From Burkholderiaceae bacterium (lineage in GTDB: Bacteria > Pseudomonadota > Gammaproteobacteria > Burkholderiales > Burkholderiaceae_C): a DNA stretch of 64,000 bases. Under the pieces are notes generated by a model. The model was given only the letters and a program-made list of their open reading frames with translations. It was not told the origin of the DNA and searched no databases. Positions 1-64,000 of this stretch are shown piece after piece (the first letter of the stretch is position 1; each line of letters starts with the position of its first letter). The translations under genes were made by a program, and so were the position numbers. The DNA is taken from the NCBI GenBank assembly GCA_031253795.1, contig JAIRVR010000017.1, forward strand, positions 62,001 to 126,000. Reading direction: 5' to 3'.

Positions 1-93
1 GCGGGCCGCCGTGGCGCCCAGCGTGGCGACGGCGGTGGCGGCGAGTGCGAGAAGGGTGGCGCGGCGTGCGCGGCGGGCAGTGGGCGTGTTCAT
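1..93 (-). CDS. Exported protein, N-terminal signal peptide only (cut by window edge)
   Basis: Reading leftwards from the ATG at 93, 31 codons remain open to the window edge. They encode MNTPTARRARRATLLALAA, then TAVATLGATAAR: a basic, arginine-rich n-region, an Ala/Leu hydrophobic core and the start of a cleavage region, which is a typical signal peptide. The mature protein lies outside the window, so its function cannot be named. It is divergent from the LysR gene at 241, the usual arrangement of a LysR and its target. In this genome such targets are often Bug solute-binding proteins or catabolic genes, so a Bug protein is a guess only. Confidence 0.6.
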   Translation of the reverse strand, partial: MNTPTARRARRATLLALAATAVATLGATAAR

Positions 94-240
94 GGCCACC
101 AAGTGTCGATGGCACGCCCCGTGCTTTCAAAACGACAATTTGGCCGCTAGCATGACTGCCGCGCATGCTCGCACCGGTTTGGGGCGCGCCGCTCCGCTGC
201 CCGCCACCGCCACCGCACCCGCGTCCCGTCGCCTTGTCCC

Positions 241-1176
241 ATGCGCCTGCACTCGCCATCGATGTCCGAACTCCACGCCTTCGCCACGGCCGCGCGGCTG
301 GGCAGTTTTTCGCGTGCGGCGGCCGAGCTGTGCGTCACCCAGAGCGCGGTGAGCCGTGCCGTGGCGCGGCTGGAGCAGCACTATGGGCTGGCCCTGGTCA
401 AGCGCAACGCCCATGTGCTGCAGCTCACGCCCATGGGCCGCGAGCTGCTGGATGCCGTGCGCGAGCCGCTGGCCGCCATCGAGGAAACCAGCGAGCGGCT
501 GCGGCTGGGCCAGGCCGACCGCCCGCTGAACCTGGCGGTCGTGCCCACGCTGGCCAGTGTCTGGCTGATTCCGCGCCTGCGCAGCTTCCAGCAGCTGCAC
601 CCCGGCATCCAGGTGAACTTCGTGCCCTATCGCAAGAACGAGGATTTCTCGGGACCGGCCCCCGATGCCGCCGTGCTCACGGGGCTGGGCCCCGAGGACT
701 GGCCGCATTGCAGCTGCGACTACCTCATAGGGCGCGAGATGGTGCCCATCTGCCACCCGGCACGCCTGGCCCAGCGCCTTTGCCAGGGAGGCTGGCGCCG
801 GCCCGGCGACCTGGCCACCGAACCCTTGCTCTATCACACCACGGCCCCGGGCAACTGGACGCAGTGGCTGCGCGCGGCCGGTGCGGGCCGCAAGGCGCCG
901 CAGCTCACCACGGCCTTTGACCAGGTGTCCATGCTGATCCAGGCGGTGATCGCCGACATGGGCCTGGCCCTGGTGCAGCGCTGCCTGGTGCGCGAGGAGC
1001 TGCGCGCCGGCACCGTCGTGGTGCCTTTCGATCTGCCCATCACGCTGCAGCGCGGCTACTTCCTGTGCGTGCCCGAGGGGCGCCGCCCCCGGCCGGGCTT
1101 CGCACAGCTGCGGCGCTGGCTGCTCGATATGGCGGCGGACGACATCGCGGCCATGGGCCTGGGCCCACGGCCCTGA
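241..1176 (+). CDS. LysR-family transcriptional regulator (GcvA-like)
   Basis: A 311-residue protein with the LysR layout. The N-terminal winged helix-turn-helix (about residues 8-66) includes GSFSRAAAELCVTQSAVSRA. The C-terminal co-inducer domain includes the LIPRLRSFQQLHPGIQVNF segment. Length fits the family. A second ATG at 262 (MSELHAF) is an alternative start; conserved sequence begins just after it, so the first seven residues are uncertain. It is divergent from the truncated exported gene at 1-93 and probably controls it. Its stop lies 12 bases from the stop of the convergent dehydrogenase. The effector cannot be predicted. Confidence 0.9.
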   Translation: MRLHSPSMSELHAFATAARLGSFSRAAAELCVTQSAVSRAVARLEQHYGLALVKRNAHVLQLTPMGRELLDAVREPLAAIEETSERLRLGQADRPLNLAVVPTLASVWLIPRLRSFQQLHPGIQVNFVPYRKNEDFSGPAPDAAVLTGLGPEDWPHCSCDYLIGREMVPICHPARLAQRLCQGGWRRPGDLATEPLLYHTTAPGNWTQWLRAAGAGRKAPQLTTAFDQVSMLIQAVIADMGLALVQRCLVREELRAGTVVVPFDLPITLQRGYFLCVPEGRRPRPGFAQLRRWLLDMAADDIAAMGLGPRP

Positions 1177-1188
1177 GGTGCAGCGGAC

Positions 1189-2238
1189 TCAGGCCGCCAG
1201 CGTGGCGTTGTCGATCACGAAGCGGTATTTCACGTCGCCGCGCAGCATGCGCTCGTAGGCGGCGTTGATCTCGTCGGCGCGGATCATCTCGATGTCGGCG
1301 ACGATGCCGTGCTCGGCGCAGAAGTCCAGCATCTCCTGGGTCTCGGGGATGCCGCCGATCATGGAGCCGGCCAGGCTGCGGCGCTTCATGATGAGGTTGA
1401 AGACCTGGGGCGAGGGGTGGGGCGTGGCCGGTGCGCCGACCAGGGCCATGGTGCCGTCGCGCTTGAGCAGGGCGAAGAAGGCGTCCAGGTCGTGCGGTGC
1501 CGCCACCGTGTTGAGGATGAAGTCCAGGCTCTGGGCCTGGGCGGCCATTTCCTCGGCATTGCGCGAGACCACGACCTCGTCGGCACCCAGGGCGCGCGCG
1601 GCCTCCCGCTTGGATTCCGAGGTGGTGAAGGCGACCACGTGGGCGCCCATGGCATGGGCCAGCTTGATGCCCATATGGCCCAGGCCGCCGATGCCGACCA
1701 CGCCCACGCGGTGGCCGGGCCCCGCCTTCCAGTGGCGCAGCGGCGACCAGGTGGTGATGCCCGCGCACAGCAGCGGCGCCACGGCGGCCAGCTGTTCTTC
1801 GGGGTGGCGGATGTGCAGCACATAGCGCTCGTGCACCACGATGCGCTGGGAATAGCCACCCAGGGTATGGCCGGGGGCATCGGGCGTGGGGCCGTTGTAG
1901 GTGCCGACCATGTGATCGCAGTAATTCTCCAGGCCCTGCTCGCAGTCCGCGCAGTGCTTGCAGCTGTCCACGATGCAGCCCACGCCGACCAGGTCGCCGG
2001 GCTTCACGCCCGCCACATGGGCGCCCACGGCCGACACGCGGCCCACGATTTCGTGGCCGGGCACGCAGGGGTAGAGGGTGCCGGCCCATTCCGAGCGCAC
2101 CTGGTGCAGGTCGGAGTGGCAGACGCCGCAGTAGGCGATCTCGATCTGCACGTCGTGGGCGCCGGTTGCACGGCGGCTGATGTCCAGCGACTGCAGGGGC
2201 TGGTCGCCCGCATGGGCGCCGTAGGCTTTGACGGTCAT
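1189..2238 (-). CDS. Zinc-dependent NAD(P) alcohol dehydrogenase (CAD/YahK type)
   Basis: A 349-residue medium-chain dehydrogenase that should interconvert aldehydes and primary alcohols in the cytoplasm. Catalytic zinc ligands are visible in CGVCHSDLH (C40) and GHE (H62, E63). The structural zinc site is C93, C96, C99 and C107. The Rossmann motif GIGGLGHMG is followed by FTTSESK, where the Ser after the second strand favours NADP(H), as in YahK and cinnamyl alcohol dehydrogenases. AAGGA lies 8 bases before the ATG. The gene is divergent from the LysR at 2387, which is its likely regulator. The physiological substrate is unknown. Confidence 0.92.
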   Translation of the reverse strand: MTVKAYGAHAGDQPLQSLDISRRATGAHDVQIEIAYCGVCHSDLHQVRSEWAGTLYPCVPGHEIVGRVSAVGAHVAGVKPGDLVGVGCIVDSCKHCADCEQGLENYCDHMVGTYNGPTPDAPGHTLGGYSQRIVVHERYVLHIRHPEEQLAAVAPLLCAGITTWSPLRHWKAGPGHRVGVVGIGGLGHMGIKLAHAMGAHVVAFTTSESKREAARALGADEVVVSRNAEEMAAQAQSLDFILNTVAAPHDLDAFFALLKRDGTMALVGAPATPHPSPQVFNLIMKRRSLAGSMIGGIPETQEMLDFCAEHGIVADIEMIRADEINAAYERMLRGDVKYRFVIDNATLAA

Positions 2239-2326
2239 GGCATGTGTCCTTGTGGGAAGGGGGTGCGCCGGGTCGGCGGCATGGTTGGGTCCCCGATCTT
2301 CGCCAACGCGGCGGGCCTTGACTAGC

Positions 2327-2339
2327 TAATGAATGCTTA
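2327..2339. promoter_or_regulatory. Candidate LysR box (T-N11-A dyad)
   Basis: TAATGAATGCTTA lies in the AT-rich gap between the divergent alcohol dehydrogenase and LysR genes. It has the T-N11-A form with TAA/TTA ends, typical of LysR recognition half-sites. It is 48 bases before the LysR start and about 90 before the dehydrogenase start. Assignment is from position and pattern only. Confidence 0.35.
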
Positions 2340-2386
2340 ATGGGTATATAAGCTGCACTCATCAATCAGCCACGCTAGGCTTGGCC

Positions 2387-3283
2387 ATGGCACGACGCAA
2401 TCTCAACGACCTGCTGGCTTTCGTCACCGTGGCGCGCGAAGCCAGCTTCACGCGCGCCGCCGCGGCCCTGGGCGTGACCCAGTCGGCGCTGAGCCAGACC
2501 ATACGCGCGCTGGAGGAGCGCCTGCAGATCCGCCTGCTCACGCGCACCACGCGCAGCGTCTCGCCCACGGCGGCCGGCGAGCGGCTGATGCAGGCCATAG
2601 GCCACCGCTTCGACGAGATCGAGGCCGAACTCGACGCCCTGACCGCGCTGCGCGACAAGCCCGGTGGCACGGTGCGAATCACCTGCGGCGACCATGTGCT
2701 GAGCAGCATCCTGCTGCCCCAGCTGGCACCGCTGCTGCGCAGCCATCCCGACATCCAGATGGAGTTCGACGTCTATTACGGCTTTCGCGACATCGTGGCC
2801 GACCGCTTCGATGCCGGCGTGCGCCTGGGCGGCACCATCGACAAGGACATGATCGCCGTGCCCATCGGCCCGCCGCTGCGCATGGCCGTCGTGTCCTCGC
2901 CCGGGTATTTCGAACGCCATCCTCCGCCCAGGGCGCCGCAGGATCTCATGGCCCACCTGTGCATCAACCAGCGCATGGTCACCTCGGGCGGCCTGTATGT
3001 CTGGGAGTTCGAACGCCGCGGCCGCAAGGTCAATGTGCGCGTGGACGGGCCCCTGGTCGTCAACACCACGCCGCCGCAGGTGGACGCGGCCCTCGCCGGC
3101 CTGGGCATTGCCCTGCTGCCCGAGGACGAGGTCAGGGAGCACCTGCAATCGGGCCGCCTGGTGCGCGTGCTGGAGGACTGGTGCCACCGTTTCGACGGCC
3201 ACCATCTGTACTACCCCAGCCGCCGCCAGCCCTCGCCGGCCTTCTCGCTGGTGGTGGAGGCCCTGCGCTGGCGCGGTGCCTAG
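2387..3283 (+). CDS. LysR-family transcriptional regulator
   Basis: A 298-residue LysR protein. The ATG at 2387 (MARRNLNDLLAFVTVAREAS) is chosen because it puts the helix-turn-helix at the usual distance from the N-terminus; the frame stays open to 2333 without conserved sequence. The HTH region reads ASFTRAAAALGVTQSALSQT, followed by a linker helix and a substrate-binding domain ending in YPSRRQPSPAFSLVVEALR, the ending common in the CrgA/AaeR-like group. It probably regulates the divergent alcohol dehydrogenase. Confidence 0.9.
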   Translation: MARRNLNDLLAFVTVAREASFTRAAAALGVTQSALSQTIRALEERLQIRLLTRTTRSVSPTAAGERLMQAIGHRFDEIEAELDALTALRDKPGGTVRITCGDHVLSSILLPQLAPLLRSHPDIQMEFDVYYGFRDIVADRFDAGVRLGGTIDKDMIAVPIGPPLRMAVVSSPGYFERHPPPRAPQDLMAHLCINQRMVTSGGLYVWEFERRGRKVNVRVDGPLVVNTTPPQVDAALAGLGIALLPEDEVREHLQSGRLVRVLEDWCHRFDGHHLYYPSRRQPSPAFSLVVEALRWRGA

Positions 3284-3428
3284 CGGTGCTGGTGGTGCAG
3301 GCCCTGCGCCGGCGAGGCGCAAGGGCGGATCGGTGCCGCAGCGCGGGGGCGGGCCATGGCAGGCCGGGCGGCGCCTGCACGGCATGCAGGCGCACAATGG
3401 ACGTTTTTCCGAACCCGGTCCGCCAGCG

Positions 3429-4844
3429 ATGCAGCAAGAACCCGATTTTCTCCACAACCTGAACCAGGAATTGCGGGATGGCAGGCGCTGGCTGGACCGC
3501 AGCATCGTGCTGGCCTATGCGGCGGCTGCCGGGCTGTGTGTGGTGGCCTTCACGCTGATGGCCGATGCGGGCTTCGCCTTTTTCGAGCGCATCTACCACT
3601 GGCAGGGCGGCTGGCTGGTGCTGTTCTGGATGCCCGCCGTCACGGCCGCCGCCGTGTGGCTGACGCGGCGCTGGGCACCGGGCGCGGCCGGCTCGGGCAT
3701 TCCCCAGGTGATCGCCACGCTGGACCCGTCCCTGGACCCGGGGCAGCGTGGGCGCTTCGTTTCGCTGTGGCTGTCGTTCGCCAAGATGGTGCTGGCCAGC
3801 GCGGGCTTTGCCGCGGGCCTGTCCATAGGCCGCGAAGGACCCTCGGTGCAGGTGGCGGCCGGCGTCATGCACCATGCGCGCCGCTGGTTCGGGCCCCAGT
3901 CCGGCATCAGCAGCCATGCCCTGCTGGTGGCCGGCGGCGCCGCCGGCATCGCGGCGGCCTTCAATGCGCCGCTGGCGGGCGTGGTCTTTGCCATCGAAGA
4001 GCTGTCGCGCAAGCTGGAGTCGCGATCCAGCGGGCTGATCATCGCGGCCATCGTGCTGGCCGGCCTGATGGGCGTGTCGGCTTTCGGCAACCTCAGCTAC
4101 TTCGGTCGCATCCAGGTGCCGGGACTGACCTGGGACGCGCTGCTGCCGGGCCTGTGCGTGACCCTGGCCTGCGGCGTGCTGGGCGGCCTGTTCGCCAAGC
4201 TGCTGGCGGCTTCGCTCACCTCGGCGCCCGAGCGCCTGAACCGGTTGCGCGCGCGCTTTCCCATACGCTTTGCCGCGGCCATCGCCCTGGTCATCGCCGT
4301 CATCGGCCTGGTCACGGGTGGTGCCACGTTCGGCGCAGGATCGGAAGCCGTCAAGCACATGCTGGCGGGCCAGGCCGACGTGCCTTCGTTCTATGTCACG
4401 CTCAAGTTCATCGCCACCTGGCTGTCGGCCTGGGTGGGGGTACCGGGGGGCATTTTCGCGCCCTCGCTGTCCATCGGCGCGGGCGTGGGCCAGAACGTGG
4501 CCTCGCTGATGGGCGCCGACATCGCGCCGGCCCTGATCGCCATGGGCATGGCGGCCTTTCTGGCCGCCGTCACCCAGGCTCCGCTGACGGCCTTCATCAT
4601 CGTCATGGAAATGGTGGATGGCCACTCCATGGTGCTCAGTCTCATGGCGGCCGCCATGCTGGCCAGCCTGGTGTCGCGCATGCTGGCCCGGCCCCTGTAC
4701 GAGACCCTGGCCCAGCACATGCTGAGCCTGGTGCCGGCACCCGCACCCGCACCGGCACCCGCGTCCGCGCCCGCACCCGCACCTGCACCCGAACAGGAGC
4801 CTGCGCCCGCACCCGCCCCGCAGGACAGGGCGCCGGGCGCCTGA
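3429..4844 (+). CDS. CLC-family chloride/proton exchanger
   Basis: A 471-residue polytopic inner-membrane protein with all three CLC selectivity signatures: GSGIP (88-92), GREGP (134-138, gating Glu E136) and GGIFAPSL. After the fourth helix group comes FAIEELSRK, where the double Glu matches the internal proton-coupling glutamate of E. coli ClcA. Exchange of chloride for protons is therefore more likely than a passive channel. No CBS domains follow. The C-terminus is an unusual low-complexity tail of about 38 residues made of Pro-Ala dipeptides with a few Ser, Glu and Gln. The start at 3429 (MQQEPDF) is preferred over the in-frame ATG at 3384 because it gives normal family length. Confidence 0.9.
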   Translation: MQQEPDFLHNLNQELRDGRRWLDRSIVLAYAAAAGLCVVAFTLMADAGFAFFERIYHWQGGWLVLFWMPAVTAAAVWLTRRWAPGAAGSGIPQVIATLDPSLDPGQRGRFVSLWLSFAKMVLASAGFAAGLSIGREGPSVQVAAGVMHHARRWFGPQSGISSHALLVAGGAAGIAAAFNAPLAGVVFAIEELSRKLESRSSGLIIAAIVLAGLMGVSAFGNLSYFGRIQVPGLTWDALLPGLCVTLACGVLGGLFAKLLAASLTSAPERLNRLRARFPIRFAAAIALVIAVIGLVTGGATFGAGSEAVKHMLAGQADVPSFYVTLKFIATWLSAWVGVPGGIFAPSLSIGAGVGQNVASLMGADIAPALIAMGMAAFLAAVTQAPLTAFIIVMEMVDGHSMVLSLMAAAMLASLVSRMLARPLYETLAQHMLSLVPAPAPAPAPASAPAPAPAPEQEPAPAPAPQDRAPGA

Positions 4845-4866
4845 GCGCGGCGGCGCGCCCGCTCAG
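4841..4866. terminator. Stop-codon-containing hairpin between convergent genes
   Basis: CTGAGCG (4841-4847) and CGCTCAG (4860-4866) form a perfect 7-bp inverted repeat around a GC-rich 12-base loop. The stem contains the TGA of the CLC gene and the complement of the TGA of the TonB receptor. No T-run follows on either strand, so it would be a weak or factor-dependent bidirectional terminator. Confidence 0.4.
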
Positions 4867-7094
4867 AAGTCCATGCTGGCGCTGAGGGAGAAGGTGCGCG
4901 GGGCACCCAGGGTCATATAGCCCGAACCCGGGTAGCCGCCCACCGAGGCCCAGTAGTTGCGATCGGTCACGTTGTCCACGCGCAGGCGCAGGGTCAGCAG
5001 CTTGCCCTGGACTTCGGTCATGTAGCGCACGCCCAGGTCCAGGCGGTTCCAGCCGGCCACGCGCAGGCTGTTGACGTCGTTGGCATAGCTGGCGCCGGTG
5101 TGGACCAGGCGGCCGTCCAGGGTCAGGCCCTTGACGCCGGGCACATCCCATTCCGCGCCCATGGTGGCCTGGAAGCGCGGTACGCCGATCACGCGCTTGC
5201 CGTCCGTGGTGGCATTGCCCGTGCTGTCCTGCTTGGCATCCAGCCAGGTGGCGCCACCCAGCAGGCGCAGGCCGCGCACGGGTTCGCCGAACAGGTTGAG
5301 CTCCAGCCCCTGGTGGCGGTCCTTGCCTTCCGAGGTGAACCGGTTGCCGTCGATCAGCGAGCGCGGCTTGTCCGTGGAGAAGAAGGCCAGGCCGCCTCCC
5401 AGCTTGCCGCCGTCGTACTTGACGCCGACTTCCTTTTGCTTGGTCACATAGGGCGACATCTGCTCGCCCGCGTTGACGATGACGGTGTTGCCCGAGCGTG
5501 CCGGCGCCGTATCGCCCTGGGCCAGGCCCTCGATGTAGTTGCCGTACAGCGAGACCTGGGGCGTGAGCTTGAACACCGCGCCCAGCACGGGGCTGGTGCG
5601 GCTCTGGTCATAGGCCGTGCGCACGCCGCCCGGGCTGGTGACCACGCCGTTGTTGACCACGCGGTAGGTCAGGGAATCGGTCTCTATGGTCTGGTGGCGC
5701 ACGCCGGCCGTGACCAGCAGGCGCCCGTCCATCATGGACAGCGTGTCGCCCAGCGCAAAGCTGTTCAGGCGCGTGCCCCGGTTGTAGGCCGGGTTGGACA
5801 GATCGTTGCCCAGGTAGGTCAGCGGCGTGGACGCGTAGTAGCTGGGGTTGTAGAGGTTGGTGTTGAGCGTGTTGCCCAGGCTCATGCCGTAGGCGTTGTA
5901 GACCTTGAGGTCGAAGGCCGAGTAGCTGGCCACGATCTCATGGCCCACGCTGCCGGTCTGCAGGCGCCCGCGCAGTCCGATCTCGCCCGTGCTCACGCGG
6001 TCCTTGCGTGCATTGTCGAAGCGGCTAGTCGTGGCTGCGCCGTTGCCGGTGGCAGCCAGCGTGATGTTGGCCAGCGAGTTGTTCTCGCTGCTGCGGCGCA
6101 GGCCGTAGGCGGCCCAGGCCGTCAGGTTGCTGTTGATGTCCCATTCGCCGCGCAGCGTGCCGAACAGGTCGCGTTCGTCGGAATAGCTCCAGGGCTGGGC
6201 CCAGTTGGAGGACGCGTCGGGGGCCGAGGGAATGGCCGTCAGCCCCGTGCCGGGCGTGACATTGGTGCGCGTGCGCTTGAGGCGGTTTTCCTGCCAGCCG
6301 ATATCGCCCGACAGGCGCACATCGCGGCTGCGCCAGTCCATGCCCACGGACAGCAGGTCCAGCCGCGAGTGTTCCTGGTCGATGGAGGTGTCGCCCGCGC
6401 GATGGGCCGCGTTCACGCGGATGCCCGTGCTCTGGTCGGGGCCGAAGCGCCGGCTCACGTCGGCGGCGATACTGGCCTGGCCGCCGCTGGCCACGCCGGC
6501 CGTCACGCGCGACAGGGGCTCGCTGCCCGCACGCTTGGGCAGCAGGTTGATGTTGCCGCCCAGGCCGCCGCCGTTGGGGCTTGCGCCCATGAGGAAGGTG
6601 GAAGCGCCGCGCAGCAGTTCCACGCGCTCGAACAGTTCGGTGGCGATGTACTGGCGCGGCAGCAGGCTGTACAGGCCGTTGTAGGCCACGTCGTCCGAGC
6701 TCAGCGTGAAGCCGCGCACGAAATATGCTTCCTGGAAGTTGCCGAAGCCGCGCGATACGCGCACCGTCGGGTCGTTCTGCAGCACGTCGCCCACGCTGCG
6801 GGCCTGGCGGTCCTGGATCAGCTCGTTGGTGTAGCTGGTGATGGAAAACGGTGTTTCCATGTTGTCGCGCGTGCCCAGGATGCCGGCGCGTCCGCCGCGC
6901 GCCACCTGGCCGCCCGCATAGGGCTTGGACAGGCCTTCGGCCGAGGCGTCGGCGCTGGCTTCCACGGTGATGGTGCCCAGCTCGGGCGTGGCCACGGGGG
7001 CCGCAGGCGCGGTCTGGGCCCAGACGGTGGCGGAGGACAGGAGGCAGGCCAGGGCCCCGGCGATGGGGGTCAGCGCGTAATGGCGGGAATGCAT
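4863..7094 (-). CDS. TonB-dependent siderophore receptor
   Basis: A 743-residue outer-membrane receptor importing a ferric siderophore using TonB energy. From the ATG at 7094 the signal peptide is MHSRHYALTPIAGALACLL and ends near VWAQ. The plug domain follows (TPFSITSYTNELI, QDRQARSVGDVL, then YFVRGF, RVELLRGAS and GGGLGGNINL). A 22-strand barrel with alternating hydrophobic strands ends in the terminal Phe (SASMDF). There is no N-terminal STN signalling domain, so it should be a plain importer, not a surface-signalling receptor. The frame is open upstream to 7202, but 7094 gives a clean signal peptide and leaves a Fur-like site just upstream. The siderophore cannot be inferred. Confidence 0.92.
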   Translation of the reverse strand: MHSRHYALTPIAGALACLLSSATVWAQTAPAAPVATPELGTITVEASADASAEGLSKPYAGGQVARGGRAGILGTRDNMETPFSITSYTNELIQDRQARSVGDVLQNDPTVRVSRGFGNFQEAYFVRGFTLSSDDVAYNGLYSLLPRQYIATELFERVELLRGASTFLMGASPNGGGLGGNINLLPKRAGSEPLSRVTAGVASGGQASIAADVSRRFGPDQSTGIRVNAAHRAGDTSIDQEHSRLDLLSVGMDWRSRDVRLSGDIGWQENRLKRTRTNVTPGTGLTAIPSAPDASSNWAQPWSYSDERDLFGTLRGEWDINSNLTAWAAYGLRRSSENNSLANITLAATGNGAATTSRFDNARKDRVSTGEIGLRGRLQTGSVGHEIVASYSAFDLKVYNAYGMSLGNTLNTNLYNPSYYASTPLTYLGNDLSNPAYNRGTRLNSFALGDTLSMMDGRLLVTAGVRHQTIETDSLTYRVVNNGVVTSPGGVRTAYDQSRTSPVLGAVFKLTPQVSLYGNYIEGLAQGDTAPARSGNTVIVNAGEQMSPYVTKQKEVGVKYDGGKLGGGLAFFSTDKPRSLIDGNRFTSEGKDRHQGLELNLFGEPVRGLRLLGGATWLDAKQDSTGNATTDGKRVIGVPRFQATMGAEWDVPGVKGLTLDGRLVHTGASYANDVNSLRVAGWNRLDLGVRYMTEVQGKLLTLRLRVDNVTDRNYWASVGGYPGSGYMTLGAPRTFSLSASMDF

Positions 7095-7099
7095 AGCGA

Positions 7100-7130
7100 G
7101 ATGGGAATGAGAATGGTTCCCACTCATTTT
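7100..7130 (-). promoter_or_regulatory. Fur-box-like dyad upstream of the siderophore receptor
   Basis: AATGAG (7106-7111) and CTCATT (7123-7128) form an inverted repeat within a stretch rich in GAATGAGAAT-type hexamers, resembling the Fur recognition unit. It lies 12-34 bases before the preferred receptor start, where Fur would block transcription when iron is plentiful. The match to the classical 19-bp box is partial, so the call rests on position and target type. Confidence 0.5.
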
Positions 7131-7251
7131 AAAAGCGCGGGCCCCGTCGGCCGCCCGGGCGTATCCATTTGTATGTTTGTGCCCACACTGCCATGGTGTC
7201 ATTCACAGCGGGCGCCATTCGTGGCAGGAGGGCCGTGCCGGGCCCAAGGCC

Positions 7252-8298
7252 CTAAAGGCGCAAGGGACTGAACAGGCGGTCGATCTGCTGGCCGTGGGCC
7301 GCATAGGCCGCCGTGGCCGCCTGGCGCGCCGCGGCCAGCAGCCGGTCGCGCGCCTCGCCGCTGGCCAGGTCCAGGCGCATGAAGGCCGGCAGGGGTTCGC
7401 CCTCGTGGTTCACGCGCAGGTAGCGCTGCTGCAGCAGTTCGCCGGCCTGGGCCGAGGCCGTGCGCTCCTGCACGTCCATGATAAAGCCCGGGAGATCGGC
7501 GGCCCATTGCAGGCCCGCGCGGCTGGCCGCCTCGGCGGGGCGCAGGGGCTGGTGGCCGGCCGTGCCCAGGCTGAGCATTTCCACGCGTTCCAGGGATGCG
7601 GGGCTGCGGCGCATGATTTCCATCAGGGCCAGCATGTCGGGGTTGTTCACGGCCAGGCCGCCATCCAGCATGGGAAGCCCGTCGATCTGGCCGGGCTCGA
7701 AGTAGGTGGGCGCTGCCGAAGTGGCCAGGCATGCCTGTTTGAGCGTGGCATCGCTGGCATGGGCCCGGCCGAAAAAGCCCGAGCGAAAGACCTGCACCCG
7801 GCCATGGACCCAGTCCACGGCGGGCACGACCAGGCCCTTGGCGATGGCCGACATCGGCGTGGCCGCATGGGGGCCCAGGCAGGCGTCAATGGCTTCGGAC
7901 AAATGGCCGCTGTCGTACAGCGTGCCGAACAGCAGGCGCCGCAGCGTGCCCGCCTTGCGCGGCGCGAACACGCGGGGCCCGTGGGCGTCGATGGCCTCCA
8001 GCACCTGGCGGGGTGCGATGCCCACGGCCAGGGCGCAGGCCATCAGGCCGCCGATGGATGTGCCCGCGAACACGTCGAATGCCCCGTCCAGCGCACCCTC
8101 GTGCCCGGCCTTGCGGCACAGCGTGACCAGGGCCTGGGCCGTGAACAGGCCGCGGTAGCCGCCGCCTGTCAGCGACAGCACGCGCAGCGGCGCAAAGGCC
8201 TGGCGAGCACCCGTACCGGGCAGCGGCTGTGGCAGGGCGTCCAGGGCCTGCTGGAAATCGGGCGCGAAGGCGGGGCCGGACGCGGCGTCAGAGGGCAT
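7252..8298 (-). CDS. Patatin-like phospholipase, last gene of a Phd/PIN/patatin cassette
   Basis: A 348-residue patatin-fold lipid acyl hydrolase. Visible motifs are the oxyanion loop GGGYRG (45-50), the nucleophile elbow GTSIGG with S81, and the DGG motif with D212, completing the Ser-Asp dyad. The active site therefore looks intact. There is no signal peptide or transmembrane segment, so it is cytoplasmic. The motif style resembles CapV-type patatins that act as effectors in anti-phage CBASS, but no CD-NTase cyclase is near. The start at 8298 (MPSDAASG) overlaps the upstream PIN-like gene by 11 bases, indicating translational coupling. Role as toxin or defence effector is inferred from this context; a housekeeping lipase is the alternative. 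Confidence 0.85.
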   Translation of the reverse strand: MPSDAASGPAFAPDFQQALDALPQPLPGTGARQAFAPLRVLSLTGGGYRGLFTAQALVTLCRKAGHEGALDGAFDVFAGTSIGGLMACALAVGIAPRQVLEAIDAHGPRVFAPRKAGTLRRLLFGTLYDSGHLSEAIDACLGPHAATPMSAIAKGLVVPAVDWVHGRVQVFRSGFFGRAHASDATLKQACLATSAAPTYFEPGQIDGLPMLDGGLAVNNPDMLALMEIMRRSPASLERVEMLSLGTAGHQPLRPAEAASRAGLQWAADLPGFIMDVQERTASAQAGELLQQRYLRVNHEGEPLPAFMRLDLASGEARDRLLAAARQAATAAYAAHGQQIDRLFSPLRL

Positions 8299-8710
8299 GG
8301 ATGGTGACGCCCAGGGCCTGCAGGGCCGCATGCTCGGGCCGGGCGGTTTCCACCACGGCCAGGCCTTCGTGCATGGCCGTGGCATAGACCTGGCGCTCCA
8401 CCTGGCCCACGCCGGGAATGCTGGCGTCCATGCACAGATGGGCCCACATCATGGCGTGGGGCAGCTCGAAGCCCAGCGGGCCCAGGCCCGAGTCGGCCTT
8501 GATGCGGTCCAGCAGGGTGTAGAGATCCGTTTCCAGGTATTTGCGCACGGCGGCATTGCGCTGCGTCTCGATCTTGGCCGTGGCCAGGGCCACGGAAATG
8601 GCGCTGGTGCGTATGCTGCGCGCATCGATGGCGTTGGCCCATTGCCTGGCCGCCGTCTGGCCCGAACCGATGAGCTGCAACAGGGTGCCTGCCGTCAGCA
8701 GCCAGTTCAT
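8288..8710 (-). CDS. PIN-domain-like protein with degenerate active site (VapC/FitB-like)
   Basis: A 140-residue protein, the size of VapC/FitB toxins. By eye it follows the PIN layout: strand 1 NWLLTAGTLLQLI, then SAISVALATAKIE where PIN proteins have the acidic second motif, and ERQVYATAMHEGLAVVE where they have the third acidic residue and its helix. Catalytic acids are mostly missing: the first Asp is T6, the second Glu position is Leu or Ala near 42, and only E105 could stand in for the third. I therefore expect no normal RNase activity. Its ATG overlaps the upstream stop (ATGA, 8710-8707), and it overlaps the patatin gene. Family assignment is inference from pattern; a structure prediction would decide. 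Confidence 0.6.
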   Translation of the reverse strand: MNWLLTAGTLLQLIGSGQTAARQWANAIDARSIRTSAISVALATAKIETQRNAAVRKYLETDLYTLLDRIKADSGLGPLGFELPHAMMWAHLCMDASIPGVGQVERQVYATAMHEGLAVVETARPEHAALQALGVTIHAL

Positions 8711-9090
8711 CGACGCCCTCGCGCGGCCTTGGGCAGGGCCTTGGCATCGACCTCGGGCAGGGCCAGGTCCGGCAGGCCGTCGTCGGGCAGGGCGCGGGCC
8801 TCGAGCACCGGGCTTTTGCCCAGCTTGTGAAACGGCAGGGAATCGACGATCTCGCCCAGCGTGCGCGAAGGGCGGGCCTGGGCGATGCGGTCGCGGAACA
8901 CGGTCAGGTCGACCAGGATGGCCGATGGCCCGGCCTGGGTCTTGGCGTTCTTGATGAGAAAGCCCCGGCCCGTCTCGGCCGAACGCCGCATCAGGCCCGG
9001 GATGTCGGCACGCGCCGCGCCCACGGCGACGTTCTCGACCTCCAGCTCCACCGCACCGCCGCTGCCCAGGGCAAATCTCAGGACACTCAT
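8707..9090 (-). CDS. Phd/YefM-like antitoxin-type protein
   Basis: A 127-residue protein, first gene of the cassette. Residues 25-70 resemble the Phd/YefM core: ARADIPGLMRRSAETGRGF corresponds to the helix and turn before the strands, and KTQAGPSAILVDLTVFRDRI matches the region in which Phd proteins carry the strand-plus-helix ending in a Val-Asp/Ser-x-x-x-aromatic pattern. The Pro- and Leu-rich C-terminal tail (from about 88) would be the partner-binding part. GGAGG lies 7 bases before the ATG. The promoter region carries TGTACA palindromes, the core operator of YefM proteins, which supports the assignment independently. Likely role: autorepressor and neutraliser of the downstream product(s). 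Confidence 0.6.
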   Translation of the reverse strand: MSVLRFALGSGGAVELEVENVAVGAARADIPGLMRRSAETGRGFLIKNAKTQAGPSAILVDLTVFRDRIAQARPSRTLGEIVDSLPFHKLGKSPVLEARALPDDGLPDLALPEVDAKALPKAARGRR

Positions 9091-9112
9091 GGCTGCCTCC
9101 ACTGCAATCGGA

Positions 9113-9165
9113 TGTGTACGCGGCCCCCACGGCATGGAGGCCTTGATTTGTACATGATGTGCAAA
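9113..9165 (-). promoter_or_regulatory. TGTACA-type operator array upstream of the Phd/PIN/patatin cassette
   Basis: TTTGTACAT-G-ATGTGCAAA (9147-9165) is a 19-bp near-perfect palindrome with one mismatch. It holds TGTACA (9149-9154) and TGTGCA (9158-9163). A further TGTACG (9115-9120) lies nearer the gene. The palindrome is 57-75 bases upstream of the first ATG. TGTACA cores are the known binding sites of the YefM antitoxin, which fits the Phd/YefM-like first gene. Confidence 0.6.
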
Positions 9166-9250
9166 TTTAGCACCGCAGCCCCCCGGCAGCAAATCCGGGC
9201 CGGCATCGCCGGACCGTGGCACGGGTCTTTGCCGGTGCCAGGGTCAGACC

Positions 9251-9946
9251 CTAAAGGCGCTGTGCCTGGGCGCTCAGATAGGCGTTGCGCGAGGGCTGGA
9301 GGTGCTCGGCACACAGGCGCACCAGGCTGTCCCGGTCCTGGGCGCGCAAGGCCTCGATCATCTGCCAGTGTTCCTGGCGCGCACGCTCGCGGTAGTCGGC
9401 CGAGACCAGGGAGGCAAAGCGTATGGGATGGGTCTGGCGCGCGTACTCGGCAATCGCCTTGCGCAGGGTTTCGTTGCCGGTGAGGGAGAACAGCTCCTGG
9501 TGGAAGGCCAGGTTGATGCGAAAGACCAGGCGCGCATGGCCCTGGGCCACGGCCGCATCGTGCTGGTGCTGGATGGCGACCAGGCGCTCCAGCCGCACAG
9601 GGTCCACGGGCAGGGGGATCTTGCGAGCGGCCTCGGTCTCCAGCATGCCGCGCAGCTCGTAGAGCTCCTCGACCTCCTGGGGGGAGAAGGAGCGCACCAG
9701 GGCGCCCACGTTCTTGCGGCGCTCGATCAGGCCCATCCGGTCCAGGGCCGCCAGCGCCTCGCGCGCCACGTGGCGCTTGACGTCGAAGCGGGCCATGAGC
9801 TCGTCCTCCACCAGGCGTTCGCGTGGATGCAGGCGCCCGAAGACCACGTCTTCTTCCAGCGCAGCCACCATGGCGCCCAGGGCGTCGGTGGCCGACGGGG
9901 CGGGGTCGGCATCCAGGGAAATCGGCAAAGAGGTGGCGGAGACCAT
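9251..9946 (-). CDS. GntR-family transcriptional regulator (FCD subfamily)
   Basis: A 231-residue regulator. The N-terminal winged HTH includes RLVEDELMARFDVKRHVARE and ALDRMGLIERRKNVGALVRS. The C-terminal all-helical FCD ligand-binding domain has the ELYELRGMLETEAA segment and the His-rich pattern (HQELFSLTGN) that binds a metal and carboxylate effectors. The start at 9946 (MVSATSL) is chosen because a perfect dyad lies directly upstream; an earlier ATG at 9976 would fall inside it. Its neighbours, a dehydratase on the same strand and a divergent Bug protein, suggest control of sugar-acid or organic-acid use. The 102-base gap to the dehydratase contains that dyad. Confidence 0.88.
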   Translation of the reverse strand: MVSATSLPISLDADPAPSATDALGAMVAALEEDVVFGRLHPRERLVEDELMARFDVKRHVAREALAALDRMGLIERRKNVGALVRSFSPQEVEELYELRGMLETEAARKIPLPVDPVRLERLVAIQHQHDAAVAQGHARLVFRINLAFHQELFSLTGNETLRKAIAEYARQTHPIRFASLVSADYRERARQEHWQMIEALRAQDRDSLVRLCAEHLQPSRNAYLSAQAQRL

Positions 9947-9961
9947 CGCAAAGACAGGATT

Positions 9962-9983
9962 GGACAAAAGCGCCATTTTGTCC
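9962..9983 (-). promoter_or_regulatory. Perfect dyad GGACAAAA-N6-TTTTGTCC upstream of the GntR gene
   Basis: Eight-base perfect arms (9962-9969 and 9976-9983) flank GCGCCA, 16-37 bases before the GntR start at 9946. Position and symmetry suit an autoregulatory GntR operator. The dyad lies between the dehydratase stop and the GntR gene, so it would regulate an internal promoter. Confidence 0.5.
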
Positions 9984-10048
9984 GAGAAGACGCCGTGGCC
10001 GGAAGCGGCCACCGGTGCCAATCGTCCTTGCCGGCCTCCCGGTCCGGC

Positions 10049-11824
10049 CTAGGACCGGTTTTCGGGCACGCTGCCACGTGCGGTGGCGCCGCGCAGAAAA
10101 TCGAAGTCCACGCCCTGGTCGGCCTGGGTGACCGTGGTCAGAAAGAGCTTGCGGTAGCCGCGCTCGGCCGTGGGTTCGACCACGGGATTCTCATGGGCAC
10201 GGCGCGCCAGCTCCGCGTCGTCGACCAGCAGCGCCAGTTCGCGCCGCGCTACCGACAGCCGGATACGGTCGCCGCTGCGCACCTGGGCCAGGGGGCCGCC
10301 CACGGCCGATTCGGGCGTGACATGCAGGACGATGGTGCCGAAGGCCGTGCCGCTCATGCGGCCGTCGGAGATGCGCACGATGTCCTTGACGCCGGCGCGC
10401 GCCAGCTTGCGCGGGATGGGGATGTAGCCCGCCTCGGGCATGCCGGGCGCGCCCTTGGGGCCGATGTTCTTGAGCACCAGGATGTCGTCGGCCGTGACAT
10501 CCAGGTCGTCGCTGTCGATGCGCAGTGCCAGGTCGGCCGCGTTCTCGAAGACCACGGCCCGGCCCTCGTGCTCCATGAGCTTCGGATGGGCGGCCGACTG
10601 CTTGATGATGGCCCCCCCCGGCGCGAGATTGCCGCGCAGCACGGCGATGCCGCCCTGCGGGTAGATGGGGTTGGCGCGCGTGCGCACCACGTCCTGGGCA
10701 AAGCCCGGGCCGGCGCGTTCTATTTCCTCGCCCAGCGTGCGGCCCGTGACGGTCAGCGCCTCCAGCCGCAGCAGGGGCTTGAGTTCGCGCAGCAGGGTGG
10801 CCATGCCGCCCGCGTGGTGGAAGTCCTCCATGTAGTGCTCGCCAGAAGGCTTGAGGTCCAGCAGCACGGGCGTGTCGCGGCCCATGCGGTCCAGGGCCTG
10901 CAGGTCGATGTCATAGCCCAGCCGTCCCGCGATGGCCGCCAGGTGCACCAGGCCGTTGGTCGAGCCGCCGATGGCCAGCAGCACGCGCATGGCGTTCTCG
11001 AAGGCCGCGGGCGTGAGGATTCTGTCGATGGTCAGGCCCTGGCGGGCCATCTCCACGGCCTGGGCGCCGGTCTGCTCGGCGATGCGGATGCGGTCGGCCG
11101 TCACCGCCGGCGGCGAGGCACCGCCGGGCACGGTCATGCCCATGGCCTCGGCCAGGCAGGCCATGGTGCTGGCCGTGCCCATGACCGAGCAGGTGCCCAC
11201 GCTGGCCACCAGCTGGTTGTTCACGTCGGCGATTTCCTGGGCGTCGATTTCCTCGGCGCGGAACTTGCCCCAGTAGCGGCGGCAATCCGTGCAGGCGCCC
11301 ACGCGCTCGCTGCGGTGCGAGCCCGTGAGCATGGAGCCGGTGATCAGCTGGATGGCCGGTATGCCGGCCGAGGCCGCACCCATGAGCTGGGCCGGCACGG
11401 TCTTGTCGCAGCCGCCGATGAGCACGATGGCGTCCATGGGCTGGGCCCGGATCATTTCCTCGGTGTCCATGGACATGAGGTTGCGCAGGTACATGCTGGT
11501 CGGCGCCGAAAAGCTCTCGTGCACCGAGATGGTGGGGAAGTCCATGGGCAGGCCGCCGGCCATCAGGATGCCGCGCTTGACGGCCTCGATCAGCTGGGGC
11601 GCATTGCCGTGGCAGGGGTTGTAGCTGCTGCCGGTGTTGGTGATGCCGATGACGGGGCGCGCCAGGGCCTCGTCCGTATAGCCGGCCCCCTTGATGAAGG
11701 CCTTGCGCAGGAACAGCGAAAAGCCGCGGTCGCCGTAGTTGGTCAGCCCTTTGGAGATGCCGGTGGCGGCGTCGGCGGGGGCGATGTCGTGGCCGGGAGC
11801 GGCGGGGGTCTGGGGATCGGTCAT
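10049..11824 (-). CDS. IlvD/Edd-family dehydratase (sugar-acid dehydratase type)
   Basis: A 591-residue Fe-S hydro-lyase that removes water from a 2,3-dihydroxy or aldonic acid to give a 2-keto acid. Candidate cluster cysteines are in SSYNPCHGN, IGGCDKT and GTCSVMGTAST, all conserved in the family. The C-terminal domain has GRMSGTAFG, as in the group that includes L-arabonate and D-xylonate dehydratases. The GntR at 9251 and the Bug protein at 12011 are consistent with a sugar-acid catabolic role over branched-chain amino acid synthesis, though no keto-acid-processing enzyme is adjacent. True IlvD would be a housekeeping gene without this context. Confidence 0.88.
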   Translation of the reverse strand: MTDPQTPAAPGHDIAPADAATGISKGLTNYGDRGFSLFLRKAFIKGAGYTDEALARPVIGITNTGSSYNPCHGNAPQLIEAVKRGILMAGGLPMDFPTISVHESFSAPTSMYLRNLMSMDTEEMIRAQPMDAIVLIGGCDKTVPAQLMGAASAGIPAIQLITGSMLTGSHRSERVGACTDCRRYWGKFRAEEIDAQEIADVNNQLVASVGTCSVMGTASTMACLAEAMGMTVPGGASPPAVTADRIRIAEQTGAQAVEMARQGLTIDRILTPAAFENAMRVLLAIGGSTNGLVHLAAIAGRLGYDIDLQALDRMGRDTPVLLDLKPSGEHYMEDFHHAGGMATLLRELKPLLRLEALTVTGRTLGEEIERAGPGFAQDVVRTRANPIYPQGGIAVLRGNLAPGGAIIKQSAAHPKLMEHEGRAVVFENAADLALRIDSDDLDVTADDILVLKNIGPKGAPGMPEAGYIPIPRKLARAGVKDIVRISDGRMSGTAFGTIVLHVTPESAVGGPLAQVRSGDRIRLSVARRELALLVDDAELARRAHENPVVEPTAERGYRKLFLTTVTQADQGVDFDFLRGATARGSVPENRS

Positions 11825-11928
11825 GTCGTGGGCCTGGGTCGGGGTCTATGGAGAGGGCGCGGTCTGGCGGTGCCGGTGCGGCAAGCATAGCGGGCGCGTG
11901 TTGAATTATTGTCGTCGTTATCACCTAT

Positions 11929-11940
11929 ATTATTAATAAT
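11929..11940. promoter_or_regulatory. AT-rich divergent promoter region with palindrome ATTATTAATAAT
   Basis: A perfect 12-bp palindrome sits in a markedly AT-rich stretch (about 11901-11955) inside otherwise GC-rich DNA, between the divergent dehydratase (11824) and Bug (12011) genes. It probably marks their promoters and a shared operator; which protein binds is unknown. Confidence 0.35.
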
Positions 11941-12010
11941 CTAATTGATTAAACATGCGGCACGCCCGGCCATCCCACCGGGCCGTTCCACCCTTCCAAG
12001 GAGACCCCGC

Positions 12011-13027
12011 ATGACTGCACGCCCCGCCACCCGACCCCTTCATCCCCCCAACCGACGCGCCATGCTGGCCGCGGCCCTGTGCGCCCTGGGCCTGCCCATG
12101 GCAGGAAGCGCGGCCGCCGAGGGCGCCTATCCCCAGCGTCCCATCAGGCTGGTCGTTCCCTATACGCCAGGTGGTGCCACCGATGTGATCGGCCGCGTGG
12201 TCGGCCAGAGGCTGGCCCTGTCCCTGGGCCAGCCCGTGGTCGTGGAAAACCGTGCCGGAGCCGCGGGCAACCTCGGCGCTGCGGCCGTGGCCAAGGAAAA
12301 GGCCGACGGCTACACCCTGCTGCTGGGCGCGCTGACCAGCCATTCCATCAACAGCGTGCTCATGGCCTCGACGGCCGGTTTTTCCATGGACAGAAGCTTC
12401 GCGCCCATCGCCGTCGTGGGCCGCGTGCCCCTGGTGGTCACGGTGGGGCCTTCGGTCAAGGCCGCGAACCTGGACGAGTTCATCGCCCTGGCGCGCAGCC
12501 GGCCCGGCGGGCTGAACTACGGCTCTTCGGGCAATGGCTCGCCCCAGCACCTGGCTGCCGAGCTGTTCAAGCGCCAGGCCGGCGTGTCCCTGACCCATGT
12601 GCCCTACAAGGGCAGCACGCCCGCGCTCAACGACCTGATGGGCGGCCAGGTCGACGTGGTCTTCGACACCCTGCCCGCCACCCAGGGCTTCATCAAGGGC
12701 GGGCGGCTGCGCGGCCTGGCCGTGACCACGGCCCAGCGCCTGCCGTCCATGGACCAGGTGCCCACGGCGGCCGAGGCCGGCCTGACGGGTTTCGAGGTCA
12801 CCTCCATGTTCGGCGTGCTGGCGCCGGCGGGCACGCCCGCGCCCGTGGTGGCGCGGCTGAGCTCTGCGCTGCGGGACATCATGGCCCAGTCCGAGGTGCG
12901 CGAGGCCCTGGTCGCCCAGGGCGCCATGCCCGGCTTCACCACCCCCGAGCAGGCCAGGGTGCAGATCGCCGAGGAAGTGGGGCGCTGGGCGACCGTGATC
13001 CGCGAGGCCGGCATCCGCCCGGATTGA
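12011..13027 (+). CDS. Bug-family (TctC-like) periplasmic solute-binding protein
   Basis: A 338-residue exported binding protein. A signal peptide (core MLAAALCALGLPMAGSAAA after an Arg pair) is followed by the Bug signature YPQRPIRLVVPYTPGGATD, VVVENRAGAAGN, LNYGSSGNGSPQHLAAE and VPYKGSTPALNDLMGGQVD. The Bug fold binds a carboxylate, often a dicarboxylate or aromatic acid, through two bridging waters. The start at 12011 follows AAGGAGA at 7-base spacing. No TctA/TctB membrane subunits are adjacent, so it must share a transporter or act as a sensor. The divergent dehydratase suggests a hydroxy- or sugar-acid ligand. Confidence 0.9.
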   Translation: MTARPATRPLHPPNRRAMLAAALCALGLPMAGSAAAEGAYPQRPIRLVVPYTPGGATDVIGRVVGQRLALSLGQPVVVENRAGAAGNLGAAAVAKEKADGYTLLLGALTSHSINSVLMASTAGFSMDRSFAPIAVVGRVPLVVTVGPSVKAANLDEFIALARSRPGGLNYGSSGNGSPQHLAAELFKRQAGVSLTHVPYKGSTPALNDLMGGQVDVVFDTLPATQGFIKGGRLRGLAVTTAQRLPSMDQVPTAAEAGLTGFEVTSMFGVLAPAGTPAPVVARLSSALRDIMAQSEVREALVAQGAMPGFTTPEQARVQIAEEVGRWATVIREAGIRPD

Positions 13028-13054
13028 CGCCGGCCAGGCCCCGTTCCGGCGGCT

Positions 13055-14305
13055 TCAGCGGGCTGCCGGCCGGGGCTGGCGTGCGCGCGTCTCGGGCAGG
13101 AAGGCCGTCACCAGGCCCAGCAGGGGCAGGTAGGCAACCAGGCCATAGACCCAGACGATGCCATGGCTGTCGGCCAGGTTGCCCAGGCCGGCCGCGCCCA
13201 GTCCGCCGACGCCGAACATCAGGCCGAACATCAGGCCGGAGACCAGGCCCACGCGGCCCGGCACGGCCTCCTGGGCATAGACCACCAGGGCCGCGAAGGC
13301 CGAGGACATGACCAGGCCGATGGCGATGGACAGGACCGCCGTCCAGAACAGATCGGCATGGGGCAGCAGCAGGGCGAACGGGGCCACACCCAGGAAGGAC
13401 ACCCAGATCACGGCCTTGCGCCCGATGCGGTCGCCCACGGGGCCGCCCGCGAAGGTGCCGGCTGCCACCGAGGCCAGGAAGGCGAACAGGTACAGCTGCG
13501 ACTGCTGCACGGGCAGGGCAAAGCGCTCGATCAGGTAGAAGGTGAAGTAGTTGGCGAAGGCCGCGATGTAGACGAACTTGGCGAACATCAGCACGCAGAT
13601 CACGGCCAGGGCGCGCACCACCTGGGCACGGCTGAGCCGGTTCAGCGCCTGCCGGCCCGCGGCCACGACCTGGGCCGGCGCATGGTGCAGCCGCCATTGC
13701 GTGATGCGCAGCAGCACCCAGATGGCCAGCAGGGCCACCAGCATGAACCAGGCAATGGCCTGCTGTCCGAAGGGGACGACGATGGCGGCGACCATGAGCG
13801 GGCCTATGGCCGAACCCGTGTTGCCGCCGACCTGGAAGGTGGACTGGGCCGTGCCGAAGCGCCCGCCCGAGGCCAGGCGCGCCACGCGCGAGGCCTCGGG
13901 GTGGAAGGTGGACGAGCCCACGCCCACCAGGGAGGCGGCGACCAGCAGCATGGGATAGCTGGTGGACAGGGCCAGCATGCCGATGCCGAACAGGGTGACC
14001 ACCATGCCCAGGGGCAGCAGATAGGGCTTGGGGTGGCGGTCCGTGTAATAGCCTATCCAGGGCTGGAGCAGGGAGGCCGTGACCTGGTAGACCAGGGAGA
14101 TCCAGCCGATCTGTGCAAAGCTCAGCGAGAACTGCGACTTGAGCATGGGGTAGACGGCCGGCAGCACGGCCTGGATCAGGTCGTTGAGCAGGTGGGCGAA
14201 CGCGGCGGCGCCGACGATGCGCAGCACAAAGCCCTGGTGGGCGGTGGCAGGTGGTGCGGCGGCGAACTCGCGCGGGGCGCCGAGGGAAGAGGTATTGCTG
14301 GTCAT
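13055..14305 (-). CDS. MFS transporter, fosmidomycin-resistance (Fsr) type
   Basis: A 416-residue inner-membrane protein with about 12 hydrophobic helices. The start of the mature fold, GAAAFAHLLNDLIQAVLPAV, then SFAQIGWISLVYQ, QPWIGYYTDRHPKPY and VGVGSSTFHPEASRVAR, are characteristic of the Fsr family of drug efflux pumps. A second DR-type loop, GPVGDRIGRK, lies in the C-terminal half. It is divergent from an AraC regulator at 14435, its likely activator or repressor. The substrate is unknown; export of small polar inhibitors is the family norm. Confidence 0.88.
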   Translation of the reverse strand: MTSNTSSLGAPREFAAAPPATAHQGFVLRIVGAAAFAHLLNDLIQAVLPAVYPMLKSQFSLSFAQIGWISLVYQVTASLLQPWIGYYTDRHPKPYLLPLGMVVTLFGIGMLALSTSYPMLLVAASLVGVGSSTFHPEASRVARLASGGRFGTAQSTFQVGGNTGSAIGPLMVAAIVVPFGQQAIAWFMLVALLAIWVLLRITQWRLHHAPAQVVAAGRQALNRLSRAQVVRALAVICVLMFAKFVYIAAFANYFTFYLIERFALPVQQSQLYLFAFLASVAAGTFAGGPVGDRIGRKAVIWVSFLGVAPFALLLPHADLFWTAVLSIAIGLVMSSAFAALVVYAQEAVPGRVGLVSGLMFGLMFGVGGLGAAGLGNLADSHGIVWVYGLVAYLPLLGLVTAFLPETRARQPRPAAR

Positions 14306-14434
14306 GGAGAGGAAAGCCGCGAGGGCAGGGGCCGTGGGTTGACGGCGGTCAAGCCAAAGATAGGCCCTGGGCGATCGTCTGTCTCGCTCTATACTGACCT
14401 TTTTTGTAGAGATCGGGACAATCGTCCACGCCCC

Positions 14435-15208
14435 ATGTCCGGCGAGCTTCCGCGCAGGTACCTGCGCTACCACCAGACCGAACGCCCCATGGCCGCCATG
14501 CAGGCCAACTGGGTCCATGGCAGCTCCACGGGCTGGCATGCGCATCCGCGCGGGCAACTGCTGTATGCCATCGAGGGGGTGATGTCCGTGCGCCTGGCCA
14601 CGGGCTCCTGGCTGGTGCCGCCCAACCGCGGCCTGTGGATCGTGGCGGGCGCCGAACACGATGTGCGCATGTCGGGCGACGTGAAAATGCGCACGGCCTA
14701 CATCGATGCCTCGGCCTTTGCCGACCTGCCGCAGCGGACCTGTGTGGTCAACGTCTCGCCCCTGCTGCGCGAGCTGGTGGTGGCCGCGTCCCAGGTGCCG
14801 CTGGACTATGCGCAGGGCAGCCGCGACGAGCGCCTCATGCACCTGCTGGTCGACGAACTGCGCACGGCCGAGGTCCTGCCCCTGTACCTGCCCGGCACGG
14901 CCGAGCCCCGGCTGCGCCAGGTCTGCCAGGCCCTGCTGGACGACCCGGCCAGCACGGCCACGGCCGGTGAATGGGCGGGCCGGCTGGGCATGAGCACCAA
15001 GACCCTGCAGCGCCTGTTCGTACGGGAAACCGGCATGCCCTTCGCTCAGTGGCGCGAGCAGGCGCGCCTGCTGTTCGCGCTGCGCCGCATCGCGGGCGGC
15101 GGCCGCATTATCGACATCGCCCTGGATTGCGGCTATGCCAGCCAGAGCGCCTTCACGGCCATGTTCCGCCGCCATTTCGGGGCGCCGCCCTCGGCTTTCT
15201 GCCGTTGA
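14435..15208 (+). CDS. AraC-family transcriptional regulator
   Basis: A 257-residue regulator with an N-terminal cupin (AraC_binding) domain, marked by GWHAHPRGQLLYAIEGVMSV and WLVPPNRGLWIVAGAEH, and a C-terminal double HTH with WAGRLGMSTKTLQRLFVRET and IIDIALDCGYASQSAFTAMF. The histidines in the cupin region resemble those of metal-binding cupins. The ATG at 14435 gives the standard length for this subfamily. It is divergent from the Fsr-type exporter, which is the probable target. Confidence 0.9.
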   Translation: MSGELPRRYLRYHQTERPMAAMQANWVHGSSTGWHAHPRGQLLYAIEGVMSVRLATGSWLVPPNRGLWIVAGAEHDVRMSGDVKMRTAYIDASAFADLPQRTCVVNVSPLLRELVVAASQVPLDYAQGSRDERLMHLLVDELRTAEVLPLYLPGTAEPRLRQVCQALLDDPASTATAGEWAGRLGMSTKTLQRLFVRETGMPFAQWREQARLLFALRRIAGGGRIIDIALDCGYASQSAFTAMFRRHFGAPPSAFCR

Positions 15209-15342
15209 GCCCGGGCGCGGCCCCGGGCCTTGATCCAGGTCCAGATACCTGCTGCGGCACAAGCATATGCCCAAAGATTCGTTCGCGCGCGGCCCCATCC
15301 TGGCCATACTGGACGGTCCATCCTTCCCGGCCCCGACCTTCC

Positions 15343-16281
15343 GTGCAACCCGAACCAGCCACCGACAGCGCGGAGCAAGCGCAGATCGACCGCGTGATCG
15401 ACGGGCTGCTCAACGGCCTGCAGTGGCGTGCCAGCGTATTCCATGCCGGCCAGTACTGCGGCCGCTGGCGGGCCTCGACGGCGGGACGCGCGCGCGCAAG
15501 TTTCCACCTCATCCTGGACGGCCGCTGCTGGCTGCACCTGCCGGGCCAGCCCTCGGTGGCGCTGGCACCACGCGACGGCGTTTTCCTGGCGCGCGACGTG
15601 CCCCACTTCATTTCGCCCTATGCCGATCCGGACATGGCCTGCTCGCCCCGGCCCATGCGCCCCTTCGAGGGTGCCGCAGGCCTGGGCGAGACCGCGCTGG
15701 CCTGCGGATTTTTCAATTTCGAGGGACCCATGCGCGGCCTGGTCGCCGATGCCCTGCCGGACCATCTGGTGCTGCGCGGTCAGGACCATGCCATGGGTGG
15801 CGCAGCCATGCTGTTCGACCTGATGCGGGCCGAGGCCCAGCGCGCGGGTACCGAGCCCACGGCCGTGATGGACAGGCTGGTGGGCCTGCTGTTCTTCTAC
15901 GGCCTGCGCCATCTGGCCCAGGGTGACGCGCGCGCCCGCGGCATCTGGAGCCTGCTGCGCCGGCCGGGCTTCGCGCCCCTGGTGGCCGAACTGCTGCGCG
16001 AGCCGGGCCGCAACTGGAGCGTGGCCGACATGGCCGCGCGCGTGTGCCTGTCGCGCGCCACCTTTTTCCGCCAGTTCGCCGAGGCCTGCGGCCAGCCTCC
16101 CCAGCAGTTCCTGCTGCTGCTGCGCATGCAGCTGGCCGCGCGGCGTCTGGCCCAGGGCGAGGCCATAGGCCAGGTGGCCGAGGCCGTGGGCTACGAATCC
16201 TATGCGGCGTTCTCGCGCGCCTTCAAGCGCGTCATGGGCGAGCAGCCCGGCGCCTGGCAGCGCGCCAGCGCCCGCGGCTGA
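15343..16281 (+). CDS. AraC-family transcriptional regulator (cupin_6 type)
   Basis: A 312-residue regulator starting at GTG 15343 (VQPEPATDSAEQ). The frame is open further upstream but overlaps the previous AraC gene without conserved sequence. The N-terminal domain fits the cupin_6 type: SFHLILDGRCWLHLPGQPSV, then DGVFLARDVPHFIS. The C-terminal double HTH contains WSVADMAARVCLSRATFFRQ and GQVAEAVGYESYAAFSRAF. It lies 93 bases before the AhpD-like gene on the same strand and may be its activator. A Cys in the cupin domain (ACGFFNFEG) is common in this group, members of which often sense electrophiles or redox changes. Confidence 0.88.
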   Translation: MQPEPATDSAEQAQIDRVIDGLLNGLQWRASVFHAGQYCGRWRASTAGRARASFHLILDGRCWLHLPGQPSVALAPRDGVFLARDVPHFISPYADPDMACSPRPMRPFEGAAGLGETALACGFFNFEGPMRGLVADALPDHLVLRGQDHAMGGAAMLFDLMRAEAQRAGTEPTAVMDRLVGLLFFYGLRHLAQGDARARGIWSLLRRPGFAPLVAELLREPGRNWSVADMAARVCLSRATFFRQFAEACGQPPQQFLLLLRMQLAARRLAQGEAIGQVAEAVGYESYAAFSRAFKRVMGEQPGAWQRASARG

Positions 16282-16374
16282 CACGCTCGGGCATAAATCC
16301 GCGACGCCCCGCCATTGATGGTCCCGGCGGCGCGGCCGATCATGGGGGCACTTTCCACCCTTCTTCGGACCTCC

Positions 16375-16959
16375 ATGGCACGCCTGACCCTGCACACCGT
16401 CGATACCGCTCCCGAAGCCAGCCGCCCCTTCGTCGAGCGCGCCCTGGCCGGCAACGGCTTCCTGCCCAACCTGATCGCCATCCTGGCCAACTCCCCCCAG
16501 GCGCTGGAAACCTATGTCAGCGTGGGCCAGATCAATGCGCGTGCCCAGCTCACGCTGGCCGAGCGCGAGGTGGTGCAGATCACGGCCGCGCGCATCCATG
16601 GCTGCGACTTCTGCGTGGCCGGCCACACCAAGCTGGCGTCCAGGCAGGCCGGCCTGTCCCAGGAGGAGGTGCTGGCCCTGCAGCAGGGCAGGGACACGGG
16701 CCAGCCGCGCCTGGATGCCGTGCGCAGCTTCGCCGAGGCCGTGATCGCCACGCGCGGCGCCGTGGCCGACGGGCAGCTGGCCGGCTTCCAGGCCGCGGGT
16801 TTCAGCGAACAGCAGGCTCTGGAAGTGGTGCTGGGCATCAGCCTGGCCACGCTGTGCAACTTTGCCAACAGCCTGGCGCAAAGCCCCGTCAATCCCCAGC
16901 TGCAGCCCTATCTGCCCGGCCGCTTCGGCGCCGACCAGGAGGCCGGCCATGCAGGATGA
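16375..16959 (+). CDS. AhpD-like carboxymuconolactone-decarboxylase-family protein
   Basis: A 194-residue cytoplasmic protein with the AhpD active-site pattern HGCDFCVAGH, giving C77, C80 and H84, the thiol pair that gives peroxidase or disulfide reductase activity. The region LTLAEREVVQITAARIHGCD is the usual helix leading into it. It is the first gene of a five-gene run with a flavoprotein and an ABC importer, and its 3' end overlaps the next start by 11 bases. In such operons it may dispose of peroxide made by the flavoenzyme or act directly on the imported compound; both are inference. Confidence 0.85.
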   Translation: MARLTLHTVDTAPEASRPFVERALAGNGFLPNLIAILANSPQALETYVSVGQINARAQLTLAEREVVQITAARIHGCDFCVAGHTKLASRQAGLSQEEVLALQQGRDTGQPRLDAVRSFAEAVIATRGAVADGQLAGFQAAGFSEQQALEVVLGISLATLCNFANSLAQSPVNPQLQPYLPGRFGADQEAGHAG

Positions 16960-18025
16960 GTCGTTGCACCGCTGGCTGGACACCCATGCCGAGTCGCTGG
17001 ACCAGGGCCCGGACCAGGCGGGCGAGCTGCTGTCCCGGCTGGCGCAGCCCGGCCTGTTCGGCGTGGGCGTGCCCCGGGCCGAAGGCGGCCAGGGCGGCAG
17101 CCTGGGCGATGCGCTGGAAGCCATCGCAGGCGTTGCCGCGCATTCGCTGACCGCGGGCTTTGTGTTCTGGGCCCAGCGCGCCTTCATCGAATACCTGCTG
17201 CAATCGCCCCATGCCGCGCTGCGCGCGCGCTGGCTGCCCGGTCTGCTGCAGGGCAGCCAGGCCGGCGCCACGGGCCTGTCCAATGCCATGAAGTACCTGG
17301 GCGGCATCGAATCCCTGCAGGTACAGGCCAGCCCCCGGGGAGCGGACGGCCTGCGCCTGGACGGACGCGTGCCCTGGGCCACCAACCTGCTGCCGGGGCG
17401 CTTCGTGGTCGCCGTGGCCGTGTCGCGGGGCGAGGGCGCGGCGCCCGTGGTGGCGGCCCTGCCGTCCACGGCCCAGGGCATGGCGCGCAGCGCCGACCTG
17501 GACCTGATCGCCTTGCGCGGCAGCCATACGGCGGCCCTGTCCATCAGCGGCCTGGACCTGGGGCCGGACGACCTCATCCACGGCGACGCCAACGAGTTCC
17601 TGCCGCGCGTGCGGCCCGCCTTCATGGGCCTGCAGCTGGGCCTGTGCCTGGGCCTGGCGCGTGCTTCGCTGGCGGCGGCATCGGCCTGCGCGGGCGCGGG
17701 CAGGGGCGTGCTCGCCGGACCGCTGGAGCAGCAGCGCCGCGCCCTGGACCTAGCCACGGCCACGCTGCATGCGGGCCTGGGCGACGGCCGGTTCCTTGAC
17801 CAGCCTCAAGCCCTGTTCCGGCTGCGCCTGGCATTGAACGACATCGTGCAGCAGGCCTTGCAGCTGGAGCTGCACGCCAGCGGTGGACGCGCTTATCATC
17901 GCGACCAGCCCCTGGGCTTCGCGCGCCGTTGGCGCGAGGCCGCCTTCATTCCCATCGTGACGCCCAGCGTCACCCAACTGCAGGGCGCGCTCGCGGGCGC
18001 GCTCCCGGCAAGCACGCATTCATGA
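16949..18025 (+). CDS. Acyl-CoA-dehydrogenase-fold flavoprotein
   Basis: A 358-residue protein that looks like a short member of the acyl-CoA dehydrogenase superfamily: a helical N-terminal part (ELLSRLAQPGLFGVGVPRAE), a middle beta region (GLRLDGRVPWATNL), and a C-terminal helical bundle ending in AYHRDQPLGFARRWREA. That ending and the lack of the usual catalytic Glu context suggest the monooxygenase-like branch (SfnC/DszC-like) more than a true acyl-CoA oxidising enzyme. A link to a nitrate/sulfonate-type ABC importer supports an oxidative role on an organosulfur or similar compound. The ATG at 16949 overlaps the previous gene; its stop overlaps the next start (ATGA). Confidence 0.75.
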   Translation: MQDESLHRWLDTHAESLDQGPDQAGELLSRLAQPGLFGVGVPRAEGGQGGSLGDALEAIAGVAAHSLTAGFVFWAQRAFIEYLLQSPHAALRARWLPGLLQGSQAGATGLSNAMKYLGGIESLQVQASPRGADGLRLDGRVPWATNLLPGRFVVAVAVSRGEGAAPVVAALPSTAQGMARSADLDLIALRGSHTAALSISGLDLGPDDLIHGDANEFLPRVRPAFMGLQLGLCLGLARASLAAASACAGAGRGVLAGPLEQQRRALDLATATLHAGLGDGRFLDQPQALFRLRLALNDIVQQALQLELHASGGRAYHRDQPLGFARRWREAAFIPIVTPSVTQLQGALAGALPASTHS

Positions 18026-18837
18026 CCCAGACGGAAACACCCCGCAGCGACTCCAGCGCGCCCGTGCTCCAGGCACGCGGCATGGGCTTTGGCTATGCGC
18101 CAGGCCAGGCCGTTTTCGACGAAGTGTCGCTGCAGATCGCCCCGCGCGAAATCGTCTGCCTGCTGGGCGGCAGCGGCTGCGGCAAGTCCTCGCTGCTGCG
18201 CGTGCTGGGCGGCCTGGAGTCGCTGGACGGCGGTGCCTGGAGCCGGGGCACGCTGCAGTTCCTGGGCCAGCCGCTGAACGGCCCGCACCCGCGCGCGGCC
18301 CTGGTGTTCCAGCAACCCAGCCTGCTGCCGTGGCTGGATGCGCGGCGCAACGTGGGCTTCGGCCTCGACTTCGCGCGCCAGCCCGACCTGTCGGCCGGGC
18401 TGCGGGCCCAGCGCGTGGAACAGGCGCTGCAGGCCGTGGGCCTGGGCGGCAGCGGTGCGCTGTATCCGTCCCAACTGTCGGGCGGCATGGCCCAGCGCGT
18501 GGCCCTCGCCCGGGCCCTGGCACGCGAGCCCCAGCTTCTGCTGGCCGACGAGCCGTTCTCGGCCCTGGATGCCATCACGCGCGCCGAAATGCAGGAGTTG
18601 ATGGTGGACCTGGTCCATCGCTGGAACACGGCGGCCCTGCTGGTCACCCACGACATCGATGAAGCCATCCTGGTCGGCGACCGCATCCTGCTCATGGGCG
18701 GACGGCCCGGCCGCATCGTGCGCGAGTGGCGCGTGGACATCGCGCGCCCGCGCGAAGACCAGGCCGCGGCCGTGACGGCGCTGCGGCTGGACATTCTTTC
18801 TGCCCTGCATGGCGTGCGCCATGCGGCCCAGGCCTGA
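18022..18837 (+). CDS. ABC importer ATPase (nitrate/sulfonate/taurine type)
   Basis: A 271-residue ATPase. Walker A is GGSGCGKSS (49-57), the Q-loop is VFQQPSLLPW, the signature is LSGGMAQR, Walker B is LLLADEP, and the switch is VTHDIDEA. The VTHDIDEAI form with the GRIV segment is typical of SsuB/TauB/NrtD ATPases. It energises the permease at 20129 with the binding protein at 18882. Start at 18022 by four-base overlap with the flavoprotein gene. Confidence 0.92.
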   Translation: MTQTETPRSDSSAPVLQARGMGFGYAPGQAVFDEVSLQIAPREIVCLLGGSGCGKSSLLRVLGGLESLDGGAWSRGTLQFLGQPLNGPHPRAALVFQQPSLLPWLDARRNVGFGLDFARQPDLSAGLRAQRVEQALQAVGLGGSGALYPSQLSGGMAQRVALARALAREPQLLLADEPFSALDAITRAEMQELMVDLVHRWNTAALLVTHDIDEAILVGDRILLMGGRPGRIVREWRVDIARPREDQAAAVTALRLDILSALHGVRHAAQA

Positions 18838-18881
18838 GCGCCTGTGCGTTTCAACCCCCGCTCTTCTGAAAGGTCTTTCGC

Positions 18882-20129
18882 ATGAGCACCGCTTCCCCGG
18901 ACTTTCAACGATTCACCCACGTCTGTGCCTCGTCCGCCTGCGGCTGCGGCCTGACGCGGCGCGACATGCTGCGCCTGGGCGCGCTGGCCACGGCCGGCGT
19001 GGCAGCGCCGCTGCTGGCCGCGGGCGACGCGCGCGCCCAGGCCTTCAAGGGCGATGATCAGCCCGTCAAGATCGGCTATCTGCCCATCACCGACGCCACG
19101 CCCCTGCTCGTGGCCCATGGCAACGGCCTGTTCGAGGCGGAAGGCCTCAAGGCCGAGGCGCCGCGCCTGTTCCGTTCCTGGGCCCAGATCGTCGAGGCCT
19201 TCGTGGCCGGCCAGGTCAACGTCATCCACCTGCTCACGCCGTCCACGCTGTGGGTGCGCTACGGCGCCAAGTTCCCGGCCAAGATCGTGGCCTGGAACCA
19301 TGTCAACGGCTCGGGCCTGACCGTGGCGCCCGACATCCACAAGGTGCAGGATCTGGGTGGCAAGACCGTGGCCATCCCGTTCTGGTATTCCATCCACAAC
19401 ATCCTGCTGCAGGATGTGCTGCGCAAGGCGGGCCTGACGGCCGTCACGCGCGCGCGCGGCGGCGCCATCGCGGCCAACGAGGTCAACCTCGTGGTGCTGG
19501 CGCCGGCCGAAATGGTCTCGGCCCTGGCCGGCAAGTCGATCGCGGGCTTCATCGTGGCCGAGCCCTTCAACGCGGCCGCCGAGATCGCCGGCGTCGGCAA
19601 GATGCTGCGCTTTTCGGGCGATGTCTGGAAGGACCATGCCTGCTGCGTGACCTTCCTGGCCGAGCGCGACCTGGCCGAGCGGCCCGAATGGTCACAGCGC
19701 GTGACCAATGCCGTGGTCAAGGCCCAGCTGTGGACGCGCGACAACCGCCTGGCCGCCGCGCGCCTGCTGTCCAGCAGCGGCGAACGCCGCTACACGCCGC
19801 ACCCGCAGCAGACCCTGTCCAAGGTCCTGGCCGCCACCGACTACGCCAGCTACGAAGCCAGCGGCGTGGTGGTCAACAAGGGCTGGCACCAGCGGCGCAT
19901 CGACTTCCAGCCCTATCCCTATCCCTCGTACACCGAGCAGCTGGTGCGCGCCATCAAGGCCACCAAGGTGGAAGGCGATACACGTTTCCTGGACACGCTG
20001 GACCCCCAGTTCGCGGCCAGGGACCTGGTGGACGACCGCTTCGTGCGAAAGGCCATACAGGCCGTGGGCGGGCCGCAGGTCTTCGGCATTCCGGCCGACT
20101 TCACGCGGCGTGAAATCATCGTCGTCTGA
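18882..20129 (+). CDS. ABC importer substrate-binding protein with Tat signal
   Basis: A 415-residue NMT1/SsuA-type periplasmic binding protein. The N-terminus contains a twin-arginine motif TRRDMLRLG (25-33) before an Ala-rich hydrophobic stretch ending near DARAQ, so it should be exported folded. Three cysteines (C15, C20, C22) precede the Tat motif, an unusual feature that would be removed with the signal. The mature part begins with KIGYLPITDATPLLVAHGNG, as in nitrate/sulfonate binding proteins, and its length matches the larger members. The permease start overlaps its stop by one base. Confidence 0.88.
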   Translation: MSTASPDFQRFTHVCASSACGCGLTRRDMLRLGALATAGVAAPLLAAGDARAQAFKGDDQPVKIGYLPITDATPLLVAHGNGLFEAEGLKAEAPRLFRSWAQIVEAFVAGQVNVIHLLTPSTLWVRYGAKFPAKIVAWNHVNGSGLTVAPDIHKVQDLGGKTVAIPFWYSIHNILLQDVLRKAGLTAVTRARGGAIAANEVNLVVLAPAEMVSALAGKSIAGFIVAEPFNAAAEIAGVGKMLRFSGDVWKDHACCVTFLAERDLAERPEWSQRVTNAVVKAQLWTRDNRLAAARLLSSSGERRYTPHPQQTLSKVLAATDYASYEASGVVVNKGWHQRRIDFQPYPYPSYTEQLVRAIKATKVEGDTRFLDTLDPQFAARDLVDDRFVRKAIQAVGGPQVFGIPADFTRREIIVV

Positions 20130-20881
20130 TGGCTGTGCTGCGACGCTTTGGATTGCCCCTGCTGGGCGGGGCCCTGGTTCTGGCATTGTGGTGGGCGGGC
20201 AGCGCGCTGCTGGCGCGCGGCACGCCCGTGGCCGCGGCCTTCGCGCCCTGGCCCTCGCTGCAGGCCCTGGGCCAGCTGCTGGCTGGCGCCGACATCTGGA
20301 TGCATGCGCTGCTGAGCCTGCAGCGCGTGGCCGTGGGTCTGCTGCTGGCCTTCGTGGCCGGTGTGCCCCTGGGCGTGCTGGTCGGCCTGTCGCGCGGCTT
20401 TTCCCAGACCTTCTCGCCGGTGTTCCAGTTTCTGCGCATGATCTCGCCGCTGTCCTGGATGCCGATCGCCGTGATGGTGCTGGGCGTGGGCGATGCGCCG
20501 GTCTACTTCCTGCTGGCTTTCGCCGCCGTCTGGCCGATCCTGCTGAGCACGGCCGCGGGCGTGGCCCAGCTGGACCGCAACTGGCTGCTGCTGGCCCGCA
20601 GCCTGTCGGCCACGCGTGGCGAAACCATCTGGCGCGTGGTTCTGCCCGGTATCACGGCCCAGATCCTCACGGGCGTGCGCCTGGCCATCGGCATCATCTG
20701 GATCGTGCTGGTGCCCGCCGAAATGCTGGGCGTGTCGGCCGGCCTCGGCTATTTCATCCTCGACACGCGCGACCGCCTGGCCTACTCGGAGCTGATGGCA
20801 GCCGTGGTGCTGATCGGCGCCCTGGGCTATGCGCTGGACCATGCGGCCCGCTGGCTGCACCAGCGCTGGCTGCATGCCTGA
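20129..20881 (+). CDS. ABC importer permease (SsuC/TauC type)
   Basis: A 250-residue inner-membrane protein with about six hydrophobic helices. The cytoplasmic coupling loop reads RSLSATRGETIWRVVLPGIT, close to the EAA loop of sulfonate and nitrate permeases. VAGVPLGVLVGLSRGFSQTF and PVFQFLRMISPLSWMPIAV are also typical. It completes the importer with 18022 and 18882. The start is 20129, where ATG overlaps the previous TGA. It is convergent with the LysR at 20900. Confidence 0.9.
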   Translation: MAVLRRFGLPLLGGALVLALWWAGSALLARGTPVAAAFAPWPSLQALGQLLAGADIWMHALLSLQRVAVGLLLAFVAGVPLGVLVGLSRGFSQTFSPVFQFLRMISPLSWMPIAVMVLGVGDAPVYFLLAFAAVWPILLSTAAGVAQLDRNWLLLARSLSATRGETIWRVVLPGITAQILTGVRLAIGIIWIVLVPAEMLGVSAGLGYFILDTRDRLAYSELMAAVVLIGALGYALDHAARWLHQRWLHA

Positions 20882-20903
20882 GCGCGGCCTGGCCGCGGCT
20901 CAG
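20878..20903. terminator. Strong hairpin spanning both stop codons of convergent genes
   Basis: CTGAGCGCGGCC and GGCCGCGGCTCAG pair along about 12 bases with one bulged G, leaving a two-base loop. The stem includes the permease TGA and the complement of the LysR stop. There is no U-tract, but the stem is very stable, and placement between convergent genes fits a bidirectional terminator. Confidence 0.5.
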
Positions 20904-21823
20904 CCGGCCTGCGGGTCCATGGCCGTGGCGTGGCCCGTGGCCAGGATGGCGCGGTGGAGCAGATCGGTCATGGTCTGCACCAGCGCCGAAGGCGTGGCGC
21001 CGTCCAGCACCGCGATGCCCAGCCGGTAGCGTATGCGCGGTGCAAACGGACGGCTGCTGAACGAGCCGGGCTGGCAGTAGCTGGCCAGCAGGCCGTTGAC
21101 GATGGACACGCCCAGGCCCTGGGCCACATGGGCGCAGGCCTCGGTGACGGAATGCACCTCGATGGCCACGCGCGGCGGTACGCGGGCGTGGCGGAAGGCC
21201 ATGTCGATGTCGTGGCGTATCTGGCGCTGGCGGCCCAGCAGGACCAGGGCTGTATCGGCCAGGTCCAGGGGCGCGACGGCGTCCAGGGCCTCCAGCGCAT
21301 GGCCCCTGGGCATGATGCACACGGCATCGGACTGCAGGCAGGCCTCGGTGCGCAGGCCCGGCATGACCATGGGCAGGCGCACCAGGCCGAGGTCGGCATC
21401 GCGCGCCAGCAGCGCGCGCTCGGCCTCGGTGTAGGAGCCCGACAGCACTTCGATCACCACATCGGGATGGGCCTGCATGAACTGCCGGGCCAGGGCCGGC
21501 ATCAGGCTGGTGGCCAGGGTGTTGGGCACGGCCACCTTGAGCAGACGCCGCTTGAAGCCACCCAGGCGCAATTGTTCCGCATGGCGGCGAAAGCACAGTG
21601 CCGATTCCATCAGCACCTGGGCATCCTGCAGCAGGGCCTCGGCTTCCAGCGTCGGCGCGAGCCGGCCTTTCTCGCGCACGAACAGTTTCAGTCCCAGGTC
21701 TTCCTCCAGCTGGGCCAGCAGGCGGCTGATGGCGGGCTGGGACAGGCCCAGGCGTTCGGCGGCGCCCGTGGTCGAGCCGCTGAGCATGATGGCCTGGAAG
21801 GCTTCGAGTTGCTTGAAATTCAT
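20900..21823 (-). CDS. LysR-family transcriptional regulator
   Basis: A 307-residue LysR protein starting at 21823 (MNFKQLEAFQAIMLSGST). The HTH contains GAAERLGLSQPAISRLLAQL. The effector domain includes LKVAVPNTLATSLMPALARQ and GLGVSIVNGLLASY. This resembles the group related to NocR/OccR-type regulators of amino-acid or opine use. It is divergent from the porin-Bug-hydrolase genes, which are its probable targets. Confidence 0.9.
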   Translation of the reverse strand: MNFKQLEAFQAIMLSGSTTGAAERLGLSQPAISRLLAQLEEDLGLKLFVREKGRLAPTLEAEALLQDAQVLMESALCFRRHAEQLRLGGFKRRLLKVAVPNTLATSLMPALARQFMQAHPDVVIEVLSGSYTEAERALLARDADLGLVRLPMVMPGLRTEACLQSDAVCIMPRGHALEALDAVAPLDLADTALVLLGRQRQIRHDIDMAFRHARVPPRVAIEVHSVTEACAHVAQGLGVSIVNGLLASYCQPGSFSSRPFAPRIRYRLGIAVLDGATPSALVQTMTDLLHRAILATGHATAMDPQAG

Positions 21824-21886
21824 GGTCGGGACAGCAGAGGCTTTCATGATGGCGGCGCGGCCTGGCGCGCACAAAGCACATCACCA

Positions 21887-21901
21887 ATTGCATAGGGTAA
21901 T
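21887..21901. promoter_or_regulatory. Candidate LysR box between LysR and porin genes
   Basis: ATTGCATAGGGTAAT has ATT/AAT ends and an internal T-N11-A spacing. It lies 64 bases upstream of the LysR start and about 86 upstream of the porin start, a normal location for a shared LysR operator. Pattern evidence only. Confidence 0.35.
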
Positions 21902-21986
21902 ACGCGTCCGTCATACCGTTGTGGGACAGGGGATGGCTCCAGAGAATCGGCGCGTCCGACCAACACGACACGAGGAGCGAGACTTC

Positions 21987-22994
21987 ATGAAGGACCTGCC
22001 ACGCGCCGCCGCCTGCGGCCTGTTCATCCTGGCCGCCGGCCCCGCTATGGCCGAGGAGGTACAGGTCTACGGCCAGATACGGCTGACCGTCAACCGCATC
22101 CAGACCGGCAAGGCCGACCCCATGCTGGAGGAGCGAGACAATGCTTCGCGCCTGGGCATTCGCGGCAAGGAGGAACTGGGCGGCGGCATGGCGGCGCTGT
22201 TCGGCATGGAAATGGGGCTGGACGCCGACACCGGATCCCTGACCACGCCGGCCTTTCGCAACAGCTACGTGGGCCTGCGCGGCGGCCTGGGCACGGTGGC
22301 CCTGGGCCGGCTGGATTCGGCCAATCCCACGGGCTCGCCGCTGTATTCGCAGGTGACGGCCATCACCTCGTTCGCGGCCAACGACGCAGGGGCCACGGCC
22401 ATAGGTACTTCCATGCTCAATGCACGCAACCGCACCTCCAACTCCCTGGGCTACCAGAGCCCGTCCTGGGGCGGGGCCGTGCTGCGCGCGCGCTACTACC
22501 TGCGCGGCGATGCCAAGGTGGGCGGTCAGGAGGACGAGGCCCGTTCGCTGGACCTGGGCCTGAGCTATTCGGCCGGCCCGTGGACTGCGGGCCTGGGCTA
22601 TGCCAAGGACAAGCGTTCCGGCGGCCTGCTGGCCAACGAATTCGACAGCAAGTGGCAGATCGGCCTGCGCTATGCGCTGGGCGCCGTCGAGCCCTATGTG
22701 CTGTGGGGGCGCGACCGCTACAGCCACAAGGCCGGTGTCTCGCGCGCCGACGTGGACTACTGGCTGGTGGGCGCCCGCCTGCGCCAGGGTGCGCACTCCG
22801 TGGTGCTCAACCTCATGCAGCGCGATGTGCAGACCTCGCTGACGGGCGTGCGCCGGCGCCAGCAGCTGGCCTATGCCTATGCGCTGTCCAAGCGCACCGA
22901 GCTGCAGGCCTTCGTGGACCATGACGGCGTGGATTCCAGCCGCACGAACGTGGCCGTGCGCGCCATCGGCGCCGGCGTGCGCCACGATTTCTGA
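21987..22994 (+). CDS. General porin (Omp32-like, beta-proteobacterial)
   Basis: A 335-residue outer-membrane trimeric porin. Signal peptide residues 1-22 end in AMAEE, followed by VQVYGQIRLTVNRI and ASRLGIRGKEELGGGMAALF, the classic first strands of Gram-negative porins. The last strand ends in Phe (GVRHDF). CGAGGAGCGAG provides a ribosome-binding site. The constriction loop area is rich in Arg later in the barrel, in keeping with the anion-selective porins of Comamonadaceae. Next to a Bug protein and a hydrolase it would let an organic anion enter the periplasm. Confidence 0.9.
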   Translation: MKDLPRAAACGLFILAAGPAMAEEVQVYGQIRLTVNRIQTGKADPMLEERDNASRLGIRGKEELGGGMAALFGMEMGLDADTGSLTTPAFRNSYVGLRGGLGTVALGRLDSANPTGSPLYSQVTAITSFAANDAGATAIGTSMLNARNRTSNSLGYQSPSWGGAVLRARYYLRGDAKVGGQEDEARSLDLGLSYSAGPWTAGLGYAKDKRSGGLLANEFDSKWQIGLRYALGAVEPYVLWGRDRYSHKAGVSRADVDYWLVGARLRQGAHSVVLNLMQRDVQTSLTGVRRRQQLAYAYALSKRTELQAFVDHDGVDSSRTNVAVRAIGAGVRHDF

Positions 22995-23031
22995 CCACAC
23001 CGCGCCCCTGGCATTCCCGATGGAGAAACCG

Positions 23032-23997
23032 ATGAAACGCTTGCCAACCCTGCTGTCCCTGGCCTGCCTGGCGCTGGGCCTTCTGCCCCTGTCCGGCCAG
23101 GCCGCCGACTACCCCGACAAACCCGTGCGCATCGTCGTGCCCTTTCCCGCGGGGGCCGCGGCCGACGCGGCCATCCGCGTGGTGGCGCGCAGGATGTCCG
23201 AGCTGTGGCACCAGCCCGTGGTCATCGACAACCGGCCCGGTGTGCACGGCATTCAGCTGGTGTCCGCGGCATCGCCCGACGGCTACACCCTGCTGCTGGG
23301 CGCGGGTTCGGGCATGGTGACTGCGCCCCTGCTGTCCAGCAAGCTGTCGTACAAGCCCTCGCGCGATTTCGTGCCTGTGGGCCGGGTGCTGATCAATGTG
23401 CCCATCCTGACCACCCACCCGGGCCTGAACGTGGCCAGCGTGCAGGAGCTGGTGGCCTTGGCGCGCAAGAACCCCGGATCGCTCAACTACAGCTCCAGCG
23501 GCAACGGCAGCCCCGGCCACCTGTCCATGGAGATGTTCCAGGCGGCCACCGGCACGCGCATGCTGCAGATCCCCTACAAGGGCGGGGCGCCGGCCGTCAA
23601 CGAACTGGTGGGCGGCCATGTGCAGCTGGGCATCAATGCCGTGCCCAGCGTGCTGCCGCAGATCAAGGCCGGCAAGCTCACGCCCCTGGCCGTGGCCAGT
23701 GCCCGGCGCTCGCGGGCCCTGCCCCAGGTGCCCACCATGGCCGAGGCCGGCGTCAAGGACTTCGAGTACGACATCTGGTATGCCCTGTTCGCGCCAGCGC
23801 GCACGCCGGCCGCCGTGGTCGCCAAGGCCAGTGCCGCCCTGCGCAGTTCCCTGGAAGACGGCGAAGTCGCCAGGGCCCTGATCGCGCAGGGCGCCGAGCC
23901 CGCGCCCACCACGCCCGAGGAACTGGCGCGCTTCATGCAGGAAGACACGGCGCGCTGGGCCCGCCTGGTCAAGGAACGCAATCTCCAACTCGACTGA
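23032..23997 (+). CDS. Bug-family periplasmic solute-binding protein
   Basis: A 321-residue exported protein; the signal peptide MKRLPTLLSLACLALGLLPL ends near GQAA. Bug motifs are YPDKPVRIVVPFPAGAAAD, VVIDNRPGVHG, LNYSSSGNGSPGHLSME and IPYKGGAPAVNELVGGHVQ. The start at 23032 is preferred over ATG 23020 because GGAG then sits six bases upstream. It lies 37 bases after the porin and 11 before the hydrolase on the same strand, so porin, binding protein and enzyme form an uptake-and-cleavage set. No TctA/TctB genes are present. Confidence 0.9.
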   Translation: MKRLPTLLSLACLALGLLPLSGQAADYPDKPVRIVVPFPAGAAADAAIRVVARRMSELWHQPVVIDNRPGVHGIQLVSAASPDGYTLLLGAGSGMVTAPLLSSKLSYKPSRDFVPVGRVLINVPILTTHPGLNVASVQELVALARKNPGSLNYSSSGNGSPGHLSMEMFQAATGTRMLQIPYKGGAPAVNELVGGHVQLGINAVPSVLPQIKAGKLTPLAVASARRSRALPQVPTMAEAGVKDFEYDIWYALFAPARTPAAVVAKASAALRSSLEDGEVARALIAQGAEPAPTTPEELARFMQEDTARWARLVKERNLQLD

Positions 23998-24008
23998 GCG
24001 CCCACGTA

Positions 24009-25886
24009 ATGAGCCACACGGAAACCACCGCCATCCCCGGCGTTCTGCGCCAGACCCTGAGGGTGGCCATGCGCGACGGCGTGCACCTGGCCACCGACCT
24101 TTACCTGCCCGAAGGTGCGCGCGGACCGCTGCCCGTGCTGCTGGAGCGCACGCCCTACGGCAGGAACGAAGCCACGCGCCGCGAGCGCAGCGCAGCCAAC
24201 CCCCAGCCCATGCGCCGCGGCGAGGTCGCGGCCCGCTTCGCGCGCGAAGGCTATGCGGTCGTGGTCCAGGACTGCCGAGGCCGCTTCGGGTCCGAAGGCC
24301 AGTTCACCAAATACCTGGGCGAGGCCCATGACGGTGCCGACACCCTGCAATGGATCATGGAGCAGACCTGGTGCAACGGCAGCGTGGGCACCTATGGCCT
24401 GTCCTATGCGGCCCACACGCAGACGGCCCTGGCCACGCAGCGGCCACCGGGCCTGCGGGCCATGTTCCTCGAATGCGGCGGCTTCGCCAACGCCCACCGC
24501 GGCGGCATACGCCATGGCGGGGCCTTCGAGCTCAAGCAGGCCGTCTGGGCGCTGCGCAACGCCAGGAGTGGCAGCAACCACCTGGATGCCGCAGCCAGGC
24601 AGGCGCTGGAGCAGGCCGACATCGCGCAATGGTGCCTGCGCCTGCCCTGGTCGCGCGGCGATTCCCCGCTGCAGTGGGCGCCCGATTACGAGGACTATCT
24701 GTTCGGCCAGTGGGAGCGCGGCCGCTTCGACGACTACTGGCGCCAGCCCGAGCTGTACGCGGCCGGCCACTATGCGGCCTTCGAGGGCCTGGCCGTGATG
24801 CTGGTCTGCGGCTGGTGGGACCCCTATGCCCAGACCACCACGGACAACTACCTGGGCCTGTCGCGCCAGGGGCGAGGCAGGGTGCACATGGTGCTGGGGC
24901 CCTGGACCCACGGGGAGCGCAGCGTCTCGCACGCGGGCGACGTGGACTTCGGCCCCCAGGCCGTGCTCGACGGCACGCTGGCCGACGACTATGTGGCCAT
25001 GCGCCTGGCCTGGTTCGACCACTGGCTCAGGGGCCGGCCGCTGGAGGCGCGCCAGCAGCCCGCCGTGCGCTACTTCCGCATGGGCGGTGGTTCGGGGGGA
25101 CGCACGGCCCAGGGCCGGCTGGACCATGGCGGGGCCTGGCGCAGCGCCGGCCACTGGCCCGTGCCCGGCACGCGGCCCACGGCCTGGCACCTGCATGCCG
25201 ACGGCCGCCTGGACCTGCGGCCGCCGACCGTGCCGGCCGCGCGCAGCTACCGCTTCGACCCCGCCTGCCCCGTGCCCACCATCGGCGGCTCCATCACCTC
25301 GGGCGAGCCGCTGATGTTCGCGGGTGCCTACGACCAGGTGACGCGCGAGGACACCTTCGCCGCGCGCGCTCCCCATGGTCCGCTGGCCGCGCGCGACGAT
25401 GTGCTGGTCTTCCAGACCGAGCCCCTGGAGCAGGATGTGGAGGTCACCGGCACCATCACCGTCGAGCTGTACGTGTCCTCCACCGCGCCCGACACCGATT
25501 TCACGGCCAAGCTCATCGACCAGTACCCGCCCAGCGCCGAGTACCCGCAGGGCTATGCCATGAACATCACGGACGGCATTCTGCGCTGCCGATACCGCGA
25601 CTCCTGGGAGACGCCGCAGATGCTGGAGCCTGGCGAGGTGGTGCGCATCACCATCGAGCCCATGCCCACCTCCAACCTGTTCCGCAAGGGCCACCGCATG
25701 CGGCTGGACATCTCCAGCAGCAACTTCCCGCGCTTCGATGTGAACCCCAATACCGGCGCCCCGGAGGCAGGCGCCGGGCCGAGGCAGGTGGCCGTCAACA
25801 GCGTGCACATGGGTGCGGTCCATGGTTCGCGCATCGTGCTGCCGGTGGTGGCCGTGCAGGAGGACGGGGCGGCGCATCCTGTCTGA
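24009..25886 (+). CDS. CocE/NonD-family alpha/beta-hydrolase
   Basis: A 625-residue serine hydrolase of the X-Pro dipeptidyl-peptidase/cocaine-esterase family. Catalytic Ser is S132 in GTYGLSYA; candidate Asp and His are in GWWDPYAQTT and GPWTHGERS. The C-terminal jelly-roll domain is recognisable by YVSSTAPDTDFTAKLIDQYP and RLDISSSNFPRFDVNPNTG. No signal peptide, so cytoplasmic. It may cleave an ester or amide brought in by the porin and Bug protein upstream. Acyl-amide hydrolases such as glutaryl-7-ACA acylase are relatives, so the substrate stays open. Confidence 0.9.
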   Translation: MSHTETTAIPGVLRQTLRVAMRDGVHLATDLYLPEGARGPLPVLLERTPYGRNEATRRERSAANPQPMRRGEVAARFAREGYAVVVQDCRGRFGSEGQFTKYLGEAHDGADTLQWIMEQTWCNGSVGTYGLSYAAHTQTALATQRPPGLRAMFLECGGFANAHRGGIRHGGAFELKQAVWALRNARSGSNHLDAAARQALEQADIAQWCLRLPWSRGDSPLQWAPDYEDYLFGQWERGRFDDYWRQPELYAAGHYAAFEGLAVMLVCGWWDPYAQTTTDNYLGLSRQGRGRVHMVLGPWTHGERSVSHAGDVDFGPQAVLDGTLADDYVAMRLAWFDHWLRGRPLEARQQPAVRYFRMGGGSGGRTAQGRLDHGGAWRSAGHWPVPGTRPTAWHLHADGRLDLRPPTVPAARSYRFDPACPVPTIGGSITSGEPLMFAGAYDQVTREDTFAARAPHGPLAARDDVLVFQTEPLEQDVEVTGTITVELYVSSTAPDTDFTAKLIDQYPPSAEYPQGYAMNITDGILRCRYRDSWETPQMLEPGEVVRITIEPMPTSNLFRKGHRMRLDISSSNFPRFDVNPNTGAPEAGAGPRQVAVNSVHMGAVHGSRIVLPVVAVQEDGAAHPV

Positions 25887-25907
25887 ATCCCCTGGTCCAT
25901 TCCGTAT

Positions 25908-25928
25908 TTGGTTGTATGATGCAACCAA
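25908..25928 (+). promoter_or_regulatory. Operator-like palindrome upstream of the SDR gene
   Basis: TTGGTTG and CAACCAA form perfect 7-bp arms around TATGATG, whose own bases are partly symmetric (AT/AT). It lies 20-40 bases before the SDR start. The inner TTGTATGATGCAA resembles the operators of FCD-type GntR regulators (TTGT-N-ACAA form). No GntR gene is adjacent, so the binding protein would be encoded elsewhere. Confidence 0.5.
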
Positions 25929-25947
25929 ATTGCGAAGGAGCAGGGCC

Positions 25948-26760
25948 ATGGAAACACTGCACAGTCCGCTGGAACTTGCCGGCCCCCTGCCGGTGGCGGC
26001 GCCCTCGGGGCGGCTGCGGGGACGGGTCTGCCTGGTGGTGGGCGCCACCAGCGGCATAGGCCGTGCCACGGCCCTGCGCATGGCCGAGGAGGGGGCCGCG
26101 GCCGTGGTGGCCACGGGGCGGCGCGAGGCCCTGGGCCTGTCGCTGGAGCGCGAAATCCGCCACAGGGGGGCCGAAGCCCTGTTCCTGGCCTGCGACGCGG
26201 CGCGGCCGCAGGACATGGAGGCCGCGCTGCATCGTGCCGTGGCGCGCTTCGGCCGGCTGGACGCGGCCTTCAACAATGCGGGCTTCCAGGAACGGCGCGC
26301 CGCCCTGGCCGATCAGGACGACGCGGCCTATGCCCGGGTCTTCGACACCAATGTGCGCGCGGTCTTCCACGCCATGCGCCATGAACTGGCGGCCATGCTG
26401 GCTGGCGGCGGCGGCTGCATCGTGAACAACACCAGCGTCAGCGGCATGCGCAATCCCAACCCGGGCCTGTCCCTGTATGGCGCCTCCAAGGCGGCCTGCC
26501 TGTCGCTGACGCGCGCCGCCGCCATGGAGTACGCGCCGCGCGGCATACGCATCAATGCCGTCGCGCCGGGCCGCGTGGTCACGGACATGATGCTGGGCTC
26601 GGGCATTGCCGATATGCGCGCCGTGGCGGCGGCCCTGCCGCTGCGGCGCATGGGCCATCCGCAGGAAGTGGCCGCGGCCGTGGTCTGGCTGATGTCGGAC
26701 GAGGCGGCCTATGTGGTGGGCCATTGCCTGGTGGCCGATGGCGGCTTCATGGCGTCCTGA
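25948..26760 (+). CDS. Short-chain dehydrogenase/reductase
   Basis: A 270-residue classical SDR. The cofactor motif is VGATSGIGRA, the structural NNAG is present, and the catalytic Tyr-Lys are in SLYGASKAA with the upstream Ser in NNTSVSG. It ends in the usual GHCLVADGGFMAS. The ATG at 25948 follows GAAGGAG. It sits behind its own operator-like palindrome 61 bases after the CocE-type hydrolase, so it may be separately controlled. The first 27 residues (METLHSPLELAGPLPV...) extend beyond the usual fold. Substrate unknown. Confidence 0.88.
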   Translation: METLHSPLELAGPLPVAAPSGRLRGRVCLVVGATSGIGRATALRMAEEGAAAVVATGRREALGLSLEREIRHRGAEALFLACDAARPQDMEAALHRAVARFGRLDAAFNNAGFQERRAALADQDDAAYARVFDTNVRAVFHAMRHELAAMLAGGGGCIVNNTSVSGMRNPNPGLSLYGASKAACLSLTRAAAMEYAPRGIRINAVAPGRVVTDMMLGSGIADMRAVAAALPLRRMGHPQEVAAAVVWLMSDEAAYVVGHCLVADGGFMAS

Positions 26761-26810
26761 AACCGGAAGCCATGGCGGCGAAGTGAGCACTACGGGGTTT
26801 GTTATGATGA

Positions 26811-26826
26811 CTGTATAAAGATACAG
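26811..26826 (+). promoter_or_regulatory. LexA (SOS) box
   Basis: CTGTATAAAGATACAG matches the LexA consensus CTGT-N8-ACAG perfectly in both outer tetrads, with the AT-rich core expected. It lies 36-51 bases before the start of the FAN1-type nuclease gene, overlapping a plausible promoter (TATGAT at 26803). It predicts damage-induced expression of the nuclease-helicase pair. Confidence 0.82.
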
Positions 26827-26861
26827 TTTCCGGGCGGCTGGCTGTCCGCTCCGCGTGGTCC

Positions 26862-28535
26862 ATGCTTGCCCCCCATCGCTTTTACTACCTGCACAACTTC
26901 CAGCGCGCCCTGGACTGGATCGCCGAGCGCTACGGGGACTTGCTGGATGCATCCGAGCAGGATTTCCTGGCGCAGTTCTGCGGGCTGCCCCAGGCTTCGC
27001 GCGCGCTGATGGTGCGCCTGCTGATGCGGCGCGGCCCCTGGTTTCGCGCGGGCAAGCTGGTCTATGAGGAAATCCCCGATATCGGGGACGCGGCCGCACC
27101 GCTGCTGGCCCTGGGCTGGCTCGATGCCGACCATCCCATGGCGCTGGAGGAGCTGTTCGCCCTGCACACCAAGCCCGAGCTGCTGCAGATTTTCTCCCCG
27201 GCGGCCGGGGGCCTGCATGCCGGCATGCGCAAGCCCGAAATGCTGCAGGCCCTGCAGCCCGCGCAGGGCCTGGCCCGGACCTATGGCCAATGGCATCCGC
27301 AGTCCGGCGAGGCCGCCTGGCGCGTGATGGTGGGCGGGCTGGGCGAGCGCCTGCGGCTGATGTTCTTCGGCAACCTCCACCAGGACTGGTCGGAGTTCGT
27401 GCTCGCCGATCTGGGTGTGTTCCAGTACGAGCGCGTGGCCTTCGACGCCGGCTCGCGTGCCTTCCAGTCGCGCGCCGATGTGGACGGCTACCTGGCCCTG
27501 CAGGCCAGCCGCGCCGCACTCGAGGAGGGCTCGGACATGGCCGCGCTGCTGGAACAGGTGGCGGGCCAGGCCAGCGCCAATCCCTGGCTGGAGCAGCGCC
27601 GCGCCAAGCTGCTGCTGCGCCTGGGCCAGGCCTGCGAGCGCGCCCAGGACTGGCCGCTGGCCGAAAAGGCCTATGCCCTGAGCGCCTACCCGGGCGCGCG
27701 CCATCGGCGCATGCGCGTGTACGAGCGCATGCAGCGCTTCGGCGATGCCATGGCCCTGGCTCAGGCGGCCCAGGCCCAGCCCGAAAGCGACGAGGAGTTG
27801 CAGCGCGTGGCGCGCATGCTGCCGCGGCTGCGACGCAGCCTCGGCCAGGGCGGCGGCGTGCGCACCGCCAGCCTGGCGCCCGCCGTGGCGCGCATGCGCA
27901 ACGACCTGGAGCTGGAGGCACCTGCCGATGGCCGCAGCGTGGAGTACGCGCTGCGCGACCACTGGCACAGCGAGGAGGCCCCGGTGTTCTACGTGGAGAA
28001 CGCCCTGGTCAACTCCCTGTTCGGCCTGCTGTGCTGGCCGGCGCTTTTCGCGCCTCTGCCCGGCGCCTTCTTCCACCCTTTCCAGAGCGGGCCGGCCGAT
28101 CTGGGTGCGCCCGATTTCGTGCGGCGCCGCGCCGATCTGTTCGGTGCCTGCCTGGCGGCCCTGGACGACGGCAGCTACCGTGCCGTCATCCGGCAGCGCT
28201 TTGCGGACAAGCAGGGCCTGCAGTCGCCCTTCGTGTTCTGGGGCGTGCTGGGCGTGCCCCTGCTGGACCTGGCCCTGGACTGCATGCCGGCGCAGCACCT
28301 GCGCCTGCTTTTCGCGCGGCTGCTGAGCGACCCCCAGGCCAACCGCACGGGATTTCCGGACCTGGTGCGCTTCTGGCCCGCTCAGCGGCGCTATGAACTG
28401 GTCGAGGCCAAGGCGCCCGGCGACAAGCTGCAGGACAACCAGATCCGCTGGCTGCAGTACTGCGCCGAACACGGCATACCCGTCAGCGTCTGCCATGTGC
28501 AGTGGCGCCAGCCGCCGGGCGGAGAGACCGCGTGA
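26862..28535 (+). CDS. FAN1-type VRR-NUC structure-specific nuclease
   Basis: A 557-residue homologue of bacterial FAN1. It opens with FYYLHNFQRALDWIAERYGD and a DNA-binding SAP-like region containing LMRRGPWFRAGKLVYEEI, then an alpha-helical TPR-like middle. The C-terminal VRR-NUC nuclease domain has the PD-(D/E)XK elements FPDLVRF (D about 500), LVEAK (E515, K517) and DNQIRWL. FAN1 enzymes cleave flapped DNA and help unhook interstrand crosslinks. A LexA box lies directly upstream, and the helicase gene starts within its stop codon (GTGA). All catalytic residues look present. Confidence 0.9.
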   Translation: MLAPHRFYYLHNFQRALDWIAERYGDLLDASEQDFLAQFCGLPQASRALMVRLLMRRGPWFRAGKLVYEEIPDIGDAAAPLLALGWLDADHPMALEELFALHTKPELLQIFSPAAGGLHAGMRKPEMLQALQPAQGLARTYGQWHPQSGEAAWRVMVGGLGERLRLMFFGNLHQDWSEFVLADLGVFQYERVAFDAGSRAFQSRADVDGYLALQASRAALEEGSDMAALLEQVAGQASANPWLEQRRAKLLLRLGQACERAQDWPLAEKAYALSAYPGARHRRMRVYERMQRFGDAMALAQAAQAQPESDEELQRVARMLPRLRRSLGQGGGVRTASLAPAVARMRNDLELEAPADGRSVEYALRDHWHSEEAPVFYVENALVNSLFGLLCWPALFAPLPGAFFHPFQSGPADLGAPDFVRRRADLFGACLAALDDGSYRAVIRQRFADKQGLQSPFVFWGVLGVPLLDLALDCMPAQHLRLLFARLLSDPQANRTGFPDLVRFWPAQRRYELVEAKAPGDKLQDNQIRWLQYCAEHGIPVSVCHVQWRQPPGGETA

Positions 28536-30835
28536 GCTACACCGTGGCCGTACGCGCCCTGTGCGAGTTCACCGCGCGCGCCGGCGACCTGGACCTGCGC
28601 TTCACGCCCGCGCCCAGCGCGCTCGAAGGCATGGCCGGCCACGCCCTGGTGCAGTCGCGCCGCGGACCGCACTACGAGGCCGAGATCAGCCTCTCGGGCT
28701 GCCACGAGGACCTGGTGGTGCGCGGCCGCGCCGATGGCTTCGACGCCCAGGCCGGCCAGCTGGAGGAAATCAAGACCTACCGGGGCCAGATCGAGGGCGT
28801 GCGGCCCCACCACCGCGCCCTGCACTGGGCCCAGGCGCGCATCTACGGCCACCTGCTGTGCCAGGCGCGCGGGCTGGAGCGGCTGAAGCTGGCTCTGGTG
28901 TATTTCAACGTGGGCACGCAGGAGGAAAGCCTGCTCGTGGAGGAGCAGACGGCCCAGGCGCTGGACGCCTTCTTCACCCTGCAGTGCCAGCGCTTTCTGG
29001 CCTGGGCACGCGGCGAGGCCGGGCACCGCGGCGCGCGCGACGCCGCGCTGCGCGCACTGCGCTTTCCCATGGAGCGCTTTCGCGCGGGCCAGCGCGCGCT
29101 GGCCGTGGCCGTCTACCGCAGCGCCTGCGCGCCGCAGGGCGGCCAGTGCCTGATGGCCCAGGCGCCCACGGGCATCGGCAAGACGCTGGGGACGGTCTTT
29201 CCCCTGCTCAAGGCCATGCCGGACCAGGGGCTGGACAAGCTGTTCTTCCTCACGGCCAAGGGCACGGGCCACGGCCTGGCGCTGCAGGCCCTGGCCACCA
29301 TCGGCCGGCAACTGGACGGCCAGGCGCCCGCGGGCCGCTTGCGCGTGCTCGACGTGCTGGCGCGCGACAAGGCCTGCGAGCATCCCGACAAGGCCTGCCA
29401 CGGCGAATCCTGCCCGCTGGCGCGCGGATTTTTCGACCGCCTGCCGGCCGCGCGCGCCGCGGCCGTGGAGCTGGCCGGGCCCTGGGACCCGCCGACCCTG
29501 CGCAGCCTGGCCCTGGCCCATGGCATCTGCCCCTATTACCTGGCCCAGGAGCTGGTGCGCTGGAGCGACGTGGTCGTGGCCGACTACCACTACTTCTACG
29601 ATGGTGCGGCCATGCTGCATGCGCTGACCCAGGCCCAGCAGTGGAAGGTGGCCGTGCTGGTGGACGAGGCCCACAACCTGGTGGAACGTGCGCGCCGCAT
29701 GTACACGGCCGAGCTGTCTCCGTTCTCGCTGGCGGGCGCGCGCGGCCAGGCCACGGGCGCCGTGCAAAAGGCCCTGGAACGGCTGCAGCGCAGCTGGAAC
29801 GCGCTGAACAGGGAGCAGGCAGGGGACTACCGGGCCTGTGACCAGGTGCCAGCCCCCGTGCTGGGCGCCGTGCAGCGCGCCGTGGGTGCCATCGCGGATG
29901 CCCATGCCGACCGACCCATGCTGCCCGGCGATCCGGTGCTGGATTTCTACCGCGAGGCCTTGCAGTTCATGGCCCTGGCCGAGCAGTTCGGCGGCCATGC
30001 CCTGTTCGATGTGCAGCGCCTGCCCGCGCGCGCGGGCTCGCGCAGGGCGCCACCTTCCCAGCTGTGCATACGCAATGTCGTGCCTGCGCCCCACCTGGTC
30101 GCGCGCCATGCGGCGGCCCATGCCACGGTGCTGTTCTCCGGCACGCTGGGCCCCGCGCACTTTTACCGTGACATGCTGGGACTGCCAGGGGACACGCGCT
30201 GGATGGAGGCGGAATCGCCCTTCCAGGCCGAGCAGCTGTCCGTGCAGGTGGCCGGCCATATCTCCACGCGCTGGCGCGACCGCGAGCGATCGCTGCAGCC
30301 CATCGCCGACCTGGTGGCTGCGCAATACGCGCGCCAGCCCGGCAACTACCTGTGCTTTTTCAGCAGTTTCGATTACCTGCAGCGCGTGGCCGAATGCCTG
30401 CAGCGCAGCCATCCCGAACTGCCGTTGTGGCAGCAGACGCCGGCCATGGACGAGGCCGGGCGTTCGGCCTTCCTGGAGCGCTTCACCGACCAGGGCCAGG
30501 GCCTGGGGTTCGCCGTGCTGGGAGGGGCGTTCTCCGAGGGGGTGGATCTGCCGGGCAGGCGCCTGATCGGCGCCTTCGTGGCCACCCTGGGCCTGCCCCA
30601 GGTCAACCCCGTCAACGAACAGATGAAGCAGGCCATGGACCGCCATTTCGGTGCGGACAAGGGCTATGACTACGCCTATCTTTATCCGGGCCTGCGCAAG
30701 GTGGTGCAGGCCGCGGGGCGCGTGATCCGCAGCGAACAGGACCGCGGCGTGGTCTACCTGATCGACGACCGCTTCCGCCGTGCCGAGGTGCGGGCGCTGC
30801 TGCCGGGCTGGTGGCAGCTGGGGGCGGCGCGCTGA
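28532..30835 (+). CDS. XPD/DinG-like Fe-S helicase with N-terminal PD-(D/E)XK nuclease domain
   Basis: A 767-residue superfamily 2 helicase. Residues 1-110 form a Cas4/RecB-like domain with GRADGF (D68) and LEEIKT (E79, K81). The helicase core follows: Walker A APTGIGKT (211-218), four cysteines for a [4Fe-4S] cluster (C282, C289, C294, C333), the DEAH box (378-381), and the C-terminal motif VVQAAGRVIRSEQDRG. It should unwind DNA 5' to 3'. It starts at GTG 28532, overlapping the FAN1 stop, so both proteins are translated as a coupled unit under the LexA box. A joint role in replication-fork or crosslink repair is likely. Confidence 0.9.
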   Translation: MSYTVAVRALCEFTARAGDLDLRFTPAPSALEGMAGHALVQSRRGPHYEAEISLSGCHEDLVVRGRADGFDAQAGQLEEIKTYRGQIEGVRPHHRALHWAQARIYGHLLCQARGLERLKLALVYFNVGTQEESLLVEEQTAQALDAFFTLQCQRFLAWARGEAGHRGARDAALRALRFPMERFRAGQRALAVAVYRSACAPQGGQCLMAQAPTGIGKTLGTVFPLLKAMPDQGLDKLFFLTAKGTGHGLALQALATIGRQLDGQAPAGRLRVLDVLARDKACEHPDKACHGESCPLARGFFDRLPAARAAAVELAGPWDPPTLRSLALAHGICPYYLAQELVRWSDVVVADYHYFYDGAAMLHALTQAQQWKVAVLVDEAHNLVERARRMYTAELSPFSLAGARGQATGAVQKALERLQRSWNALNREQAGDYRACDQVPAPVLGAVQRAVGAIADAHADRPMLPGDPVLDFYREALQFMALAEQFGGHALFDVQRLPARAGSRRAPPSQLCIRNVVPAPHLVARHAAAHATVLFSGTLGPAHFYRDMLGLPGDTRWMEAESPFQAEQLSVQVAGHISTRWRDRERSLQPIADLVAAQYARQPGNYLCFFSSFDYLQRVAECLQRSHPELPLWQQTPAMDEAGRSAFLERFTDQGQGLGFAVLGGAFSEGVDLPGRRLIGAFVATLGLPQVNPVNEQMKQAMDRHFGADKGYDYAYLYPGLRKVVQAAGRVIRSEQDRGVVYLIDDRFRRAEVRALLPGWWQLGAAR

Positions 30836-30909
30836 GGCCGCGATTCCGCACGGCCGCGTAGGGGCAAGAGCGCAGGGTGCCGCACCGGGCTTGCTTATGC
30901 TCGCGGGCC

Positions 30910-31596
30910 ATGGAAATGCCTTGGAACCGTTCCGGCCTGCGCTGGCCGCTGGCCGCCGCCGCCCTGCTGGCCGGCGCGACCGTGTTCGCAGGCTCGCATG
31001 AAACCCTGGCGGAGCTGACGGTGGCGCCCACCCAGGCCCAGACCGTGCTGCCCGCGGTCAGCCAGGGAACGCCGCCCGTTTACCCGGCCGAGGCACGCCA
31101 GGCGGGCCTGCAGGGCAGGGTGCTGGTGCGGGCGCTGGTGGACAGCCAGGGCCGGGTCATGCAGACCGAGCTGCGCCAGTCCAGCGGCCATGCCGTGCTG
31201 GACCAGGCGGCCATGGACACGGTGCGGGGCTGGCGCTTCACGCCGGGCACCCGCCACGGCGTGGCCGAGTCCATGTGGGCCATGGTTCCCATCCGCTTTT
31301 CGCTGGACGGCAAGGTCGCGCCCGCCGTCCAGCGCACGCGCGCCCCGTTCTATCCGCCCGAGGCGCGGCAGCTGGGCCAGCAGGGCCGGGTGGTGGTCCG
31401 CGTCCTGGTCGACGAACAGGGCAAGGTGGCCGAGGCCGTGGTCAAGGAGTCCAGCGGCCATCCGCTGCTGGACCAGGCCGCACTGGCCGCGGCCCGGGGA
31501 TGGAGCTTCACGCCGGGCCGGCGCCATGGCATGCCCGAAGCCATGTGGGCCCGCGTGCCCATCCATTTCACGCTGGACCCCAAGGCCGGTCGCTGA
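30910..31596 (+). CDS. Exported protein with two tandem TonB C-terminal domains
   Basis: A 228-residue protein with an N-terminal hydrophobic segment (RWPLAAAALLAGATVFAG), which is a signal anchor or signal peptide. Two copies of the TonB_C fold follow: residues about 62-143 (PPVYPAEARQAGLQGRVLVR to MVPIRFSL) and 146-226 (APFYPPEARQLGQQGRVVVR to RVPIHFTL). The two repeats are nearly parallel. No long Pro-rich periplasm-spanning linker is visible, so it may not be a conventional TonB; it could bind peptidoglycan or a receptor TonB box in another setting. The start at 30910 (MEMPWNRSG) is the last ATG before the hydrophobic segment. Confidence 0.75.
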   Translation: MEMPWNRSGLRWPLAAAALLAGATVFAGSHETLAELTVAPTQAQTVLPAVSQGTPPVYPAEARQAGLQGRVLVRALVDSQGRVMQTELRQSSGHAVLDQAAMDTVRGWRFTPGTRHGVAESMWAMVPIRFSLDGKVAPAVQRTRAPFYPPEARQLGQQGRVVVRVLVDEQGKVAEAVVKESSGHPLLDQAALAAARGWSFTPGRRHGMPEAMWARVPIHFTLDPKAGR

Positions 31597-31749
31597 AGCC
31601 GGGGCCAGGTGGTCCGGGTGCAGGCATTGCACCCTTTTCGTTTGGAAACTAGTATTCACAGAATTTGACAAATGCTGCCGATGGCGTCGGCACGCATCTG
31701 GCGGCCGGCTCGTTGCGCCAGTCCTGTCCATCCAAAGAGAGGGAAGTCC

Positions 31750-32667
31750 ATGAAGAAGACGGTTCTCAACAGTCTGCTGCTGCTGTGCCTGCCCACGGCG
31801 ACCATGGGTACGGCATGGGCCGCCGATATCGTCCTCACTCCGCCGGCGGGCGGCGGCGTGCTCATCAATTCGGGCACGGGCAGTCCCGCCTTGCGCGTGG
31901 GGCCCACCGGCAGCGTGGACCTGCCCGGCCTGCCGGCCACGGCGGCCTCGCTGACCAGCCCCGTCTGCCATGACGCAGCGGGTGCGCTGGGCCGCTGCGA
32001 CCCGGCCTCGGTGGGCATGGGGCCCACCGGGCCTGCGGGTCCAGCTGGCGCGACTGGTGCCACGGGTGCGACGGGTACCGCGGGCACGGCCGGTCCGGCA
32101 GGTGCCGCAGGCCCGACCGGTGCCACGGGCGCCACCGGCCCCGAAGGACAGCCGGGCGTGGCGGGGCCGACGGGTGCCACCGGTGCCACAGGCAGCATGC
32201 CGCCCGACCAGGGTTTTTCCGCCACCGTGGCGGGAAGCGACCTGTTTTCCGCCTCGGCGCCGCTGGGAGGCTGGTCGGCTGGAACCCCTTTTGATGCGTC
32301 CCCCAACTTCAATGCGATCACCGGAACCTTCACGGTGCCCCAGAACGGTGTCTACAGGATCAGCGGAGCGATCCAATTTGCCTTGAGCAATGCAGTCAAC
32401 ATCAGCCTGGGGGCCGGGGTCAATCCCGCGGTCGAGATGCGCCGCAATGGCAACGCCGCACTGACCTTGGCCAGGTTGCCCATTCTCAATGTCAATATCG
32501 CCTTGGTTCTGACCCTGCGCGCGCCGCTGGCCAGCGCCACCGTTCCGCTGGATGCCGAGGTGCGTCTGGATGCCGGCGACACGGTCAGTCTTTACTACAA
32601 CGCCAGTGGCTTTTCGCAGAACCTGGCCTTCACGGGCAGCACCTGGGCCATCCGCCTGATCCGCTGA
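31750..32667 (+). CDS. Exported collagen-like protein with C1q-like C-terminal domain
   Basis: A 305-residue protein with a clear signal peptide ending in AWAAD. A short N-terminal region carries two cysteines (VCHDAAGALGRC). Next come about 19 uninterrupted Gly-X-Y triplets (DNA 32020-32190), rich in GAT, GPT and GPA, so it should form a collagen triple helix. The C-terminal 130 residues (NFNAITGTFTVPQNGVYRIS to TVSLYYNASGFSQN) look like the C1q/TNF jelly roll that trimerises such helices. Surface or secreted adhesin or matrix protein is the likely role. It contains no hydroxylation machinery nearby. AGAGGGAAG precedes the ATG. Confidence 0.85.
   Translation: MKKTVLNSLLLLCLPTATMGTAWAADIVLTPPAGGGVLINSGTGSPALRVGPTGSVDLPGLPATAASLTSPVCHDAAGALGRCDPASVGMGPTGPAGPAGATGATGATGTAGTAGPAGAAGPTGATGATGPEGQPGVAGPTGATGATGSMPPDQGFSATVAGSDLFSASAPLGGWSAGTPFDASPNFNAITGTFTVPQNGVYRISGAIQFALSNAVNISLGAGVNPAVEMRRNGNAALTLARLPILNVNIALVLTLRAPLASATVPLDAEVRLDAGDTVSLYYNASGFSQNLAFTGSTWAIRLIR
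32020..32190 (+). repeat. Collagen-coding Gly-X-Y triplet repeat
   Basis: Nineteen consecutive GGN-NNN-NNN codon triplets in frame, dominated by GGTGCCACG/GGCGCCACC (Gly-Ala-Thr) and GGNCCNACC or GCN forms. Synonymous codons vary between units, so the array is a diverged coding repeat with limited potential for slippage. Confidence 0.85.
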
Positions 32668-32717
32668 AGCCCATGGGCCAGGCCCGGCCGGCTTGCGACC
32701 TGCCACAATCGCCGTCC

Positions 32718-33605
32718 ATGTCGCGCCGCATCGATCCCTACAGCGTCCGCCTGTTCATCGCCGCCGCCAGGGCCGGCTCCATGGTGCGCGCGGCCGAGCA
32801 GGAGCATATCGCGCCCTCGGCCCTGGGCCGCCGGTTGGCCGATCTCGAACATGCCTTCGGCACGCCCCTGCTGATCCGCTCGCCGCGCGGCGTCGTGCCC
32901 ACCGAGGCGGGCCGCCTGGTGCTGGAGCGCGGCGAGCGCCTGGACGAGGCGCTGCAGGCCCTGGTGCGCGACGTGCAGGACATGGATGGCGAGCTGCGCG
33001 GCACGGTCCGGCTGTACGCCAACATGTCGGCCGTGATCGGCTTTCTGCCCGAGCGCCTGCGCGTCTTCATGGCGCGCCACCCGGCCGTGCAGGTCTCGCT
33101 GCAGGAGCGCGACACGCGCGAGGTGGTGCGTGCCTGCCTGGACGACCTGGCCGATGTGGGCGTGGGCGTGGCCATGCCCCTGCCGGCCGGCCTGGACAGC
33201 TGGGCCTTCGCCGATGACCCGCTGCAGGTGGTCCTGCCCAGGGGTCATGCGCTGGCGCGGCGCAAGGGCCTGGGCTTTGCGCAGGTGCTGGAGCATCCAT
33301 GGATCGGCGTGAACCCCGGCGGCGCCCTGGACCGCAGCCTGCACGAGCGCGCCGCCGCCCTGGGCCGGCCGCTCTCGGCCACGGTGTCGGTGGGCAGCTT
33401 CGATGCGGTCTGCCGCATGGTCGAGGCCGGCCTGGGCATTGCCGTCGTGCCGCGCAGCGCGGCCGCGGCCTATGCGGGCAGCCCGCGCTTTGCGCGCGTG
33501 CCGCTGGACGAGCCATGGGCCGCACGCCAGCTCAGCGTATTCGCGCTGCGCAAGCTGCCCCGGCCGCGTGCCGTGGCGGCCTTGATCGCCATGCTGCAGG
33601 CCTGA
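32718..33605 (+). CDS. LysR-family transcriptional regulator
   Basis: A 295-residue LysR protein (MSRRIDPYSVRLFIAAARAG). The HTH includes GSMVRAAEQEHIAPSALGRR. This subgroup has Ala-Pro-Ser-Ala-Leu-Gly-Arg-Arg in the recognition helix, as in regulators of Bug/tricarboxylate-type catabolic loci. It lies 93 bases upstream of the aconitase-family gene on the same strand and probably activates the run through 37283. Its start at 32718 is standard for the family. Confidence 0.9.
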   Translation: MSRRIDPYSVRLFIAAARAGSMVRAAEQEHIAPSALGRRLADLEHAFGTPLLIRSPRGVVPTEAGRLVLERGERLDEALQALVRDVQDMDGELRGTVRLYANMSAVIGFLPERLRVFMARHPAVQVSLQERDTREVVRACLDDLADVGVGVAMPLPAGLDSWAFADDPLQVVLPRGHALARRKGLGFAQVLEHPWIGVNPGGALDRSLHERAAALGRPLSATVSVGSFDAVCRMVEAGLGIAVVPRSAAAAYAGSPRFARVPLDEPWAARQLSVFALRKLPRPRAVAALIAMLQA

Positions 33606-33698
33606 GGCCGGGGCCAGGGGTCGGGCTCTCGCATTTGGCGCGACCCCGTCCGCCGCAACAGCGCTTCGCACCAGGCGCCGCCCTGGCGAAGATGGGCC

Positions 33699-35870
33699 AT
33701 GCCTGCCGACCTGCCCGCCTTTCCTCCTCTTGCATCCTGCCCCGAGCAGGCCACGGTGCGCTTTGCCGCAACCATTCTGTTCCTGAGCCAGTCCGCCCGG
33801 TCCACGGCGCTAGGCCTGCAAGGCCAGTCCCTGTCGCTGCAGCAGGCCCGGCCGCTGCGTGACGATGTCTCCACGGACGAAATCACGCCCCTGCCCATAC
33901 TCACGCACTACGACGACCAGCTGGGGCGCCATCCCTACACGGGACTGCAGTGCGGCGATGTCCGGCCCATAGGCCGTGACGCCGTGCGTGCCGCGGGCAT
34001 CGAGGTGGTGGTGGCGGGCCGGCGCTATGGCAAGGGATCGTCGCGCGAGCACAGCCCCGCGGCCGAGCGCCATGCGGGCGTGCGTCTGGTCATCGCCGAG
34101 AGCTTCGAACGCATCTACCGCCAGAACGCCGACAACATCGGCCTGTTCACCTCGACGGATTTTGGCCTGGTCGCGCGCATCCAGGCCGGCGAGGCCATTG
34201 CCCTGGCCGAGCTGCTGGCGGGCCGCGATGCGTTGACCGCGGCCATCCTGGGCAGCGGCGGCCTGCTGCGCTTCGGCCAGCGTTTCATGCGCGACATGCG
34301 TCCCGCGTCCCGCAGCGTCGAAGGATGCAGTGCAGTCGAGGCAGGTGACCGCGATGGCGGCCGACCCCGCACGCTGTTCGAGAAGATCGTGGCCCGCCAC
34401 GCCCTGGCCTCGGAAGTGGCGGCCGGCGCTCCGGTGGCCGGCACTCCGGCGGCCGGCACCTCTGCGGACGCTGCACCGGAGGTGGGTCAGGGAGCCTTCG
34501 TGCGCGCGGACTGGCGCTTCATCCACGAGTACTACACGGGCATGGCGGCCCATATGCTGCACACGGCCTTCGGCCGGCCGCTGGCGCTGCGCGATCCCGG
34601 CTCGGTCATCGTCTTCGAGGACCACACCTCCTACGTGGATCAGAGCCCGGCCCATGTGCGCGGCGGCCTGGTGCCCAATGTGCTGCGCATGGTCGAGGCG
34701 CAGCGCGGGTTCGTGGCCGACTACGGCCTGCGCTGCCACCGCACGCCGACCGAGGCCCAGGCAGCGGCGGATGGCGAGGGTCGGCAGGCCGGCATCTCGC
34801 ACGCCATGGTGGCCGAGCACTATGCGCTGCCGGGCCAGCTTGTCGTGGGCACGGATTCGCACACCCCGCACAGCGGCGCCCTGGGCTGCGTGGCCTTCGG
34901 CGTGGGCACGACCGACATGGCCAACGCCTTCATGACCGGCGCCGTGCGCATGACCATGCCCGCGTCGCTGCGCATCGTGCTCGACGGCCGGCCGGGCCCG
35001 GGCGTGACGGCCAAGGACATCGCCCTGCACCTGCTGGCCCTGCCCTTCATCCGCGAGGGCGGCGGCGTGGGCAAGGTCTTCGAGTTCTGCGGCGAGGCCA
35101 TCGCCGCCCTGTCCACCGACGAGCGCGCCACCCTGACCAATATGACGGCCGAGCTGGGAGGCTTCACGGGCATGGTCGCACCCGATGCCGAAACGCAGCG
35201 CTTTCTGCGCGAGCGCCGGGGGCTGGACTTCGCGCTGCAGCCCTGGATGCGCAGCGACGAAGGGGCCGAATACGCGGCCACGCTGCGCGTGGACTGCGCC
35301 ACCGTGCCCCCCATGGTGGCGCGGCCCGGCGACCCGGGCAATGGCATGGCGCTGGCGGCGCTGCGGCAGCCTCTGCGCGTGGACATCGCCTACGGCGGGT
35401 CCTGCACGGCGGGCAAGCGCGAGGATTTCGACCACTACCACGCCGTGCTGCGCTGGGCGGCGGACCGGGGGCTCGCGGTGGCTCCCCATGTGCGGCTGTT
35501 CCTGCAGTTCGGCACCACGGCCGTGCGCGACCACTGCATTGCCCAGGGCTATATGCAGGCCTTCGAGCAGGTGGGCGCACGCATGCTCCAGCCCTCGTGC
35601 GGGGCCTGCGGCAACTGCGGTCCCGGGGGCTCCGAGCACGCGGACCAGGTCACGGTCAGCGCCATCAACCGCAACTTCCCGGGCCGTGGCGGCCCCGGTC
35701 AGGTCTGGCTGGCCAGCCCGCCCACGGTGGCGGCCAGTGCCATCGCGGGCGAGCTGCTGTCCTTCGAACAACTGCGGCAACGGCATGAGACCGCAGACGG
35801 ACGCCATCACAACACAAGGAGACAAACATGCCCCACATCCGATCCAGAAGGGTGGCGCTCGCCGCCCTGA
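33699..35870 (+). CDS. Aconitase-family hydratase with swivel domain first (LeuD-LeuC order fusion)
   Basis: A 723-residue fusion. The swivel domain comes first (to about residue 190): RPLRDDVSTDEITPLPILTHYD and GRRYGKGSSREHSPAAERHA are the LeuD/aconitase domain 4 signatures. The catalytic LeuC-like part follows, with SHAMVAEHY, VVGTDSHTPHSGALGCVAFG (first cluster Cys) and PSCGACGNCG (remaining Cys of the [4Fe-4S] cluster). Canonical aconitase A has the opposite order; AcnB has swivel before catalytic but also a HEAT-like domain, absent here. It should isomerise or hydrate a di- or tricarboxylate. The last 43 bases overlap the Bug gene. The start may lie later than 33699, since the first 45 residues are not conserved-looking. 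Confidence 0.85.
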   Translation: MPADLPAFPPLASCPEQATVRFAATILFLSQSARSTALGLQGQSLSLQQARPLRDDVSTDEITPLPILTHYDDQLGRHPYTGLQCGDVRPIGRDAVRAAGIEVVVAGRRYGKGSSREHSPAAERHAGVRLVIAESFERIYRQNADNIGLFTSTDFGLVARIQAGEAIALAELLAGRDALTAAILGSGGLLRFGQRFMRDMRPASRSVEGCSAVEAGDRDGGRPRTLFEKIVARHALASEVAAGAPVAGTPAAGTSADAAPEVGQGAFVRADWRFIHEYYTGMAAHMLHTAFGRPLALRDPGSVIVFEDHTSYVDQSPAHVRGGLVPNVLRMVEAQRGFVADYGLRCHRTPTEAQAAADGEGRQAGISHAMVAEHYALPGQLVVGTDSHTPHSGALGCVAFGVGTTDMANAFMTGAVRMTMPASLRIVLDGRPGPGVTAKDIALHLLALPFIREGGGVGKVFEFCGEAIAALSTDERATLTNMTAELGGFTGMVAPDAETQRFLRERRGLDFALQPWMRSDEGAEYAATLRVDCATVPPMVARPGDPGNGMALAALRQPLRVDIAYGGSCTAGKREDFDHYHAVLRWAADRGLAVAPHVRLFLQFGTTAVRDHCIAQGYMQAFEQVGARMLQPSCGACGNCGPGGSEHADQVTVSAINRNFPGRGGPGQVWLASPPTVAASAIAGELLSFEQLRQRHETADGRHHNTRRQTCPTSDPEGWRSPP

Positions 35871-36796
35871 TGTCCCTGGCCTGCCTGCCGGCCGCGCATG
35901 CCCAGCCCGACAGGCCGCTGCGCCTCATCGTGCCGCTGGCCGCCGGCTCCACGGTGGATGCCGTGGCGCGCGCCCTGGCGCCGGGCCTGGGCCGGTCCGC
36001 CGGCCATCCCGTGGTGGTCGAGAACATCGCGGGCGCGGGCGGCATTCCAGGCACGGCCCAGCTGGTGCGCGCGCCGCGGGACGGCCTGACCCTGGCCATG
36101 GTCTCGTCCAACCATGCAATCAACCCGGGGCTGTACAAGTCCATCCCCTACGACAGTCTGCGCGACATCACGCCAATTGCCGTGGTCGCCACCGTGCCCC
36201 TGGTGCTGGTGGTCCATCCTTCCCTGCCCGTCAAAACCGTGCGCGAACTGCTGTCCCATGCCCGTGCCCATCCGGGCCAGCTCAACTATGGCTCGGCCGG
36301 CAATGGCAGCACCTTGCACCTGGCGGCCGAGCTGCTGGTGCGCGAGACGGGCCTGGACATGCGCCATGTGCCCTACCGGGGCACGGGGCCGCTGTTGAAC
36401 GACCTGATCGGCGGTCAGGTGCAACTGGGCTTTGTCTCCATCTCCCAGGTCGCGCCCCATCTGCGTTCGGGCGCGCTGCGCGCCCTGGCCGTTTCCACGC
36501 CCCGGCGCTTGCCCGTGCTGCCCGACCTGCCCACCCTGGACGAGGCCGGCGTGCCCGGCTATGGCTTCGACGCCTGGATCGCCCTGGTCGGGCCCGGCGG
36601 GCTGCCGCGCGCCCTGGCCGACGCCAGCTATTCGGCGGCACGCGCCGCGCTGGCCTCGCCCGAGGCGCGCACGGCCCTGGCCGCCCAGGGCCTGAGCCTG
36701 CTGGACCTGGGGCCCGATGCCGCGCCGGCCTTTTTCCAGGCTGAACTGGCCAAGCACCAGAAGCTGGTGCGGCAATCGGGGGCCGCGATTGACTGA
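35828..36796 (+). CDS. Bug-family periplasmic solute-binding protein
   Basis: A 322-residue exported protein. Its signal peptide is MPHIRSRRVALAALMSLACL, ending at AHAQ. Bug motifs are RPLRLIVPLAAGSTVD, VVVENIAGAGGI, LNYGSAGNGSTLHLAAE and VPYRGTGPLLNDLIGGQVQ. AAGGAG lies seven bases before the ATG. It sits between an aconitase-type hydratase and an RraA/aldolase-family gene, which together suggest uptake of a tricarboxylate-like or substituted dicarboxylate. The TTG start of the next gene overlaps its stop. Confidence 0.9.
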   Translation: MPHIRSRRVALAALMSLACLPAAHAQPDRPLRLIVPLAAGSTVDAVARALAPGLGRSAGHPVVVENIAGAGGIPGTAQLVRAPRDGLTLAMVSSNHAINPGLYKSIPYDSLRDITPIAVVATVPLVLVVHPSLPVKTVRELLSHARAHPGQLNYGSAGNGSTLHLAAELLVRETGLDMRHVPYRGTGPLLNDLIGGQVQLGFVSISQVAPHLRSGALRALAVSTPRRLPVLPDLPTLDEAGVPGYGFDAWIALVGPGGLPRALADASYSAARAALASPEARTALAAQGLSLLDLGPDAAPAFFQAELAKHQKLVRQSGAAID

Positions 36797-37283
36797 AGCC
36801 CTTTTCACGGCCTGCACGGCCGATCTCTGCGACCGCTTCGGCGCGGACGCCCGCACAGGCGGTGCCGATCTGCGCTCGTATGGCGGCCGTGACACGGCCC
36901 GCGGCCTGATTGCCACCCTGCAATGCCGGGAGGACGCCGCCCTGCTGCGCATGCAACTGGCCGAGCCCGGGCAGGGGCGCATCCTCGTCGTCGATGGCGG
37001 GGGCTCGCTGCAGGCGGCCCTGCTGGGTGAGCGCATGGCCGCCCTGGCCCTGGACCGCGGCTGGGCCGGCCTGGTCATCCATGGCGCCGTGCGCGATGTG
37101 GCCCGCCTGCGCAGCCTGGACATCGCCGTGCTCGCCCTGGGCCAGGTTCCACGCCGCGGCGGCCGCACGGGCGCGGGCTGCACGGGCACGGACCTGTTCT
37201 TTGGCGGCCTGTGGTTCAGGCCCGGCCAGTACCTGTGCCTGGACGCGGATGGGATGGTCGTGCTGGACCACGCGCCGGCCTGA
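36789..37283 (+). CDS. RraA-family protein (RNase E inhibitor-like / oxaloacetate decarboxylase-aldolase)
   Basis: A 164-residue protein very close in layout to RraA: TACTADLCDRFG, then ILVVDGGGSLQAALLGERMA, GWAGLVIHGAVRDVARLRSLD and FGGLWFRPGQYLCLDADGMV. Only a TTG at 36789 gives the expected N-terminus; it overlaps the upstream TGA. The family includes both RraA, which binds RNase E, and class II aldolases such as 4-hydroxy-4-methyl-2-oxoglutarate/4-carboxy-4-hydroxy-2-oxoadipate aldolase. The G-x(20)-R-D motif of the aldolases is compatible with GAVRDV. Context with a hydratase and a Bug protein favours the aldolase reading for this copy. Confidence 0.8.
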   Translation: MTEALFTACTADLCDRFGADARTGGADLRSYGGRDTARGLIATLQCREDAALLRMQLAEPGQGRILVVDGGGSLQAALLGERMAALALDRGWAGLVIHGAVRDVARLRSLDIAVLALGQVPRRGGRTGAGCTGTDLFFGGLWFRPGQYLCLDADGMVVLDHAPA

Positions 37284-37343
37284 GCGCGCGGCGCACTACC
37301 ATGGACCCCGGGGGCCGCCGGCCGCGCGGCCCGGGAGTGCACC

Positions 37344-37733
37344 ATGAAAATCGTGATCACCAGCGTGTTCGTCGACGACCAGGACAAGGCCCTGGCCTTT
37401 TACCGCGACGTGCTGGGTTTTGTGCCCAAGCACGACATTCCCATGGGCGGCGATGCGCGCTGGCTGACACTGACCTCGCCGGGCGACCCCGACGGGGTGG
37501 AGCTGCTGCTGGAGCCCGACATGCACCCGGCCGCCCGGCCCTTCAAGACGGCGCTGCATGCCGACGGCATACCCGCCACCTTTTTCGGCGTCGACGATGT
37601 GCAGGCCGAATACCAGCGGCTGAGCGCGGCCGGCGTGCGCTTCACCAGGCCGCCCACGCACCTGGGCCCTGTCACCATCGCCGTGTTCGACGACGGCTGC
37701 GGCAATCTCATCCAGATCAATCAGCGGCACTGA
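37344..37733 (+). CDS. VOC-superfamily (glyoxalase-fold) protein
   Basis: A 129-residue single-copy VOC protein: VFVDDQDKALAFYRDVLGF, a central GVELLLEPD, and a last strand DGCGNLIQINQ. The metal ligands expected of glyoxalases are only partly present (E in GVELLLE), so it may be a dioxygenase-like, antibiotic-binding or lactoylglutathione-type enzyme of unknown substrate. It is 60 bases after the RraA-family gene and convergent with the TetR gene. Confidence 0.8.
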   Translation: MKIVITSVFVDDQDKALAFYRDVLGFVPKHDIPMGGDARWLTLTSPGDPDGVELLLEPDMHPAARPFKTALHADGIPATFFGVDDVQAEYQRLSAAGVRFTRPPTHLGPVTIAVFDDGCGNLIQINQRH

Positions 37734-37752
37734 GCGTGCCACACGGGTCGCG

Positions 37753-38400
37753 TCAGGCCACGGGGCGTGTGCCCGCCAGGCCGTCGAAGGTGGTGCTGCA
37801 CACCCAGTCGATGATTTGCCCATGGGTGTACTGGCCCGATTCCTTGAGCAGGGCCACGACGGGATCGCAGGCGCGCGCGAACAGGGTGTAGAGCACCAGC
37901 TCGGCCGGGAAACGGGCCTGCAGCTGGCCGCTGGTCTGGGCCTCGGCAATCCAGATGCTCAGGCGGTTGCTCAGCGAAATCAGGCGGTCCATGTAGGCGT
38001 CGTTGGACTGCAGCGAGGCGCTGAGGTGGGAGTTCTGCGCGGGCAGGGAGGGCATTTCGCCTTCCAGCTGGGTCTGCATGGCCCAGCGGGTCACGGCCTT
38101 GAGCTGGTCCAGGGCCGCCACCGGGCTGCCGCTGTCCGCGGCCTCCTGCGCCTGGGCACGCAGGCCGTCGACAAAGGCCAGCGCCCGGTCGAGCACGCCC
38201 ACCATGGCGGCTCCCGCCAGTTCTTCCTTGGAGGTGAACAGCTTGTAGAGACTGGCCTTGGCCAGGCCGGCCTCGGCCGCCACCTCGTCCACGGTCATGG
38301 CGTCATAGCCCTTGGTGGCCAGCAGGCGGTTGACGGCGGCCACGATGGCTTGTTCGCGCACGCGCTGGATCTGCTCCTTGATGGATGAACGGGCTTTCAT
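37753..38400 (-). CDS. TetR-family transcriptional regulator
   Basis: A 215-residue TetR protein. The HTH reads MTVDEVAAEAGLAKASLYKL followed by FTSKEELAGAAM. The C-terminal helical ligand pocket is unremarkable. It is divergent from the eight-gene lipid operon at 38526, and the AT-rich gap of 125 bases holds a 16-bp dyad that is a good operator candidate. It probably represses the lipid operon and itself. The ATG at 38400 gives the usual short N-terminal arm. Confidence 0.9.
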   Translation of the reverse strand: MKARSSIKEQIQRVREQAIVAAVNRLLATKGYDAMTVDEVAAEAGLAKASLYKLFTSKEELAGAAMVGVLDRALAFVDGLRAQAQEAADSGSPVAALDQLKAVTRWAMQTQLEGEMPSLPAQNSHLSASLQSNDAYMDRLISLSNRLSIWIAEAQTSGQLQARFPAELVLYTLFARACDPVVALLKESGQYTHGQIIDWVCSTTFDGLAGTRPVA

Positions 38401-38474
38401 GGGGCGCCATTTTAGACCGATAGGAATTATTTAAGTACTTTGTGGTGCAAATTTCGGATTAAGTGTTTATAGTT

Positions 38475-38490
38475 TGAACTCATCAGTTCA
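38475..38490. promoter_or_regulatory. Candidate TetR operator TGAACT-CATC-AGTTCA
   Basis: Perfect 6-bp arms around CATC in the AT-rich divergent gap, 36 bases before the flavin oxidoreductase start and 75 before the TetR start. TetR-family operators are typically 15-16-bp dyads at this kind of position. No other strong dyad is seen in the gap. Confidence 0.5.
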
Positions 38491-38525
38491 CGTTTTGATC
38501 TTGATGGTTTTACAGGGGGCACGGT

Positions 38526-39893
38526 ATGCATCGCATCGCAGTCATCGGGTCCGGTATCTCGGGGCTTGCCGCCGCCTGGCGCATGTCGGGCCGCCATGTC
38601 TCCCACCGCATCACGCTGTTCGAGGCCGGCAGCCATTTCGGCGGCCATGCCCATACCGTGGACCTGACGCTGGATGGCGCAACCCATGGTGTGGATACCG
38701 GTTTTCTGGTCTTCAACCACCGCACCTACCCGCTGCTCACCCGCCTGTTCCGCGACCTGGGTGTGGAAACGGCACCGTCCGAAATGTCGTTTTCGGTCCA
38801 GGTTCCCGGCCCCGGTGGCCAGGAGGGGCTGGAGTGGAGCGGGCGCTCGCTGGGCGCCGTCTTTGCCCAGCGCCGCAATCTTCTGCGGCCGCGCTTTGCG
38901 CGCATGCTGGCCGATATCCTGCGCTTCAACCGCCTGGCTACGCGGCTGGCGCACGGCGAGGCCGGGGAGGACATGCACGGAACGGTCGGCGCCTTCCTGG
39001 ACCGCCATGGCCTGGGCCAGGCCTTCCGCGAGGAATACTTCCTGCCCATGATCGGCTGCATCTGGTCCTGCCCCACCGAGCAGATGCTGGACTTCCCGCT
39101 GGCCACCCTGATCCGGTTCTGCCACAACCACGGCCTGGTCCAGGTGACGGACCGCCCCGTGTGGCACACGGTGCGCGGAGGTTCGCGCAATTACGTGCAG
39201 CGCATGCTGGACCAGATCGCCCAGGGCGGACGCCACGAGGTGCTGCGCAACACGCCTGTGCTGGGCCTGGTGCGCCAGGAGCAGGGTGTGCTGCTGCGCA
39301 CGGCCCAGGGAACCCAGCGCTTCGATGCCGTGGTGCTGGCTTGCCACAGCGACCAGGCCCTGGCCCTGCTGGGCGAGGACGCGACGGCACAGGAGCGCCA
39401 GGTGCTGGGCGCCATCCGCTACCAGTCCAACACCGCCGTGCTGCACACCGACACCGGCGTGCTGCCGCGCCGCCCTGCCGCCTGGGCGGCGTGGAACTTC
39501 GAGCGTGCCGGCCTGCCCGTGCAGCGTGACGGCACTGGCGGCGTCTGCCTGCACTACCTGATCAACCGGCTGCAGCCCCTGCCATGGCAGCGGCCCGTCA
39601 TCGTCTCGCTCAACCCGGCCCGCCCCATCGACGAAGGCCAGGTCCACCGCCGCATCGAGTACAGCCACCCCGTCTTCGACCAGGCCGCCATCGAGGCCCA
39701 GGGCCAGGTCCATGGCCTGCAGGGCCAGCGCCGTACCTGGTATTGCGGCGCCTGGTGCGGCTATGGCTTCCACGAGGACGGACTGCGCTCGGCCCTGGCC
39801 GCCGCCGACGGGGTGCTGGACGCGCTGCGGCGTGGCCTGCCGCAGCCGGGGTATGACGACCTGGGCGTGGCCGAGCGCCGGGAGGCGGCATGA
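38526..39893 (+). CDS. FAD-dependent oxidoreductase (flavin amine oxidase type), first gene of lipid operon
   Basis: A 455-residue flavoprotein. The N-terminal dinucleotide motif is AVIGSGISGLAAAWRMSG, followed by the second FAD motif VDTGFLVFNHRTYP. The C-terminus contains YCGAWCGYGFHEDGLRSA, the usual ending of this subfamily of desaturase/amine-oxidase-like proteins. Such genes are consistently found next to DUF1365 and cyclopropane-fatty-acid-synthase-like genes. It may desaturate or oxidise a modified fatty acyl chain; this is inferred from context. The next ATG overlaps its stop (ATGA). Confidence 0.9.
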   Translation: MHRIAVIGSGISGLAAAWRMSGRHVSHRITLFEAGSHFGGHAHTVDLTLDGATHGVDTGFLVFNHRTYPLLTRLFRDLGVETAPSEMSFSVQVPGPGGQEGLEWSGRSLGAVFAQRRNLLRPRFARMLADILRFNRLATRLAHGEAGEDMHGTVGAFLDRHGLGQAFREEYFLPMIGCIWSCPTEQMLDFPLATLIRFCHNHGLVQVTDRPVWHTVRGGSRNYVQRMLDQIAQGGRHEVLRNTPVLGLVRQEQGVLLRTAQGTQRFDAVVLACHSDQALALLGEDATAQERQVLGAIRYQSNTAVLHTDTGVLPRRPAAWAAWNFERAGLPVQRDGTGGVCLHYLINRLQPLPWQRPVIVSLNPARPIDEGQVHRRIEYSHPVFDQAAIEAQGQVHGLQGQRRTWYCGAWCGYGFHEDGLRSALAAADGVLDALRRGLPQPGYDDLGVAERREAA

Positions 39894-40672
39894 CCGATAC
39901 CAGGGTCCCGCAGCCCCAGATCGGCTTCGGCCAGGTGTGGCACCGCCGCCTGCGGCCGGTGGAGCACGCCTTCCGCTATCCCGGCTATTTCCTGCTGCTG
40001 CCGCTGCGCAGCCTGCGCGAGCAGCCCTGCGCGGCCCTGCGGCGCAACCGCCTGGGCTGGCTGAGCTTCCATGACAGCGACCATGGGGAGGGCGGGGACG
40101 ACGCCCTGGCCTGGTTCGACGCGCTGCTGCACGGCGAGGGCATAGGCGATGCCGATGGCGAGGTCTGGCTGCACACCTTTCCCAGGGTGCTGGGCTATGT
40201 CTTCAAGCCCGTGAGCTTCTGGTACGCCCACCGCGCCGACGGATCGCTGGCGGCCGTGCTCGCCGAGGTGAACAACACCTTCGGCGAGCGCCACGCCTAT
40301 CTGCTGGCCGGACCCGGCCTGGACTGGGGCCGCGAACAGACGGCGGACAAGGTGTTCCATGTCTCGCCCTTTTGCGCGGTGGCCGGGCATTACCGCTTTC
40401 GCTTCGAGCGCAGCGAGGCCTCGCCGGCCGGGCCCGCGCGCACCCTGGTGCGCGTGGACCTGCACGACGAGGCCGGGGCCTTGCTCCAGACCAGCGTGGG
40501 CGGCCACCTGCAGCCGCTGAGCGCCCGCGGCCTGCGGCGTGCCTTTTTCGGCACGCCGCTGATGACCCTGGGCGTCATCGCACGCATTCACTGGCAGGCG
40601 CTGCGCCTCTGGGCCAAGCGCGTGCCCTTCCATGGCAAACCTTCCAAGCCGCAAAGCTTCGTCACCCGATGA
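39890..40672 (+). CDS. DUF1365 family protein
   Basis: A 260-residue protein of the DUF1365 family, recognisable by GQVWHRRLRPVEHAFRYPGY, LHTFPRVLGYVFKPVSFWYA and VLAEVNNTFGERHAYLL. No transmembrane segment is obvious. The biochemical role is not known; the family is nearly always located between a flavin amine oxidase and a CFA-synthase-like gene, as here. Four-base overlaps at both ends indicate tight coupling. Confidence 0.88.
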   Translation: MTDTRVPQPQIGFGQVWHRRLRPVEHAFRYPGYFLLLPLRSLREQPCAALRRNRLGWLSFHDSDHGEGGDDALAWFDALLHGEGIGDADGEVWLHTFPRVLGYVFKPVSFWYAHRADGSLAAVLAEVNNTFGERHAYLLAGPGLDWGREQTADKVFHVSPFCAVAGHYRFRFERSEASPAGPARTLVRVDLHDEAGALLQTSVGGHLQPLSARGLRRAFFGTPLMTLGVIARIHWQALRLWAKRVPFHGKPSKPQSFVTR

Positions 40673-41979
40673 ATACCACCACCGCGCCCCGACTGAGCCC
40701 CGGCCTGGCCCCGGCCTCCTCCATGCCCGCAGCGGCGCGCCGCGTGCTGGCCCTGCTCGAAGGCCTGCCCTGCGGCCAGTTGCAACTGCAGCTGCCGCAG
40801 GGCGGTGTGATGCACCTGCCCCGAACCCCGCCTGCGGGCAGCGCCGTGCCCCAGGACGGGGAGCCGGCAGCCACGCTGGTGCTGCACGACTGGCGGCTGT
40901 TCGAGCGCCTGCGCCGCTCCGGCGACATCGGCCTGGCCGAAAGCTATATCGACGGCGAATGGGACAGCCCCGACCTCGCGGCCCTGCTGCGCCTGTGCAT
41001 ACGCAACCGCGACCATGCACAGGACCTGGTCTACGGCCACTGGTGGGGGCGGCTGGGCTACCGCCTGCGCCACCTGCTGCAGCGCAATTCGCGCGCCGGC
41101 AGTGCCCGCAACATCCATGCGCACTACGACCTGGGCAATGACTTCTACCGGCTGTGGCTGGACCCGGGCATGAGCTACAGCGCCGCCTGGTTCGAAGGCT
41201 GCACGGCGGCCGGCGCTTCGGCGCCCGACGCAGCGGCGCCCGGTGACCTGGAGCAGGCGCAGTTGGCCAAGATGCGCCATGCCCTGCGCCAGGCGCGCGT
41301 GCAGCCGGGCCAGCGTCTGCTGGAGATCGGCTGTGGCTGGGGCGGGCTGGCCGAGACCGCGGCCCGCGAGTTCGGCGCCCGCGTCACGGGCGTGACCCTG
41401 TCGCGCGAGCAGCTGCAGTGGGGCCGGCGGCGCCTGCAGGACGCGGGCCTGGCGGAACAGGTGGAGCTGCGCTACGAGGACTACCGCGACCTGCCGGCCC
41501 GCCATGCGGGCCAGCCTTTCGATGCCATCGTCTCCATCGAGATGTTCGAAGCCGTGGGGCGTGAATACTGGCGCGGCTACTTCGACACCCTGCGCGACTG
41601 CCTCAAGCCGGGCGGCTACGCCTGCATCCAGACCATCACCCTGCGCGACGACCTGTTCGCGCGCTATCTGCGCTCCACCGACTTCATTCAGCAGTTCATT
41701 TTCCCCGGGGGGCTGCTGCCCAGTCCCTCGGCCTTCGAGGCCGAGGCCCGCCGCGCCGGGTTCGTGGTCGAGCACCGGCTGGCCTTCGGCCGCGACTATG
41801 CCGAGACCCTGCGGCGCTGGAGCCAAGCCTTCGAGCGCGAGATCGCAGCAGTCCAGCGCCAGGGTTTCGATGCACGCTTTCAGCGCATCTGGCGCTTTTA
41901 CCTGGCCTACTGCGAGGCGGCCTTCGACACCGGCAACACCGATGTCATGCAGTTCACGCTGCGCCGGCCACTGCCATGA
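40669..41979 (+). CDS. Cyclopropane-fatty-acid-synthase-like SAM methyltransferase
   Basis: A 436-residue SAM-dependent methyltransferase. The core motifs are AHYDLGNDFYRLWLDPGMSY (151-170), the SAM-binding LEIGCGWGGLAE, EMFEAVGREYW, then FIQQFIFPGGLLPS. The N-terminal lipid-binding helical region is present. It would transfer a methyl group to the double bond of an unsaturated fatty acyl chain in phospholipid, giving cyclopropane or methylated products. Its place after the flavoprotein and DUF1365 suggests a specialised modification, unlike stand-alone Cfa. Confidence 0.9.
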   Translation: MNTTTAPRLSPGLAPASSMPAAARRVLALLEGLPCGQLQLQLPQGGVMHLPRTPPAGSAVPQDGEPAATLVLHDWRLFERLRRSGDIGLAESYIDGEWDSPDLAALLRLCIRNRDHAQDLVYGHWWGRLGYRLRHLLQRNSRAGSARNIHAHYDLGNDFYRLWLDPGMSYSAAWFEGCTAAGASAPDAAAPGDLEQAQLAKMRHALRQARVQPGQRLLEIGCGWGGLAETAAREFGARVTGVTLSREQLQWGRRRLQDAGLAEQVELRYEDYRDLPARHAGQPFDAIVSIEMFEAVGREYWRGYFDTLRDCLKPGGYACIQTITLRDDLFARYLRSTDFIQQFIFPGGLLPSPSAFEAEARRAGFVVEHRLAFGRDYAETLRRWSQAFEREIAAVQRQGFDARFQRIWRFYLAYCEAAFDTGNTDVMQFTLRRPLP

Positions 41980-42569
41980 AGGCCATCCACACCCCGGGCC
42001 ACGCCACGGCCTTTGTGCTCGCCAGCCTGTTTTGCCTGCTCGCCATGACCCATCCTGCCCACGCCGCCCCACCCCTCGCATCCGCCCCATCTGTCGCCGC
42101 TCCCGCCGAGCTGCGCCAGGCCCTGCCCGAGGCCCGTCTGGTGGGCACGGGGGCGCTGCGCTTCTTCGGGCTGCGCGTCTACGAGGCCCGGCTGTGGGCC
42201 GGGCCCGGCTTCGAGCCCCTGCGCTACGACCAGCAGGCCATGGCGCTGGAACTGGTCTATGACCGCAGGCTGGAAGGCGGGGCGATTGCCGAACGCTCCA
42301 TCGCCGAGATGCGCCGCGTCGGCCCGTTCAGCGAGGAGCAGTCGCGCCAGTGGCTGGCCCTGATGCGCCAGGCCTTTCCCGATGTGGCCGCACAGGACCG
42401 CCTGCTGGGCCTGAGCGACGGGCAGGGCGGGGTGCGTTTTTTCCACAATGGACAGCCCACGGCCCAGATCCGTGATGCGCAGTATGCGCGGCTGTTCTTC
42501 GGCATCTGGCTGGCCGAGCAGACATCGGCGCCCGCACTGCGCAATGCCCTGCTGGGCCTGGCGCACTGA
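41976..42569 (+). CDS. Exported chalcone-isomerase-like protein
   Basis: A 197-residue protein with a signal peptide (hydrophobic FVLASLFCLLAM, ending near AHA). The mature part resembles the bacterial chalcone-isomerase-like family: LVGTGALRFFGLRVYEARLW, then ALELVYDRRLEGGAIAERS and FFGIWLAEQTSAPALRNALLG. Homologues are thought to bind lipids or fatty acids; no isomerase activity is implied. ATGA overlap with the methyltransferase gene. Confidence 0.85.
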   Translation: MKAIHTPGHATAFVLASLFCLLAMTHPAHAAPPLASAPSVAAPAELRQALPEARLVGTGALRFFGLRVYEARLWAGPGFEPLRYDQQAMALELVYDRRLEGGAIAERSIAEMRRVGPFSEEQSRQWLALMRQAFPDVAAQDRLLGLSDGQGGVRFFHNGQPTAQIRDAQYARLFFGIWLAEQTSAPALRNALLGLAH

Positions 42570-42594
42570 GTCTTGCCGCCACCGGGGCCTGACC

Positions 42595-43872
42595 ATGGCA
42601 TCACCCTCTACCGAGCCCGACCTGCCCTGGCGCCTGGGTATGCGCTATGGGGTCCTGGGCGTGCCGCTGGCCTTTGTTTCGCTGCCGCTGTACGTGAACC
42701 TGCCCCACCATTACGCCGAGGTGGCGGGCGCGCCCCTGGCCGGGCTGGGCGCCGTGCTGCTGGCCACGCGGGCCTTCGATGCCGTGCTGGACCCGGCCCT
42801 GGGCCGCATGGCCGATGCGCTGCTGCGCCGTGGCCTGGCCCAGGCCTGGTGGGCCGCCGCCGTGGGCAGCACCCTGCTGGCCCTGGGCTTCGCCGCGCTG
42901 TGGCATCCGCCGCGGTCCGGCCAGGCCGCCATGCTGGCCTGGCTGGCGGCCACCCTGCTGTGGAGCACGCTGGCCTACAGCGCCGTCACCATCCTGCACC
43001 AGGCCTGGGCCATGCGCTGGGGCGGTTCGCCAGGCTGGCGGGCCCGGATCACGGCCTGGCGGGAGGGCGCCACGCTGGCGGGGGTGGTCCTGGCCAGCCT
43101 GCTGCCGGCCTGGTGGGGCCTGGACGCGGCCAGCCTGTGCCTGGTCCTGGGTCTGGTCGCAGGCCTGGCCTGCCTGCGCGGCCTGCGCTGGGGGACCACC
43201 GCAGGCGCCGGGCCGGATGTTGCCCGGCCCGGCCCCTCGCCCTGGCGGGATGCGGGCTTTCGCTGGCTGCTGGCCGTGTTCATGGCCAACGGCGTGGCCG
43301 CGGCCATACCCGCCACCTTGCTGCCCTTCTATGTGGCCGATGTGCTGCAGGCGCCGCACTGGCAGCCCTGGCTGCTGCTGTGCTATTTCGGCGCAGCGGC
43401 CCTGGGCCTGCCGCTATGGGCGCGGGCCGTGCCGCGCTGGGGCCTGGCGCCCTGCTGGCGCGCCGGCATGCTGGCCAGCGTGCTGGCCTTTGCCGCCACG
43501 CCCTGGCTGGGGGCCGGCGATGCCCCGGTCTTTGCCCTGGTCTGCCTGGCCAGTGGCCTGGCCCTGGGCGCGGACCTGGCGCTGCCGGGCGCGCTGCTGA
43601 CCGGCGTGATCCACCACAGCGGCGCCGGCGCCCGGGGCGAAGGGCGCTACCTGGGCTGGTGGACCTGCGCCACCAAGCTCAACCTGGCCCTGGCGGCAGG
43701 CCTGGCCCTGCCCCTGCTGGCCGCCAGCGGCTACCACAGCGGCGCCACCGACCCGCAGGGCCTGCGTGCCCTGGCCTGGCTGTACGGCGGCCTGCCCTGC
43801 GTTCTGAAACTCGGCGCCGCGGCCGTGCTGTGGCAGGCCGAACAACGGCATCCTGTGTGGAGGCGGATATGA
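42595..43872 (+). CDS. MFS transporter of the GPH (MelB-like) type
   Basis: A 425-residue membrane protein with about 12 hydrophobic helices and the GPH-type DPALGRMAD loop, which matches the sugar:cation symporter family. Starts at ATG 42595 (MASPSTEPD). Genes of this family recur within CFA-like lipid operons and might move a lipid precursor or flip a product; the sugar-symporter name should not be taken literally. The next ATG overlaps its stop. Confidence 0.82.
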   Translation: MASPSTEPDLPWRLGMRYGVLGVPLAFVSLPLYVNLPHHYAEVAGAPLAGLGAVLLATRAFDAVLDPALGRMADALLRRGLAQAWWAAAVGSTLLALGFAALWHPPRSGQAAMLAWLAATLLWSTLAYSAVTILHQAWAMRWGGSPGWRARITAWREGATLAGVVLASLLPAWWGLDAASLCLVLGLVAGLACLRGLRWGTTAGAGPDVARPGPSPWRDAGFRWLLAVFMANGVAAAIPATLLPFYVADVLQAPHWQPWLLLCYFGAAALGLPLWARAVPRWGLAPCWRAGMLASVLAFAATPWLGAGDAPVFALVCLASGLALGADLALPGALLTGVIHHSGAGARGEGRYLGWWTCATKLNLALAAGLALPLLAASGYHSGATDPQGLRALAWLYGGLPCVLKLGAAAVLWQAEQRHPVWRRI

Positions 43873-44447
43873 AAGCACTTGCCGATATCTCTCGGGCGCC
43901 GCGCGCGCCCTGGCTGCGCCGGGCCTGTCTGGGCCTGGCCTGCGCCGGACTGGCCGCCCTGCTGTCCGGCTGCGCCGGACCCCAGGTCCGGGACTATGCG
44001 CGCGAGCAGCCCGCGCTGGACCTGCGCGCCTACCTGGACGGCCCGCTCACGGCCCATGGCATGTTCACCGACCGCTCGGGCAAGGTGGTCAAGCGCTTTA
44101 CCGTGCACATGACGGGCCGCTGGCAGGGTGATGAAGGCCAGCTGGACGAGCATTTCGTCTACAGCGACGGCACCGAGCAGCGCCGCGTCTGGCACTTGCG
44201 CCACCTGGGTGACGGGCGTTACAGCGGCCGCGCCGACGACGTGGTGGGCGAGGCCCGGGGCGAGGGGGCGGGCAATGCCTTCCGCTGGCGCTACACGCTG
44301 GCGCTGCCGGTGGACGGGCGCGTCTGGAACGTGGACATGGACGACTGGATGTTCCTCATGGATGGCCGCCACATGCTCAACCGCACGACGATGCGCAAGT
44401 TCGGCATCCACCTGGGCGACGTGACCCTGGCCTTTGTCAAGGAGTGA
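43869..44447 (+). CDS. DUF3833-family lipoprotein
   Basis: A 192-residue protein with a lipobox LLSGC at about residue 36, preceded by a hydrophobic core, so it should be lipid-anchored. The mature domain (FTDRSGKVVKRFTVHMTGRW, WHLRHLGDGRYSGRADDVVG, WMFLMDGRHMLNRTTMRKFG) matches the DUF3833 family and predicts a lipocalin-like beta barrel that could carry a lipid between membranes. ATGA overlap with the transporter gene. AAGGAG near its stop serves the SDR gene. Confidence 0.85.
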   Translation: MKALADISRAPRAPWLRRACLGLACAGLAALLSGCAGPQVRDYAREQPALDLRAYLDGPLTAHGMFTDRSGKVVKRFTVHMTGRWQGDEGQLDEHFVYSDGTEQRRVWHLRHLGDGRYSGRADDVVGEARGEGAGNAFRWRYTLALPVDGRVWNVDMDDWMFLMDGRHMLNRTTMRKFGIHLGDVTLAFVKE

Positions 44448-44452
44448 AGGCC

Positions 44453-45244
44453 ATGGCGCTGTTCTCCCGTCCGCTGAACCCACCGCTGGCCGACTGGCAG
44501 GGGCGCTGGGCCTGGGTCGTGGGGGCTTCGTCCGGCATAGGCCGGGCCACGGCCCATGCCCTGCACCAGCAGGGCGCCCGGGTCATCGTCTCGGCCCGCC
44601 AGGCGAGGGCGCTGCAGGCCTTTGTGCAGGACCATCCGGGCTGCGTGGCCCTGCCGCTGGATGTGACCGACGCGACCGCCATGCGCCAGGGCATGCAGGC
44701 AGTGCTGGCCCATGCAGGCCGGGTGCCGGACCTGGCGCTGTACTGCGCGGGCCACTACCGGCCGCAGCGCGCCACCGCCTTCGATCTGGCCGAAATGCAG
44801 CGCCACTGGGCGGTGAACTATGGCGGCGCCCTGCATTGGCTCGACGCCCTGCTGCCGGCTCTGGTGGCGGGCGGCAGCGGCCACCTGTGCCTGGTGGGCA
44901 GCGTGGCGGGCTATCGCGGCCTGCCCATGTCCCTGGCCTACGGGCCCACCAAGGCCGCGCTCAACAATCTTGCGGAAAACCTCTACCTGGACCTGCATCC
45001 GCTGGGTCTGGGCGTGTCCATCGTCAACCCCGGCTTCGTGGACACACCGCTGACCGAGGGCAACCGCTTCCATATGCCCGCCATGATCAGTGCCGAGCAG
45101 GCCGCGCAGCACATGCTGCGCGGCTGGGCCAGGGGACGGTTCGAAATGCACTTTCCACGCCGCTTCACGGCCTGGATGCGCCTGCTGCGCTGCCTGCCCC
45201 ATGCCTGGTATTTCGCCGCGGTGCGCCGCGTCACGGGAGCCTGA
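44453..45244 (+). CDS. Short-chain dehydrogenase/reductase of the lipid operon
   Basis: A 263-residue SDR. Cofactor motif VGASSGIGRATA, catalytic Tyr-Lys in AYGPTKAAL, with the Ser in GSVAGY. The C-terminal tail (MLRGWARGRFEMHFPRRFTA and a hydrophobic stretch) looks membrane-associated, as in SDRs acting on lipid substrates. The ATG at 44453 is preferred over GTG 44444 because AAGGAG sits eight bases upstream. It would reduce or oxidise a keto or hydroxy group on the modified acyl chain. Confidence 0.87.
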   Translation: MALFSRPLNPPLADWQGRWAWVVGASSGIGRATAHALHQQGARVIVSARQARALQAFVQDHPGCVALPLDVTDATAMRQGMQAVLAHAGRVPDLALYCAGHYRPQRATAFDLAEMQRHWAVNYGGALHWLDALLPALVAGGSGHLCLVGSVAGYRGLPMSLAYGPTKAALNNLAENLYLDLHPLGLGVSIVNPGFVDTPLTEGNRFHMPAMISAEQAAQHMLRGWARGRFEMHFPRRFTAWMRLLRCLPHAWYFAAVRRVTGA

Positions 45245-45248
45245 ACCC

Positions 45249-45725
45249 ATGCCCATCGATGTCTCCGATCCGCGCCTGCTCCGGCTGGTGGCCGCCTATG
45301 AAACGCTGAGCCGCGACAACCTGCCGCAGCTGCTGTCCCTGTACGGTGAGCAGGCCTGGTTCAAGGACCCGTTCAACGAGGTACGGGGGCGCGCGGCCAT
45401 CGGCCGGATCATGGCCCATATGTTCGACACCCTGGGCGCGCCGCGCTTTGTCGTCCACCAGGGGCTGGTGCAGGGCGAGCAGGGCTTTCTGGCCTGGGAG
45501 TTCCATGGCCTGCGCAGCGGCGGCCAGCCCCTGTGCATACGGGGCGCTTCCCATCTGCGCTTTGCGGCCGACGGCCGGGTGGACTGGCACCGGGACTACT
45601 GGGATGCGGCCGAGGAGCTGTATGCCAGGCTGCCCTTGCTGGGCCCCTTGATGCGCTGGCTGCAGCGCAGGCTGGCCGCACCCCAGCCTCCGGCCGCTGC
45701 TTTCCAGGACGTGGCCGGGCCCTGA
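45249..45725 (+). CDS. NTF2-like (SnoaL-fold) protein
   Basis: A 158-residue protein with the NTF2-like fold: LVAAYETLSRDNLPQLLSLY, ARFKDPF-like WFKDPFNEVRG, and the last strands GRVDWHRDYWDAAEELYARL. It is the last gene of the operon, four bases after the SDR. Such proteins often act as lyases, isomerases or binding partners of lipid-like substrates; the specific role is unknown. The stop is followed by a 62-base gap and a new promoter region for the ABC exporter. Confidence 0.83.
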   Translation: MPIDVSDPRLLRLVAAYETLSRDNLPQLLSLYGEQAWFKDPFNEVRGRAAIGRIMAHMFDTLGAPRFVVHQGLVQGEQGFLAWEFHGLRSGGQPLCIRGASHLRFAADGRVDWHRDYWDAAEELYARLPLLGPLMRWLQRRLAAPQPPAAAFQDVAGP

Positions 45726-45787
45726 GCGCCCAGGGCCGCTCCCGGGGCGAAGCTGTGTAGAATCCGTCCCCCTTTCTTCGCAGCACC

Positions 45788-46645
45788 ATGTCCCAGATCG
45801 TCGTCGACCAGCTTTGCAAGACCTACCGCATCCATGAGCGCGATCCTGGCGTCATGGGCGCGGTGCGCGCCCTGGTGCGGCCGCGCCACCGCACGGTCCA
45901 GGCGCTGGATGGCGTGTCCTTCGCGCTGGAGCGCGGCGAGCTGCTGGGCTTCATCGGCCCCAACGGCGCGGGCAAGTCCACCACCATCAAGATCCTGTCG
46001 GGCATTCTGCGGCCCGATGGCGGCAGCGTGCGCGTCGACGGGCGCGACCCCTTTGACGACCGCGAGCGCCATGTGGGCCGCATCGGCGTGGTCTTCGGCC
46101 AGCGCAGCCAGCTGTGGTGGGATCTGCCCGTGGGCGACGGCTTCGCGCTGCTGCGCGACCTGTACCGGGTGGACCCCCGGCGCTTTGCGCGCACCCGCGA
46201 CGAACTGGTGGCCATGCTGCACCTGGAGCGGCTGCTGGACCAGCCCGTGCGCCAGCTGTCCCTGGGCCAGCGCATGCGTGCCGAGATCGCGGCCGCCCTG
46301 CTGCACGAGCCCGACATCCTCTTTCTGGACGAGCCCACCATCGGCCTGGACGCACCCTCCAAGCTGGCCGTGCGCGACTTCGTGCTGCGCGCCAACCGGG
46401 AGCGCGGCACCACGGTACTGCTGACCACGCACGACATGCATGACATCGAGGCCCTGGCCCGGCGCGTCATCGTCATCGGCCACGGCCGCGTGCTGGCCGA
46501 CGGTGCCGTGGATACGCTGCGGGCCCAGGTGCTGGCCGCGCGCCGTCCCGGTGAAGGCCTGGCCGACGGCGACGAAGGGGAGGGCATGGCCATCGAGGCC
46601 GTGATCGCCCGCTTCTACGCCATGCACGGCGCATCGGAGCACTGA
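45788..46645 (+). CDS. ABC exporter ATPase (viologen-exporter type)
   Basis: A 285-residue ATPase. Walker A GPNGAGKST, Q-loop FGQRSQLWWDLPV, signature LSLGQRMRAE, Walker B ILFLDEPTIGLD and switch TTHDMHD. The extended Q-loop (GQRSQLWWDLP) and LSLGQRMR signature are characteristic of ATPases paired with ABC2_membrane_6 permeases. With the two permeases downstream it should export a hydrophobic or cationic compound. The next gene starts five bases after its stop. Confidence 0.9.
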   Translation: MSQIVVDQLCKTYRIHERDPGVMGAVRALVRPRHRTVQALDGVSFALERGELLGFIGPNGAGKSTTIKILSGILRPDGGSVRVDGRDPFDDRERHVGRIGVVFGQRSQLWWDLPVGDGFALLRDLYRVDPRRFARTRDELVAMLHLERLLDQPVRQLSLGQRMRAEIAAALLHEPDILFLDEPTIGLDAPSKLAVRDFVLRANRERGTTVLLTTHDMHDIEALARRVIVIGHGRVLADGAVDTLRAQVLAARRPGEGLADGDEGEGMAIEAVIARFYAMHGASEH

Positions 46646-46650
46646 GCGCC

Positions 46651-47487
46651 ATGGGCTGGCCCCTTGCACTGCGCCCCTATGTGGCGGCCTTCGCCTCGCG
46701 CTTTCTGCTGATGCTGCAATACCGCACGGCCGCCTATGCGGGCTTTGCCACGCAGTGCTGGTGGGGCGCCATCAAGACCATGGTGCTGACGGCCTTCTAC
46801 GACAGCGCGCCGCCCGGCAGCGCACCGATGGCGCTGGAGCACGCCATCACCTATGTATGGCTGGCCCAGGGCCTGTTCGCCCTGCTGCCCTGGAGCGGCG
46901 ATCCCGATGTGGCGCTGGCCGTGCGCACGGGTGCCGTGGCCTATGACAGGCTGCGGCCTGTGGATGCCTATGCGCTGTGGTTCGTGCGGGCCGCGGGCTG
47001 GATCGCGGCGCGGGTGCTGCCGCGTATGGCGCTGATGCTGGTGTTCGCGGGCCTGGTCCTGCCGCTGGCGGGCCTGGGTGCCTGGGCCTGGCAGTTGCCG
47101 GCCGGATGGATGGCGGGCCTGGGTTTCGTGGTCTCGCTGCTGCTGGCCCTGCTGCTGTCCACGGCCCTGGTGATTCTGCTGAACGTCGCCGCGGCGGCCG
47201 CGCTCAACGAAAAGGGCATCAACACGCTGGCGGCGCCCGTGGTCATCGTGCTGTCGGGCAATCTGCTGCCCCTGGCCCTGATGCCCGACGCCTGGCAGAC
47301 CGCGCTGCTGCTCCAGCCCCTGGCCGGCGTGATGGACATTCCCGCCCGCATTTATTTCGGCCAGATGGCCGGCCAGCAGATGCTGGCAGGCCTGGTGCTG
47401 CAAGGCCTGTGGATTGCCGTGATCGTGGCCCTGGGCCGCATGGCCATGGCGCGCACCATGCGCCGGCTGGAAGTGCAGGGGGGCTAG
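46651..47487 (+). CDS. ABC-2 family permease (first of pair)
   Basis: A 278-residue membrane protein with about six hydrophobic segments, starting MGWPLALRPYVAAFASRFL. The pattern FLLMLQYRTAAYAGFATQC and YVWLAQGLFALLP matches the family of half-permeases found with viologen-exporter-type ATPases. It should dimerise with the product of 47491. Substrate unknown. Confidence 0.85.
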   Translation: MGWPLALRPYVAAFASRFLLMLQYRTAAYAGFATQCWWGAIKTMVLTAFYDSAPPGSAPMALEHAITYVWLAQGLFALLPWSGDPDVALAVRTGAVAYDRLRPVDAYALWFVRAAGWIAARVLPRMALMLVFAGLVLPLAGLGAWAWQLPAGWMAGLGFVVSLLLALLLSTALVILLNVAAAAALNEKGINTLAAPVVIVLSGNLLPLALMPDAWQTALLLQPLAGVMDIPARIYFGQMAGQQMLAGLVLQGLWIAVIVALGRMAMARTMRRLEVQGG

Positions 47488-47490
47488 CAC

Positions 47491-48294
47491 ATGGGATCAC
47501 TGTCCATGTTCCTGCGCCTGGCGCTGGCTTCGCTGTCCGGCCAGGCGCGCTATCCGGCCTCGGCCCTGATGCTGACCCTGGGCCAGTTCCTGGTCACGGG
47601 CATCGAGGTGATCGCGGTCTGGGCGCTGTTCCAGCGCTTTGGCGAGGTGCAGGGCTGGCGCATCGGCGAGGTGGCCCTGTTCTACGGCCTGGTCAACTGC
47701 ATGTTCGCCCTGGCCGACGCCCTGGGCCGGGGCTTCGACGTGCTGGGCACGCAGTTCCTGCGCACGGGGGCCTTCGACCGCCTGCTGCTGCGCCCGCGCC
47801 CCCTGTGGCTGCAGCTCATGGGCCATGACCTGCGCATCAGCCGCCTGGGCCGACTGCTGCAGGGGACCCTGGTGCTGGGCTTCGCCACAGCCCAGGGCGA
47901 TGTGCTGTGGACGCCCCAGGCCGTGGCCATCGCGCTGTTCGCCGTGCTGGGCGGCGTGGCATTGTTCCTGGGCATTCTGGTGCTGCAGGGCGCGCTGTCG
48001 TTCTGGACCGTGGAAAGCCTGGAGGCCGCCAACGTGCTCAGCTATGGCAGCGTGGAAGCCGGCCAGTACCCGCTGGCCCTGTATGCGCGCTGGTTCCGCA
48101 GCCTGCTGACCTTCGTGGTGCCGCTGGCCTGCGTGGCCTACTACCCGGCCCTGGCCATTCTGGGCAAGGCCGACCCGCTGGGCGCGCCCGCCTGGCTGGG
48201 CTGCGTCTCGCCGCTGGCGGGCCTGGCCTTTCTCTGGCTGGCCTCGGGTGCCTGGAGGCTGGGCGTGAGGCATTACACGTCCACCGGCAGCTGA
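47491..48294 (+). CDS. ABC-2 family permease (second of pair, ABC2_membrane_6)
   Basis: A 267-residue membrane protein of the PF06182 type with about six helices: FLRLALASLSGQARYPASAL, LGRGFDVLGTQFLRTGAFDR and LTFVVPLACVAYYPAL. The three genes are separated by five and three bases and form a complete exporter. The RGFDVL...RTGAFDRLLLRP segment is typical of the family. Confidence 0.87.
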   Translation: MGSLSMFLRLALASLSGQARYPASALMLTLGQFLVTGIEVIAVWALFQRFGEVQGWRIGEVALFYGLVNCMFALADALGRGFDVLGTQFLRTGAFDRLLLRPRPLWLQLMGHDLRISRLGRLLQGTLVLGFATAQGDVLWTPQAVAIALFAVLGGVALFLGILVLQGALSFWTVESLEAANVLSYGSVEAGQYPLALYARWFRSLLTFVVPLACVAYYPALAILGKADPLGAPAWLGCVSPLAGLAFLWLASGAWRLGVRHYTSTGS

Positions 48295-48346
48295 GGGCGG
48301 AGCGCGCGCATAGACTGCGTGTTTTGCTTTTTGGGAAACTCGCAGC

Positions 48347-48817
48347 ATGACAGCAGATGAACGATTCGCCGCGGCCGCGCGCGAACTGGGCCACAGCTTC
48401 GACGGGGAGATCAAGATCGGCGGCAACTACACGCCCGTGGTGCGCGACGGGGGCCAGCTCTTCGTCAGCGGACAGATTCCGCGCGTGGGTGACCGGTTGC
48501 TCTACGTGGGTGCCGTGGGCGCCGACATCGGTCTGGCCGACGCCAGGACGGCCGCCGCCATTTGCGCCATGCGGGCCCTGGCCTTCGTGCAGCGCGCCGC
48601 GGGTTCGCTGCAGGCCGTGCGCGCCATACCTCGCATCACCGTCTATGTGCGCTCGGCGCCCGCCTTCACCCAGCAAAGCGAGGTGGCCGACGGGGCTTCC
48701 GACCTCATCGCCCGCGTGCTGGGCCCGGTGGGTGCCCATACCCGCACCTCGGTGGGCGTGTTCCAGCTGCCCAAGGGCGTGGCCGTGGAAGTGGACCTGA
48801 TCGCCCGCGTGGACTGA
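48347..48817 (+). CDS. RidA-family protein (conserved Arg present)
   Basis: A 156-residue Rid protein: GGQLFVSGQIPRVGD, the conserved strand ITVYVRS, and the C-terminal RTSVGVFQLPKGVAVEVD. R133 aligns with the catalytic Arg of imine deaminases, so activity in removing 2-aminoacrylate or related imines is plausible. The N-terminal extension of about 20 residues is unlike RidA proper and fits the YjgH/Rid2-7 groups. It lies 52 bases after the exporter and convergent with 48823. Confidence 0.85.
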   Translation: MTADERFAAAARELGHSFDGEIKIGGNYTPVVRDGGQLFVSGQIPRVGDRLLYVGAVGADIGLADARTAAAICAMRALAFVQRAAGSLQAVRAIPRITVYVRSAPAFTQQSEVADGASDLIARVLGPVGAHTRTSVGVFQLPKGVAVEVDLIARVD

Positions 48818-48822
48818 GGCTC

Positions 48823-49014
48823 TCAGCCCTGGCTGGCCGGCGGCGTCTCGTTGCGTGCCTTCCAGGCCCGCAGTGCCTGCCGGTAGGCGTCCATCTCCAG
48901 GTCGTAGGTATCGAAGATGCAGGGGTCGCAGCCATTGCCGCAGCAGGCGTCCAGGTCGGGCTGCTCGGGTGGCTGGGGCATGGGATCGGGATCGGTGGCG
49001 GTTGCGGTGCTCAT
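48823..49014 (-). CDS. Small Cys-rich oxidoreductase-like protein
   Basis: A 63-residue protein with a Pro-rich N-terminus and the motif DACCGNGCDPCIFDTYDLEM, giving C24, C25, C29 and C32, then a helix YRQALRAWKARN. This is the Oxidored-like domain (PF09791), seen also as the N-terminus of larger oxidoreductases. It probably binds a metal or Fe-S cluster; function unknown. The gene is followed upstream by the DUF4180 gene, five bases away, on the same strand. Confidence 0.8.
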   Translation of the reverse strand: MSTATATDPDPMPQPPEQPDLDACCGNGCDPCIFDTYDLEMDAYRQALRAWKARNETPPASQG

Positions 49015-49019
49015 GGCCG

Positions 49020-49406
49020 CTATTGTCCTGCCTGGCCGGCCAGGACCTGCAGCCTGTGGCGCAGCGCATCGCGGTCGGCCACGAACCAGGTATTGCGGCC
49101 CCGGTTGGCTTCGCGCACAAAGGCGCTGAGCGCCTGGCTGCGTGCCAGCCAGGGCGATATATCTCCGACCACGGCGAGGCGGACGCCATAGTTCACCAGC
49201 TTTTGCAGGGCCATGCCGGCCAGGCCGCTGTCGAGCCGGAAGAAATCATCGGGCAGCGCATGGGCGTCGATGGCCACCCAGGCCGCTTCCTGCGCGCGCG
49301 CCGCAGCGACCATGTCCAGCACCTCGCTTTCACGCAAGGCAAATCCGGCGGGGGGAAGAAAGTGCAGCAGGCCGGGTTCGGCCTGTTCCGGGGTGGTGGT
49401 GTCCAT
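49020..49406 (-). CDS. DUF4180 family protein
   Basis: A 128-residue protein matching DUF4180: LRESEVLDMVAAARAQEAAW, FFRLDSGLAGMALQKLVNYG, RLAVVGDISPW and the ending NRGRNTWFVADRDALRHRL. The alpha/beta pattern resembles a STAS-like or MazG-like small domain. Function unknown. It is downstream of an excisionase-type HTH gene (19-base gap), a neighbour pair that may form a small regulatory module. Confidence 0.8.
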   Translation of the reverse strand: MDTTTPEQAEPGLLHFLPPAGFALRESEVLDMVAAARAQEAAWVAIDAHALPDDFFRLDSGLAGMALQKLVNYGVRLAVVGDISPWLARSQALSAFVREANRGRNTWFVADRDALRHRLQVLAGQAGQ

Positions 49407-49425
49407 GCAGGTGGTCCTGGTGTGG

Positions 49426-49842
49426 TCAATTCCCGTCCTGCGCCTGGGCCAGCAAGGTCTCCAGGGCGGACAGCAGGGTGGCCGTATCGGCCGGCGAGGC
49501 CGTCACGATGAGCTTGAGCCGGTCCGTGGCCGGGTCGAAGGCCGCGTCCAGCTGCAGCGGCTGGCCCGGGGCCGGCCGGCCAGAGGCCAGCGCCAGCAGC
49601 GACCGGGACAGATGGCGGTGCAGGGCCGGCGTGGCCGGCGCGATGTCCACGACGGTGGTGGCGCGGGCCACCGGGGCGGGGGCGGATGGAGGCACGGGCG
49701 CCAGCGCGGCCAGATCGGCGGGCAGGATGCGGTAGGCCTTGCCCACGCGCGTGGCATGCAGGCGGCCTTCGCGGATGAAGCGCAAAACGGTCTTGGGATG
49801 CAGTCGCAGCAGCCGGGCCGCGTCGTCGACGGTGTGGAACAC
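49426..49842 (-). CDS. Excisionase/MerR-type HTH protein
   Basis: A 138-residue protein whose first 50 residues are an HTH_17 domain (FHTVDDAARLLRLHPKTVLR, FIREGRLHATRVGKAYRIL), as in phage excisionases and chromosomal DNA-binding proteins. After an Ala/Pro-rich linker comes a C-terminal domain (LQLDAAFDPATDRLKLIVTA, LLSALETLLAQAQ) that may bind a partner or ligand. Start at 49842. The downstream DUF4180 gene is a candidate partner. No prophage genes are near, so an excision role is unlikely. Confidence 0.82.
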   Translation of the reverse strand: MFHTVDDAARLLRLHPKTVLRFIREGRLHATRVGKAYRILPADLAALAPVPPSAPAPVARATTVVDIAPATPALHRHLSRSLLALASGRPAPGQPLQLDAAFDPATDRLKLIVTASPADTATLLSALETLLAQAQDGN

Positions 49843-49901
49843 GGGAACTCAGGTGATGGTGTATGTTTCCTATTGTTGCATTGAATAGGGTGCAATGTGG
49901 A

Positions 49902-50807
49902 TCAATTTCCAAGGCAGCGGGGCGCCGGAAAATCGATCACGCCCTGGATCACCTGCCGCATCTCGGTGATCAGCGGCCGCACATCGTCGCGGCGCCACTG
50001 CACGGTATAGGTCAGCGGTGCCAGCGTGCCGCCGCCCGGCAGCACGCGCAGGGCGCCGCGCTGCTGCAGGGCCAGGGCCCACTGGGAGGGCATGTAGGTA
50101 AAGCCCAGGCCGTCCACCACCATGCCCACCACGGCGCCCCAGCTGTTGCAGCTGAGCTGGCGCTCCACGGCCAGGCCATGGCGCTGCAGCCAGTCATCCA
50201 GCGTGCGTGTGGCGCCCGAGCCCGTGGGCAGGGAAATCAGCAGCTGCTCGCGCACCAGGCGCTGCGGCAGCCCGGTGCCGGCCCGTGCGAGAAAGGCCTC
50301 GGAAGCCACCCACACGAAATGCGCCTGGGCCGCCTGTTCGAAGGCCAGGCTGGCGCGCGACGAGGTGCCGGCGATCACGGCGCAGTCCAGTTCCCCGTCC
50401 ACCAGGCGCCGCTCCAGCACCTGGCCGATATCGGCATAGGGCTCCAGCTGCAGGTCCGGGTGCAGGGTGGCCAGCCGGTCCACCAGGCGGGGCAGCCAGG
50501 TCAGGGCGCTGAGTTCGCCCAGGCCCAGCCGGCAGCGTCCCTGCAGGCCCGCGCTGCGGCCCGCGGCCTCGCGCAGCTCGGCCGCGCCGTGCAGCAGTTC
50601 GCGGATGCGCGGCAGCAGCAGCTGGCCCTGGGGCGTGAGCTCGGCGGCGCGGCCGCTGCGGTCGAACAGCGGCACGCCCAGCGAGGCTTCCAGCTCGGCG
50701 ATGCGTTTGGACAGCGAGGACACCGACACATGGACACGGTCGGCCGCCACCGAGAAATTCAGGCAGGTGGCGGCCCAGTAGAAAGCTTCCAGCTGTTTGA
50801 GCGTCAT
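49902..50807 (-). CDS. LysR-family transcriptional regulator
   Basis: A 301-residue LysR protein (MTLKQLEAFYWAATCLNFSV). The HTH includes SVAADRVHVSVSSLSKRIAE; the Phe-Ser-Val-Ala-Ala-Asp and Ser-Val-Ser-Ser-Leu-Ser pattern departs slightly from the usual TQPALS. It is divergent from the alpha-hydroxy-acid oxidase at 50891, with an 83-base gap that holds a striking 9-bp dyad. It therefore probably controls 2-hydroxy-acid oxidation. Confidence 0.9.
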   Translation of the reverse strand: MTLKQLEAFYWAATCLNFSVAADRVHVSVSSLSKRIAELEASLGVPLFDRSGRAAELTPQGQLLLPRIRELLHGAAELREAAGRSAGLQGRCRLGLGELSALTWLPRLVDRLATLHPDLQLEPYADIGQVLERRLVDGELDCAVIAGTSSRASLAFEQAAQAHFVWVASEAFLARAGTGLPQRLVREQLLISLPTGSGATRTLDDWLQRHGLAVERQLSCNSWGAVVGMVVDGLGFTYMPSQWALALQQRGALRVLPGGGTLAPLTYTVQWRRDDVRPLITEMRQVIQGVIDFPAPRCLGN

Positions 50808-50821
50808 ATGCTTATTTTCAT

Positions 50822-50857
50822 AAAAGCGAATGATGGATTTCTATTTATTTCGCTTTT
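50822..50857. promoter_or_regulatory. Dyad AAAAGCGAA-N18-TTCGCTTTT in the LysR/oxidase gap
   Basis: Perfect 9-bp arms at 50822-50830 and 50849-50857 with an 18-base AT-rich spacer. The arm centres are 27 bases apart, between the divergent LysR (50807) and alpha-hydroxy-acid oxidase (50891) genes. It may be a two-site LysR-type operator or could form a hairpin in a leader. Confidence 0.45.
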
Positions 50858-50890
50858 TCTTCACAGCGGCAAGGCCTACAGTGGCTGGCG

Positions 50891-52123
50891 ATGACCTCCA
50901 CCAACGCCTCCACCCCGTCGGCCGCCGCCCCTGCCGCCCGGCCTCTCCCGCTGCCCCGGCGCTGCCGCCAGGTGCTCTCGCTCGCCGACTTCGAGGAACT
51001 GGCGCGCCGCCACCTGCCGCGCCCCATCCATGCCTATGTCAGCGGCGCCGTCGAGGACAATGCCTCGCTGGCCGAGAACCGGCGCGCCTTCGCCGACCTG
51101 GCCCTGGTGCCGCGCATGCTGGTGGGCGTGTCCCGGCGCGACGCCTCGTTCGAGCTGTTCGGGCGGCGCTACAGCGCGCCCTTCGGCCTGGCGCCCATGG
51201 GCATCTCGGCCCTGTCGGCCTACCGGGGCGATCTGGTGCTGGCTCAGGCCGCCCAGCAGGCCGCCGTGCCGGCCATCATGAGCGGTTCATCGCTGATCCG
51301 GCTGGAGGAGGTCATGGCCGCCGCGCCCCACACCTGGTTCCAGGCCTATCTTCCCGGCGACCAGGCCCAGATCGACGCCCTGCTGGACCGCGTGGCCGCG
51401 GCCGGCGTGCAGACCCTGGTCATCACCGTGGACCTGCCGGTGGCCGCCAACCGCGAAAACAATGTGCGCGCGGGATTTTCCACGCCGCTGCGGCCCAGCC
51501 TGGGCCTGGCCTGGCAGGGCATCAGCCATCCGCGCTGGCTGTTCGGCACCTTCCTGAAAACGCTGCTGCGCCACGGCATGCCGCATTTCGAGAACAACTA
51601 TGCCCACCGCGGCGCGCCCATTCTTTCGTCCAGCGTGCTGCGCGATTTCTCCGACCGCTCCCACCTGGCCTGGTCCCACCTGAAGGCCATACGCCATCGC
51701 TGGCAGGGCCAACTGGTGGTCAAGGGCATCCTCGCGGCCGAGGACGCGGTGCTGGCGCGCGAGCATGGCGCCGACGCCATCATCGTTTCCAACCACGGCG
51801 GGCGCCAGCTCGACGGTGCCGTGGCCCCGCTGCGCGTGCTGCCCGGCATCCTGCGCGCCGTGCCCGGCATGCCGGTCATGCTGGACAGCGGCGTGCGCCG
51901 CGGCACCGACGTGGTCAAGGCCCTGGCCCTGGGTGCGCGCTGCGTCTTCGTGGGCCGGCCCTTCAATTACGCGGCCGCCGTGGCCGGCCGCGCAGGCGTG
52001 GACCATGCCATCGCCCTGCTGCGCGAGGAAGTCTCGCGGGACATGGGCATGCTCGGCGCCACGCGCCTGGACCAGCTGGGCCCGGCCTGCGTGCGCCCCG
52101 TCCATGCCTGGGACGCGTTCTGA
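50891..52123 (+). CDS. FMN-dependent alpha-hydroxy-acid dehydrogenase/oxidase
   Basis: A 410-residue member of the lactate dehydrogenase (LldD)/glycolate oxidase family. N-terminal FEELARRHLPRPIHAYVSGA, FMN-binding region LAPMGISALSAYRGD, and the active-site His in SNHGGRQLDGAVAPLRVLP are visible, followed by LDSGVRRGTDVVKALALGA. It oxidises an (S)-2-hydroxy acid to the keto acid, with electrons to the quinone pool or oxygen. The divergent LysR suggests inducible use of lactate, glycolate or mandelate-like compounds. Confidence 0.92.
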   Translation: MTSTNASTPSAAAPAARPLPLPRRCRQVLSLADFEELARRHLPRPIHAYVSGAVEDNASLAENRRAFADLALVPRMLVGVSRRDASFELFGRRYSAPFGLAPMGISALSAYRGDLVLAQAAQQAAVPAIMSGSSLIRLEEVMAAAPHTWFQAYLPGDQAQIDALLDRVAAAGVQTLVITVDLPVAANRENNVRAGFSTPLRPSLGLAWQGISHPRWLFGTFLKTLLRHGMPHFENNYAHRGAPILSSSVLRDFSDRSHLAWSHLKAIRHRWQGQLVVKGILAAEDAVLAREHGADAIIVSNHGGRQLDGAVAPLRVLPGILRAVPGMPVMLDSGVRRGTDVVKALALGARCVFVGRPFNYAAAVAGRAGVDHAIALLREEVSRDMGMLGATRLDQLGPACVRPVHAWDAF

Positions 52124-52151
52124 GGCACAGGCGGCGCGCTGCTGGCGCAGC

Positions 52152-53954
52152 CTAGGCGCGCCCGGATGCTGCCGCCTCGCCTGACGGCTGATCGTGGCGC
52201 GGCGGGTCTATGCGCTCGATATTGCCCAGCAGCAGGGCGCGGCCCGCGAAGTTGCCGCCCGCGGTTTCCAGTGCAAAACGCTCGGTGTCGCGGCCACGCA
52301 CCTCGGCCTCCAGCGCATCGGCCTCGTCCTCGCTGGCGCCCAGGGCGCGCACGGCATGGCGGCCCATGAGCAGGGCCGACTCGAAGCTCTCGCGCACCAC
52401 GTGGTCGGCGTCCTTCTGGATCAGCTCCAGCGCGTGCTCGCGGTCGTAGGCGCGCACGATGAGCCGGGCATTCGGGCATTCATGGCGCACGTTCTCGACG
52501 ATGCGCGTGGCGGCGGCCTTGCTGTCCACGCAGACCAGAATGGCGCTGGCATGGCTGGCGCCGGCCGCGTGCAGGATGTCGGCGCGCGCGCCGTCGCCGA
52601 AGTAGACCTTGAAGCCATAGGGCTCGGCATTGCGTATCACGTCGGGGTCGTTGTCGATGATGGACAGCTGGGCGCCGCGGGCCAGCGGGCCCTGGCTGGC
52701 GATCTGGCCCACCCGGCCAAAGCCGATGATGAGCACGTTGCCGCGCAGGTCCCGGGGCGCCTCCACGCCTTCCAGCGAGACGGCCTCGGCACCCGCCAGG
52801 CGCCGGTGCAGCACGACCACCAGGGGGGTGATGGCCATGGACAGCACGACGATGGCCGTCATGTTGGCATGGACCTCGGGGCTGAGCACCCTGAGCTTGA
52901 GCGCCTCGGCGAACAGCACGAAGGCGAATTCACCGCCCTGGGCCATCAGGATGGCACGGTCCAGCGCGTCGGCATGGCTGCTGCGTGCCACGCGTGCCAC
53001 GGCATAGATGCACAAGGCCTTGCCCAGCATGAGGGCCACCACGCCCAGGCCCACGATGCGCCAGTTCAGCGCCACCACCTCCAGGTTGAGCGCCATGCCC
53101 ACGCCCAGGAAGAACAGGCCCAGCAGGAGGCCGCGGAAGGGCTCGACATCGGCCTCCAGCTGGTGGCGGAAGGCCGACTCCGACAGCAGCACGCCGGCGA
53201 CGAAGGCACCCATGGCCATGGACAGGCCGCCCATCTCCATCAGCAGGGCCGCGCCCAGCACCACCAGCAGGGCGGCGGCCGTCATCACCTCGCGCGCCTT
53301 GGCCCTGGCCAGCACGCGGAACATGGGGTTGAGCAGCCACAGGCCCGCGCCCACCAGGGCGCCCAGGGACAGCAGGCCCAGGCCCACGCGCTGCCACAGC
53401 GGCGAGGCCGCGACGGGCGCGGCCTCCGCCGGCGCCAGAAAGGCCACGATGGCCAGCAGGGGAACGATGAGCAGGTCCTCGAACAGCAGGATGGACACGA
53501 TGCGCTGGCCGCGGGGCGCCAGGATGTCGCCGCGCTCGGCCAGCACCTGCATGACGATGGCGGTGGAGGTCAGCACAAAGCCCGCACCGCTGACGAAGGC
53601 CACCTGCCAGGCAAAGCCGAAGGCCATGCCCACGCCCGTCAGCAGCAGGGCGCAGACCAGGACCTGCAGGCTGCCCAGGCCGAAGATCTGGCCGCGCAGA
53701 TCCCACAGGTGGGAGGGCTTCATTTCCAGGCCGATGACGAAGAGGAACATCACCACGCCGAGTTCGGCCACGTGGAGAATGGTCTGGGCGTCGGTCACCA
53801 GGCCCAGGCCATAGGGGCCTATGGCCAGGCCCGCGGCCAGATAGCCGAGCACGGCGCCCAGGCCCAGGCGCTTGAACAGGGGCACGGCCACGACGGCTGC
53901 GCCCAGCAGGGTGACGACTCCGACCAGTTGGCCTGCATTGCCTTCGGCTGCCAT
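52152..53954 (-). CDS. Kef-type monovalent cation:proton antiporter (CPA2)
   Basis: A 600-residue protein. The first ~390 residues contain about 12 transmembrane helices (LVGVVTLLGAAVVAVPLFKR, GYLAAGLAIGPYGLG, VMFLFVIGLEMKPS). The C-terminal part is a TrkA-N Rossmann domain with VLIIGFGRVGQIASQ and the DNDPDVIRNAEPYGFKVYFG segment that binds NAD or a regulatory ligand. It matches KefB/KefC-like glutathione-regulated K+ efflux, though no KefF/G-type partner is nearby. The AcrZ-like ion-binding pair in helix 5 was not checked. Confidence 0.9.
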   Translation of the reverse strand: MAAEGNAGQLVGVVTLLGAAVVAVPLFKRLGLGAVLGYLAAGLAIGPYGLGLVTDAQTILHVAELGVVMFLFVIGLEMKPSHLWDLRGQIFGLGSLQVLVCALLLTGVGMAFGFAWQVAFVSGAGFVLTSTAIVMQVLAERGDILAPRGQRIVSILLFEDLLIVPLLAIVAFLAPAEAAPVAASPLWQRVGLGLLSLGALVGAGLWLLNPMFRVLARAKAREVMTAAALLVVLGAALLMEMGGLSMAMGAFVAGVLLSESAFRHQLEADVEPFRGLLLGLFFLGVGMALNLEVVALNWRIVGLGVVALMLGKALCIYAVARVARSSHADALDRAILMAQGGEFAFVLFAEALKLRVLSPEVHANMTAIVVLSMAITPLVVVLHRRLAGAEAVSLEGVEAPRDLRGNVLIIGFGRVGQIASQGPLARGAQLSIIDNDPDVIRNAEPYGFKVYFGDGARADILHAAGASHASAILVCVDSKAAATRIVENVRHECPNARLIVRAYDREHALELIQKDADHVVRESFESALLMGRHAVRALGASEDEADALEAEVRGRDTERFALETAGGNFAGRALLLGNIERIDPPRHDQPSGEAAASGRA

Positions 53955-54068
53955 GTGATGTCCTTGGTTGTCTGGCGTGGCGGGGGACGGCGCCTTGCGG
54001 GGCAGGGGCCGGCCCGTGGATGGGTGCCGAATGGTAAGCCAGCGCAGGGGCGGCAGAAAGCTTGTGCC

Positions 54069-54938
54069 CTAGGGCGCGCCCAGCATGTCGCGAAAGGCCT
54101 GGGCGGCCGGTGCCAGCGGCCGGCCGCGCCGGCGCACCACGCCCACGCTGCGCGCCACGGCCGGGTCCTCAAGGGCCACGGCCGCCAGGCCCGGGCGCAG
54201 CGCATGGCGCGGCACCACACCCACGCCCACGCCGGCCTCCACCAGGCTGAGCAGGGCCGGCACGTGGCGCACCTCGCAGCTCCAGCGCACGCGCGCCGCG
54301 GCCGTGCCCAGGGCCTGGTCGATGAGCAGGCGGTTGCCGCTGCCCGGGGCCAGCATCACGCAGTCATGGCCGGCCAGCTCGGCCCAGGCCATCCGGCGGC
54401 GGCGCGCCAGCGGATGGTCGCTGCGGCAGGCCAGCACAAAGGGCTCGGACAGCAGAGGCTCGAAATCCAGATCGGGCTCCTGCGTGCCCAGGTAGCTGAT
54501 GCCGAAGTCGGCCTCGGCGCGGGCCACGGCCAGCAGCACATCGGGTGCGCTCTGGTCCAGCAGGCGCACGCGGATGCGTGGGAACTGCTGGTGGAATGCG
54601 CGCACCGTGCCGGCCAGGAAATGCTCCACGGCCGACGGAATGCAGGCGATGGACACCAGGCCGTGTATGCGCTCGGACAGCTCGCCCATGCCCAGCAGGG
54701 CGCCTTCCAGTTCGGCCAGCACATGGCGGGCGCGCGGCAGGAAATTGCGGCCCATGGCGTTGAGCTCCACCTTGCGCGTGCTGCGCTCGAAGAGGCGAAA
54801 GGCCAGTGCCTGCTCCAGCTTTTCCACGCGCCGCGACAGCGCGGGCTGGGACAGGTGCAGGGCCTCGGCCGCGGCGCGGAAGCTGCCCAGGTCGGCCACG
54901 GCGACGAAGGCGCGCAGATCGGCCAGATCGAAATTCAT
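54069..54938 (-). CDS. LysR-family transcriptional regulator
   Basis: A 289-residue LysR protein (MNFDLADLRAFVAVADLGSF). The HTH is FRAAAEALHLSQPALSRRVE. Effector domain includes LVSIACIPSAVEHFLAGTVR and GVGVGVVPRHALRPGLAA. It is divergent from the Bug-dehydrogenase pair at 55059, its likely target. Confidence 0.9.
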   Translation of the reverse strand: MNFDLADLRAFVAVADLGSFRAAAEALHLSQPALSRRVEKLEQALAFRLFERSTRKVELNAMGRNFLPRARHVLAELEGALLGMGELSERIHGLVSIACIPSAVEHFLAGTVRAFHQQFPRIRVRLLDQSAPDVLLAVARAEADFGISYLGTQEPDLDFEPLLSEPFVLACRSDHPLARRRRMAWAELAGHDCVMLAPGSGNRLLIDQALGTAAARVRWSCEVRHVPALLSLVEAGVGVGVVPRHALRPGLAAVALEDPAVARSVGVVRRRGRPLAPAAQAFRDMLGAP

Positions 54939-55058
54939 GCGTTATCCGGTTCAATCCCAAAGATTTTTGCAATTTACAGCATGAATGCCAGCGGTGAACA
55001 TCCGAGGCATGCGGTGGCCCTGGTGCCGCCGCACCACAACACCTATCTGGAGACACCG

Positions 55059-56036
55059 ATGCATTTCTTCGCGCCGCGCAAGGCCCTGGCTGCGCTGATG
55101 GCCGCCGGCCTGGCCGCCCTGGCACCGGCCGCCGAGGCAGCCTTTCCCTCGCGCCCCATCACCCTGGTCGTGCCTTTCGCGCCCGGTGGCGGCACCGACA
55201 GCATTGCGCGCGACATCGCCAAGAACATGGGCGAGCGCCTGGGCCAGCCCGTGGTCGTGGACAACCGGGGCGGTGCCGGGGGGGCGATCGGCGCGGCGGC
55301 CGTGGCCAAGGCGCCGGCCGATGGCCATACGCTGCTGTTCGCCACCTCCACCTTCATCACGAATGCGGCCGTGGAATCCCGGCTGCCCTACGACCCGCTC
55401 AAGGATTTCGCGCCCGTGGCCATGATCGGGCGCGGGCCGCTGCTGCTGGTGGCGTCGCGCGAGGTCGGCGCGACCAGCGTGCCCCAGCTGGTGGCTGCGG
55501 CCCGGGCCCGGCCCCAGGGCCTGAACTACTGTTCGGCGGGCAACGGCAGCATCAACCACCTGGCCGGCGAGATGTTCCGCCAGCGCGCCGGCCTGGAGTT
55601 GACCCATGTGCCCTTCAAGGGCAGCGGCCCCGCCACCGTGGAGCTGCTGGCGGGGCGCGTGGACCTGTTCTTCGCCACCGTGCCCACCATCCTGTCCCAG
55701 GTGCGCGAGGGGCGGGTGCCGCTGCTGGCCGTCACCAGCGCCCGGCGTTCGCCGCTGTTTCCCGATACGCCCACGGTGGCCGAGGCCGGCCTGCCGGGCT
55801 TCGAGGTCGGCACCTGGTGGGGTGTGCTGGCGCCCAGCCGCACGCCGGCGCCCGTCATCGATGCCCTGCACCGGGCCATCAACGAGGCCGCGGCCGCCGA
55901 GCCCGTGCCGGGCCGGCTGGAACACGAGGGCGCCAGCGCCCTGCGCCTGACGCCCGCGGCCTTCGGCGAGGAGCTGCGCAAGGAGCTGGCGCTGTGGCGC
56001 GGCATTGCCGCCCGCTCCGGCCTGCGGCCCCAGTGA
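55059..56036 (+). CDS. Bug-family periplasmic solute-binding protein
   Basis: A 325-residue exported protein. Signal peptide MHFFAPRKALAALMAAGLAA ends near AEAA. Bug motifs are FPSRPITLVVPFAPGGGTD, VVVDNRGGAGGA, LNYCSAGNGSINHLAGEMF and VPFKGSGPATVELLAGRVD. GGAGACACCG before the ATG is a reasonable ribosome-binding site. The isopropylmalate-dehydrogenase-like gene begins 42 bases downstream, so the likely ligand is a hydroxy-dicarboxylate such as malate- or tartrate-like acids. No TctA/B genes present. Confidence 0.9.
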   Translation: MHFFAPRKALAALMAAGLAALAPAAEAAFPSRPITLVVPFAPGGGTDSIARDIAKNMGERLGQPVVVDNRGGAGGAIGAAAVAKAPADGHTLLFATSTFITNAAVESRLPYDPLKDFAPVAMIGRGPLLLVASREVGATSVPQLVAAARARPQGLNYCSAGNGSINHLAGEMFRQRAGLELTHVPFKGSGPATVELLAGRVDLFFATVPTILSQVREGRVPLLAVTSARRSPLFPDTPTVAEAGLPGFEVGTWWGVLAPSRTPAPVIDALHRAINEAAAAEPVPGRLEHEGASALRLTPAAFGEELRKELALWRGIAARSGLRPQ

Positions 56037-56078
56037 TACCCCACGACCCTGGTTCAACTGCTGTTTGGAAAGCCTTTC

Positions 56079-57140
56079 ATGAAAATCATTGTTCTGCCGG
56101 GTGACGGCATCGGTCCCGAAACCATGGACGCCACGGTGCAGGTGCTGCAGGCGGCGTCGCGCCGCTTCGGCCTGGGCCTGGAGCTGGAGCACGACCTGGC
56201 CGGCCACGACAGCCTGCGCCGCCATGGCGCCACGGTCACGCCGGCCCTGCTCGACAAGGTCCGCCACGCCGATGGCCTGATGCTGGGCCCCATGGCCACC
56301 TACGACTTCAAGGACGAGGCGCGCGGCGAAATCAATCCCTCCAAGTTCTTCCGCAAGGAACTGGACCTGTATGCCAACATCCGCCCGGCCCGCACCTACC
56401 CGGGCATGGTGCAGAAGGTGGGCGCCTTCGACCTGGTGGTGGTGCGCGAGAACACCGAAGGCTTCTATGCCGACCGCAACATCGAATCGGGCGGCAGCGA
56501 AATGCAGATCACCTCCGATGTGGTGGTCTCGCTGCGCCGCATCACGCGCCTGTGCTGCGAACGCATCGCGCGCAGCGCCTTCGAGCTGGCCATGGCGCGG
56601 CGCCGCCATGTGAGCATCGTGCACAAGGCCAATGTGCTCAAGCTGGGCGACGGCATGTTCATCGACATCTGCCGCGCCGTGGCACGCGATTTCCCCGAGG
56701 TGGAGGTGGACGACTTCATCGTCGACGCCATGATGGCCCACGTGGTGCGCGCCCCCCAGCGCTTCGACGTCATCGTCACCACCAACATGTTCGGCGACAT
56801 CCTGTCCGACCTGACGGCCGAGCTGTCGGGCAGCCTGGGCCTGGGCGGCTCGCTGAACGCGGGGCGCGATCACGCCATGGGCCAGGCCGCCCATGGCTCG
56901 GCCCCCGACATCGCGGGCCAGGACGTCGCCAACCCGTTCTCGCTCATCCTGTCGGCGGGTCAGTTGCTGGGCTGGCATGGCCAGCGCCGCGGCCTGCCGG
57001 CCTTCCAGGCCGCGGCCCGCGCCATCGAGGCGGCGGCCGTGGCCGCCATTGCCGAGGGCGAAGCCACGCGCGACGTGGGCGGCCACCTGGGCACGGCCGC
57101 CACGGGCCAGGCCTTCGCGCAGCGGCTGCTACGCGATTAG
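56079..57140 (+). CDS. Isocitrate/isopropylmalate-dehydrogenase-family enzyme
   Basis: A 353-residue beta-decarboxylating dehydrogenase. Motifs: IIVLPGDGIGPETMDA, NIRPARTYPGM with the substrate arginines, VVRENTEGFYAD, HKANVLKLGDGMF with the catalytic Lys, MFGDILSDLTAELSGSLGL, and HGSAPDIAGQ for NAD binding. It oxidises and decarboxylates a malate-type 2-hydroxy acid. Because it follows a Bug gene and not leuCD, a catabolic role (tartrate/3-alkylmalate type) is more likely than leucine synthesis. It overlaps the convergent LysR by four bases at the stop codons. Confidence 0.9.
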   Translation: MKIIVLPGDGIGPETMDATVQVLQAASRRFGLGLELEHDLAGHDSLRRHGATVTPALLDKVRHADGLMLGPMATYDFKDEARGEINPSKFFRKELDLYANIRPARTYPGMVQKVGAFDLVVVRENTEGFYADRNIESGGSEMQITSDVVVSLRRITRLCCERIARSAFELAMARRRHVSIVHKANVLKLGDGMFIDICRAVARDFPEVEVDDFIVDAMMAHVVRAPQRFDVIVTTNMFGDILSDLTAELSGSLGLGGSLNAGRDHAMGQAAHGSAPDIAGQDVANPFSLILSAGQLLGWHGQRRGLPAFQAAARAIEAAAVAAIAEGEATRDVGGHLGTAATGQAFAQRLLRD

Positions 57141-58057
57141 GCGCGCGGCGACGTGCCGGGCTGGGTCGCCATCAGGTCCACTACCCAGTCGATGAAGGCG
57201 CGCAGCTTGGCGCTGACATGGCGGTGGGAGGCATAGGCCAGATACAGGGGCATGGGGTCTATCCACCAGTCCTCGAACAGCGGCAGCAGGGCGCCGCGCG
57301 CCAGGGCCTCGCGGGCCATGTAGTGGGGCAGCCAGAGCACGCCCAGGCCCGCGGTGCCGGCCTCGATGTAGGCGTTGCCGTCGTCGACGGTCAGCAGGTG
57401 GCGGCCCTGCAGCTGCACGTTCTCGCCCTGCCGGCGCATGGCGCAGGCCAGGGGCCGGCCCGTGCGCGCCCAGCGAAATCCCACGATGCGGTGCTGCGGC
57501 CCTTCCAGCTCGCGCGGATGCGAGGGCGTGCCGGCCTGGGCCAGATAGGCCGGCGACGCGTACACGCCCAGCCGCAGCTCGCCCACGCGCCGCGCCACCA
57601 GGGATTGGTCGGCCAGCTCGCCGCCCCGGATGACGCAGTCCACGTTTTCATCGATCAGGTCCACGACGCGGTCGCTGACGCCCAGGTCCAGCTGGATGTC
57701 GGGGTAGAGGGCATGGAAGGCGGGCAGGGCGGGCACCAGGATGAGCCGCGCCAGCGGACTGGGCACATCCACGCGCAGCCGCCCCCTCGGCGTGGCCGAG
57801 GCACCGGGCAGGCTGGTTTCGGCGTCCTCCATGAAGGCCAGCAGGCGCTGCACGCTGTCGTAGTAGGCGCTGCCGTCGGCCGTCGGCCGGACCTTGCGCG
57901 TCGTGCGGTGCAGCAGCTTGACGCGCAGCCGGGCTTCCAGCTGCTGCACCAGCTGCGTGGCCGTGGTGCGGCTGATGTGCAGGGTCTCGGCGGCCTTGGT
58001 GAAACTGCCGGTTTCCACCACGCGCGCAAAGGCCTGCATTGCATCGAAGCGGTCCAT
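57137..58057 (-). CDS. LysR-family transcriptional regulator (CrgA-like)
   Basis: A 306-residue LysR protein starting at 58057 (MDRFDAMQAFARVVETGSF). The HTH is TKAAETLHISRTTATQLVQQ and the effector domain has LRVDVPSPLARLILVPALPA, DCVIRGGELADQSLVARRVG and PLYLAYASHRHVSAKLRAFI, the pattern of the CrgA/AaeR-like group. It is divergent from the RidA-family gene at 58204; the gap holds a TTGT/ACAA dyad. Confidence 0.9.
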   Translation of the reverse strand: MDRFDAMQAFARVVETGSFTKAAETLHISRTTATQLVQQLEARLRVKLLHRTTRKVRPTADGSAYYDSVQRLLAFMEDAETSLPGASATPRGRLRVDVPSPLARLILVPALPAFHALYPDIQLDLGVSDRVVDLIDENVDCVIRGGELADQSLVARRVGELRLGVYASPAYLAQAGTPSHPRELEGPQHRIVGFRWARTGRPLACAMRRQGENVQLQGRHLLTVDDGNAYIEAGTAGLGVLWLPHYMAREALARGALLPLFEDWWIDPMPLYLAYASHRHVSAKLRAFIDWVVDLMATQPGTSPRA

Positions 58058-58083
58058 GGGGCTCCCTCCCGCTGTCACGAAAA

Positions 58084-58100
58084 TTGTTCGGATTCTACAA
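58084..58100. promoter_or_regulatory. Candidate LysR box TTGT-N9-ACAA
   Basis: TTGT (58084-58087) and ACAA (58097-58100) flank TCGGATTCT in the gap between the divergent LysR and RidA genes. It is 27 bases upstream of the LysR start and about 104 upstream of the RidA start, a plausible shared operator. Confidence 0.35.
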
Positions 58101-58203
58101 ATGCAGCTGTCCGTGGCAGGGCCTAGATCGCCGTGGCCCGGCCTTCTACAGTGCCTGCATCGATGAACCGGGCCTGCGAAGGCCCATTGAAACAGGACTT
58201 TCC

Positions 58204-58602
58204 ATGACTGCACGCGATGCCGTTTTCCCCCCGGGCCGCCAGGCGCTGTACGAGCGCAACCGCTACTCCCCTGCCGTGCGCGCCAATGGCCTTCTTTTCG
58301 TGTCGGGCCAGGTCGGCAGCCGTGAGGACGGCTCGCCCGAGCCGGGGCTGGAGGCCCAGGTGCGCCGCGCCTTCGACAACCTCAACGCCGTGCTGGCAGC
58401 GGCCGGCTGCAGTTTCGACGACGTGGTGGACGCCACGGTCTTCATGGTCGATCCCGAGAACCAGTTCGAAACCGCCTGGAAGGTGGCGGCCGGCTACTGG
58501 GGCCAGGCCCCCTATCCCACGCTGACGGGCATAGGCGTGACCTGGCTGTACGGCTTTCAGTTCGAGATCAAGGTCGTGGCCCGCCTCCCGCAGCAAGGGT
58601 AG
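58204..58602 (+). CDS. RidA-family protein lacking the conserved Arg
   Basis: A 132-residue Rid protein: GLLFVSGQVGSREDG, LNAVLAAAGCSFDDVVDATV and the terminal strand FEIKVVARLP. At the position of the catalytic Arg it has YPTLTGIGV (Thr around 106-108), so classical imine deaminase activity is doubtful; it fits the Arg-lacking Rid subfamilies. It is divergent from a CrgA-like LysR, which probably controls it. Confidence 0.85.
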   Translation: MTARDAVFPPGRQALYERNRYSPAVRANGLLFVSGQVGSREDGSPEPGLEAQVRRAFDNLNAVLAAAGCSFDDVVDATVFMVDPENQFETAWKVAAGYWGQAPYPTLTGIGVTWLYGFQFEIKVVARLPQQG

Positions 58603-58612
58603 TGGCTGTCGG

Positions 58613-58710
58613 CCAGGTGCAGCCGGCCAGGTGCAGCCGGCGAGGTGCGGCCGGCGAGGTGCGGCCGGCGAGGTGCGGCCGGCAAGGTGCCACCGGCCAG
58701 GTGCGGTACG
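58613..58710. repeat. Seven-copy 14-bp tandem repeat
   Basis: Seven head-to-tail 14-bp units of the form C-(C/G/A)-AGGTGC-(A/G)-GCCGG fill the gap between the RidA gene and the cysteine desulfurase gene. Copies three to five are identical; the sixth and seventh are degenerate. The unit is not a multiple of three and no gene crosses it. It lies just after the RidA stop and before the desulfurase stop, between convergent genes. Confidence 0.85.
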
Positions 58711-58738
58711 GGCCGGAGAGGGGCTGCCCCGCCCGTCC

Positions 58739-60595
58739 TCAGCCCCGCCTGCGGCCCGCCAGCCGCTGCACCACGTCCGCGAGGCGATCGATTTCCTCGG
58801 TGGTGTTGTAGAAGGCCAGCGAGGGCCGCACCGTGGTTTCCACGCCGAAGCGCCGCAATATGGGCTGGGCGCAGTGGTGGCCGGTGCGCACGGCAATGCC
58901 TTCGGCGTTCAGCGCCTCGCCCACTTCGGCTGTGGTGTAGCCCTGCAGCACGAAGGACAGCACGCTGGCCTTGTCGGCCGCCGTGCCGATGAGGCGCAGG
59001 CCGGGGATGGCCGACAGCGCCCGCGTCCCGTATTGCAGCAGCGCATGCTCGTAGCGCGCGATGCGCTCCATGCCCAGGGCCTGCACATAGTCGATGGCCG
59101 CGCCCAGGCCCACGGCGTCGGCGATATTGCCGGTGCCGGCCTCGAAGGTATTGGGCAGGGGCTGGTAGACGGTCTTCTCGAAGGTCACGTCGGCAATCAT
59201 GTTGCCGCCGCCCTGCCAGGGTGGCATGTCCTCCAGCACCTCGCGCCGTCCCCAGACCACGCCGATGCCCGTGGGTCCGAAGACCTTGTGGCCCGAGAAC
59301 ACGAAGAAGTCCGCGCCGATGGCCTGCACATCGACGGCCATGTGCGAGACCGACTGCGCGCCATCGACCAGGGTCCTGGCGCCCGCGTGGCGGGCCAGCT
59401 CCACGATGCGCCGCACGGGAACGACCGTGCCCAGCGCATTCGAGACCTGGGTGACGGCGACGATTTTCGTGCGCGGGCCCAGCAGCTTCTGGTATTCGTC
59501 CAGCAGCACCTGGCCCGTGTCGTCCACGGGGATGACGCGGATCCTCGCGCCCTTGGCGGCCGCCAATTGCTGCCAGGGCACGATGTTGGCATGGTGCTCC
59601 AGGTGGGAGACGATGATTTCATCGCCTTCGCCCACATGCCTGTCACCCCAGCTCTTGGCCACCAGGTTGATGGCCTCGGTGGTGCCGCGCACGAAGATGA
59701 CTTCGTTCACATCGGGCGCATTGAGAAAGCGCCGCACGCGCTCGCGCGCGCCCTCGTAGGCATCGGTGGCGCGGGCCGCCAGGGCGTGGGCTGCGCGGTG
59801 GATGTTGGAGTTTTCGTGCGTGTAGAAATGGCGCAGCCGCTCGATCACCGCATGCGGCTTGTGCGTGGTCGCGGCATTGTCCAGCCAGGCCAGCGGCCGG
59901 CCGTTGACGCGCTCGGACAGGATGGGAAAGTCGCGCCGCACGGCATGCACGTCGAAGGGGGCGGTGGCGTCACCGGCATCACCGGCGTGTCCGCCGTTTC
60001 CGGCGGCGGGCCTGTGCAGCGGGTGGGCCGGCGTGGTGTAGCCGGCCGGCAGCACCACCGGGTCCACGAAGTAAAAGCGCGGCTCGGTCGATGGCACGGT
60101 GGAAGGGATGGCGGCGCCTTCGGTGGCCACGCCCACGCGTGGCACGCCGACCGTGGCGAAGGGCAGGGCCGCGAGCGCATCCAGCGGGTCCTGCGGGCCC
60201 TGGGCCACGCCCAGCGCCTGGGAGCCCAGGCGCGGCTCGTAGGCGGGCAGGCTGCCCACCGCCTGATCGGGCAGGCCGTTGCCGGCCTGGGCGTGGGGCA
60301 GCAGGGCCGGCGTGCGGTGGGCCAGCGAGGCCAGCGGGCCCGGCGAGGCCGGCAGCAGATTGCCGCCCGGCAGCTGGCCCTGGGGCAGGGGCGTGCCCGG
60401 AATGCCGGGGCCCAGGCCCGCGGGGCTGGCCAGGGGCGATCCCGGGGGCGCCACGTTGACCGGCGCCTGAACGCCCGCAGGCAGGGCCGCGGCCTGTCCG
60501 GGCGCGGCGGAAAACAGGGCGTTGGCCATGCGTGCCAGCGCCTCGGGGTCAAAGGGCGCCTGGGGCGCCACGGAGGAGATTGCAGACACGGTCAC
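58739..60595 (-). CDS. Encapsulin-associated cysteine desulfurase (SufS type) with long N-terminal cargo region
   Basis: A 618-residue protein. Residues 1-213 are Pro/Gly/Ala/Leu-rich and look disordered. From about 214 comes a full class II (SufS/CsdA) cysteine desulfurase: LAWLDNAATTHKP, THENSNIHRAAH, PLP lysine K437 in VFSGHKVFG and catalytic C575 in RTGHHCAQPIL. It turns cysteine into alanine plus persulfide sulfur. In family 2A encapsulin systems the extended N-terminus directs the enzyme into the shell. The start is a GTG at 60595, 12 bases after the encapsulin stop, with AAGGA seven bases upstream. GTG 60589 is an alternative. Confidence 0.9.
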   Translation of the reverse strand: MTVSAISSVAPQAPFDPEALARMANALFSAAPGQAAALPAGVQAPVNVAPPGSPLASPAGLGPGIPGTPLPQGQLPGGNLLPASPGPLASLAHRTPALLPHAQAGNGLPDQAVGSLPAYEPRLGSQALGVAQGPQDPLDALAALPFATVGVPRVGVATEGAAIPSTVPSTEPRFYFVDPVVLPAGYTTPAHPLHRPAAGNGGHAGDAGDATAPFDVHAVRRDFPILSERVNGRPLAWLDNAATTHKPHAVIERLRHFYTHENSNIHRAAHALAARATDAYEGARERVRRFLNAPDVNEVIFVRGTTEAINLVAKSWGDRHVGEGDEIIVSHLEHHANIVPWQQLAAAKGARIRVIPVDDTGQVLLDEYQKLLGPRTKIVAVTQVSNALGTVVPVRRIVELARHAGARTLVDGAQSVSHMAVDVQAIGADFFVFSGHKVFGPTGIGVVWGRREVLEDMPPWQGGGNMIADVTFEKTVYQPLPNTFEAGTGNIADAVGLGAAIDYVQALGMERIARYEHALLQYGTRALSAIPGLRLIGTAADKASVLSFVLQGYTTAEVGEALNAEGIAVRTGHHCAQPILRRFGVETTVRPSLAFYNTTEEIDRLADVVQRLAGRRRG

Positions 60596-60606
60596 CGCCC
60601 CGTCCT

Positions 60607-61539
60607 TTACTTGTAGGTGTCGGGATAGTCGTGGTACTTGCCGATCTCGACATCGTCGAGCACGGCCAGTGCATCGGGCGTGAGCACGGCCAGCGAGCAG
60701 TACAGCGAAATCAGGTACGAGGCGATGGCATGGTTGTTGATGCCCATGAAGCGCACCGACAGCCCCGGGCTTTGCTCTCCGGGCAGGCCGGGCTGGTACA
60801 GGCCGACCACGCCCTGGCGCTTTTCGCCCACGCGCAGCAGCAGGATCTTGCTCTTGCCGTCGGCCACGGGCACCTTGTCCGAGGGGATGAGGGGAATGCC
60901 GCGCCAGGTGATGAACTGCGAGCCGAACAGGCTGACCGTGGGCGGCGGCGTGCCGCGGCGAGTGGCCTCGCGGCCGAAGGCGGCAATGGCCAGCGGATGC
61001 GCGAGGAAGAAGGCGGGCTCCTTCCATACCTTGGTCAGCAGCTCGTCCAGGTCATCGGGCGTGGGCGCGCCGGTCAGCGGGAAGATGCGCTGCTCCTCGG
61101 CCACCTGGGCCAGCAGGCCATAGTCGGGGTTGTTGATCAGCTCGCTTTCCTGGTTCTCCTTGATGGTCTCTATGGTCAGGCGCAGCTGTTCCTTAATCTG
61201 GTCGTGCGGGCTGCTGTAGAGGTCGGAGATGCGCGTGTGCACATCGAGGATGGTGGAGACGGCGTTGAGGAAGTACTCGCGCGGCTGCTCCTCGTAGTCC
61301 ACGAAGGTGCGCGGCAGCTGGTTCTCTTCCTGCCTGGCCGTGCAGGTGACGCGGATGGCCTCGGGATTCTTGACGCGGTTGAGGCGGTAGATGCCCGCTT
61401 CCACGGGGGCCCATTGCAGCAGGTGCGTCAGCCAGCGCGGGCTGATGGTGGAAAGCTGGGGAACGGTCTTGGTTGCATTGGCCAATTGCCGCGCGGCGTT
61501 ATCGCCGAGCGCGGTCGTGCCACCCACTGTTGCCGACAT
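60607..61539 (-). CDS. Family 2A encapsulin shell protein (SrpI-like)
   Basis: A 310-residue HK97-fold shell protein of the SrpI type, recognisable by ISPRWLTHLLQWAPVEAGIY, TARQEENQLPRTFVDYEEQP, QIKEQLRLTIETIKENQESE and NNPDYGLLAQVAEEQRIFPL, then TPDDLDELLTKVWKEPAFFL and GINNHAIASYLISLYCSLAV. Sixty copies would form a T=1 cage of about 24 nm. It is flanked by the cysteine desulfurase it should enclose and by serine acetyltransferase and rhodanese genes. The known family function is sequestration of sulfur made by the cargo desulfurase. Confidence 0.93.
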   Translation of the reverse strand: MSATVGGTTALGDNAARQLANATKTVPQLSTISPRWLTHLLQWAPVEAGIYRLNRVKNPEAIRVTCTARQEENQLPRTFVDYEEQPREYFLNAVSTILDVHTRISDLYSSPHDQIKEQLRLTIETIKENQESELINNPDYGLLAQVAEEQRIFPLTGAPTPDDLDELLTKVWKEPAFFLAHPLAIAAFGREATRRGTPPPTVSLFGSQFITWRGIPLIPSDKVPVADGKSKILLLRVGEKRQGVVGLYQPGLPGEQSPGLSVRFMGINNHAIASYLISLYCSLAVLTPDALAVLDDVEIGKYHDYPDTYK

Positions 61540-61618
61540 GTGCAGACTCCGTAAATCAGTTCAGAAAGGGACGGGAGGAAAAAAAACAGGGCCAGTGTCC
61601 GGCCCCGTGCACATGCCT

Positions 61619-61891
61619 TCAACATGCTATAGCCGCCAAGTGCAGGCCGCGTACCAGCTGGGCCTGGGCCACGGCCTCGCCGCGCATGACCAGGGCCGAG
61701 GGCGGCACGCCCAGCGAGACGGCCAGCTTCTCCACCGTGACCAGGGAGGCGATGACGCGGCCGCGCTCGATCTCGCCGACATAGGAACGGTTGAGGTCCG
61801 AGTACTCGGCCAGCCGCTCCTGCGACCAGCCCTGGGCCTCGCGGGCCTGGCGCACGGCGATGCCGAAGCTCGATACCAGGGGCGTGCTCAT
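61619..61891 (-). CDS. XRE-family HTH regulator of the encapsulin cluster
   Basis: A 90-residue single-domain Cro/CI-type regulator: GIAVRQAREAQGWSQERLAE, YSDLNRSYVGEIERGRVIAS and LEKLAVSLGV-like VEKLAVSLGVPPSALV. It lies inside the encapsulin operon between the acetyltransferase (ATGA overlap at 61888) and the shell gene (79-base gap). Its position suggests it controls the cluster, possibly in response to sulfur status. The short size leaves no separate ligand domain, apart from about 20 C-terminal residues with a terminal Cys. Confidence 0.85.
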   Translation of the reverse strand: MSTPLVSSFGIAVRQAREAQGWSQERLAEYSDLNRSYVGEIERGRVIASLVTVEKLAVSLGVPPSALVMRGEAVAQAQLVRGLHLAAIAC

Positions 61892-62802
61892 GCAGCCACC
61901 TCCTGCGCCGGCTGCCGGCGCTCGCGTGCATGGGCCTGGGTGACATGCACGCCGGCCGGCACGTCATAGGTCACCCAGACATTGCCGCCGATGACGGCGC
62001 CACGCCCCAGCGTGACGCGGCCCAGGATGGTCGCGCCCGCGTAGATGACCACATCGTCCTCCACCACGGGGTGGCGCGGCAGGCCCTTGCGCAGCTGGCC
62101 CTGCTCGTCGGTGGGAAAGCGCTTGGCCCCCAGGGTCACGGCCTGGTACAGGCGCACGCGCTCGCCGATGATGGCGGTCTCGCCGATCACCACGCCTGTG
62201 CCGTGGTCGATGAAAAATCCCCGCCCGATCTGGGCCCCGGGGTGGATGTCGATGCCGGTCTGGCCATGGGCCAGCTCGGCCACGATGCGTGCCAGCAGCG
62301 GCTGGCCCAGCAGGTACAGCTGGTGGGCCAGCCGGTGGTGGACCATGGCCAGCACGCCCGGATAGCACAGCAGCACCTCGTCCACGCTGCGCGCGGCGGG
62401 GTCGCCGTGGAAGGCGGCCAGCACATCGCTGTCCAGCAGGCGCCGGATCTGGGGCAGGGCCTCGGCGAAGGCCCTTGCGATGTCCAGGGCCATGGCATCG
62501 GCGCTCAGCGAGGAATGCGCGCCGCCCAGGCGAAGCTCCAGCCGTATCTGGCCCAGCAGGGCGTGCAGGGCCGTGTCCAGCTGGTGGGCCACGAAGATGT
62601 CCTCGCTTTCCTGGCGCAGGTCATGGGGTCCGAGGCGCATGGGAAACAGGGCGCCCTTGAGCTGGTCGACGATGGTCGCCAGCGCTTCGCGCGAGGGAAA
62701 TTCCCGGGCCCCGGGCTCCTGGGAGCGGCCGTGGGCCTCGCGCCATTCGCGGCGCACCGCGTGCAGGCTCTGGGTGAGGTGGGCGATGTCGAAGCTGGCC
62801 AT
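61888..62802 (-). CDS. Serine O-acetyltransferase (EpsC type)
   Basis: A 304-residue protein that acetylates serine with acetyl-CoA, the first step of cysteine synthesis. An N-terminal helical domain (about 150 residues) precedes the left-handed beta helix with GIDIHPGAQIGRGFFIDHGT, GVVIGETAIIGERVRLYQAV, TLGAKRFPTDEQGQLRKGLP and IYAGATILGRVTLGRGAVIG. The length and the HPGAQIG start match EpsC-like SATs that occur with family 2A encapsulins. It would supply O-acetylserine for cysteine, the desulfurase substrate. Confidence 0.92.
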   Translation of the reverse strand: MASFDIAHLTQSLHAVRREWREAHGRSQEPGAREFPSREALATIVDQLKGALFPMRLGPHDLRQESEDIFVAHQLDTALHALLGQIRLELRLGGAHSSLSADAMALDIARAFAEALPQIRRLLDSDVLAAFHGDPAARSVDEVLLCYPGVLAMVHHRLAHQLYLLGQPLLARIVAELAHGQTGIDIHPGAQIGRGFFIDHGTGVVIGETAIIGERVRLYQAVTLGAKRFPTDEQGQLRKGLPRHPVVEDDVVIYAGATILGRVTLGRGAVIGGNVWVTYDVPAGVHVTQAHARERRQPAQEVAA

Positions 62803-62958
62803 GTTCTGGTCCTTTCAGTGATCCGTTGCGCTATGCGCCTGCCGCAGCGCATGAAATCGGCACGGCCCGCCCCGGAACTCCGGGAAAGGGCCAGGGCCGG
62901 CCGCGCCGAGGCTGTGGCTTCGCCTCGGGGGAAGGCGCGAAGCGGCTCAGGGTGTGTT

Positions 62959-63438
62959 TCAGTCCTGCACCCAGGGCAGGCCGTGCAGGCGCCAGCCATC
63001 GCTGCTGCCGCGCTGCTGCCGGGCGTCGATCTCGCCCTCGAAGCCTTCGAGCACGTTGAAGACATGGGCGAAGCCTGCCTGGGCCGCCGCCTGGGCCGCA
63101 AGCACCGAGCGCTTTCCGCTGCGGCACAGCAGCAGGGCCACGGCCTGCTTGCCGCCGTGGGCAGCCAGCCGGGCCTCCAGTTCGCGCACGAAACGCGGGT
63201 TGCGGGTCAGCGCCGTCCCCGTGGCCCAGGCCACATGCAGGCTGCCGGGCACCTGGCCGACGAACTTGCGCTCCTCGGCCGTGCGCACATCGACCAGCAC
63301 GGCCTGACCGGCCTGGACCAGGGCCCAGGCCACGGGCGGGCGCACGCCGCCGGCGTGGCCCAGGCCCTGTTCATGGGCGTGCTCCTGCGCCTGTTCCAGT
63401 GCCTCGGGCAGGGTGGTTTCCAATGCGGGGGCTGTCAT
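62959..63438 (-). CDS. Rhodanese-domain sulfurtransferase
   Basis: A 159-residue protein with one rhodanese domain: AVLVDVRTAEERKFVGQVPG, and active-site C105 in LLLCRSGKRS, intact. The C-terminal extension includes EGFEGEIDARQQRGSSDGWR, as in encapsulin-associated rhodaneses. It can carry persulfide sulfur between donor and acceptor. It is the first gene of the encapsulin cluster; 156 bases with no gene but a GGAACTCC hairpin separate it from the acetyltransferase, so it may be partly independent. Confidence 0.9.
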   Translation of the reverse strand: MTAPALETTLPEALEQAQEHAHEQGLGHAGGVRPPVAWALVQAGQAVLVDVRTAEERKFVGQVPGSLHVAWATGTALTRNPRFVRELEARLAAHGGKQAVALLLCRSGKRSVLAAQAAAQAGFAHVFNVLEGFEGEIDARQQRGSSDGWRLHGLPWVQD

Positions 63439-63480
63439 GGCTTCGTTGTCCTCTGTCTGCGGTGGTGGCTATAGGCACCA

Positions 63481-63508
63481 ATCTAAGAACAGGAACCCTG
63501 CCGGACAA
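63481..63508 (-). promoter_or_regulatory. Candidate promoter for the encapsulin cluster
   Basis: On the minus strand TTGTCC (63508-63503) and TTAGAT (63486-63481), with a 16-base spacer, resemble -35 and -10 elements and lie 43-70 bases upstream of the rhodanese start. Each hexamer has about four matches to the consensus, so the call is weak. Confidence 0.3.
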
Positions 63509-63596
63509 CGAATGAAAGCTGGCGTTGATAGAAGCAAAACGTCTAAGGCGCGCCGGTCGCCCTGGCCGGTCACCCTCGCCGGTCGCCCTGCGCGGG

Positions 63597-64000
63597 CTAC
63601 GCCCGGCCGGCCAGCTTGGACAGGCGCCAGCGCACCAGGTCGTCGGCACCGGGACCGGCCTGTACGCGCAACTCGGACAGGGGCACGGCCTCGCCCGTGT
63701 CCTGCTCCACCAGGGCCAGGCGTACGGGGCGGCCCGTGCCGGCACGCACGAACTGCAGGGGGGCCGGCTCCCCCGACTGCCCGCGCCATTGGTCGCCGAC
63801 CTGGGCCAGGGCCTGGATCACCAGGGACAGCTCGCGGCCGCGGGCCGTGAGCAGGTATTCGTGGCGCTCGGGGCTGCTCTGGTAGGGGCGGCGCTCGATC
63901 AGGCCCGACTGCTCCAGCTGGCGCAGCCGGTCGGTCAGCGTGGCATTGGTGATGCCCGTGGATTTCTTCAGGTCGTCGTAGCGGCGCAGGCCCAGCATCA
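63597..64000 (-). CDS. HxlR-family HTH regulator (5' end outside window)
   Basis: At least 133 residues of an HxlR/MarR-like winged-helix regulator: LGLRRYDDLKKSTGITNATL, TDRLRQLEQSGLIERRPYQ and EYLLTARGRELSLVIQALAQ. The N-terminal Cys-Pro-rich start and first helices of the family (which precede the LGLRRYDDL segment) are missing, so the true start lies beyond 64000. The C-terminal half (after residue 70) is longer than in simple HxlR proteins, matching the type with an added small domain. Its target is unknown; it reads away from the encapsulin cluster in the same orientation. Confidence 0.85.
   Translation of the reverse strand, partial: MLGLRRYDDLKKSTGITNATLTDRLRQLEQSGLIERRPYQSSPERHEYLLTARGRELSLVIQALAQVGDQWRGQSGEPAPLQFVRAGTGRPVRLALVEQDTGEAVPLSELRVQAGPGADDLVRWRLSKLAGRA

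What the first reader, a model, noticed from the sequence alone, without database searches (positions are those of the whole stretch)
7252..9165. Three-gene Phd-like / degenerate PIN / patatin phospholipase cassette: possible new toxin-antitoxin or defence system
Seen: three overlapping genes (ATGA overlap, then 11-bp overlap) behind a palindromic operator. The first looks Phd/YefM-like, the second looks like a VapC/FitB PIN protein stripped of catalytic acids, the third is a patatin with intact S81/D212. Established: patatins are lethal effectors in CBASS (CapV), and Phd-PIN pairs are classic toxin-antitoxin modules. Inference: the pseudo-PIN may now act as a sensor, scaffold or inhibitor and the phospholipase may be the true toxin, giving a three-part membrane-attacking module. 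I know of no described system with this composition.
Basis: partly seen in the sequence, partly recalled or inferred. Interest (0 to 1): 0.88.

Follow-up and report, generated by a model that had tools for sequence, protein, structure and literature searches.

The report
Dead-nuclease toxin-antitoxin with phospholipase
A bacterial three-gene cassette joins a toxin-antitoxin regulator and a worn-out relative of a toxin nuclease to a membrane-digesting enzyme best known from anti-phage immunity, suggesting that a dead toxin was kept as the control handle of a new weapon.

Summary
Minus strand 9090-7252 encodes a Phd/YefM-type protein, a PIN-fold protein without most catalytic residues, and a CapV-type patatin with Ser81/Asp212 intact. 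The order recurs in 15 distinct loci: 11 in the window's bacterial order, 4 on alphaproteobacterial plasmids. Their patatins form one clade among CapV (CBASS effector) relatives. Among 95 distinct patatin loci read, the 9 best scorers (303.6 bits up) have both partners upstream; the 86 weaker (290.6 bits down) lack the PIN. No cyclase match lay beside 11 module loci probed. Genes 1 and 2 descend from a Phd-VapC pair: 26 of 29 ordinary VapC loci have a homologous Phd directly upstream. The first PIN aspartate is lost in 15/15, kept in 27/27 ordinary VapC; yet the dead PIN is under purifying selection (dN/dS 0.11-0.17). Module patatins also lost a Lys/His motif kept by 38-39 of 39 other CapV-type patatins. 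In a same-genus genome this slot holds other DNA.

Best reading: an autorepressed three-part toxin-antitoxin or abortive-infection module in which Phd plus pseudo-PIN restrain the phospholipase, replacing the cyclic-nucleotide switch. Composition and conservation are shown; toxicity, inhibition and phage defence are inferred.

The parts
9146..9166 (-). imperfect palindrome ATTTGCACAT-C-ATGTACAAAT (minus strand), proposed operator, 56-76 nt upstream of gene 1; contains TGTACA
   Evidence: TGTACA also upstream of L001 (1), L113 (2) and L115 (2); about 0.02 expected per 160 nt. The palindrome itself was not tested against chance. No sigma-70 match in 6900-9400.
8707..9090 (-). gene 1: Phd/YefM-like antitoxin/autorepressor, 127 aa, with a C-terminal TLGEIVDSLPF segment that lines up with the C-terminal part of antitoxins beside VapC
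   Evidence: 4 of 7 members match Pfam PhdYeFM, best E 0.0011; the window member does not; profile: YefM 2a6q E 0.012, Phd 3hry E 0.19; model; best Foldseek hits YefM, none at E<=0.001; family HMM finds the gene directly upstream of VapC in 26 of 29 loci
8288..8710 (-). gene 2: pseudo-PIN, FitB/VapC-type PIN protein, 140 aa; window residues T, L, E, A stand at the four positions that are D, E, D, N in VapC
   Evidence: profile-profile probability 99.0 with VapC/FitB; only PDB hits up to E 10 are FitB, 2h1c E 1.1e-5
7252..8298 (-). gene 3: CapV-type patatin-like phospholipase, 348 aa; GGGYRG, GTSIG (Ser81) and DGG (Asp212) present; FKTxH...D motif of CapV relatives lost. The same frame stays open upstream to 8385, so the start is a choice.
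7132..9249 (.). variable slot: window DNA with no blastn match in the syntenic region of G133; 4858-7131 and 9250-12334 align at 87% and 85%
   Evidence: L146 = G133:C48:54000-66000

Best explanation
The cassette is a three-part, autoregulated toxin-antitoxin or abortive-infection module, made when a CapV-type phospholipase was joined to a Phd-VapC pair whose VapC lost its nuclease residues. Shown: the ancestry of all three parts, one patatin clade, a conserved order, a PIN that lacks its first catalytic Asp everywhere yet is under selection, and loss of a motif that other CapV relatives keep. Inferred: (1) the Phd dimer binds repeated elements upstream and represses the operon; (2) its C-terminal tail still grips the PIN-fold protein, as in Phd-VapC pairs; (3) the PIN-fold protein is the adaptor that holds the phospholipase inactive, taking over the switch that cyclic nucleotides provide in CBASS; (4) when Phd is lost (proteolysis, shut-off of host synthesis by a phage, plasmid loss) the phospholipase is freed and degrades membrane phospholipid, stopping or killing the cell.
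For: Fifteen distinct loci keep Phd, pseudo-PIN, patatin in that order. Among 95 distinct patatin loci in L040-L139, the 9 at 303.6 bits or more have both partners and none of the 86 at 290.6 or less has the PIN. Module patatins are one clade: SH-aLRT 98 with 7 members, 95 with 15, quick trees. No CD-NTase match in 11 module loci, against 15 of the 86 weaker loci. First PIN Asp lost 15/15, Glu 14/15, second Asp 13/15, Asn 15/15; ordinary VapC keep Asp 27/27, Glu 26/27 (one Asp), Asp 27/27, Asn 26/27. Pseudo-PIN dN/dS 0.11-0.17 in four same-genus pairs, a fifth has no replacement; patatin 0.17-0.25. Family Phd HMM finds the gene directly upstream of VapC in 26 of 29 loci. Lys of FKTxH 39/39 in other CapV-type patatins, 0/15 in the module. 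Repeated upstream elements in 14 of 15 loci.
Against: No toxicity, binding, inhibition or phage data. That FKTxH is the cyclic-nucleotide site is a guess; 23 CapV-type patatins with no cyclase match nearby keep it. L001 and L113 keep the second Asp, L001 the Glu, and one subgroup has an Asp one residue away, so residual metal binding is not excluded. The PIN model is uninformative; the Phd fold match has no E below 0.001. Most members were found through the patatin, so pseudo-PINs without patatin could have been missed. The 300-bit border was drawn after seeing the scores. The window's own neighbours are metabolic genes; conflict genes adjoin 3 of the 5 modules whose neighbours I looked at, with no background measured.
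Confidence: 0.48

Rival explanations
1. The pseudo-PIN is the sensor and trigger rather than a brake: without catalysis it still binds RNA (for example phage or tRNA fragments), and the occupied protein switches the phospholipase on, while Phd only controls expression.
For: Pseudo-PIN keeps the family's sequence signature and is under purifying selection; a nuclease that binds but does not cut would be a natural sensor. The linkage data fit it equally.
Against: No data on RNA binding. Gene 1 keeps a C-terminal segment like that of antitoxins beside VapC, which points to Phd-PIN binding as the main job.
Confidence: 0.2
2. The patatin is still a CBASS-like effector switched on by a cyclic nucleotide made elsewhere in the cell; Phd and pseudo-PIN are only a repressor pair that keeps its level low.
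For: Close kinship with CapV; the records of three plasmid members name it 'CBASS cGAMP-activated phospholipase'; repeated upstream elements suggest repression.
Against: No CD-NTase match in 11 module loci and no SMODS match in the window's assembly (control rang in 3 of 14 genomes, but the assembly is only 59% complete). Lys and His of FKTxH lost in 15/15 while 39 and 38 of 39 relatives keep them. Does not explain why a dead PIN is conserved.
Confidence: 0.15
3. A selfish plasmid- or island-stabilising addiction module (toxin-antitoxin) with no defence role.
For: Four types on plasmids; several chromosomal sites; TA layout.
Against: Does not exclude the best explanation; the effector belongs to an immune family.
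Confidence: 0.12
4. The patatin is a housekeeping or lipid-remodelling enzyme and its neighbours are decaying remains of a Phd-VapC pair.
For: The first PIN Asp is lost in 15/15; patatins have many metabolic roles (recalled).
Against: dN/dS of gene 2 well below 1 and 15 open copies in the same order in distant bacteria. Patchy occurrence (5/53 in genus, 8/359 in family) is unlike housekeeping.
Confidence: 0.05

Closest known systems
CapV, the cGAMP-activated patatin-like phospholipase effector of type II CBASS
   Same: Gene 3 is a CapV relative (PADLOC phospholipase effector E 2.6e-62; PDB CapV 8zr9 by family profile E 1.7e-58); same catalytic motifs. Passages seen: PMC9095652 (motifs, putative Ser64/Asp197), PMC12802263 (S62A abolishes activity).
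   Different: No CD-NTase match beside it; separate clade; window protein below the NCBIfam CBASS_lipase cut-off (190.5 vs 200 bits); FKTxH...D motif lost; found with Phd plus pseudo-PIN.
Phd-VapC / FitAB type II toxin-antitoxin (PIN ribonuclease)
   Same: Genes 1 and 2 are homologous to both partners in the same order.
   Different: PIN catalytic residues lost; a third gene, a phospholipase, follows in the 15 loci (mostly found through it); none of 29 ordinary VapC loci had a patatin within the stretch fetched.
YefM-YoeB and Phd-Doc antitoxins
   Same: Gene 1 resembles YefM and Phd; TGTACA upstream in four of 15 loci. That TGTACA is the YefM operator core is recalled, from no call.
   Different: No RelE-type or Doc toxin gene was seen in the operons.
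Three-part TA systems such as HipBST and toxin-antitoxin-chaperone (recalled, from no call)
   Same: A small third protein, related to a toxin part or a chaperone, stands between antitoxin and toxin.
   Different: Different folds; here the middle protein is a dead PIN and the likely effector a lipase.

Membership tests
Type II CBASS | CD-NTase in the operon | tested here: not met
   no match to six CD-NTase probes in 11 module loci within up to 1.5 kb (L113 has only about 0.2 kb after the patatin); none annotated within 4 kb in L004-L006; L007 not probed; no SMODS hit in the 59%-complete own assembly
Type II CBASS | CapV-type phospholipase effector with Ser/Asp dyad | tested here: met
   but the window protein is below the NCBIfam CBASS_lipase cut-off
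Type II CBASS | effector activated by cyclic nucleotide | not testable with these tools
   only indirect: Lys and His of FKTxH lost in 15/15
VapC/FitB PIN ribonuclease | PIN family ancestry | tested here: met
   (2 of 7 members match Pfam PIN, best 3.5e-6; the window member does not); fold model failed
VapC/FitB PIN ribonuclease | conserved acidic active site | tested here: not met
   first Asp lost 15/15, Glu 14/15, second Asp 13/15
Phd/YefM antitoxin | Phd/YefM domain | tested here: met
   by family profile; the window protein alone gives no hit
Phd/YefM antitoxin | binds operator and represses | tested here: inconclusive
   repeated elements upstream; binding not tested
Type II toxin-antitoxin system | small adjacent genes, antitoxin first | tested here: met
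   gaps from -14 to 103 nt between genes 1 and 2 and -11 to 67 nt between genes 2 and 3 over 15 loci; co-transcription not tested
Type II toxin-antitoxin system | one protein toxic, another neutralises it | not testable with these tools
   needs expression
Anti-phage defence system | location in defence islands | tested here: inconclusive
   neighbours looked at for L001, L004, L005, L006, L115; conflict genes beside three: L004 (Piwi, HEPN/Toprim), L005 (AbiEii), L115 (nucleotidyltransferase-HepT); no background measured

The most novel reading that the evidence does not exclude
Toxin succession: in an ancestral Phd-VapC operon the toxin's nuclease died, and its protein became the adaptor by which the old antitoxin controls a newly recruited immune phospholipase. 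A proteolysis-sensitive protein switch thereby replaced the cyclic-nucleotide switch of CapV, giving a membrane-attacking three-part toxin-antitoxin immune module.
Probability: 0.42. Interest if true: 0.9.

Novelty: new variant of a known kind. Interest (0 to 1): 0.77.

Why it matters
If true, it is a toxin-antitoxin system whose poison is a phospholipase and whose former toxin is kept, dead, as a regulatory part, and a second way to control CapV-type immune effectors. It also points to a likely misannotation: the records of three plasmid members call the patatin 'CBASS cGAMP-activated phospholipase' although no cyclase is annotated beside it. Fifteen natural variants with several kinds of upstream element make it directly testable in laboratory E. 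coli.

Tried and rejected
AlphaFold2 of the pseudo-PIN from a two-row alignment gave pLDDT 45 and was discarded.

Viral contigs for P0002 and P0003: patterns matched, no relative confirmed. Phage records: 7 with a patatin, 6 of them Wolbachia phages, 23-29% identity, not followed. P0002 against plasmids: no match; relatives came through patatin hits and then through other members' PINs.

Single-query and capped searches miss members: P0002 in 399 genomes of the order found 2 and missed G133, and the PIN profile also missed it (only ten candidates scored there). Frequencies are lower bounds.

The PIN profile as a genome probe matched 74 of 398 genomes; of the loci given, 29 (L011-L039) were read and are ordinary VapC, kept as controls; the other matches were not read. 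L031 and L038 (truncated) were dropped before the 27-row counts; L038 starts at the PIN, so it has no upstream DNA (one of the 3 of 29 without Phd).

Hits against strict separation: an older profile gave a PIN match at E 0.0011 on the opposite strand in L074, a cyclase-type locus, not seen with the later profile; weak Phd matches (E 0.019-0.028) occur in L054, L055 and L092.

The motifs counted were chosen after looking at the same sequences, and L072, L109 and L111 are near copies, so the contrast with expectation is descriptive. The exact-repeat test was below 0.02 for 5 of 15 loci (L110, L116, L119, L004, L005) and not for the window.

The FKTxH comparison used 16 patatins with a cyclase beside them and 23 without; L074, L079 and L104 (ThiF only) and lower-scoring loci were left out. 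The columns were selected for the contrast: six passed (F, K, T, H, D, E), plus two module-specific ones.

Window versus L001 dN/dS is near saturation (genes 1-3: 1.03, 0.50, 0.40) and was not used. In one search some start positions (gene 1 of L007, L115, L116; gene 2 of L006) are not usual start codons; those N-termini are approximate.

One search read an incomplete file and gave 0 of 29; rerun as it gives 26 of 29. The careful tree did not finish; trees reported are quick ones, and the tool warned of long branches.

Papers: no structural paper on the CapV nucleotide site turned up in the listings.
Full report
1. The observation. Three open genes lie on the minus strand: 9090-8707, 8710-8288 and 8298-7252, with a 4-nt ATGA overlap and an 11-nt overlap. 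The third is a patatin (Pfam E 1.9e-23) with GGGYRG, GTSIG and DGG motifs; Ser81 and Asp212 are invariant in the seven-member alignment. It best matches PADLOC's CBASS phospholipase effectors and reaches 190.5 bits for NCBIfam CBASS_lipase, whose cut-off is 200. The first two window proteins give no significant family hit alone.

2. The family. A scan of genome contigs with the PIN-like protein found one locus, L001, in a Burkholderiaceae MAG, with the same three genes in the same order. Patatin searches in plasmids led to four more types, each read: Rhizobium sp. L51/94 (L004), Sphingobium xenophagum (L005), Qipengyuania sp. (L006) and Rhizobium leguminosarum (L007). Five further plasmid records have a PIN match identical or equal in score to L005 or L006; they were not read. 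Genome searches added L072 (read), L109-L111 (read) and L113-L116 and L119 (read). Total: 15 distinct loci, of which L072, L109 and L111 are near copies (94-97% identical patatin and PIN proteins or better).

3. How common. 5 of 53 genomes of the genus (all five loci read), 8 of 359 of the family (the 30 loci given were probed) and 3 of 399 of the order (30 loci given); the sets overlap and the counts are lower bounds. A patchy, moving element is the natural reading.

4. Linkage. Loci L040-L139 hold 100 patatins, 95 distinct. The 9 distinct ones with 303.6 bits or more of the module profile have both pseudo-PIN and Phd upstream; of the 86 with 290.6 bits or less none has the pseudo-PIN at E 0.01. 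The border was drawn after seeing the scores. L072 was in the profile; the other 8 were not, though L109-L111 are its close kin. Among the 86, 15 have a CD-NTase match in the stretch; of 11 module loci (the 9, the window and L001) none has. Annotated sister loci show cyclase plus ThiF. None of 29 ordinary VapC loci had a patatin in the stretch fetched. Weak contrary hits are given under Tried and rejected.

5. One origin. The module patatins are one side of one branch: SH-aLRT 98 with 7 members among 61 rows, 95 with 15 among 54 rows, among CapV-type patatins of which some are in CBASS operons. These are quick trees with long branches among the plasmid members.

6. The PIN protein is dead but kept. 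A seven-member profile matches ten ordinary VapC/FitB proteins at 99.0% probability; its only PDB hits are FitB structures (best E 1.1e-5). Against 27 ordinary VapC, the first catalytic Asp is replaced in 15/15 (Gly 8, Ser 5, Thr 1, Pro 1), the Glu in 14/15, the second Asp in 13/15 and the Asn in 15/15; ordinary VapC keep Asp 27/27, Glu 26/27 (one Asp), Asp 27/27, Asn 26/27. Limits: L001 and L113 keep the second Asp, L001 the Glu, and one subgroup has an Asp one residue off. In five pairs of the window's genus gene 2 has dN/dS 0.11-0.17 (four pairs) or no replacement (one pair), gene 1 0.07-0.17, gene 3 0.17-0.25; for L116/L119, of another genus, the values are 0.28-0.36. So the protein is selected although it lacks residues a PIN nuclease needs.

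7. The first gene is the antitoxin of a Phd-VapC pair. Four of seven members match Pfam PhdYeFM weakly (best 0.0011); the profile's best PDB hits are YefM (E 0.012), a putative Phd protein (0.033) and Phd (0.19); the model of the window protein (pLDDT 57, about 72-81 in residues 11-50) finds YefM first, with no E at or below 0.001. Stronger: the 15-member HMM finds the gene directly upstream of ordinary VapC in 26 of 29 loci, best E 2.3e-10, in several cases through the C-terminal 'tlgdileslpf' segment. That this segment is the PIN-binding tail is from my recall of such antitoxins.

8. Upstream elements. TGTACA occurs upstream of the window, L001, L113 and L115 (1, 1, 2, 2; about 0.02 expected per 160 nt), TGGTCA/TGACCA two to three times upstream of L072, L109-L111, L114, L116 and L119 (0.14 expected; once at L115), GTGGCCAC twice with 23-nt spacing upstream of L005 and L006 (0.02 expected), CGTACG twice upstream of L004 (0.02 expected); L007 has none of these exactly. 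Motifs were chosen by eye first. The exact-repeat test was not significant for the window.

9. What the patatin lost. Among 16 patatins with a cyclase beside them and 23 without a match, the Lys of FKTxH is 39/39, the His 38/39 and the following Asp 37/39; in the module they are 0/15, 0/15 and 1/15. V. cholerae-type CapV of known structure (8zr9) also shows KTPH in the alignment. I read this as a released constraint, perhaps the nucleotide switch, but could not map it to a structure, and the 23 without cyclase match keep it, which speaks against a simple link.

10. Insertion. In G133 of the same genus the flanks 3426-4797, 4858-7131 and 9250-12334 are conserved at 89, 87 and 85%, while 7132-9249 has no blastn match there and G133 holds about 2.1 kb of other DNA. 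G133 has its own, divergent module on another contig. Of five modules whose neighbours I looked at, three adjoin conflict-system genes: Piwi and HEPN/Toprim (L004), AbiEii (L005), nucleotidyltransferase-HepT (L115); L001 has an AAA protein and an integrase, L006 replication and other genes.

11. Mechanism. The simplest account is that Phd still binds DNA and the PIN fold, and that the PIN fold now binds the phospholipase. Loss of Phd would free the lipase to attack the membrane. Rivals: pseudo-PIN as RNA sensor; CBASS-like activation in trans; pure addiction module; decay (disfavoured by selection). No step of action is shown here.

12. Novelty. Searches for patatin with toxin-antitoxin, PIN, Phd, VapC or tripartite terms and for inactive PIN domains (listings with the start of abstracts only) returned nothing that there describes this composition. 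One listing (PMC12923823, abstract start only) concerns the PIN domains of the eukaryotic NMD factors SMG5 and SMG6, a possible parallel for a PIN domain used as a partner. The library holds only open-licence PMC papers. Each part is known; the combination, the dead PIN and the lost CapV motif make it a new variant of a known kind.

Noticed in passing
L009 (NZ_CP156945.1 84267-93058), Enterobacter hormaechei IncHI2A plasmid: A CapV-type patatin (538-aa gene) flanked by four genes annotated as TIR-domain proteins on a conjugative plasmid; no cyclase annotated in the stretch. 108 Klebsiella plasmid records hold patatin relatives in the same search; their contexts were not read.
   Followed up: partly
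L146 6836-8932 (G133:C48): The slot that holds the module in the window carries other DNA of similar length in G133; its end reads like an AraC-type regulator (my reading; a 62-bp blastn match to window 14712-14773).
   Followed up: partly
L004 920-8885 (Rhizobium sp. L51/94 plasmid): The module lies between a HEPN/Toprim protein and a Piwi-domain gene.
   Followed up: partly
L101 2486-4167 (Pseudomonas putida plasmid): A CapV patatin followed by a short frame that matches the start of CD-NTase and then mercury-resistance and transposon genes: it looks like a decayed CBASS.
   Followed up: partly
L105 2498-3297 (Variovorax sp. RA8 plasmid 2): A CapV-type patatin annotated as two adjacent pieces, apparently broken.
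   Followed up: no
L075, L077, L078 and most of L117-L139: A large clade of CapV-type patatins with no CD-NTase match in the stretch fetched keeps the FKTPH motif; their role is unclear.
   Followed up: partly
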